This document shows positions 1 to 32,689 of a stretch of DNA of 32,689 bases, piece after piece. The translations under genes were made by a program, and so were the position numbers. Positions within the stretch are counted from its first letter, which is position 1. Each line of letters starts with the position of its first letter. Under the pieces are notes generated by a model. That model did not search any database. It was not told the DNA's origin and saw nothing but the letters and a program-made list of their open reading frames with translations. Location of the stretch: NCBI GenBank assembly GCA_003233235.1, contig QILF01000023.1, positions 1 through 32,689 of the forward strand, in the 5' to 3' direction. Source of the DNA: Zetaproteobacteria bacterium. Lineage in GTDB: Bacteria > Pseudomonadota > Zetaproteobacteria > Mariprofundales > Mariprofundaceae.

Positions 1-81
1 GGGCGTAGCCATGTTTACGGGCATCTGAGCAAGGATTCGTTGCGGGCAAAGGAACAAGCAAGGGCGCGGCAGTATTTGTGA
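1..81 (+). CDS. C-terminal fragment of unidentified protein (partial)
   Basis: Frame 1 is open from the first base to a TGA at 79-81 and encodes 26 residues, rich in Arg, Ala and Lys, containing the stretch HVYGHLSKDSLRAKE. This loosely resembles the last helix of tyrosine recombinases, where the catalytic Tyr is followed by a His-Leu pair, but the fragment is too short to identify. It could be a chance open frame. No start is visible because the gene would begin before the window. Confidence 0.3.
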   Translation, partial: GRSHVYGHLSKDSLRAKEQARARQYL

Positions 82-225
82 ATAATGCAGGCTAGGTCCT
101 GTTTATATAAATCCAAGCGAAATGCAATCATGCGATTGGATGCGTACATGGTGTGCATTGGTGCAATAATCGAACTTGCATCATCGGCAAAAGCGTACAT
201 CCTTCGCCACCACTGGAGACAAATA

Positions 226-771
226 ATGAGTGATAATGCTATCATATATTTTGAGGCCAATCGGCCCGTACAAACACTGATTCCGGCGATTCGTTCGCTG
301 GTCAGCCAACCACGGGCATTTTTTGCATCCCTGCCGACAGCAATCTATTATCGGGACAGCCTGTTTTTTGCTTCGATTATAGTTTTTGCGCTGAGTGCTC
401 TGTCGATTCCCTTTCTCAGCATGCTCATGCTTTTTCTCTTCCCTTTGACGCTGGGTATTGTGATGATAGGCATGCGGTTTCTCAGTAGCTATCTCAGATG
501 GGCGGCATCCAGTTTCGCCAAGACGCGTTTACCGACGGCCCATGCCTTTCAGCTTTCCGCCTACGCTTTCCTGCCAATGATGTTTTCAGCATTGTCCTGG
601 TTTGGCATCGCAGCACTGCTGGCAAGTATGTATTTGCTTTGGCTTGGGCTGGTTACAAATTGTCGTATTCAATCCACTACGGCCCTGTTGATGATTGCCG
701 TACCTTTTGTTGTCGTGACAATGATTGGTAGCGCAATGATGTTCATTTTGTCGCAGGTAACAATAAGCTGA
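226..771 (+). CDS. Yip1-domain-like integral membrane protein
   Basis: A 181-residue protein that is almost wholly hydrophobic after residue 40, with about five predicted membrane segments (roughly 42-60, 62-82, 105-125, 128-148 and 155-178). The layout and the alternation of short polar loops fit bacterial Yip1/YIPF-type membrane proteins, whose function is mostly unknown. I chose the ATG at 226 rather than the longer frame from 85 because GGAG lies at 215-218 and the extra 47 residues are not hydrophobic. The stop codon lies inside a terminator hairpin, so the gene appears to end its transcript. It converges on the cytochrome b561-like gene. The family call rests on composition and topology, not on a catalytic motif. 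Confidence 0.6.
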   Translation: MSDNAIIYFEANRPVQTLIPAIRSLVSQPRAFFASLPTAIYYRDSLFFASIIVFALSALSIPFLSMLMLFLFPLTLGIVMIGMRFLSSYLRWAASSFAKTRLPTAHAFQLSAYAFLPMMFSALSWFGIAALLASMYLLWLGLVTNCRIQSTTALLMIAVPFVVVTMIGSAMMFILSQVTIS

Positions 772-786
772 ACTGTCAGCTTTTTT
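765..786 (+). terminator. Rho-independent terminator after the Yip1-like gene
   Basis: A 7-bp perfect stem (AAGCTGA, 765-771, with TCAGCTT, 776-782) has a 4-base loop and is followed by T residues to 786. The stop codon of the membrane-protein gene (769-771) is inside the left arm. It lies between two convergent genes. The minus strand has A-rich then T-containing flanks, so it may act in both directions. Confidence 0.75.
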
Positions 787-794
787 ACGCTTGC

Positions 795-1439
795 CTACTC
801 GCCTCCGGGTTTGATTCGCGCGATGATATTGTGACCCTGCCGCTGATGCAGAATTACGGCCAGAATATGTGCTGCTAGCAATGCCTCTAAAAAGCCCGCG
901 ATGACTTCATGCGTCTCGCCAAGCAAGTCAATCAATGCGGTTTGCCGCCCGTGTTCGTTCCAGGCAAAAAACAAAACAGTACCGATTATCGCCATACACG
1001 TTACGGAAAGAATAATCAGACCATGCACGCTCCCGGCAACAGCTTTACTTTCTTCCGGCGGCGCGAGTTTAAGCCGTGTTAAACCGGCAAACAGCGTCTT
1101 TGATTCCTCAATCAGAGTCTTACATCCGGAGGCACAGACATACGGAAACAAATCTCGCCAGCCCGCTCCCGGTATCGTAGTAAATGCCAAAATAAGCCGT
1201 ATTAGAACCAGTGCAACAATAAACAGGCCGAGAAATTCATGTACCTCAAAGCCCAGCGTCTCCTCGACAATCACACCGGTATGGCCTTCGTACGCGAAAG
1301 CGAAAGGAATCTGCAAAAATGCATGTCCGGGTTCATCTCCAGCGCCCGGCACATTCATCAATTCACCAATTGCGATTTGAATCAATACGGACATGGCCAG
1401 CAAAGCATGCAAGATTCGAACAGGTTTCCCGTAAGTCAT
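795..1439 (-). CDS. Cytochrome b561-family membrane protein
   Basis: A 214-residue membrane protein of the bacterial cytochrome b561 / hydrogenase-type b family, which passes electrons between the quinone pool and periplasmic or soluble partners through haem b. About four hydrophobic segments carry histidines at the expected places: H11 in the first, H67 in the second (VHEFLG), H139 in the third (VHG), and H177, H191 and H198 near or in the fourth. The loop at about 90-130 is cytoplasmic or periplasmic; topology was not resolved. The start at 1439 has GGAG about 8 bases upstream on the minus strand. It lies downstream of argG, with 111 bases between, and could be read through from it. The partner protein is not in the window. 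Confidence 0.75.
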   Translation of the reverse strand: MTYGKPVRILHALLAMSVLIQIAIGELMNVPGAGDEPGHAFLQIPFAFAYEGHTGVIVEETLGFEVHEFLGLFIVALVLIRLILAFTTIPGAGWRDLFPYVCASGCKTLIEESKTLFAGLTRLKLAPPEESKAVAGSVHGLIILSVTCMAIIGTVLFFAWNEHGRQTALIDLLGETHEVIAGFLEALLAAHILAVILHQRQGHNIIARIKPGGE

Positions 1440-1535
1440 TAAAAAGCTCCAGAGATTAGAATTGCATGATATTTATGTGCGCACGGAAAATCTGTGCCGT
1501 TATTCTGGTGTGGAATTAAAAACGCCTGCTCCGGC

Positions 1536-1550
1536 AATGATGTGTCATCA

Positions 1551-1552
<2 letters not shown>
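1536..1552 (-). terminator. Hairpin overlapping the argG stop codon
   Basis: AATGATG (1536-1542) and CATCATT (1546-1552) form a perfect 7-bp stem with a 3-base loop that includes most of the argG stop codon. On the minus strand a short GC-rich stretch and then TTTTT follow about 15 bases later, so this is not a textbook terminator. It may be a weak terminator or a 3'-end stabilising structure. Confidence 0.35.
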
Positions 1553-2765
<1,213 letters not shown>

Positions 2766-2819
2766 TCAGCCAGTCTCCAACTTGCAAGGTATACCGGATT
2801 TCACCGGCAGCGAGCTATA

Positions 2820-3818
2820 CTACACGCTAGCCGCATCGCAAACCACGGCGATGTTGTTAGGTAAGGAATGAGGGTCAGGCTTTCGTAATTTGGTATTTTC
2901 CTTTAACCCAGCAAGAACATCTCGAAAAGCGCCATCCTCAGCCATCCGTTTTTCAATCTTTCTAACGGCTGTACTCATGGTTGCAATATCTCGGTTAAAG
3001 AAGTGTGCAATAGAAGTCAGCGATTCATCACCACACTCGCGCATAAGCCATGCGATCACAGCGCGCGCTTCTGCCTGTTTTCTGATTCTGTTGCGCTCAG
3101 ATAAACTGGCTGGCGTAAGTTTGTAATGTCTAGCCACCAGTTCAATACACTGATCCAAACTCACTTTTTGAACAATCGCAGCATCACCAGCCAATGATTT
3201 CTCGGCAAATGTGTCATCACCCAACACCCGTGAATCAGCGGAACCACAGTGAAATTCCGGTCTATGCTGCTCAGACAAGCCATCAAACACAAAGCTGGCA
3301 TATTTTGATCTGGCATCTGCCAGTTCAGACGAGAAATGCGACAACACAGCATCACAAGTCAGCCACGGCAAGCTTTTATGCCCCAAATATGCCAGATGGC
3401 TACTCCATAAATAATCAGAAGGCTCTTTTACCATATCGGCTCGTACTGGGTTTAAATGCGTATAACGCACAAGTTCAAGCAGATAACTTTCCTCATCCAC
3501 CAACAACGCTTTAAATCGCCCCTGAAACAAGTGACCAACACGTTTTTGTTGGCTATTAAACCAGAGCGTATAGCGGAAAGATAAATTTTGCATAATGCGT
3601 GAAAGCGGAATCTTCCCGACCTGAATGACCAAGTGAACATGGTTGTCCATCAGGCAAAATGCATGAATCCTATGCCCGAAACGCTCAACACCTTCCTGCA
3701 TCAGTAAATAAAAACGCAGCCGGTCTTCATCGCCATGAAATATCCCATCACCGCCATTGCCGCGAAGCATCACATGGTAATAACCACCCTCAATATGGAT
3801 TCTTGGTTGACGAGCCAT
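2820..3818 (-). mobile_element. RAYT: REP-associated tyrosine transposase with DnaA-like C-terminal domain
   Basis: A 332-residue Y1 transposase of the IS200-like REP-associated group. The HUH motif is H60-V-H62 (DNHVHLV). The likely nucleophile is Y112 in ESYLLELVRY, followed by the family signature THLNPVRA at 120-127. Residues of about 225-310 (helical, with RAVIAWLMREC and SIAHFFNRDIATMSTAVRKIE) resemble the C-terminal DNA-binding domain of DnaA, a known RAYT fusion. The frame is complete, so it may be active. Inverted copies of a GGGTCAGGCTTTC repeat sit at both ends; the downstream one encodes the protein's own tail (KLRKPDPHS). These proteins are thought to recognise and move single-stranded REP hairpins. 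Confidence 0.88.
2869..2893 (+). repeat. REP-like repeat, copy 1 (inside RAYT 3' end)
   Basis: TGAGGGTCAGGCTTTC followed by GTAATTTGG. It is nearly identical to copies at 4457-4472 and 4476-4499 and is an inverted match to 3850-3871. It forms the right-hand boundary of the RAYT gene when read on the minus strand, and lies within the last 25 codons. Confidence 0.8.
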
Positions 3819-3849
3819 GTGGAAACAATAATCGGCACAACATAAATAT

Positions 3850-3871
3850 CAAGTTATGAAAGCCTGACCCC
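3850..3871 (-). repeat. REP-like repeat, copy 2 (inverted, upstream of RAYT)
   Basis: Read on the minus strand this is GGGGTCAGGCTTTCATAACTTG, the same motif as the copy in the RAYT 3' end but in opposite orientation. The transposase gene is therefore bracketed by imperfect inverted repeats of about 22 bp. Confidence 0.8.
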
Positions 3872-3907
3872 GACGCCCCGGCGCATGACTCCGGCGCATA
3901 AAGCAAG

Positions 3908-4279
3908 TCAAAAGCCCTGATACCATTGAGTCCCGCTGCTTCTCTGTTGAACAGCAGGGGTACGTGGCCGAGTAACGATGATTTGATTATTCTCACGTTG
4001 CGCTCTTCTGAAGGCTCTGTTTTCACGCTGAATTCTCTCATGCCGTCTCGCTTTCCGATCCCATCTTTCTGCCATCGCTGTGAAATTCCTAGACCTTTCT
4101 TCATGTATATTTGCAGCTTCGTCATCGCCGCTTGCACGTGCCCTCGCTGCAGCTCTATCACTTGTTTCAATGATTCTCCAGAGGGGTGAACGCTCAAACC
4201 CAAATGCCTGTGAGGGAAAAGAAACCCAACAGGTTATGATGATTAGTGGTAGTGATAAGGTCACGAAAAGCATTTTCAT
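3908..4279 (-). CDS. Small secreted, highly charged hypothetical protein
   Basis: A 123-residue protein of unknown function. A signal peptide is visible: a Lys at position 2, a hydrophobic core from about 4 to 19, and a likely cleavage after SQA at residue 25. The mature part is very rich in Arg, Glu and Ala (about 40-95) and looks helical, possibly a short coiled coil; it ends with a Gln/Ser/Gly-rich tail. AAGGAG lies 9 bases before the ATG at 4279, which supports the start. It stands between argF and the RAYT gene and is not an arginine enzyme. I recognise no family. Confidence 0.7.
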   Translation of the reverse strand: MKMLFVTLSLPLIIITCWVSFPSQAFGFERSPLWRIIETSDRAAARARASGDDEAANIHEERSRNFTAMAERWDRKARRHERIQRENRAFRRAQRENNQIIVTRPRTPAVQQRSSGTQWYQGF

Positions 4280-4456
4280 GATATTTTTCTCCTTGTTTGT
4301 TTTAATATCAGTAATTATCCAGCATCAAAATGAGTACGGCAAGCAACCATTCTGACACATAGGGGGTTCCTGTAAAACATAGGCTTTCACACTCTTCCTG
4401 AATCCCCTTGCCCGACACCAACCGTGGCACAGAAAAAAAGCTGTAAATCCCCCTAA

Positions 4457-4499
4457 TGAGGGTCAGGCTTTCAAATGAGGGTCAGGCTTTCATAATTTG
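4457..4499 (+). repeat. Tandem pair of REP-like repeats, copies 3 and 4
   Basis: TGAGGGTCAGGCTTTC occurs at 4457-4472 and again at 4476-4491, three bases apart; the second continues into ATAATTTG, as at the RAYT borders. They lie in the gap just downstream of argF, 0.6 kb from the RAYT. No transposase adjoins this pair, so it is probably a non-autonomous copy mobilised by the RAYT. Confidence 0.8.
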
Positions 4500-4542
4500 A
4501 TAATTGCGCAATTAAAGCCCTTAACTTCCCCGCAAGTGCTGT

Positions 4543-5448
4543 TTAAGCAAGACAGAACTCAAGCAGCGCCTTTTGTGCATGCAGACGGTTTTCCGCTTCA
4601 TCCCAAACCACCGATTGGCTGCCGTCGATCACCTCGCCAGTCACCTCTTCGCCGCGATGCGCAGGCAGGCAATGCATAAATAGTGCGTCGGGATGCGCCG
4701 CGTGCATCAGCGTCTTGTTGACCTGAAAATCGGCAAACGCCTTTTCGCGAACGGCCTGTTCCTTCTCCTGCCCCATGGATGCCCACACATCGGTGGTAAG
4801 CAAATCCGCATCTTTGGCCGCAGCCAGCGGGCTGGCGCTCAAGGTTACCTCCGCACCAAGTGTGCGTGCGGCGTCAAGCAATCGCGGATCCGGGCAGTAA
4901 TTTTTGGGGCAGGCGATATTCAGGCGATAACCGAAAGAAACCGCGCCATTAATCCACGAATGCGCCATATTATTGCCGTCACCGATCCATGCTACGGTCT
5001 TACCCTTGATACAGTCGCGATGCTCCTCGTAGGTAAACACATCAGCAAGAATCTGGCAGGGGTGCGTCCAATCGGTCAGTGCATTAATCACCGGCACAGT
5101 TGAAAATTCGGCAAAGCGTTGCAGAACATCGTGACCGTAGGTGCGAATGATAATCCCGTCCACCATCCGCGACAGCACACGTGCCGAATCCTCCACCGGT
5201 TCACCGCGACCCAATTGGGTCGTGCTGGAATGCAAAAACAAGGCGTGGCCGCCGAGTTGAAACATGCCGACCTCGAAAGAAACGCGTGTACGTGTGCTGG
5301 CTTTGTCGAAAATCATGCCCAGCGTTTTGCCTTCCAATGGCCGATGCGGCTTGCCTTCTTTGAGTTTCTTTTTGATTTTAGCTGCGCGTTTGAGGATATG
5401 CCGTGCTTCATCGCCGGTAATATCCAGTAACGTGATAAAATGTTTCAT
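4543..5448 (-). CDS. argF: Ornithine carbamoyltransferase
   Basis: Transfers the carbamoyl group from carbamoyl phosphate to ornithine, giving citrulline, in the cytoplasm; normally a trimer. The 301-residue length is typical of the anabolic enzyme. The carbamoyl-phosphate loop STRTR is at 51-55, the DWTHPCQ segment binds phosphate and carbamoyl groups, and the ornithine-binding HCLPAHRG motif is near residue 260. Its start overlaps the end of argD by 4 bases, so the two are translationally coupled. The product feeds argG further along the same strand. Confidence 0.97.
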   Translation of the reverse strand: MKHFITLLDITGDEARHILKRAAKIKKKLKEGKPHRPLEGKTLGMIFDKASTRTRVSFEVGMFQLGGHALFLHSSTTQLGRGEPVEDSARVLSRMVDGIIIRTYGHDVLQRFAEFSTVPVINALTDWTHPCQILADVFTYEEHRDCIKGKTVAWIGDGNNMAHSWINGAVSFGYRLNIACPKNYCPDPRLLDAARTLGAEVTLSASPLAAAKDADLLTTDVWASMGQEKEQAVREKAFADFQVNKTLMHAAHPDALFMHCLPAHRGEEVTGEVIDGSQSVVWDEAENRLHAQKALLEFCLA

Positions 5449-6614
5449 GTAAACACTCCTTTGCAGGCAGCGCTCAGCTTATCCAGTGCTTCGTTCACCT
5501 CGCTAGCGCTTACATTAAGTGGCGGCAGAAACCGCAATACCTGCGGGCCTGCGGGTAAAATGAGCAATCCAAGCTCGCGGCAGGCGGTGATGATGTCGGC
5601 AGCTTGCGTATTCAATGCTGCACCGACCAGCAAGCCGGCCCCGCGCACTTCGCAGATAGCAGGATATTCAAGCCGTAATTTCTCTAATCCTTGCATAAGC
5701 TGAATGCTGCGCAAACGGCAATTCTCCAGCAGGTTTTCATTTTCAATCACATCCAGAACAGTCAGCGCCGCTGTGCAGGAAAGCGGATTGCCGCCAAACG
5801 TGGAGCCGTGTGTTCCGGGTCCAAAAGAAGCTGCCACTTTGTCGTTGGCCAGCATCGCACCAATCGGAATACCACCACCCAAACCTTTGGCCAAGGTCAG
5901 AATATCCGGACGAATTTCCGCTTGTTCATAGGCAAACATGCTGCCGCAACGTCCCACGCCGGTTTGCACCTCATCAAGCAACAACAATATGCCATGCCGG
6001 TCGCAAAGTGCGCGCACCTGCTTCAAATAATCTGCATGCGCAATATTCACCCCGCCTTCGCCCTGCAACGGCTCCAGTAATACGGCAGCGGTTTGCTCGT
6101 TAATTGCGGCCTCCAGCGCGGCAATATCGTTCAGTGGCACATGCAAAAAGCCCGGCGGCAACGGGTCAAAACCCACCTTCACTTTATCCTGTCCGGTGGC
6201 AGTCAGGGTGTTGAGGGTGCGCCCGTGAAAAGATTTCGTGGCGGTAATGATATTTCTTTTCGATGAATGTTTATCGTAAAAATACTTGCGTGCCAATTTA
6301 ATAGCCGCTTCGTTGGCTTCGGCACCGGAATTGCAGAAAAACACCTTTCCAAGCCCGGAAAGCGCAGCCAATCGGGCGGCAAGTTGCTGCTGCGCCGGAA
6401 TGTGAAACAAATTCGAGCAGTGCAGCATGGTTTTCGCCTGTTCGCAAAGCGCCTTGCTCAGTGCCGGATGTGCGTAACCCAGCGTATTGACTGCAATGCC
6501 GGAGATGAAATCAAGGTATTCTTTGCCTGTGTCATCCCATACACGACAGCCTTTACCGCGTATCAGTTGTACGGGATAACGGGTATAGGTATTCATGATT
6601 GCCTGACTATTCAT
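5445..6614 (-). CDS. argD: Acetylornithine aminotransferase
   Basis: A PLP-dependent class III aminotransferase that converts N-acetylglutamate semialdehyde to N-acetylornithine; family members often also act on succinyldiaminopimelate in lysine synthesis. The 389-residue length is usual. It shows the cofactor-site segments FCNSGAEANEAAIKLAR and LLDEVQTGVGRCG, and the Schiff-base lysine in LAKGLGGGIPIGA. The start at 6614 is uncertain: a second ATG at 6596 (residue 7) is equally good, and neither has a strong ribosome site. The XRE regulator gene ends 33 bases upstream on the same strand, so it may be co-transcribed with argD-argF. Confidence 0.96.
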   Translation of the reverse strand: MNSQAIMNTYTRYPVQLIRGKGCRVWDDTGKEYLDFISGIAVNTLGYAHPALSKALCEQAKTMLHCSNLFHIPAQQQLAARLAALSGLGKVFFCNSGAEANEAAIKLARKYFYDKHSSKRNIITATKSFHGRTLNTLTATGQDKVKVGFDPLPPGFLHVPLNDIAALEAAINEQTAAVLLEPLQGEGGVNIAHADYLKQVRALCDRHGILLLLDEVQTGVGRCGSMFAYEQAEIRPDILTLAKGLGGGIPIGAMLANDKVAASFGPGTHGSTFGGNPLSCTAALTVLDVIENENLLENCRLRSIQLMQGLEKLRLEYPAICEVRGAGLLVGAALNTQAADIITACRELGLLILPAGPQVLRFLPPLNVSASEVNEALDKLSAACKGVFT

Positions 6615-6647
6615 GCACCGCAGTCTAACCGGAACACGTACGGGTTG

Positions 6648-7127
6648 TCAGGCGTGTTCGGGGTCAGAACCTTTTTCCAATTTGCGAATGTCTTTAATTT
6701 CGCGTTCGGCAAGAAGATGTCCGCGTTTTATACCCTCCTCAATAGCGGATTGGATATGGTGCTTAATCAAGGTTTGCTCGGTATCGCTGCATTGTTTCAA
6801 ACCGTTTGCGGATAGCTTGTCTTGAATCAACCGGACAAGACTGTGAATAAGCTGATGATACGTATCATATGAGCGGGCAGCCGGTTCGGCGGTTGTGTGA
6901 TAGGAAGGTTTGCCTTCAGGATCCACCAGCGAGCCGAGGGATACATTCAGTGCTGTCGCAATACGTTCCAGTGCTTCAAGAGACAAACCAGCCATGCCAC
7001 GTTCAGCACGGCTTAATTGCCCCGGATCAACCTCAGCCATGACTGCCAGTCGATGAATGCTGAGCATGGGATATTGAGATTGCCGCAGGATACGGATTCG
7101 TCCGCCGATTTTTTTCTGTAAAAACAT
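6648..7127 (-). CDS. XRE-family helix-turn-helix regulator
   Basis: A 159-residue protein with an N-terminal Cro/C1-type HTH domain at about 8-66: RIRILRQ, then HRLAVMAEVDPGQLSRAERG as the helix-turn-helix, then LSLEALERIATALNVSLGSLV. The C-terminal part (about 85-159) is helical and unidentified; it may dimerise or sense a ligand. I placed the start at 7127 because the longer frame adds 51 residues that run through the inverted repeats of the upstream region. It is divergent from the receiver gene at 7248 and lies just upstream of argD on the same strand, so it may control either one, but neither is shown. Confidence 0.8.
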   Translation of the reverse strand: MFLQKKIGGRIRILRQSQYPMLSIHRLAVMAEVDPGQLSRAERGMAGLSLEALERIATALNVSLGSLVDPEGKPSYHTTAEPAARSYDTYHQLIHSLVRLIQDKLSANGLKQCSDTEQTLIKHHIQSAIEEGIKRGHLLAEREIKDIRKLEKGSDPEHA

Positions 7128-7160
7128 ATGTCGTATTCTTTTGACATTAGACCTGTTCGG

Positions 7161-7203
7161 CAATGTTACATCAACATGACATTGACTTGTAAACATTGTT
7201 GAT
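7161..7203. promoter_or_regulatory. Interleaved dyads between the XRE and receiver genes
   Basis: Two inverted repeats overlap in the 120-bp divergent intergenic region. CAATGTTACA (7161-7170) pairs with TGTAAACATTG (7188-7198), with one extra base. ATCAACA (7170-7176) pairs with TGTTGAT (7197-7203). This arrangement is typical of an operator bound by a dimeric repressor, most simply the XRE protein itself. A TTGACA-like hexamer occurs at 7141-7146, but I see no convincing -10 with it. Confidence 0.5.
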
Positions 7204-7247
7204 AAAGCATTACGAGATAAAGGTGGGTATGGGGGGAGATTAAAAAC

Positions 7248-7646
7248 ATGCGCGAACATAAAACGCACTGCACGATTCATGTGGTGGACGACGAAGATAG
7301 CGTGCGCGATATTCTTTTACGAATACTGCACACCTACGGTTTTCAAGTTCAAACATTCGATTCCGCTGAGAGCTATCTCGAATCCATGCAATATGAAAAT
7401 TTTGATATTCCTGGCATACTGCTTTCGGATATCGACATGCCCGGTATGAATGGTTTTCAATTGCTTCGCGAGGTGCAGCAGCGACATCCTGCGGTTTGTT
7501 GTATGTTGATGTCTGGCGATCCGGATCAGTGCACAGAAGAAAGTTTGAAGCAATATGCTCTTGCCGGGCGGGTTCGCCATGTTTTCGCAAAACCGTTTCG
7601 CGCGATGGACCTAAAAAGCATATTGGATGAAGTGACAGGAAATTAA
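7248..7646 (+). CDS. Stand-alone response-regulator receiver protein
   Basis: A 132-residue CheY-like receiver with no output domain. The acidic pocket is D14-D15 (VVDDED), the phospho-acceptor is D61 in LLSDIDMPGMNG, S89 is in MSGD, and the conserved lysine is K115 in AKPF. The sequence is closest in style to the FixJ/NarL receiver group. A strong GGGGGGAG ribosome site lies 9 bases before the ATG. No histidine kinase is nearby, so its partner is encoded elsewhere. It may signal by protein contact, possibly with the divergent XRE regulator, which is inference. Confidence 0.88.
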   Translation: MREHKTHCTIHVVDDEDSVRDILLRILHTYGFQVQTFDSAESYLESMQYENFDIPGILLSDIDMPGMNGFQLLREVQQRHPAVCCMLMSGDPDQCTEESLKQYALAGRVRHVFAKPFRAMDLKSILDEVTGN

Positions 7647-7653
7647 TTCCGCT

Positions 7654-7862
7654 TTTTCCATGCCGTAGATTTACCATCGGTCCGGCAGTCTGCTAGGAGT
7701 TTATCGGACTTAGGGTAATCGTAGCGAGCAGGTGGGAGAACGCGCCAAAAACAGCATAACTTTGAGACGCATAGTGGTAACGATGCAACGATAAATCCGG
7801 ATGTTTTGGGCCGTTATCCCTGCCGCGCAGTAGATTTCTCATAAGTCCGACAGACTGCTAGG
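7654..7862. repeat. Cluster of three related repeat ends around CTAG
   Basis: Three related ends are visible. Copy A (about 7654-7692) and copy C (about 7822-7857) are direct repeats sharing GTAGATTT, TCCG, and CAGNCTG followed by CTAGG. Copy B (7697-7745) is inverted: its first 16 bases match the reverse complement of copy C's end at 11 or more positions, and further inside both share a CAGG...AACG...CCAAAA stretch. CTAG occurs at 7693-7696 and 7858-7861, as expected for a target duplication flanking the B-C element of about 160 bp. Copy A abuts the same CTAG from the other side. No transposase frame is present, so this is a non-autonomous MITE-like or REP-like element. It fills the whole gap before trpF. 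Confidence 0.65.
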
Positions 7863-7870
7863 CTTGCGTC

Positions 7871-8512
7871 ATGAACGGAATATCCACATCACATCGTGTA
7901 CGCCTCAAAGTTTGCGGAATAACGCGGATTGAGGATGCCTTATTGGCTGCAAATATCGGTGCGGATGCTATCGGGTTTGTATTTTACGATAAGTCACCCC
8001 GCTTCATTTCACCGATAAAGGCTGCGGCGATTATCCGTGAATTACCGCCTTTTGTTTCCGCAGTCGGTTTGTTCGTTAACGCCAGTCAGCAGGAAATCAA
8101 TGTGGCCCTCGCCACATGCCCGCTGGATATTCTGCAATTGCACGGCGATGAATCACCTGAATTCTGTGCCGCCCAGCAGTGCCGCGTGATTAAAGCACTG
8201 CCAATTCGCGAGGCTTCCGATGTGCAGGCGATTGCCGCCTATGATTGCCCTGTTCTCCTTGATGCCAAAGCGCCACCCGGTGTGTATGGCGGCACGGGCA
8301 TGGTTTTTGACTGGTCGCTGGTCGCTGATTTACAGCATCGACATCCGTTGCTGCTCGCTGGTGGACTAAATGCCGATAATATTGCGGCAGCACTCGCTGT
8401 TCGCCATTGGTATGCGCTGGATGTATCCTCGGGCGTTGAAACTGCACCCGGCATCAAAGATGCCGTAGCGTTGCAGCGTCTGATGAAGCGCGTGCAAAGC
8501 CGGAGCGTTTGA
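7871..8512 (+). CDS. trpF: Phosphoribosylanthranilate isomerase
   Basis: Catalyses the Amadori rearrangement of phosphoribosylanthranilate in tryptophan synthesis; a monofunctional TIM-barrel of 213 residues. The general base is C15 in KVCGIT, the general acid is D131 in LLDAKAPPG, and the phosphate-binding loops GGTG and [10 protein letters not shown] are intact. The ATG at 7871 is the only sensible start, with AGG at 7860-7862 supplied by the end of the adjoining repeat element. It begins the trpFBA-accD-folC run. Confidence 0.96.
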
Positions 8513-8549
8513 ATTGAATGAAAAAACAGGATTAAGCAAGGAAACATCC

Positions 8550-9758
8550 ATGTACGATTTTGAGATTCGCCACCCGCCCGATGCTGGCGGCCATTTCAAT
8601 GGGTTCGGCGGAAAATATGCAGCGGAGACCCTGATGGGGCCGCTGGCCGAACTGGAAGCGGCATTTTATGCATCATGGGAAGACCCGGAATTTCAGGCCG
8701 AACGCTTGCGCCTGCTGCAACAATATGCCGGTCGTCCGACACCGCTTTATCACGCACGCCGCTTGTCCGAAGAAATCGGCGGTGCGCAAATTGTGCTCAA
8801 ACGCGAAGACCTGGCCCATACCGGCGCACATAAAATCAACAACACTATCGGTCAGGCACTGCTTGCCAAACGCATGGGTAAAAAGCGGGTGATTGCTGAA
8901 ACCGGTGCAGGGCAGCATGGTGTTGCAAGCGCCACGGTCGCGGCGATGTTTGATATGCAATGCGATGTTTATATGGGTCGCGAAGACATGCGCCGCCAAG
9001 CGCCGAATGTCTTCCGTATGGAATTGCTCGGCGCACGTGTGATTCCGGTTGATTCAGGGACAGCGACTTTGAAAGATGCGCTCAACGAAGCCTTGCGCGA
9101 TTGGGTTGCCAGTTGCGAAAACACCTTCTACATCATCGGTACAGTCGCCGGACCGCATCCTTATCCGCTCATGGTACGCCAATATCATGTGGTGATTGGT
9201 CAGGAAGCGCGCGCGCAATCTTTAGAACAATTCGGTCGCCTGCCGGATATGGCGATTGCCTGTGTCGGTGGTGGTTCCAACGCCATGGGTCTGCTGCATC
9301 CCTTGCGTGATGACGATATTCGGCTGGTTGCTGTTGAACCCGCCGGATACGGACTCGATGGCGATGATCATGCCGCATCATTGGCTGCCGGTCGGCCCGG
9401 TATTTTACATGGTAATCTAACCTACCTTCTGGAAGATGACGAAGGGCAAATCAAGGGAACACACAGCATTTCCGCCGGATTGGATTATCCGGGTGTCGGA
9501 CCGGAGCTTGCCGCCATGTATGAAGCGGGAAGACTCGAACTTGAAACCGCTGACGATAACGAAGCATTGCAGGCATTTTCACGCCTGTCGCTCTGCGAAG
9601 GAATTCTTCCGGCGCTGGAATCAAGCCATGCACTGGCCGCAGCGATGCGACTGGCCGCCAAGATGAAACCGGAGCAAATGCTGCTGGTGAATCTTTCCGG
9701 TCGCGGTGATAAAGATTTGGATACCGTCATGCAAAAAACAAAGGAAGATGCAACATGA
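8550..9758 (+). CDS. trpB: Tryptophan synthase beta chain
   Basis: The PLP enzyme that condenses indole with serine; it forms an alpha2-beta2 complex with TrpA. The 402-residue length is normal. PLP binds K95 in [13 protein letters not shown], and GGGSNAMG binds the cofactor phosphate. I start at ATG 8550, with AAGGAA about 8 bases upstream, rather than at TTG 8514: the shorter form begins at the expected MYDFEI and leaves a 37-base gap after trpF. It ends by overlapping trpA by 4 bases. Confidence 0.97.
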
Positions 9759-10579
9759 GTTTGGACAGATTAAAAAACTGTTTTGAACGCTGCGCCGCTG
9801 AAAATCGCGCCGCACTGGTGGGTTATCTGACCGCAGGCGATCCCAATCCGGCAGCATCGGAAAAACTTCTGGATGTACTCGCCAGTCATGTCGATATTGT
9901 TGAAATCGGCATGCCTTTTTCTGATCCGATGGCTGACGGGCCAACCATTCAAGCGGCCAGCGAACGCGCACTTGCTGCCGGCACACGTATGCGCGATGTG
10001 TTTCATATTGCATTGAGCGTGCGAAAAGCACATCCCGCAGCAGGCATCGTGCTGATGGGTTATGCCAATGTGGCTTTTGCTATGGGTTATGAGTATTTTG
10101 CCGAACAGGCTGCACTGGCCGGTGTTGATGGTGTGCTTATCGTTGATATTCCACCCGAGGAAGCAGGTGATTTTACTCGCGCACTCAAAGCGCACAAATT
10201 GTGCGGCATCCGTTTGGTTGCCCCGACATCCTCCACCGCACGCCGCAAACTGGCCGCTGAAATCGCCGACGGCTTCATCTATTACGTTTCCCTGAATGGT
10301 ATTACCGGTGCTGAAATGGGTGAAATCAGCGAAATCCGCACGCAAGTGGATGCATTACGCCAGCAGGCTAAATTGCCGATTTGCGTCGGTTTCGGCATTA
10401 AAACCCCTGAACAGGCACATGCTGTCGCCGCTTTTTCCGATGGCGTGGTCATCGGTAGTCATTTCGTGAACTGCATCACGGCGCATGAAGATAATGAACC
10501 TGCTATGCTCTCGGAACTGGACAAAACCTGTGCCGCCATGCGTGCGGCGATGCGTAAGGGAGGTGTCGGTGAGGATTAA
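9755..10579 (+). CDS. trpA: Tryptophan synthase alpha chain
   Basis: Cleaves indole-3-glycerol phosphate to indole, which is channelled to TrpB. The 274-residue TIM-barrel has catalytic E50 ([10 protein letters not shown]) and D61 (MADGPTIQ), matching the canonical Glu49/Asp60 pair. The phosphate-binding GFGI and [10 protein letters not shown] segments are present. The start overlaps the trpB stop (ATGA) and the end overlaps the next gene by 11 bases, so the three are translationally coupled. Confidence 0.97.
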
Positions 10580-11354
10580 GGTGTTGGGCTGTTACGGTGG
10601 TCAATTGCTCGGTTTTCATCTGACCTCGTTTCTGATTAACGATTCGATTCTGTTGGATGCCGGTTCACCGACCGAGGCGCTTGATCTGGAAGATCAGTTC
10701 GCTATTCGCCATATTTTTGTTTCGCACACCCACCTTGATCACATCAAGGATATTGCCTTTCTTGCCGATAATCGCTCACTGAAACGGCTTTCGGGTGTTG
10801 ATAGCAACCGGCAGATTATTGTCCACAGCCTGCCTGAAAATATTGATGTGCTGCGCAAGGATTTTTTCAACAATCGGGTGTGGCCGGATTTCTCACGCAT
10901 TCCTTCAGCCAGCGATCCGATTCTGGTTTTTGAACCCATCCATGCGGATCAAACCGTTGAAGTCGATGGCGTTCGCATCACCGCGATTCCGGTGAATCAT
11001 CCTGTGCCGTGTACCGGCTTCCTGATTGAGGAAGACGACAAACAATTCATCTATACCGCCGATACGGGAAGCACCGAACGCATCTGGGAAATCGCCAATG
11101 CACAACCCAACCTCAAGGGCATGATTGTCGATTGTTCATTTCCCAACGCTTACGAAAATCTGGCCTCTGTAAGCGGCCATTTGACACCCAACAGTATGGC
11201 TGTCGAGTTGGCCAAGTTCGATAAATTTGGCAAAATACCAGTCTATTTGTACCACATGAAACCGGAAACCCTCGATGTCCTGACTTCTGAAGTGGAGTCA
11301 TTATTTTTACCGCACCTGCGCATGCTGACGCAGGTCGATGAACTGCTGCTTTAG
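10569..11354 (+). CDS. Metallo-beta-lactamase-fold hydrolase, possible class II cyclic-nucleotide phosphodiesterase
   Basis: A 261-residue protein whose SHTHLDH motif at residues 52-58 supplies the zinc ligands H53, H55, D57 and H58. Further ligands are likely in NHPVPCTGF, YTADTG and SGHLTP. The order and the HTHLDH core resemble class II 3',5'-cyclic-nucleotide phosphodiesterases and related RNase Z-like hydrolases; the substrate cannot be assigned. GTG at 10569 is the start because AAGGGAGGTG lies just before it; the longer ATG frame is only trpA in another frame. It overlaps trpA by 11 bases and ends 9 bases before accD, so it belongs to the operon. Confidence 0.85.
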   Translation: MRIKVLGCYGGQLLGFHLTSFLINDSILLDAGSPTEALDLEDQFAIRHIFVSHTHLDHIKDIAFLADNRSLKRLSGVDSNRQIIVHSLPENIDVLRKDFFNNRVWPDFSRIPSASDPILVFEPIHADQTVEVDGVRITAIPVNHPVPCTGFLIEEDDKQFIYTADTGSTERIWEIANAQPNLKGMIVDCSFPNAYENLASVSGHLTPNSMAVELAKFDKFGKIPVYLYHMKPETLDVLTSEVESLFLPHLRMLTQVDELLL

Positions 11355-11363
11355 GAGTACACA

Positions 11364-12230
11364 ATGAACTGGATTACGCGTCTGATTGAAAGTCCGAAAA
11401 ACATCCTCGGCGGTGGCCGCTCTTCCACTCCGGAGGGGCTGTGGATTAAGTGTCCGGATTGTTCGGAAACCATTTATAACAAAGAAATGGAACGCAGCCT
11501 GATGGTTTGTCCGAAATGCGCGCACCATCATCGAATAAATGCTACGGACAGGGCCGAATTCCTGTTTGATGCCGGAACGTTTGAGCAAATGGACAGCGGA
11601 CTTCGCTCGCAGGACCCGCTCGAATTCCGCGACAAGAAAAAATACCGCGATCGCATTCGGGAAGCAGAAAAAAAAGCCGGTGGCGATGATTCGGTACGCA
11701 ACTACCTCGGCGATATCTGCGGCCATACGGTTTCGGTTTCCATCTTCGAATTCGCCTATATGGGCGGCAGCATGGGTTCGGTTGCAGGTGAAAAAATCGT
11801 GCGCGGTATGGAACGTTCACTTGAACGCGGTTGCCCTTATCTGCTGGTTGCCGCTTCCGGCGGTGCACGCATGCAGGAAGGCGTATTAAGCCTGATGCAA
11901 ATGGCCAAAACATCCGCTACCACCAAACGTATGCAACAGGCACGTATTCCGTTTATCTGCCTGCTTACCCACCCGACTATGGGTGGTGTCTCCGCATCTA
12001 TGGCATGGCTGGGTGATGTGGTATTGGCCGAGCCGAGGGCGCTGATTGGTTTTGCCGGACCGCGCGTGATTCGTGAAACGGTGAATCAAGAATTACCCAA
12101 AGGTTTCCAATCCTCCGAGTTTCTACTTGAGCACGGACTCATTGATGCCATTGTTGACCGCCGCGAACAACCCGCCTACCTGAAAACACTGCTTGATCAG
12201 CTCACCCAACGCCCGTACCGGCAACACTAA
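11364..12230 (+). CDS. accD: Acetyl-CoA carboxylase carboxyltransferase subunit beta
   Basis: Pairs with AccA to transfer the carboxyl group from biotin carrier protein to acetyl-CoA, the first committed step of fatty-acid synthesis. The 288-residue length is usual. The N-terminal zinc ribbon is C30, C33, C49, C52 (CPDC and CPKC), followed by the crotonase-like core with SGGARMQEG and GFAGPRVI. A spaced AGGAG precedes the ATG. It sits between the metallo-hydrolase and folC; accD-folC adjacency is common in proteobacteria. Confidence 0.97.
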   Translation: MNWITRLIESPKNILGGGRSSTPEGLWIKCPDCSETIYNKEMERSLMVCPKCAHHHRINATDRAEFLFDAGTFEQMDSGLRSQDPLEFRDKKKYRDRIREAEKKAGGDDSVRNYLGDICGHTVSVSIFEFAYMGGSMGSVAGEKIVRGMERSLERGCPYLLVAASGGARMQEGVLSLMQMAKTSATTKRMQQARIPFICLLTHPTMGGVSASMAWLGDVVLAEPRALIGFAGPRVIRETVNQELPKGFQSSEFLLEHGLIDAIVDRREQPAYLKTLLDQLTQRPYRQH

Positions 12231-12250
12231 ACATCAATCCACGAAATATA

Positions 12251-13417
12251 TTGCAAAAGAAAAACAATATTGAAGCGTGGCTGAGCGGTCTCGGCGCACC
12301 TTCCGCCGACCGCGACTACAAACCGGGTCACGAACGCATGCATGCGCTGCTAAAAAACATGGTCCTCAAGCGTCCGCACCTGCGCATTCGCATTGCCGGA
12401 ACCAACGGTAAGGGTTCCACAGCATGTATGCTGGCCGCTGCATTGCAGGCATGCGGCCTCAAGGTCGGCCTGTACACGTCACCACACATCCATCATTTCA
12501 ACGAACGTATCCGTATCAACGGCAATGTCGTTTCTGATGAAACACTGCTTAACATTATGCCTGCCATCGTTGGCAAAGCACAGGAAATCGGCGCTTCCTA
12601 TTTCGAAGTAGCAACAGCCATGGCGCTACGCTGCTTTTCCGATACCGGTGTCGATGTGGAAATCCTCGAAGCCGGTGTTGGCGCGCGGCTGGATGCAACG
12701 ACGGCTGTAGCTGCCGATTTGGCTTTGCTGACCCCGGTGGCGCTTGATCATCAAGTCTGGCTGGGCGAAACATTGACTGAAATTGCTGCTGAAAAGGCGC
12801 ATATTTTTGCCGGTTGCCGCTGGCGAATCAGTATTAAGCAGGGAAATATCGTCCAGCAGGAAATTGATAAGTGTTATACCGATGTGCAATACGTTAGCCC
12901 ATCGTTTAGCAAACTTCCGCTACGTATGAACGGCGGGTTTCAGCAACAGAATGCCGCATTGGCATTGGCTGCGGTTGAGTTATTGCAAACGGAACACAAC
13001 ATCGGCGATATACATGTTGCGCAACAGGCCATCGCGCAAACGGTTGTGCCGGGGCGTTTACAGAAAATTCAACACGGCAGGCAATGTTTCTGGCTGGATG
13101 CGGCGCACAATCTTCACGCTATCCAGTCACTGCTGCCTTCGCTGCCGACGCTGGCTGATCCGTTTGATGTCATTTTCGTATTTCCACGCGCCGACCGTGA
13201 TCTCGCCCCTGCTCTGCCCCTGCTCCGACCATATGCCCGCAGACTTGTCGGTCCGCCGCGTTACCGCGATAGATGCGATGCGACGTATGCATGCGTGGAG
13301 GATGCGCTGGCAGCAGAAAGTTTTGATGCAGGTGGCAGCCGTTTTCTGGTGCTGGGATCGTTCACCACCGTCGCTGCGGCATCGCGCTGGCTGACCGAAT
13401 GCGCGAAGGTGGCGTAA
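12251..13417 (+). CDS. folC: Dihydrofolate synthase / folylpolyglutamate synthase
   Basis: Adds glutamate to dihydropteroate and to reduced folates with ATP. The P-loop GTNGKGST is at 50-57, the omega-loop region TSPHIHHFNERIRING follows, then EAGVGARLDATTAV and LDAAHN in the C-terminal domain. At 388 residues it is somewhat shorter than the usual 420 or so; the loss is mainly in the C-terminal half. The start is weak: TTG at 12251 without a clear ribosome site, 21 bases after accD. It is the last gene of the trp-acc-fol run before the accessory segment. Confidence 0.93.
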   Translation: MQKKNNIEAWLSGLGAPSADRDYKPGHERMHALLKNMVLKRPHLRIRIAGTNGKGSTACMLAAALQACGLKVGLYTSPHIHHFNERIRINGNVVSDETLLNIMPAIVGKAQEIGASYFEVATAMALRCFSDTGVDVEILEAGVGARLDATTAVAADLALLTPVALDHQVWLGETLTEIAAEKAHIFAGCRWRISIKQGNIVQQEIDKCYTDVQYVSPSFSKLPLRMNGGFQQQNAALALAAVELLQTEHNIGDIHVAQQAIAQTVVPGRLQKIQHGRQCFWLDAAHNLHAIQSLLPSLPTLADPFDVIFVFPRADRDLAPALPLLRPYARRLVGPPRYRDRCDATYACVEDALAAESFDAGGSRFLVLGSFTTVAAASRWLTECAKVA

Positions 13418-13434
13418 ACGCACTAGAGTTTTCA

Positions 13435-13567
13435 GCGGAATTCAGGGGACATATATGGTCCGTCCCGTGTCGAATTTAGGGGGACAGTTTACCTATTTAT
13501 CGGATGATTTCCCCATTCCACTATTTAATATGTAAACTGTCCCCTGAATTCCCTTCCCTGAATTCCC
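13435..13567. repeat. Nested inverted-repeat element (GAATTCAGGGGACA type)
   Basis: The inner arms are GGGGACAGTTTAC at 13480-13493 and GTAAACTGTCCCC at 13532-13544, continuing into TATT on both sides. The outer arms are GGAATTCAGGGGAC at about 13437-13450 and its complement ending near 13552; CCCTGAATTCCC repeats again to 13567. The element folds into a long hairpin and carries no gene. The GAATTCAGGGGACA core resembles repeats often found beside RAYT genes. It occupies the folC side of the AT-rich cassette. Confidence 0.7.
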
Positions 13568-13603
13568 ACTTGGATGTTGAATCCACCAAATCTGCATAAG
13601 TCA

Positions 13604-14026
13604 TTAACTCACGCACCTGCTTGATATTGAACCACAACTTTTGCCTTTAGTTGATGAGTTCTGTGGATTATATTGAATTTGAACAACTTTCTTACCTTGA
13701 GCTTTTAAATAATTTTCTACACCCTGATTATGAGGTTTTTTTCCCCAGTCTTCGCCAATAACAAAAATATCAGCCTTAACTTCCTTACAAACAGAAATAT
13801 AATCCAGTTTATGGTACGGGAGTACAATATCCACACAGCTTAGAGCTTGGAGCATTTGCATGCGTTGCTCAAGAGGAATAACTGGAATGTTTAGCTTATA
13901 TAATTTGACGACTTCGTCAGAGGCAACACCAACAGCAACTGTATCACCTAAGCTGGCGCAGTATTCCAATAAGGCGAGATGCCCCACATGCAATAAATCA
14001 AATGTACCAACTGTATAAACAACCAT
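13604..14026 (-). CDS. TagD-like cytidylyltransferase
   Basis: A 140-residue nucleotidyltransferase like glycerol-3-phosphate cytidylyltransferase, which makes CDP-glycerol from CTP. GTFDLLHVGH at 7-16 holds the paired catalytic histidines H13 and H16. GEDWGKK matches the family's GDDW segment, and a weakened SSTK takes the place of the ISTTK motif near the C-terminus. The last dozen residues (Ser, Cys and Gly-rich) look unlike the family, so the 3' end may be frayed. ATG 14026 is preceded by AAAGGAT; the longer frame adds 17 residues without support. It is AT-rich and divergent from the phosphatidyltransferase gene. The alcohol substrate is unknown. Confidence 0.82.
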   Translation of the reverse strand: MVVYTVGTFDLLHVGHLALLEYCASLGDTVAVGVASDEVVKLYKLNIPVIPLEQRMQMLQALSCVDIVLPYHKLDYISVCKEVKADIFVIGEDWGKKPHNQGVENYLKAQGKKVVQIQYNPQNSSTKGKSCGSISSRCVS

Positions 14027-14117
14027 TCTTTTATAATCCTTTGATAGTATTAGCTTCGCGACTAAGATAGCACACACTTCAATGTGAAGTAGAATTATAT
14101 AATTACAAGGAATCAGA

Positions 14118-14756
14118 ATGACAACAGAATCTCAACAGCCAACCATTCTTTCTTATGTAAAGGATCTTCCAAACCTTTGCTCCCTTGCAGGCTTGGCTTG
14201 TACGATACTTGCAATTTATTTTTGTATTAAAGGTGTTTATGCCGCTGCCATGATTGGCATGATTTGGGCTGTTGCTTTTGATTGGGCAGATGGGCTGGTT
14301 GCACGAAGAATGAAAGGGCGCACAGGTGATGATAGTACCTTTGGTGGACAACTTGATGTACTGATAGACATCGTAAGCTATGGTGTTACCCCTGCCATAC
14401 TTCTTTTGAGCTATGGTGATTTTTCTCTTCTGTTTCTGATAGGTGCATTTCTTATGGTTGCGACCAGTGCGCTACGATTGAGTTACTTTAGTACATTTGG
14501 TCTTGCTGGCGGAACAAAATACACTGGCTTGGCTCTTGATAACAATAGCATATTACTTGTTTTTATCGTTCTGTTTTCGAGTCTTTTTGATAAGGAAGTT
14601 TTTGCTATTATTCTCTATGTCTGCTGCATGATTATTATAGCCTTAAATGTATCGCAAATTAAAACACCAAAACTTTCCGGGAATCCAAGGAATGTTGTTA
14701 TTCTCGCAATCTATACTCTTGGAATATCCGCTATATATGGCTGGAAACTTTTATAA
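14118..14756 (+). CDS. CDP-alcohol phosphatidyltransferase, PssA-like
   Basis: A 212-residue integral membrane enzyme with about six hydrophobic segments. The CDP-alcohol phosphotransferase signature is intact: D55, D58-G59, A62-R63, G76, D80 and D84, which bind two divalent metals and the CDP group. The spacer between A62-R63 and G76 is 12 residues, longer than the usual 8. The following IVSYGVTPAIL resembles bacterial phosphatidylserine synthase. Such enzymes swap CMP for an alcohol. The donor could be CDP-diacylglycerol or the CDP-alcohol made by the neighbouring cytidylyltransferase. AAGGAA is upstream of the ATG. Base composition is much more AT-rich than the flanking housekeeping genes. 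Confidence 0.85.
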   Translation: MTTESQQPTILSYVKDLPNLCSLAGLACTILAIYFCIKGVYAAAMIGMIWAVAFDWADGLVARRMKGRTGDDSTFGGQLDVLIDIVSYGVTPAILLLSYGDFSLLFLIGAFLMVATSALRLSYFSTFGLAGGTKYTGLALDNNSILLVFIVLFSSLFDKEVFAIILYVCCMIIIALNVSQIKTPKLSGNPRNVVILAIYTLGISAIYGWKLL

Positions 14757-14829
14757 GATTTACGCAGAATCCCGCCTAACTATCTTGCAATGATGTATAG
14801 ATAAAATATAACAAGAAACAGGAAAAATT

Positions 14830-16077
14830 GTGAAAATAACACCTAATGTCGTAGCGCAACATAGAACTGTGAAATATAAACTTACTCTAAAAAACACAGG
14901 TAATATTGAATCTATAGAAATTCTATCGCGAGGTGATTACTACCATAAAGATAGTCTCGATTATAAAATTGAAAATGGTGAAATTTTGTTTACATACAAC
15001 ATGCCTCATATAGGTGAATTTGTTATCAAGGTGAATTTTACGTATAAAGAATCAAAAACTGTTTGTCTATATTGCCTTGATAAAGTGATGATTAAACTAA
15101 GACCATTAAAGGGTGATTTACATATGCACTCCATCTGTTCAGATGGCAAAACAACACCTTTTGCTATGGCGATGGCTTCTTTAGGAGCTGGAATGGATTT
15201 TATGAGTGTGACAGACCATGATAATTATGATGGCTCACTTCAGGCGATAGAAAAAGTAAAAGAGAACGGTATTGACCTTTTAGTATTGGCTGGTGAAGAG
15301 GTCAGTGTTGGTGGAAAAAAAGATATATCTATTGCATTAGGAAATGGACACATTTTGTCAATTCATGCAAATAAGTCCATAGAAGACCAAAGAAAAGATA
15401 CTAAAAAATATGAGGCTGAACTCCAAGATATAGCCGCAGCATTAAAAAAAGAGAACATTAATAAAAACATTGACCCTACTCACTATGCAAAGAACATTTG
15501 GGTTATCAATAAAATTAAAGAAGCAAAGGGTGTTTCGATATTAGCGCATCCAAATTGGGTTTATCGTGATGGGAAATATCATCTTCACCAAGCTTTTTAC
15601 AAAGAGATGTTAAAAAGTTCTCATCTTGATGGGGTCGAGGTTTTTGGCGAAGAGAAAATAAAAGAACATAACAATATGACACATTTAACAGCGCTTCAAA
15701 CAAAAAATAGGCATAAATACTTGGCACCATTTGCAAATTCTGATGCACATGATAGTGACCATGAAGTAGGAGATCGATTTACTATTCTTTTCGTAAAAGA
15801 AAAATCTGCTTCAAGCATCATCACAGCTATCAAAGAAGGTCTTACTTGTGCGATCTTCAAAAGAGAGAATTATGAACATCAATTTATAGGCAAAGATGCG
15901 TTGGCTCAATATGTCTACTTTTTAATTAAAGAGTACTATCCCAAGCATAATGCTCTTAAAAGCAGATTGGCTAAGCTTTATATTGACCAATTAATAAATG
16001 GTGAAAAGTTTGATCGTAAAATACAAATTGTTAAACAACGATTAGAGAGTCATACAAACAGTTTTTTCCAACATTAA
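14830..16077 (+). CDS. PHP-domain phosphoesterase with N-terminal beta-rich domain
   Basis: A 415-residue protein. Residues 1-92 look like an all-beta domain and 93-345 form a PHP metal-dependent phosphoesterase: H98 and H100 (GDLHMHSICSDG), D105, H130 (VTDHDNYDGS), E156, H240 (LAHPNW), D305 and H307 (NSDAH). The C-terminal 70 residues are helical and basic. The plan resembles CehA/McbA-type PHP proteins. The start is GTG 14830, with AGGAAA upstream. It is 73 bases after the phosphatidyltransferase gene, is equally AT-rich, and is probably co-transcribed with it. No signal peptide is seen, so it is likely cytoplasmic. The substrate is unknown; a phosphate ester made by the cassette is the natural guess. 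Confidence 0.85.
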   Translation: MKITPNVVAQHRTVKYKLTLKNTGNIESIEILSRGDYYHKDSLDYKIENGEILFTYNMPHIGEFVIKVNFTYKESKTVCLYCLDKVMIKLRPLKGDLHMHSICSDGKTTPFAMAMASLGAGMDFMSVTDHDNYDGSLQAIEKVKENGIDLLVLAGEEVSVGGKKDISIALGNGHILSIHANKSIEDQRKDTKKYEAELQDIAAALKKENINKNIDPTHYAKNIWVINKIKEAKGVSILAHPNWVYRDGKYHLHQAFYKEMLKSSHLDGVEVFGEEKIKEHNNMTHLTALQTKNRHKYLAPFANSDAHDSDHEVGDRFTILFVKEKSASSIITAIKEGLTCAIFKRENYEHQFIGKDALAQYVYFLIKEYYPKHNALKSRLAKLYIDQLINGEKFDRKIQIVKQRLESHTNSFFQH

Positions 16078-16096
16078 TATTGTTGATGAGCATCTT

Positions 16097-16192
16097 GATT
16101 GTTGGGTAATCCCCCCGAAAAGAATTCGGGGGACAGGTCCTGTTTCGCGGATTCTGGGGGGAGGCGGATTACCGTAGAAAATGCCAACAATC
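16097..16192. repeat. 96-bp inverted-repeat element downstream of the PHP gene
   Basis: The outer arms GATTGTTGG (16097-16105) and CCAACAATC (16184-16192) are perfect complements. GGTAATCC (16105-16112) pairs with GGATTACC (16166-16173). Inside, CCCCCGAA (16112-16119) pairs with TTCGGGGG (16125-16132), an 8-bp stem that may also work as a terminator, though no T-run follows. The GAATTCGGGGGACA core at 16122-16135 is nearly the same as in the element at 13435-13567. No gene lies within. Confidence 0.7.
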
Positions 16193-16288
16193 GGCAAGCA
16201 GCCAGATAGAAAAAGTGCCGCTTGTTCCTTGCCCAGCTTTTTACTGCTGGTGATGCGAGGCGTTAGCCTTACATGAAATCACACAACA

Positions 16289-16345
16289 TGTACATTAAGT
16301 TGCACAACTTGTCACAAGCCCTATACTTGTCCTATAAGTTGTACA
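16289..16345 (+). promoter_or_regulatory. yefM-yoeB promoter and operator
   Basis: A sigma70-type promoter is clear: TTGTCA at 16309-16314, a 17-base spacer, and CTATAA at 16332-16337. TGTACA, the known core recognised by YefM-YoeB repressor complexes, occurs at 16289-16294 and 16340-16345, on either side of the promoter. A further palindrome, AAGTTGCACAACTT, is at 16297-16310 and overlaps the -35. This layout fits autorepression by the antitoxin-toxin complex. Confidence 0.75.
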
Positions 16346-16360
16346 TGTGAGGTGCTGAGA

Positions 16361-16615
16361 ATGAACATCGTATCATTTACCGAGGCAAGGAATAATCTTA
16401 AATCTGTATTAAATCACGTTATAGATGACGCGGATTGCACCGTTATTACAAGGCGGGATACTGAAGATGCCGTTGTGATGTCATTGGATTACTACAATAG
16501 CCTGATGGAAACAGTTTATTTGCTGAAATCGCCCGCAAATGCTGCGCATTTAAGTAAATCTGTTAAACAATTCAGACAAGGCAAGGCGCAAGAAAAAGAC
16601 TTATTGAACGAATGA
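16361..16615 (+). CDS. yefM: Antitoxin YefM (Phd/YefM family)
   Basis: An 84-residue antitoxin that binds and neutralises YoeB and represses the operon. The N-terminal DNA-binding part shows the family pattern MNIVSFTEARNNLKSVLNHV, then VITRRDTEDAVVMSLDYYNSLMET. The C-terminal half (about 55-84) is the flexible toxin-binding segment. I start at ATG 16361 with GAGGTG about 8 bases before; the in-frame GTG at 16352 is less likely. It overlaps yoeB by 4 bases. Confidence 0.93.
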   Translation: MNIVSFTEARNNLKSVLNHVIDDADCTVITRRDTEDAVVMSLDYYNSLMETVYLLKSPANAAHLSKSVKQFRQGKAQEKDLLNE

Positions 16616-16878
16616 GGCGCTTAGCATGGACTGATGCCGCATGGTCAGATTATGTGTATTGGCAGGGTCAGGATAGAAAAACATTAAGACGAATCAATAA
16701 GTTGCTCGACGATACACTACGCAGCCCCTTTTCAGGAATTGGCAAGCCGGAATCGTTAAAAGAAAATCTAGCAGGTTTCTGGTCGCGTAGAATTGATGAT
16801 GCTAACCGGTTGATTTACGCCGTGAGTGACACGCATATCATAGTGATTGCCTGCAGGTATCATTATGAAAAAGGGTAA
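16612..16878 (+). CDS. yoeB: Toxin YoeB, ribosome-dependent mRNA interferase
   Basis: An 88-residue RelE-fold toxin that cleaves mRNA in the ribosomal A site. All key residues are present: E47 (GIGKPE), R66 (after the SRRI segment), H84 and Y85 (CRYHY), matching E. coli E46, R65, H83 and Y84. The conserved YWQGQDRK and RINKLLDD segments are also seen, so the toxin should be functional. It is translationally coupled to yefM through an ATGA overlap and converges on ilvN. Confidence 0.94.
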   Translation: MRRLAWTDAAWSDYVYWQGQDRKTLRRINKLLDDTLRSPFSGIGKPESLKENLAGFWSRRIDDANRLIYAVSDTHIIVIACRYHYEKG

Positions 16879-16949
16879 CTATTCAGCTTACCCCTGATTT
16901 GCCCGATGTGTGCGTTGAAAAAAGCTGGGAGGCTGCCCTATGGGCCGGG

Positions 16950-17447
16950 CTAATTGATGGTGAAACCTTTAGCGCCACGGCGCATACCGACAGGGCCGGT
17001 GCGGGTCATTTCGATAATGCCGTAAGACGCGACCTGTTCAAGAAAGGTGTCCAGCTTTTCTGCCGTGCCGGTTAATTCCAGCGTCAGGTAGTTGATTTCA
17101 ACATGATCGACGACCTTGGCGCGAATCTCTTCGGCAAGCTTCACCACTTCGCAGCGATTGTCGGGGTTGGTTTTCAGCTTGACCAGCAGCATTTCGCGTT
17201 CCATATGCACAAGATGCGAAATGTCCTCGACCTTGATTGTCGGTATCAGTTTATTCAGCTGTTTTTTGATTTGTTCAATGACGCTATCGCTGCCGCGTGT
17301 GACCAGCGTCATGCGACTGACTGAGGCATCCATGGTTGGCGCTACGGTAAGACTTTCGATATTGTAGCCGCGTGCTGAAAATAGGCCGGCAACCCGGGTC
17401 AATACGCCGAATTCGTTTTCCACCAGAACTGTAATCGTATGCCTCAT
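16950..17447 (-). CDS. ilvN: Acetolactate synthase small (regulatory) subunit
   Basis: A 165-residue regulatory subunit that raises the activity of the large subunit and gives feedback inhibition by valine. The N-terminal ACT domain (MRHTITVLVENEFGVLTRVAGLFSARGYNIESL region, 1-75) has the glycine and hydrophobic pattern that forms the effector site. The C-terminal ACT-like domain follows. The length matches the IlvH/IlvN long form. It overlaps the end of ilvB by 4 bases. No ilvC follows; the next genes downstream are the convergent yefM-yoeB. Confidence 0.96.
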   Translation of the reverse strand: MRHTITVLVENEFGVLTRVAGLFSARGYNIESLTVAPTMDASVSRMTLVTRGSDSVIEQIKKQLNKLIPTIKVEDISHLVHMEREMLLVKLKTNPDNRCEVVKLAEEIRAKVVDHVEINYLTLELTGTAEKLDTFLEQVASYGIIEMTRTGPVGMRRGAKGFTIN

Positions 17448-19144
17448 GCCAGCACCATCTCGTTCAATGCCGCTCCGGCAGGTACCATCGGATAGACATT
17501 TTCTTCTTTGGATATAGCGACATCAAGGATGACAAAACGATCTTCGGTGGCCAGTGCCGTATCAATCGCAGCATCCAGTTCATCGAGCTTATCAACGCGA
17601 ATACCGAGTCCGCCATAGGCTTCGGCCAGCTTGACGAAATCCGGCAGCGAATCGAAATAGGACTGCGAATAGCGGGATTCGTAAAACATTTCCTGCCATT
17701 GCCGCACCATACCCATGTAGCCGTTGTTCAGGATGATAACGATAACCGGCAGGTGATATTGGAAGGCCATCGAAAATTCCTGACTGCACATCTGAATCGA
17801 GGAATCGCCAGTGAATACAATAACCCTTTCGTCCGGCATGGCGACCTGTGCACCGATGCCTGCAGGCAGGCCATAACCCATCGTACCCAAGCCGCCGGAA
17901 GTCAGCCAACGGTGCGGGCGGTTAAATCCGTAATGCTGTGCCGTCCACATCTGGTGCTGTCCGACATCGGTAGCGACAATGGCATTGCCTGCGGTTTTTT
18001 CATGCACACGACGAATCACTGTCTGCGGTTTGATTGGCCCGTCTGCCGGTTGATCAAATGCCAGTGAATTTTTGCCGCGCCATTCGCTAATCTGCTCCCA
18101 CCACAGCGTCAGCGCCTCTTCATTCGGCTTGCCATCACGGCGGGCAATTTCTTCGAGTAGTTGCTTTAAAACCACACCGACATCGCCGACAATTGGCAGA
18201 TGGGCATGGATGTTTTTTGAAATCGACGATGGATCGACATCAATATGAATCACCTTGGCATCCGGCGCAAAAGCTTCGAGCCTGCCGGTGACGCGATCGT
18301 CAAATCGTGCGCCGACGGCAACCAGCAGGTCACAATGCGATACCGCCATATTCGCTTCGTAAGTGCCGTGCATGCCGAGCATGCCGAGGAAATGTTCATC
18401 GTCGTGCGGAATGCCTCCCAGGCCCATCAGGGTGTTGGTCACCGGTGCATTCAGGGTATGCGAAAGCTCTCTGAGCAATGCTGCACTACCCACTGAATTT
18501 AGCACACCGCCACCGGTGTAGAGCACCGGGCGTTTGGCTGCGAGCATGGATTTGACGGCTTTTTTAATCTGTCCCGGATGGCCGTGGGTAACCGGCTGAT
18601 AGGAGCGCATATTCACTTCTTCCGGCCAGACAAATTCGCAAGTTTCGCCGCTGATGTCTTTCGGAATATCAACCAATACCGGCCCGGGGCGACCGGTGGT
18701 GGCGATATGAAAGGCCTGACGGATAATCAGCGCCATATCCTCGACATGTTTGACCAGAAAATTATGTTTGGTGGCCGAACGGGTAATGCCGACAATATCC
18801 GCTTCCTGAAACGCATCGTTGCCAATCAGGTTGGATGGTACTTGTCCGGAAAAACAAACGGTGGGAATCGAATCGGCATAGGAATCGGCCAATCCGGTTA
18901 CCGCATTGGTTGCACCGGGGCCGGAGGTGACCAGCGCCACGCCGCATTTACCGGACACGCGCGAATAGCCGTTGGCGGCATGCAGCGCACCCTGCTCATG
19001 GCGAACCAGATAGTGTTTGATGTGGTCCTGCCTGAAAATGGCATCGTAAATATGCAATACCGCGCCGCCCGGATAACCAAAAATGGTATCCACGTTTTCA
19101 CGTTTCAGGCATTCAACCAGAATTTCAGCACCAGTCAGCTTCAT
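17444..19144 (-). CDS. ilvB: Acetolactate synthase large (catalytic) subunit
   Basis: A thiamine-diphosphate enzyme making acetolactate or acetohydroxybutyrate, the first common step of branched-chain amino-acid synthesis. The 566-residue length is typical. The catalytic glutamate is E50 (RHEQGA). The FAD-region AVGARFDDRVTGR and the C-terminal TPP motif GDSSIQMCSQE...NNGYMGMVRQWQ are intact. AAGGTGG precedes the ATG by about 13 bases. It is the first gene of the ilvBN pair, 4 bases overlapping ilvN. Confidence 0.97.
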   Translation of the reverse strand: MKLTGAEILVECLKRENVDTIFGYPGGAVLHIYDAIFRQDHIKHYLVRHEQGALHAANGYSRVSGKCGVALVTSGPGATNAVTGLADSYADSIPTVCFSGQVPSNLIGNDAFQEADIVGITRSATKHNFLVKHVEDMALIIRQAFHIATTGRPGPVLVDIPKDISGETCEFVWPEEVNMRSYQPVTHGHPGQIKKAVKSMLAAKRPVLYTGGGVLNSVGSAALLRELSHTLNAPVTNTLMGLGGIPHDDEHFLGMLGMHGTYEANMAVSHCDLLVAVGARFDDRVTGRLEAFAPDAKVIHIDVDPSSISKNIHAHLPIVGDVGVVLKQLLEEIARRDGKPNEEALTLWWEQISEWRGKNSLAFDQPADGPIKPQTVIRRVHEKTAGNAIVATDVGQHQMWTAQHYGFNRPHRWLTSGGLGTMGYGLPAGIGAQVAMPDERVIVFTGDSSIQMCSQEFSMAFQYHLPVIVIILNNGYMGMVRQWQEMFYESRYSQSYFDSLPDFVKLAEAYGGLGIRVDKLDELDAAIDTALATEDRFVILDVAISKEENVYPMVPAGAALNEMVLA

Positions 19145-19180
19145 AAGAATCGTTTATCCACCTTATTTTATTGGCTTGCG

Positions 19181-19209
19181 ACCTTAGGCAGGGGGATGAA
19201 AGCTGTCAA
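19181..19209 (-). promoter_or_regulatory. Putative ilvB promoter
   Basis: On the minus strand a perfect TTGACA (19204-19209) is followed after exactly 17 bases by TAAGGT (19181-19186). This would start transcription about 30 bases before the ilvB ATG. That leader is too short for a peptide attenuator. Confidence 0.5.
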
Positions 19210-19334
19210 TCCTTGGTTCTCCAACATGATCACCTTTCGGCATCGTTTATGCTCGGTCATGCGTAGGCGATAAATAATGTAAGCGGTGAACACAACAATC
19301 GCCTGATATAAAACCGCAAGCTATGGAGGTTCCG

Positions 19335-19550
19335 ATGAATGCATTTCGTGCCAAACGCATTGCCAACAACCTGAGCAACATCAATGCTTTTCGCATCCGC
19401 AGCCATCTTTACGAACTGCAAGTCGGTTACCGTGGTCAGGTTGCCAGCTTCGATTCGGAAAGTGCTTTCTGGCATTTTGTTTTCAAACTGGCGCAAGCCA
19501 GCCATGAAGAAAGTACCGTCGCCGAAGTGGAGGCACGCCTGTGCGCTTAA
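19335..19550 (+). CDS. Small hypothetical protein
   Basis: A 71-residue soluble protein I do not recognise. ATG 19335 has GGAGGT 5 bases upstream, a strong ribosome site, and is preferred over the in-frame ATG at 19323. The protein begins with a basic helix (MNAFRAKRIANNL), has aromatic residues in the middle (FWHFVFK), and ends acidic. It lies between the divergent ilvB and the convergent prlC, with no partner gene. Confidence 0.6.
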   Translation: MNAFRAKRIANNLSNINAFRIRSHLYELQVGYRGQVASFDSESAFWHFVFKLAQASHEESTVAEVEARLCA

Positions 19551-19577
19551 GAAAGCTCCGGATGGTTTTTGACAGCC

Positions 19578-21656
19578 TTAAATTAAACCCGAATGCCTGA
19601 GTAATGCATCGACGCTGGGTGCGCGACCGCGAAATGCGGCAAATGCCTGCATAATATCGCGGCGACCGCCAACCGAAAGCAGTTCATCGCGAAAACGCGC
19701 TGCCGTTTGCACATTGGTTATGCCCTCTTCCTCAAACGCGGCATACACATCGGCGGAAAGTACCTCCGCCCATTTATAACTGTAATATCCGGCTCCGTAT
19801 CCACCGGCAAAAATATGTGAAAAACTGTTTTGGAAACGATTAAATGCAGGTGGTGTAAGCACCGCCACCTCGGTACGCACATTATCAAGAAACTGTTGCA
19901 CACTGCCATCGCCCTGCGGGTCATAATCGCTGTGTAAAAGAATATCGAACAGCGAAAATTCGATCTGCCGCAACATCTGCATTGCCGACTGGAAATTCTT
20001 CGCCGCCAGCATTCTGTCGAACAAATCATCGGGCAATGTCTCACCGTTCTCGAAATGCCGCGCGAACATATCCACCACCTCGCGCTCCCAGCAGAAATTC
20101 TCCATAAACTGGCTCGGCATTTCAACCGCATCCCATGCCACACCGCGAATGCCGGATACGCCCAACACCTCATTGCGGGTCAACATGTGGTGCAAGCCGT
20201 GGCCGAACTCATGAAATAGCGTCGTCACCTCATCGTGCGTCCAAAGTGCCGGTTTATCACCCACCGGCGCATCGAAATTACAAACCAGATAAGCAACCGG
20301 CAATTGCAATGCACCGTCAGGTCGCCGCCAGCGCACAATGCACTCGTCCATCCATGCGCCGCCACGTTTGTGCGGGCGGGCATACGGGTCGAAATAGAAG
20401 GCGGCGAGCGCCTCGCCAGCGTTATTCTTAATCTCAAAGTAGCGCGCATGTGCGTGCCATGTCGGTACATCCGTTCGCTCGGCAATGCGGATGCCGTAAA
20501 GCTTCTCAACCAGTGTAAACATACCTTCAAGAACCCTGTTCTCCGGGAAATACGGCTTCAATTCTTCCTGTGAAATTGCATATTTACTGCGCCGTAGCCG
20601 TTCCGAGGCAAACGGTACATCCCAAGCCGAAAGTTCCGTCAAATCCAGCTCGGTACGCGCAAATGCGCGCAATTCCGCCAGCTCTTTTTCGGCATACGGA
20701 CGACTTTTCTCCGCCAGTTCACGCAGAAAATCCGTCACCGCTTCCACCGAAGTTGCCATCTTGCTGGCCAGCGAATAATCCGCATAACTGGCGAACCCGA
20801 GCAGTTTCGCCGCCTCTTTGCGCAAGACCAGCGTTTCATCAATCAGCGGCCCATTATCACAATCATCATGACCGTCCTGCTGGCCAGTCGAAGCACGCGT
20901 AACAAACGCCCGATACATTGTTTCGCGTAGCGGGCGCGATTCGGCATATTGCATAAACGGGATATAAGACGGCGCATCAAGGGTGAATAACCAACCCTGT
21001 TTTTGTTTCTCAAGCGCGCGTTGTGCAGCCGCCTGACGCACCGATTCCGGTAATCCGGCAATCTCTGCTTCTTCGCTTAAATGCAATTCGAATGCGTGCG
21101 TCGCATCCAGCACATGCTGTTCAAAACCAGTGGCCAGCTCGGAAAGACGCATCTGAATATCCTTGAAGCGACTTTTATCGTCTCCGCGTAACTCCGCACC
21201 GCTCAATCGAAAGTCCCGCAGCGCCAAGTCCAAGGCCTGTTTACGTTGTTCATCCTTTGGCATAGCTGTTTCGCGTAAGGTTCGCATAGCCGAAAAAAGT
21301 ATCTTGTTTTGTGCCATATCCGTTTGCCATGCAGCCATTTTGGCCACACCACGCTGATATTCCGGGCGCAACGTATCGGAATCGCAAACCGCATTCAGAT
21401 GCACCACCGGCCCCCAGATGCGTGACAATCGCTCGTCAATCACGTCCAACGGTTGCATCACGCTTTCCCAACTCGGCTCAGTTTGTGCACAAATTTCCGC
21501 AACGCCGTCAGCGGCTTTTTTCAGCGCTTCATCCAGCGCCGGATTCACATGTTCGGGCCGAATCTCGTCAAACAACGGCAGTGATGTATGTGCCGATTGC
21601 AAAAGCGGATTCTTTTCAAGATTTTCATTTGCAGAGGAGGTGGCAGTTGTTTTCAT
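19578..21656 (-). CDS. prlC: Oligopeptidase A
   Basis: An M3-family zinc metallopeptidase that degrades short peptides, including cleaved signal peptides, in the cytoplasm. The 692-residue length agrees with the E. coli enzyme (680). The zinc motif HEFGH is at 482-486, with the third ligand glutamate expected in the following VEMPSQFMENF segment. A C-terminal YSYKWAEVLSADVYAAFEEEG block, typical of M3 enzymes, is complete. A terminator-like hairpin lies 45-75 bases upstream of the start. Confidence 0.95.
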   Translation of the reverse strand: MKTTATSSANENLEKNPLLQSAHTSLPLFDEIRPEHVNPALDEALKKAADGVAEICAQTEPSWESVMQPLDVIDERLSRIWGPVVHLNAVCDSDTLRPEYQRGVAKMAAWQTDMAQNKILFSAMRTLRETAMPKDEQRKQALDLALRDFRLSGAELRGDDKSRFKDIQMRLSELATGFEQHVLDATHAFELHLSEEAEIAGLPESVRQAAAQRALEKQKQGWLFTLDAPSYIPFMQYAESRPLRETMYRAFVTRASTGQQDGHDDCDNGPLIDETLVLRKEAAKLLGFASYADYSLASKMATSVEAVTDFLRELAEKSRPYAEKELAELRAFARTELDLTELSAWDVPFASERLRRSKYAISQEELKPYFPENRVLEGMFTLVEKLYGIRIAERTDVPTWHAHARYFEIKNNAGEALAAFYFDPYARPHKRGGAWMDECIVRWRRPDGALQLPVAYLVCNFDAPVGDKPALWTHDEVTTLFHEFGHGLHHMLTRNEVLGVSGIRGVAWDAVEMPSQFMENFCWEREVVDMFARHFENGETLPDDLFDRMLAAKNFQSAMQMLRQIEFSLFDILLHSDYDPQGDGSVQQFLDNVRTEVAVLTPPAFNRFQNSFSHIFAGGYGAGYYSYKWAEVLSADVYAAFEEEGITNVQTAARFRDELLSVGGRRDIMQAFAAFRGRAPSVDALLRHSGLI

Positions 21657-21691
21657 AGTCGCGAACCGTGCTTACCTGCAAGCCCGCTGGC

Positions 21692-21730
21692 AACAAAAAG
21701 AAATGGCGGAGTGCTTGAGCTCCGCCATTT
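21692..21730 (-). terminator. Strong intrinsic-terminator hairpin upstream of prlC
   Basis: AAATGGCGGAG (21701-21711) and CTCCGCCATTT (21720-21730) form a perfect 11-bp stem with an 8-base loop. On the minus strand the hairpin is followed by CTTTTTGTTG. It would end a minus-strand transcript about 45 bases before the prlC start, yet no gene ends there. Confidence 0.65.
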
Positions 21731-21874
21731 GCTATAAACACACATGATTTTTTCTATTGCTGTGGTGCGGAGATTACCTCGCCTGTGTGTCAGAGATGTG
21801 ACTCAGCTCACCTTTGCGTATACTGATTTTAACGCTTGTTTTTTTACAGATTAGAAAATTACTTATACTTATAC

Positions 21875-22037
21875 AGAGCCACTTGCAAAAGTCTGGGTGG
21901 ATGAGTTGCAATTCCACTTCGAGTGCGATTTTGAGTTGGAATAAGGTGAATGGTGGTTCCATTTTCCGAGATTCCAACTCAAAAGCGCGCCGGAGTGGGG
22001 AAGTAAATCGCCGCTCACGACTTTTGCAAGTGGCTCT
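21875..22037. repeat. 163-bp MITE-like inverted-repeat element
   Basis: The ends AGAGCCACTTGCAAAAGTC (21875-21893) and GACTTTTGCAAGTGGCTCT (22019-22037) are perfect 19-bp inverted repeats. A second perfect pair lies inside: TTTTGAGTTGGAAT near 21930-21943 and ATTCCAACTCAAAA near 21971-21984. The whole element can fold into one long imperfect hairpin. It has no coding frame. The remainder of the 414-base gene-free stretch (21657-22070) holds only the prlC-proximal hairpin; I see nothing in 21731-21874. Confidence 0.85.
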
Positions 22038-22070
22038 ACAGTATGAGTTATTTCCGGTTTCATACTGCGA

Positions 22071-22637
22071 GTGAATATTGACCCGGGTCGTCATTGTCTC
22101 CATCGTTCGCCCATGCGTACAAATACTCCCGGCCAACATCACTTTTGTATTCAACGGCATGCTGTCCAGCACTTATTAAGATTAGCTCTGGATGCTGTGC
22201 CGACGCCCGTTTCCGGCCTGCTGGGCGGACGGGCGAATGTTGTCGATTGTATTTTACCACTTGACGAAAACGGTGGTTTGGATGTCGCCCGACGCGTCCT
22301 GTTACGCTGGCAAGAGGAGGGTACGCAGCTTCTGGCGACGTATTCGTCCGAAGAGGACACATCCGAAGGGAATACATCCGAAGGGAATACATCCGAAGGG
22401 AATTCGTCCGAAGAGGACGCATCCGAAGAGAATACAATGAAAAAACGGCTAGCACGGATGCTTGCACACATTCCCGCCTCACCTGCTGTGCCTCTTCCAC
22501 ATTTGAAAATATGCACCGGCACTAACGGGCGAATTGAGGCGGAATTACATAGTGGCGATACAGATCAAGCCAACGAAATCTGGCTGTTGGAGATGCAGGA
22601 AGACGGCGGACTATACCCGAGAAGGGATAATAGCTAG
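22071..22637 (+). CDS. Hypothetical protein with acidic pentapeptide repeats
   Basis: A 188-residue frame. The first 40 residues may not be translated: GTG 22071 and ATG 22113 are both possible starts and neither has a good ribosome site. From about residue 33 the sequence (HLLRLALDAV, SGLLGGRANVVDCILPL) faintly resembles a JAB/MPN fold without its metal ligands; this is a weak impression. Residues 92-121 are six tandem pentapeptides of SSEED, TSEGN or ASEEN type. The tail (125-188) is mixed. It ends 11 bases before hemA and probably shares its transcript. Function unknown. Confidence 0.55.
   Translation: MNIDPGRHCLHRSPMRTNTPGQHHFCIQRHAVQHLLRLALDAVPTPVSGLLGGRANVVDCILPLDENGGLDVARRVLLRWQEEGTQLLATYSSEEDTSEGNTSEGNTSEGNSSEEDASEENTMKKRLARMLAHIPASPAVPLPHLKICTGTNGRIEAELHSGDTDQANEIWLLEMQEDGGLYPRRDNS
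22344..22433 (+). repeat. Six tandem 15-bp repeats within the gene
   Basis: Six perfect-length 15-base units with consensus ACATCCGAAGGGAAT; units 2-4 are identical. They are in frame and encode Ser/Thr-Ser-Glu-Glu/Gly-Asp/Asn. The near identity implies recent expansion by slippage, so copy number may vary between strains. Confidence 0.95.
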
Positions 22638-22648
22638 GTTCCCGGGTC

Positions 22649-23971
22649 ATGCGCATCTGTCATATCGGACTAAATCACCGCACCGCACCGGTTGATCTGC
22701 GCGAACGCGCTGCCGTTGGCGAGGCCGAAATCCCTGCGCTGTTGCAATATCTGGTAGCCCAGAAACCTATTCGCGAAGCCGCTGTTTTATCCACCTGCAA
22801 TCGCGTTGAGTTCACCCTTGTTACGCACGATCCGGATGCCAGCATTGCATTGGTACACCAGTGGTTCGCCGAAACGTCCAATATGGCGCTGGAGAGCATT
22901 ATTGATCACCTCTATTCGTATACCTCCGAAATTGCCGTCCAACATCTGTTCGCCGTCGCCGCCGGACTGGATTCGCTGGTGCTTGGTGAACCGCAGATTC
23001 TCGGGCAGGTCAAATCAGCCTACGAACACGCACTAACCGCTGGCACGGCAGGTCACATCCTGCACCGGCTTTACCAGAGCACCTTTTCCGCTGCCAAGCG
23101 CGCTCGTACGGAGACAGAAATCGGTAAACAGGCGGTAAATATATCCTCCTGTGCGGTTGAACTTGCACAGCGTATTTTCGGTGACCTTTCCAACAAAACG
23201 GTGCTGCTGATCGGAGCGGGTGAAATGGCAGAACTGGCCGCCCGTCATTTGCAGGGCAATGGCGTGCAGCAAATTCTGATTGCCAATCGCACGCTGGCGC
23301 GTGCGGAAAACCTTGCCCGTGAATTTGATGGTCATGCACTGGCGCTGGATCAATTGGACGAATATCTGGATGCTGCCGATATCATTATTTCAAGTACCGG
23401 TGCCAATACCTATATATTGCTGCCCGATCCAATGCGTGCAGCCGTAGAAAAACGCGCCGGTAAGCCGATGTTTCTTATCGACATTGCCGTGCCGCGTGAT
23501 ATTGACCCGCGCATCAACGAGTTGGACGGTATTTACCTCTACGATATCGACGATTTGCAACAAGTCGTGCAGGGCAATCGTGAGCATCGCGAACACGAGG
23601 CAGCCGTTGCACAAGCCATGTTGAATGAAGATGCACAAGCCTTCCTCGCCTGGTTGAAATCACTGGAGTCTGTGCCACTCATCCGCAGCCTGCAGAAACA
23701 CCTTGATAAGATTCGTTGCGAAGAAATGGAAAAAGCGCGCTATTTAAAACGTTTCGAAGGTGAAGATGCTGAAGCTATCGAGCGTTTCAGCCGCACCCTG
23801 ATGAAACGTTTTATGCATCCGACGCTGCAAGCGCTGAAAACGCTACCGGAAGATATTGAGGGTGATTTATTTATGGGCGCGGCGCGCAAGCTCTTCGATT
23901 TGGAACCGAAACAAGCCGCTCCTGAACAAAAATCTTCTGCAAAGAGTGCCGATGAACACAAGATTCGATGA
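22649..23971 (+). CDS. hemA: Glutamyl-tRNA reductase
   Basis: Reduces glutamyl-tRNA to glutamate-1-semialdehyde with NADPH, the first step of C5 tetrapyrrole synthesis. The nucleophile is C50 in STCNRVE, the same position as in E. coli. The NADPH-binding [13 protein letters not shown] and the C-terminal dimerisation helices follow. At 440 residues it has a 20-residue Lys/Ala-rich tail beyond most homologues; part of the tail overlaps the start of prfA by 20 bases. The usual hemA-prfA-prmC order follows. Confidence 0.96.
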
Positions 23972-25025
23972 TATCCTGCACCGCAAGGATGAGCTGACCT
24001 CCCTGCTGGCCAATCCGAACACCACCGCCAATCCCAAAGAATATACCCGTCTTTCACGCGAGTTCGCCGATATTGGACCTGTCGCGGAGGTGGTTACCCG
24101 CTTAAAACTGGTTGAGCAACAAATCGGTGAAAATCAGGACATGCTTACGGATACCGATTGCGATGCCGAACTGCGCGATATGGCGCAAACGGATATTGAT
24201 AGTTTGAAAGCGGAAGCGGAAGAATTACAGGAAGCACTCAAGGTGTTGCTGCTGCCCAAAGACCCGAATGATACCCGCAACGTGATTCTCGAAGTGCGTG
24301 CAGGCACGGGGGGTGACGAAGCCGCACTTTTCTCGGCGGATCTGTTCCGTATGTATTGTCGTTTTGCCGAACATAAAGGTTACCGTGTGGAAATCCTGTC
24401 TGCCAACGAAACCGGCATCGGCGGTTATAAAGAAGTGGTGGCGCAAATCACCGGTAACGGCGCATTTTCTCAGTTTAAATTCGAATCCGGCGTACACCGC
24501 GTTCAGCGCGTGCCGGAAACGGAAACCGGAGGCCGTATTCATACCAGTGCCTGCACGGTTGCGGTACTTCCGGAAGCCGATGAAGTCGATGTGAAAATCA
24601 ACAATGAGGATCTGCGTATTGATGTATTTCGCGCCTCTGGACCCGGTGGGCAGAGTGTGAATACCACAGATTCGGCAGTACGCATCACGCATCTTCCGAG
24701 TGGTCTGGTGGTTATTTGTCAGGACGAGAAAAGCCAGCACAAGAATAAAGCCAAAGCCATGAAAGTATTGCAGGCGCGATTATTCGATGCCGCTCAGCAG
24801 GAGGCGCACGACGAGCGGGCCGAGGTTAGGCGTGGTATGGTCGGTAGTGGTGACCGCTCCGAACGCATTCGCACCTACAACTTCCCGCAAGGGCGCATCA
24901 CCGATCATCGCATCAACCTGACCCTGTATAAACTGGAGCAGATTCTCGGCGGTGAGATGAGCGATCTGGTCGATGCCCTGATTGCCCACTATCAGGCGGA
25001 ACTGCTTGCTGCCCACGGAGGATGA
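23952..25025 (+). CDS. prfA: Peptide chain release factor 1
   Basis: Recognises UAA and UAG stop codons and triggers peptide release. The 357-residue protein has the GGQ motif at 232-234 ([11 protein letters not shown]). The codon-recognition tripeptide is P188-E189-T190, at the usual PxT position; E. coli has PAT, so the middle residue differs. The start at 23952 lies within hemA, with AAGAG before it; the frame extending back to 23856 is only hemA in another frame. The end overlaps prmC by 4 bases. Confidence 0.96.
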
Positions 25026-25858
25026 CACTGCGTCAGTTGCTGGCTGACGCAACACAGCAGTTGACCGGTTGTGACTGCGCCACGCCACGTCTGGATGCCG
25101 AAATTCTGCTTTGTCATGTTTTGCACAGCTCACGTAGCTGGCTGATTGCACATGCCGACGATACACTCAATATTGCCAATGTCCGTGAATTTGAATTACT
25201 CTTGGAACGTCGCAAAAAACGCGAACCTGTCGCCTATATCACCGGCGAAAAGGAATTCTGGTCACGCTGTTTTCACGTCACTCCCGAAGTGCTGATTCCG
25301 CGTCCGGAAACCGAACACCTGATCGAAGCTGTGCTTGAATTTTTCCCGAATCCCGCTGCTCCGTACCGCTTCTGCGATATTGGTACAGGTAGCGGTTGTA
25401 TCGCGGTAACGCTGGCTGGTGAATATGCAGCCGCACAAATCATAGCGACCGATATTTCCTGCGAAGCTCTGAACATCTCCAGGCAAAACGCCACCAAACA
25501 CAATGTCGCGGCGCGAATCAATTTCCGCCAAGGCGATATGCTCACTGCATTAGCCCCCGAATCCGCTCCCTTCGATGCCGTCATATCTAATCCGCCTTAT
25601 GTTTCCCGCAAGGAAATGCAAACGCTGGAAGCGGAACTGACTTTTGAACCGCGCAATGCGCTCACCGATGAGGCCGACGGCCAGAAGTTTCTTGTCCACC
25701 TGGTCGAACAGGCTGTATCCTGGCTGAAGCCGGGTGGCTTGCTCATTGTCGAAACCGGCTTGTGCGGCATTCCCGACGGGCATGCGCACATGCCACTGAT
25801 GCAATGCATTTATGATCTTGCCGGTCATCTGCGCGGTGGTATTTACCGCCGCCCATAA
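25022..25858 (+). CDS. prmC: Release-factor glutamine methyltransferase
   Basis: Methylates the glutamine of the GGQ motif in RF1 and RF2 using SAM. The 278-residue length is normal. The SAM-binding [16 protein letters not shown] and the glutamine-binding VISNPPYVS motif are intact. The N-terminal helical domain ends near the conserved [12 protein letters not shown]. After the strand ending VETG, the last 35 residues are shorter and less like the family than expected, though a DLAGH...RGGIYRR tail still resembles the usual ending. It overlaps prfA by 4 bases. Confidence 0.94.
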
Positions 25859-25963
25859 AATCAGGCCTGTTATCTGGATATTCATCAGTTTCTGAGCGGA
25901 TATACCTGACTCTGGTGCGGCAAAGCTTGCCATCGGCTTGCCGCAATATCAGCCTGCTGCACC

Positions 25964-26665
25964 ATGCAAACACATTTCGATCCACAAGAAATAAAAAAAT
26001 TCGAGGCGATGGCCGAAGAATGGTGGAGTCCGGACGGCAAATTCAAGCCGTTACACCAGATTAATCCGCTGCGCCTTGATTATATTGCCGATGCTACGGA
26101 TATGGCCTCATCAAAGGTGCTCGATGTTGGTTGCGGTGGCGGGTTGCTGGCTGAAAGTATGGCCCGGCGAGGTGCGCAAGTGACTGGTATTGACCGCTCA
26201 CCGAAAGCCCTTGGCGTAGCCCGGTTGCATGCCGAACAATCCGACGTTGATGTTAATTATGTTGAAAGTGATGCTGAATCATGGGCTATGGAACACGAAG
26301 CAAATTATGATGTTGTTACTTGCTTGGAGGTGCTGGAACATGTCCCGGACGTACCGCGCACCGTGCAGGCTTGTTGCGCCATGCTCAAACCGGGCGGATT
26401 ATTCTTTTTTGCCACCCTGAATCGCACCGTGCAATCCTACATCAAGGCGATCATTGGTGCAGAATATGTGCTTGGCTGGTTGCCTCGGGGAACGCACCGG
26501 CACGATAAATTTATTCGTCCCAGCGAGTTGCACGTGGCTTGCCGCGACGGCGGCCTAGATGTGCAGGATGTGCGAGGCATATCCTACCGTTTCATCGCCG
26601 ATAATTTTGAATTTTCCAATGATTTATCGGTGAACTACCTTGGCCGAGCGCGCAAAATCGCCTGA
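25964..26665 (+). CDS. ubiG: Ubiquinone biosynthesis O-methyltransferase
   Basis: Catalyses both O-methylations of ubiquinone synthesis with SAM. The 233-residue length is typical. It begins with the family's FDPQEIKKFEAMAEEWWSP block, then has the SAM motif DVGCGGG at 54-60, and the CLEVLEHVPD and LPRGTHRHDKFI segments that mark UbiG. It stands 105 bases after prmC. A ribosome site is not obvious. It shows that the organism uses ubiquinone. Confidence 0.95.
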   Translation: MQTHFDPQEIKKFEAMAEEWWSPDGKFKPLHQINPLRLDYIADATDMASSKVLDVGCGGGLLAESMARRGAQVTGIDRSPKALGVARLHAEQSDVDVNYVESDAESWAMEHEANYDVVTCLEVLEHVPDVPRTVQACCAMLKPGGLFFFATLNRTVQSYIKAIIGAEYVLGWLPRGTHRHDKFIRPSELHVACRDGGLDVQDVRGISYRFIADNFEFSNDLSVNYLGRARKIA

Positions 26666-26686
26666 TACATATTATTTAACCCGCAC

Positions 26687-28774
26687 ATGATTTCCCTTAT
26701 CCGACGCCTGCCTGTTCGGCCTATTGTTTATATCGTATTGCTGCTGTGCCTGCCATTAGATGCTGCTGCCGGTGATGTGGATATTGTCGCTGATAAAATT
26801 GTGCGCGATGCAGATGGTGTGGCGACGGCCACCGGGCATGTGGAAATCAACCGTGCCGGTGAAACCTTGCAAGCCGATAAGGTACGTTACGATGCCGTTA
26901 GCAAACAAATCAATGCTGAAGGTCATGTGCAGATTCATTCCGCACAGGCGGATATAAGCGCCGCATCCGGCCATATGAATAGCGAAAACAAAAATGGTGA
27001 ATTGCTGGATGCCGATGTGTGGCTTCCCTGCGGTGAACATATCAAAGCCAGCCGCTTGGTGCGTGTCAACGAATATACTTATCAAATTTTCCAACCCGTG
27101 CTTACCACCTGCCCTAAGGATCAGGAAACATGGCATGTGCGGGCTTCGGAAGGGGTCCTGGATCAAAAAGCCGGGACATTTACCGCCAAACACGTGCGTT
27201 TTGAATTTGCCGGTGTGCCGTTATTTTATTCTCCTTACTGGCAACAGGCGACGCGCCGGAAATCCGGTTTAATGATACCTTTTTTTGCGTTCGGAAGGCG
27301 GCGCGGCACGGAATGGGCGCTGCCCTACTATCTTGCCCCTGCGCCTGATTGGGATGCAACCATTACCCCGCATTTGATGACTGCGCGCGGCTTGGCGCTG
27401 GAAACCGAAGTGCGTCATGCTTCGACGATTGGTCGTGAGCAAGTGAACTTCGATGGCATGCACGACAAGGTTATGGGTAGAACGCGTGGTCGGATACAGG
27501 CCAAAGGCCGATGGCGTTTACCGTATGATTTGAATCTTTCGGTCCATGGTGATGATGTTAGCGAAAAGGATTATCTTGCCGATTTTTCTCGGAATGCCAC
27601 CGAAGCTGCAACACGTTATCTATCCAGCCGTGCAACACTTTCGCAGACGTTCGAATATGGTAGCTGGAACCTTTCGACCACTTACAACCATGACCTGTCC
27701 ACGGTCAACAATCGTGCCACGCTGCAACAATACCCCGATTTTCAGGGCAATCTGGCGCTGCCGATTTTCGGTTCTTCTGCGACTTTGCACGTTGATGAGG
27801 ATGCAACACGTTTTTCCAATCGCAATGGTGTGGACGACTGGCGTGTATACCTGCACCCCTATGTAACATTACCTTTGACCTTGCTTGGCGGTGGTTTATC
27901 CACGACGGTCACCGCTGGCACGACGTATACCCGCTATTGGTTAAGGCAGGGTGCGGTTCGCCAGCCGCAACTGACCAGCGGGGAATTCTCAATTGATTCT
28001 TCGATGGTGTTCGAGAATATCAATGCTGCGGGAACCTTCCGGCATAGCATTATTCCACGCATCCGTTACGATTTTAACAACGTCAGCGATAGCGCCAGCA
28101 TACCGTTGTTCGATTCAGTATTAAGCCCGCTCCGTTTAAGCAATTTGTTTTCAGGAGATCGTTATTCCGGCCATGACCGGGTAGAAAATGCACACCGTGT
28201 CGCTTTTTTGCTGACCAACAACTTCGAGGCCAAGCCGACACCCAAAGGCGTTGCGCGAACTCTTTTGAGTATCAGCGCGGGTGCGCAATACAATATTCGC
28301 AGCCGCTTTAATGCAGCGACACCGCCACGGGCGTTTTCTAATCTGCTCGGCAACATCATTTTCACACCCATTCAATCCTTGTCGGTGACCGCCGAGGGTG
28401 AATTCGACCCGGCACAAAGTTTTTGGAACCGGCTCACTGAAACCCTCGCATGGCATAGCGAATCAGGGCATCAGATCAGTGTCACGTATCTGGTCAACAG
28501 CTTAGACCCGGTTACGACCTCGGAAACCTTTCAGGCTTCCGGTACAGTTAAATTTAGTAAACACTGGAAAACTAAAGGGTATATCAATTACGATGTGACG
28601 AAGCGGTTCACACAACAAATGAGCGTTTCCCTTGCCTACACACATCCCTGCTGGGATATTGCTGTTCAGTCCTATCTTACAAATAGACCAAGCGGCACAT
28701 CCAACGGACGTAATCTCGGTGCCAGCATCTTGATAGGATTCAAGGGCGTGGGTAGCGTCGGTTCCTGTTCGTAA
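26687..28774 (+). CDS. lptD: LPS-assembly protein LptD
   Basis: The outer-membrane barrel that, with LptE, inserts lipopolysaccharide into the outer leaflet. The protein has 695 residues with a signal peptide (hydrophobic to about 24, probable cleavage after residues 26-28, AAA). An N-terminal beta-jellyroll of the OstA/LptA type (about 30-140: VDIVADKIVRDADGVATATGHVEI) is followed by a large barrel. Four cysteines, two before the barrel (WLPCGE, LTTCPK) and two near the C-terminus (HPCWDI, VGSC), match the disulfide pattern needed for assembly. It heads lptD-surA-pdxA, a known operon order. Confidence 0.95.
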   Translation: MISLIRRLPVRPIVYIVLLLCLPLDAAAGDVDIVADKIVRDADGVATATGHVEINRAGETLQADKVRYDAVSKQINAEGHVQIHSAQADISAASGHMNSENKNGELLDADVWLPCGEHIKASRLVRVNEYTYQIFQPVLTTCPKDQETWHVRASEGVLDQKAGTFTAKHVRFEFAGVPLFYSPYWQQATRRKSGLMIPFFAFGRRRGTEWALPYYLAPAPDWDATITPHLMTARGLALETEVRHASTIGREQVNFDGMHDKVMGRTRGRIQAKGRWRLPYDLNLSVHGDDVSEKDYLADFSRNATEAATRYLSSRATLSQTFEYGSWNLSTTYNHDLSTVNNRATLQQYPDFQGNLALPIFGSSATLHVDEDATRFSNRNGVDDWRVYLHPYVTLPLTLLGGGLSTTVTAGTTYTRYWLRQGAVRQPQLTSGEFSIDSSMVFENINAAGTFRHSIIPRIRYDFNNVSDSASIPLFDSVLSPLRLSNLFSGDRYSGHDRVENAHRVAFLLTNNFEAKPTPKGVARTLLSISAGAQYNIRSRFNAATPPRAFSNLLGNIIFTPIQSLSVTAEGEFDPAQSFWNRLTETLAWHSESGHQISVTYLVNSLDPVTTSETFQASGTVKFSKHWKTKGYINYDVTKRFTQQMSVSLAYTHPCWDIAVQSYLTNRPSGTSNGRNLGASILIGFKGVGSVGSCS

Positions 28775-28814
28775 TAAAACAGCAGAGTTATTTTCTGCCA
28801 CGGAGAGCAAAGCG

Positions 28815-30140
28815 TTGTATCATCAATTTATCAAACCCATATTTGCAGGCGTCGCGTTGATTGTGTGCGTCTGTATTTCCCCGCCTGCAAAAGCGGAGGT
28901 CATCGACGGTATTGCTGCGATTGTAAATGGCCATGCTCTTACCTGTTATGAGCTCAAGCAAGCTACCTCGGCCCTGCGACAGCAATTATCTACAGTCGAT
29001 GCCAGCCGGATACCGGGTCCGACCCAGTTGGCCGCACGTGCGTTGGACGAAAAAATAACCACCATTCTGCAACAGCAAGAGGCCCGCAAACTGGAGATTT
29101 CTGTTTCCGATGATGAGTTGAACAAGGCCCTAAGCAATATTGAAGTACAAAACAATATCCCCGCCGGGCAATTATTCAATGTCCTTAAAGCGCAAGGTGT
29201 CGATATTGAGGATTACAAAACTTCGTTTAAAAATCGACTGTTAACCGGAAAATTATCCAATATTGCGGTTCGTTCACGCCTTCAGGTCAGCGAAGAGGCG
29301 ATTCATGAGTATTATCGTAAGTATATTGCCAATAACGAGCCGCAGCGTGAAATTGAAATTGCCCAAATATTCATTCCTATATCCATTGACCCGCCACCGA
29401 GCGAGATTGACAAGGCCTACCGGAAAATGAATACATGGCGTGATCAGGTTTTGCATGGCGATAGTTTTGCAAATATGGCGAGGCTGCATTCTCAAGCGCA
29501 GGGGGCGGAGAAAGGCGGACTCATGGGCTGGGTACTTCCGAATGCGATGGCACCGCGCTTTGCATCAATTTTTTCGCTCAAGGTTGGCGAAATTTCACAA
29601 CCGATCCGCTCACCTGCCGGTTTACACCTGTTTAGCGTTATGCAAGAGCGCTTGAAGGAGCCTGCAGCGTTGGGGAAATCTTACGATGAGGTGCATGCAC
29701 GGCACATTTTACTCAAACTTTCAGACACCATGAGCGATGCGGAAAAAACCAAGGTGCGGATACGCGCTGAACAAATCGCCGAAGCGATGCAAGGAGCCAG
29801 CGACGCCGAATTCGCAATTCGTGCCAAGGAGATTTCACAGGGTCCGAGTGCTGCCAAGGGTGGAGACTTGGGTTGGTTTAAGCATGGCGCGATGCTGCCC
29901 GCATTTGAGAAGGCGGCTTTCGCACTTGAGGCCGGCAAAACCTCAGGCGTGGTGCAGACGCGTTTTGGCTTGCACATTATCCGGGTTGTCGAACGGCGGC
30001 ATGTTGATCCTGATTCATTTGAGGCTCACCACGACGAGATCGAGAATATTCTACTGAATATCGAAATGCAGGATCAGTTTCCACGTTGGCTGGCTGGCCT
30101 CAAAGCCAAAGCAACTATCGAATACAGAACCTGCCCTTAA
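28815..30140 (+). CDS. surA: Periplasmic chaperone and peptidyl-prolyl isomerase SurA
   Basis: Escorts unfolded outer-membrane proteins, including LptD, across the periplasm. The 441-residue protein has a signal peptide with cleavage after AKA at residue 27, an N-terminal chaperone module (28-170, beginning VIDGIAAIVNGHALT), and two parvulin domains at about 175-275 and 290-400 (EVHARHILLKLS...GGDLGWFKHGAMLPAFEKAAF). The start is TTG 28815, with GGAGAG upstream. It lies between lptD and pdxA as in many proteobacteria. Confidence 0.95.
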   Translation: MYHQFIKPIFAGVALIVCVCISPPAKAEVIDGIAAIVNGHALTCYELKQATSALRQQLSTVDASRIPGPTQLAARALDEKITTILQQQEARKLEISVSDDELNKALSNIEVQNNIPAGQLFNVLKAQGVDIEDYKTSFKNRLLTGKLSNIAVRSRLQVSEEAIHEYYRKYIANNEPQREIEIAQIFIPISIDPPPSEIDKAYRKMNTWRDQVLHGDSFANMARLHSQAQGAEKGGLMGWVLPNAMAPRFASIFSLKVGEISQPIRSPAGLHLFSVMQERLKEPAALGKSYDEVHARHILLKLSDTMSDAEKTKVRIRAEQIAEAMQGASDAEFAIRAKEISQGPSAAKGGDLGWFKHGAMLPAFEKAAFALEAGKTSGVVQTRFGLHIIRVVERRHVDPDSFEAHHDEIENILLNIEMQDQFPRWLAGLKAKATIEYRTCP

Positions 30141-30143
30141 TCT

Positions 30144-31172
30144 GTGCCACCTATTCTTATTACTGTCGGAGAGCCTGCAGGTATCGGCCCGGATTGTGTT
30201 CTTCTGGCGTGGGCTACTGCACCTGAAAGCCTACGTGATTGTTGCATCTGCGCTCCCATTGCATGGCTAGAGGAGCGCGCATGCCAGCTCGGGCTGGATG
30301 TCCGTTTGGGCGCTGTTGAAAAGCCGGAAGCTTCGACAGATACGCTCAACTGCTGGAACCCGTTATCTCAAGATGCCAAGACCGGCCCGGTTTGCTGCGG
30401 TACAACATCTGCACATACAGCATCGGCTGTTGTGGCGTGTATTCGTGCTGCCGCATTGGCTTGCATACAAAAGAAGGCGGCAGCGATAGTCACCGGTCCA
30501 ATTGAGAAAGCTGTTTTGCGCGACAGCGGTTTCGGTTTTCCCGGGCATACCGAATTTCTCGCCCACCTCGCCGGTGACGTGCCGTTTGTCATGATGCTCG
30601 CCTCGGAAAATTTACGTGTGGCTTTACTGACAACGCATCTTGCGCTTGCTGATGTGCCTGCTGAATTGAGTGTATCGGAAACGCTGCAATGCTTGCGTAT
30701 TGTCCATGATGATTTGCAAACGCGATTTTCCATTGCTGTGCCGCGTATCGGTTTGTGCGGTTTGAATCCGCATGCCGGAGAAGCCGGACATTTCGGCCAT
30801 GAAGAAATTGACGTGCTTGCACCGGCGGTTGCGCAGGCGCGTGACGAAGGCATCAATGTGCACGGCCCGCTGCCTGCCGACACACTGTTCTCTCCGCCAA
30901 TGCGGCTTGAATTTGACGCTGTTGTCTGCTGTTACCATGATCAGGGATTGATTCCAATCAAGGCGCTGAGTTTTGGCGAAGCGGTTAATATCACGCTGGG
31001 CCTGCCGTTCATCCGCACCAGCGTCGATCATGGCACGGCACTGGATCGTGCAGGCGGTGGGAAAATATCCTACAGTAGCCTTATTGCCGCGATTCAGTGC
31101 GCCAGGGCGATGCATGCGGCGCACGTGAATCAGATTCCTGAACGGATCGCAAAGGAGAGTCAATGCATTTGA
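30144..31172 (+). CDS. pdxA: 4-hydroxythreonine-4-phosphate dehydrogenase
   Basis: Oxidises 4-phosphohydroxythreonine in the DXP-dependent synthesis of pyridoxal phosphate. The 342-residue protein begins with ILITVGEPAGIGPD. It has the zinc and substrate residues in GFPGHTEF, GLNPHAGE, CYHDQGLIPIK and the conserved TSVDHGTALD ending. The start is GTG 30144, three bases after the surA stop; no clear ribosome site is seen, so coupling to surA is likely. It overlaps yqgE by 10 bases. Confidence 0.95.
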   Translation: MPPILITVGEPAGIGPDCVLLAWATAPESLRDCCICAPIAWLEERACQLGLDVRLGAVEKPEASTDTLNCWNPLSQDAKTGPVCCGTTSAHTASAVVACIRAAALACIQKKAAAIVTGPIEKAVLRDSGFGFPGHTEFLAHLAGDVPFVMMLASENLRVALLTTHLALADVPAELSVSETLQCLRIVHDDLQTRFSIAVPRIGLCGLNPHAGEAGHFGHEEIDVLAPAVAQARDEGINVHGPLPADTLFSPPMRLEFDAVVCCYHDQGLIPIKALSFGEAVNITLGLPFIRTSVDHGTALDRAGGGKISYSSLIAAIQCARAMHAAHVNQIPERIAKESQCI

Positions 31173-31717
31173 ATGATTTGACCGGAAGCCTGCTGCTGTC
31201 CATGCCGTCGCTTAAGGATGGCAATTTTACCGATGGCGTTGTATTGCTCTGCCATCACGATGCGGAAGGCAGCATGGGCTTGCTGATTAACCGGCCACAG
31301 GAGATTACCGTCGGCGCAGTTCTTGATGATATGAAACTGAAAGGTATCAGGCATCCTGAAATGCCGACTTTCGAAGGCGGTCCTGTGGAGGCATTTCGTG
31401 GTTTTGTACTGCACGATGGTTGGCAGGTGTACGACTCCACGTTGTGCGTAACACCCGATATTCATTTAACCACATCGCGCGACGTGCTTGAGGAAATTGC
31501 CCGTGGTGACGGGCCGGAGCATTTCATGTTGCTGCTCGGTTATGCCGGCTGGGAAGCGGGGCAGTTGGAAGAGGAAATCAACCGCAACGACTGGCTGATT
31601 TCACCTGCAAATGCGCACTTGGTGTTTCACTCGCCATTTGAACAACGCTGGACGCTCGGTGCACAAGCCGTGGGTGTTAATAAGGCGCAACTCTCCGATC
31701 AGGTGGGCCACGCCTGA
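31163..31717 (+). CDS. yqgE: UPF0301/AlgH-family protein YqgE
   Basis: A 184-residue member of the UPF0301 (AlgH/YqgE) family, whose biochemical role is unclear. The family marks are LTGSLLLSMPSL at the start, VVLLCHHDAEGSMGLLINRP, the FEGGPV segment and the LGYAGWEAGQLEEEI block. The start overlaps the pdxA end by 10 bases with AAAGGAGAG about 8 bases upstream, and its stop shares a base with the next start. Confidence 0.92.
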   Translation: MHLNDLTGSLLLSMPSLKDGNFTDGVVLLCHHDAEGSMGLLINRPQEITVGAVLDDMKLKGIRHPEMPTFEGGPVEAFRGFVLHDGWQVYDSTLCVTPDIHLTTSRDVLEEIARGDGPEHFMLLLGYAGWEAGQLEEEINRNDWLISPANAHLVFHSPFEQRWTLGAQAVGVNKAQLSDQVGHA

Positions 31718-32277
31718 TGCCAAATCCGGATATCCAGGTTCTTATCGCCTATCACTCGGATTACGGAAGTACGGAAAAGCTGGCGCAGGCCATCGCCAGT
31801 GGTATGCGATCAGCACATAACAATGTTTCTGTGACCCTACAGCAGGCATCGCAAACCACAGCGGATGATTTGTTGGCTGCTGATGTGCTGGTTTTCGGTA
31901 CACCCGTTCACATGGGCGGCATGGCCTGGCAGATGAAAAAGCTGATTGATGATGCGGGGAGTTTATGGATGGAAAATGCATTGCAGGGCAAGCTCGGCGG
32001 TGTGTTTGCCAGTGGCAGTGGTTTTGGGGGTGCAGGCGGTGGTGTTGAATTAACCATGGCTGCGCTGCATGCCAATTTCCTTGAACACGGCATGATTGTT
32101 GTCGGCCTGCCAAAAAATGCACTGGGTTATGCAGACGGCGGACTGCATTGGGGCGTTTACGCACGCACCGGCAACCACGAGGGCATGCCAAGCGGCATCA
32201 GCGACAGCCAGTTAACATCTGCCCGCTCCTACGGCGCGTATCTGCTTGAGATTGCGGGTAAAATTCTGCGCAATTAA
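31717..32277 (+). CDS. Flavodoxin-family protein, WrbA-like
   Basis: A 186-residue flavodoxin-fold protein. The FMN phosphate loop is YHSDYGSTEKLA (11-22), followed by GTPVHMGGMAWQMKKLID and the second flavin-contact loop ASGSGFGGAGGG. This fits WrbA-type NAD(P)H:quinone oxidoreductases, which reduce quinones by two electrons, but the C-terminal half is less canonical, so I give no symbol. The ATG overlaps the yqgE stop by 1 base. It is the last gene of the plus-strand run. Confidence 0.85.
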   Translation: MPNPDIQVLIAYHSDYGSTEKLAQAIASGMRSAHNNVSVTLQQASQTTADDLLAADVLVFGTPVHMGGMAWQMKKLIDDAGSLWMENALQGKLGGVFASGSGFGGAGGGVELTMAALHANFLEHGMIVVGLPKNALGYADGGLHWGVYARTGNHEGMPSGISDSQLTSARSYGAYLLEIAGKILRN

Positions 32278-32289
32278 AATTTATTGGCA

Positions 32290-32311
32290 CGAGCCACTTG
32301 CAAGTGGCTCG
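32290..32311. repeat. Perfect 22-bp palindrome made of the MITE end sequence
   Basis: CGAGCCACTTG followed immediately by its complement. The first half repeats the GAGCCACTTGCAA start of the 163-bp element at 21875-22037 and the second half repeats its other end, so this looks like the two ends joined without the interior. It could also act as a terminator after the flavodoxin-like gene, although no T-run follows. The remainder of 32312-32459 shows no gene. Confidence 0.85.
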
Positions 32312-32459
32312 CACGACTGCTGATAAAAAACATCCGATTGCCTGCAATTCACATCTTGGTTCACAGCATTTCAGCCAGCACTTCCCTAACAAAAACCGCC
32401 TGAAAAACCAAAAAAAAGGAGATGAGGGTTCCCAGCATCAGCAATTCGGAGTAATCATA

Positions 32460-32689
32460 TCAATTCGATCCTTTCAACAGGCTGTTTAAATAATTAAGTG
32501 CTAAACCTCTTCTTAACAAATTATGATCTCGCTGATTGGAATATGTTCGAAGGCAGGAAATACAGGAGGAATCTTCACCGCAATAATTACAGTTTAGTAA
32601 TTCAACCGCAGCTTGAAGAACCTCTGGCAAATGCTCTTTAACATCATGGACAAAACCGGCGCCTCCTGGCGCTGTATCGAAAAGAACCA
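32460..32689 (-). CDS. 3' end of a DUF1998-domain protein (partial)
   Basis: Reading leftwards from the window edge, the frame is open for 75 codons to TGA at 32460-32462. It encodes VLFDTAPGGAGFV, then a four-cysteine cluster C-x2-C-x6-C-x2-C (CNYC and CISC), then CLRTYSNQRDHNLLRRGLAL. This pattern, a GGAG-containing loop, paired cysteines and a CLR-Y-NQ-H tail, is the C-terminus of DUF1998. Known carriers are MrfA/YprA-type DEAD-box helicases and DrmB of the DISARM phage-defence system. The N-terminal part lies outside the window, so which one it is cannot be told. Confidence 0.8.
   Translation of the reverse strand, partial: VLFDTAPGGAGFVHDVKEHLPEVLQAAVELLNCNYCGEDSSCISCLRTYSNQRDHNLLRRGLALNYLNSLLKGSN

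Follow-up and report, generated by a model that had tools for sequence, protein, structure and literature searches.

A MITE family of probable IS1182 type with a size ladder in a Zetaproteobacteria genome and a 20-bp palindrome that is probably one of its collapsed copies

In E. coli, where nearly precise excision of Tn10 and Tn5 has been studied with composite transposons, the hairpin-forming interior is deleted between short direct repeats near the ends and a short remnant stays behind. This process resembles the collapse that we propose here, from sequence only, for a MITE in a zetaproteobacterium. Among autonomous elements, the ISUnCu17 group of the IS1182 family (e.g., on the Aeromonas caviae plasmid pKAM643_2) has, like this MITE, GAGCCTCTTGCAAAA-type ends and a 4-bp target duplication; however, ISUnCu17 is a full autonomous IS of ~1.48 kb, while the MITE has only its ends and not its interior. 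QMITE1 and QMITE2 of Coxiella burnetii and Chunjie of Geobacter are bacterial MITEs of high copy number that vary widely in size (39–400 bp for QMITE1) and include inactive partial copies (PMC10969869). By their description in the available text of that review, they are like the present MITE in copy number and range of sizes, and that text mentions no 20-bp palindromic end product for them. A wide size range in a MITE family is already known; the new point here is that the 20-bp palindromic end state is given a specific structural explanation that can be tested.

The window, i.e. the whole stretch of DNA analyzed here, comprises 32,689 nucleotides and contains a 161-bp MITE that starts with GAGCCACTTGCAAAAGTC, a perfect 18-bp terminal inverted repeat (TIR), finishes with GACTTTTGCAAGTGGCTC, and has TACA on either side (Table 1). 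An earlier note on this DNA had described an element of 163 bp with perfect 19-bp ends; the MITE and the perfection of its ends hold, while both lengths were too wide because one base of the TACA duplication had been counted on each side. Folded as DNA, the element has a free energy of -54.1 kcal/mol (z = -11.8) and forms a single long imperfect hairpin spanning nearly all 161 bp; the inner perfect pair described before exists but is a portion of this hairpin. A search of the window against Rfam gave no match. The observation that the window holds no transposase matching the MITE ends was borne out, and a search of the whole assembly was likewise empty. The element has the short length, the perfect TIRs, and the lack of a transposase gene of a MITE.

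Table 1 Positions of the MITE, the palindrome, and their flanking and internal repeats in the window
Feature	Position	Strand
161-bp MITE, perfect 18-bp TIRs, near-complete hairpin	21876..22036	+
Left target-site duplication TACA of the window MITE	21872..21875	
Right target-site duplication TACA of the window MITE	22037..22040	
Outer TTGCAA at position 8 of the MITE; left repeat of the proposed deletion	21883..21888	
Outer TTGCAA at position 149 of the MITE; right repeat of the proposed deletion	22024..22029	
20-bp palindrome GAGCCACTTGCAAGTGGCTC, interpreted as a collapsed MITE	32291..32310	
GCAC target-site duplication left of the palindrome	32287..32290	
GCAC target-site duplication right of the palindrome	32311..32314	

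The window element is one of more than 100 tiny transposase-less transposons in the host genome. Specifically, the genome-wide search for the MITE end returned 205 exact GAGCCACTTGCAA ends in the 2.02-Mb assembly that holds the window (157 contigs, 96% complete) and 0 for the reversed control, documenting that the ends are not due to chance and that the element is far from lacking other copies. Within a sample of stretches totalling 1.36 Mb including the window, i.e. about two thirds of the assembly, pairing of ends with one mismatch allowed gave 55 elements and left 48 ends unpaired. Many of the unpaired ends sit at contig ends ~75–80 bp into the element, where the assembly broke, and the remaining ones are truncated, diverged, or chance one-mismatch matches. 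At four positions (L146:7543, L161:19166, L203:8840, and L205:10113) a solo MITE end of 15–16 bp is followed by unrelated sequence; no convincing partner was found within the available flank, and these solo ends are perhaps one-sided deletions.

Of the 54 testable elements, 44 lie between perfect 4-bp target duplications (shuffled flanks: mean 1.7, maximum 7), while 3-bp and 5-bp duplications were each found at one of the 54; the family therefore has the many copies with target duplications of a MITE. Orthologous empty or full sites for the two window loci were not found in the three congeners (G001–G003) despite alignable gene order, and because the intergenic DNA is too diverged, no orthologous insertion point could be placed. 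We therefore took empty-site evidence from within the genome, where five sampled MITE ends are inserted at TGAA in the end (AAGGAAGCTCTGAACAA...) of a second repeat. The uninterrupted copy of this repeat in L147 reads TTAAGGAAGCTCTGAACAACTCCGATTTG, and the filled copy in L179 reads TTAAGGAAGCTCTGAA, then the 161 bp of the MITE, then TGAACAACTCCGATTTG; comparison of the two shows that MITE insertion duplicates TGAA. Tandem MITE dimers, hinted at by 'gctctgaa' flanks, were rejected, as the MITEs concerned lie inside another repeat. The second repeat family has ends like TTAAGGAAGCNCTGAACAA and copies in L135, L140, L142, L144, L147, L179, and others; in the sample, its ends gave 29 uninterrupted matches, of which some are possibly due to chance.

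The earlier note had also asked for a full element with the same ends, and such an element was found in relatives and not in the host's own assembly. The genome G051 contains a full IS of 1458 bp (L089:1270–2727) with the ends GAGCCTCTTGCAAAACC and GAGCCACTTGCAAAAGTC, one of which is identical to the 18-bp TIR of the MITE, as expected if a MITE has its ends in common with an autonomous IS. This copy is without a clear 4-bp duplication; its 379-aa DDE transposase (Pfam DDE_Tnp_1) scores highest against the IS1182 model of NCBIfam, with 103.7 bits, which is under the 270-bit cut-off. Plasmid relatives of this transposase with 44–52% identity are annotated as IS1182 family, including ISUnCu17 (48.7% identity), and relatives across several phyla have GAG...TTGCAAAA ends, a motif compiled in this analysis and not from ISfinder. 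Perfect 4-bp duplications flank several of these relatives (TATG in L236, TACT in L239, ATCC in L244, AATG in L248, and ATTT in L249), and the examined copy of ISUnCu17, annotated as IS1182-like, has the ends GAGCCTCTTGCAAAAGGC and GAGCTTCTTGCAAAACTC with ATGA on either side, i.e. the combination of GAG..TTGCAAAA ends and a 4-bp duplication that marks the ISUnCu17 group. Full copies of this type of IS (~1.45 kb) occur in other genomes of the host family. The MITE and the IS have ~20 bp and the length of the target duplication in common and no interior. A related IS transposase, with GAGGTAATTGCAAAACTC ends, is matched 20 times in the Ghiorsea genome G032 (L105, L114, and L120), and TATG lies on either side of the copy in L114.

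An IS1182-like transposase was found neither in the host's own assembly (96% complete) nor in the three congeners, and it was either lost from the genome or is absent from the assembly. Matches to PF01609 in the host genome (IS5-type in C95, an IS4-type fragment in C16, C18, and a weak one in C10) were rejected as candidates, as none matches the IS1182-like query. The IS5-type transposase (L066:1–1200 in C95; NF033581, 333.9 bits) is cut by the contig start and has sequence similar to the second repeat family behind it, and the IS4-type gene fragment (L065:880–1334 in C16) abuts a MITE at a contig end. Because no matching transposase is present in the host or the three congeners, mobilization of the MITE in the host lineage is inferred; we suggest that an IS1182-family (ISUnCu17-group) DDE transposase mobilized it in trans, now or formerly, and that this putative enzyme would recognize GAGnnnCTTGCAAAA-type ends and make 4-bp target duplications.

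Most of the paired MITEs are intergenic (48 of 55), against a background in which a simple ORF caller places 86% of random positions inside ORFs; the 55 showed no marked bias toward convergent or divergent gene pairs, and nothing pointed to a host function. Repeats of the REP/REPIN type, which a RAYT (TnpA-REP) moves and which do not derive from an IS, would also be hairpins of high copy number that are mostly intergenic. However, the 4-bp target duplications, the perfect TIRs, and the IS1182-like partner with the same ends argue against such an origin, to which we assign hardly any probability. The 18-bp end is present in 9 of 74 genomes of the host family, the host included, and in none outside that family among 399 genomes sampled from the phylum; even a 13-bp end was not detected in the three congeners. 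A single match to the MITE end in a viral contig was judged a chance 18-mer, as no MITE surrounds it. Among the 17 full-length (161-bp) elements, three form a second subfamily with 84–86% identity to the main consensus and 84–93% identity to four of five compared elements from other genomes of the host family. Because longer DNA matches between the host and its congeners reach only ~68–76% identity, it is reasonable to suggest from these sequences that MITEs may have been transferred between genera.

The paired elements form a size ladder of 20, 43–45, 61–64, 88–89, 124–127, 145–161, and 165–185 bp, and most short elements carry perfect target duplications. Because the 89-bp form is present in six copies of very similar structure at different sites, the shortened forms probably moved after shortening. 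When the short elements were fitted one by one, as a prefix plus a suffix, to the 161-bp consensus, the deletion junctions fell at microhomologies of 0–6 bp, e.g. AAA and GAAA; because several variants have little or no microhomology, the ladder does not prove any one mechanism. The many copies, the duplications at both the long and the 20-bp state, the intermediate sizes between them, and the full IS with ends of the same kind in relatives support the suggestion that these are two states of one repeat family.

The palindrome near the flavodoxin-like gene is present as described earlier, with a core of 20 bp instead of 22 bp, the greater length being due to one flanking GCAC base counted on each side. 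A whole-assembly search with up to 3 mismatches gave exactly two exact copies, the one in the window and a second (C98:131–150) 6 bp from a MITE end, and each has its own perfect 4-bp duplication (GCAC and TACA, respectively). Among the 74 host-family genomes, the only other match with up to 2 mismatches is an imperfect one in G059. Because the window palindrome begins 13 bp past the stop codon of the flavodoxin-like gene and could form a hairpin, it could be read as an intrinsic terminator or regulatory site of this gene, unrelated to the MITE. Such a terminator would be a hairpin with a T run that is conserved at the gene; however, no T run follows the palindrome, and it is absent downstream of the gene in the three congeners, two of which have a different hairpin with a T run there, so that a terminator conserved in relatives free of the MITE, which would have spoken against a mobile origin, was not found. 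Together with the GCAC flanks and the identical copy elsewhere with a duplication of its own, these observations make a terminator very improbable.

Both palindromes match, without a mismatch, what the 161-bp consensus becomes when 141 bp are deleted between its TTGCAA copies at positions 8 and 149. Because this hexamer is self-complementary, it is a direct repeat inside inverted ends. We consider it likely that the family is an IS1182-type MITE and that the palindrome is a MITE that collapsed in place by a deletion between the TTGCAA copies. In this account, the MITE would have inserted normally at the palindrome site, giving the GCAC duplications; the hairpin would bring the two TTGCAA copies together; and replication slippage, or hairpin cleavage followed by microhomology repair, would retain one TTGCAA, so that 141 bp would be lost and GAGCCAC-TTGCAA-GTGGCTC would remain. 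The earlier suggestion that the ends were joined by precise deletion is supported as to the deletion, and the structure would place its end points at the TTGCAA direct repeats. Because there are only two 20-bp palindromes, the proposed slippage site rests on two cases. An IS circle junction was rejected as a source of the palindrome because it would join the outer and not the inner sides of the ends. We also considered that the palindrome was inserted as such, i.e. that the transposase moved a minimal element of two overlapping ends, given that both palindromes have perfect 4-bp target duplications and that some short forms, e.g. the six copies of the 89-bp class, look moved after shortening. 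However, the 20-bp form is rare (two copies), and with 13 bp kept per end and the TTGCAA common to both, it would leave little room for two transposase subunits; on these geometric grounds, we regard direct insertion as unlikely, and less likely than collapse in place.

We conclude that the family is most likely an IS1182-type (ISUnCu17-group) MITE with a size ladder, i.e. mobile DNA of an ordinary kind whose shrinkage has left an unusually clear record, and that a high-copy MITE family in a lineage of the Zetaproteobacteria is hereby documented together with its IS partner type. The proposed collapse of these copies suggests a structural rule, according to which a self-complementary hexamer in inverted ends predicts the palindromic scar of a MITE; other MITE and IS families whose ends include self-complementary words offer a test of this rule. 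Because the self-complementary hexamer in the ends acts as a direct repeat, we tentatively propose, as a possibility that we hold at less than even odds, that the hairpins of near-palindromic MITEs in this lineage drive their repeated pruning, with a fixed end product of 20 bp. If so, MITE families would leave recognizable short palindromic scars that are overlooked by genome annotation.
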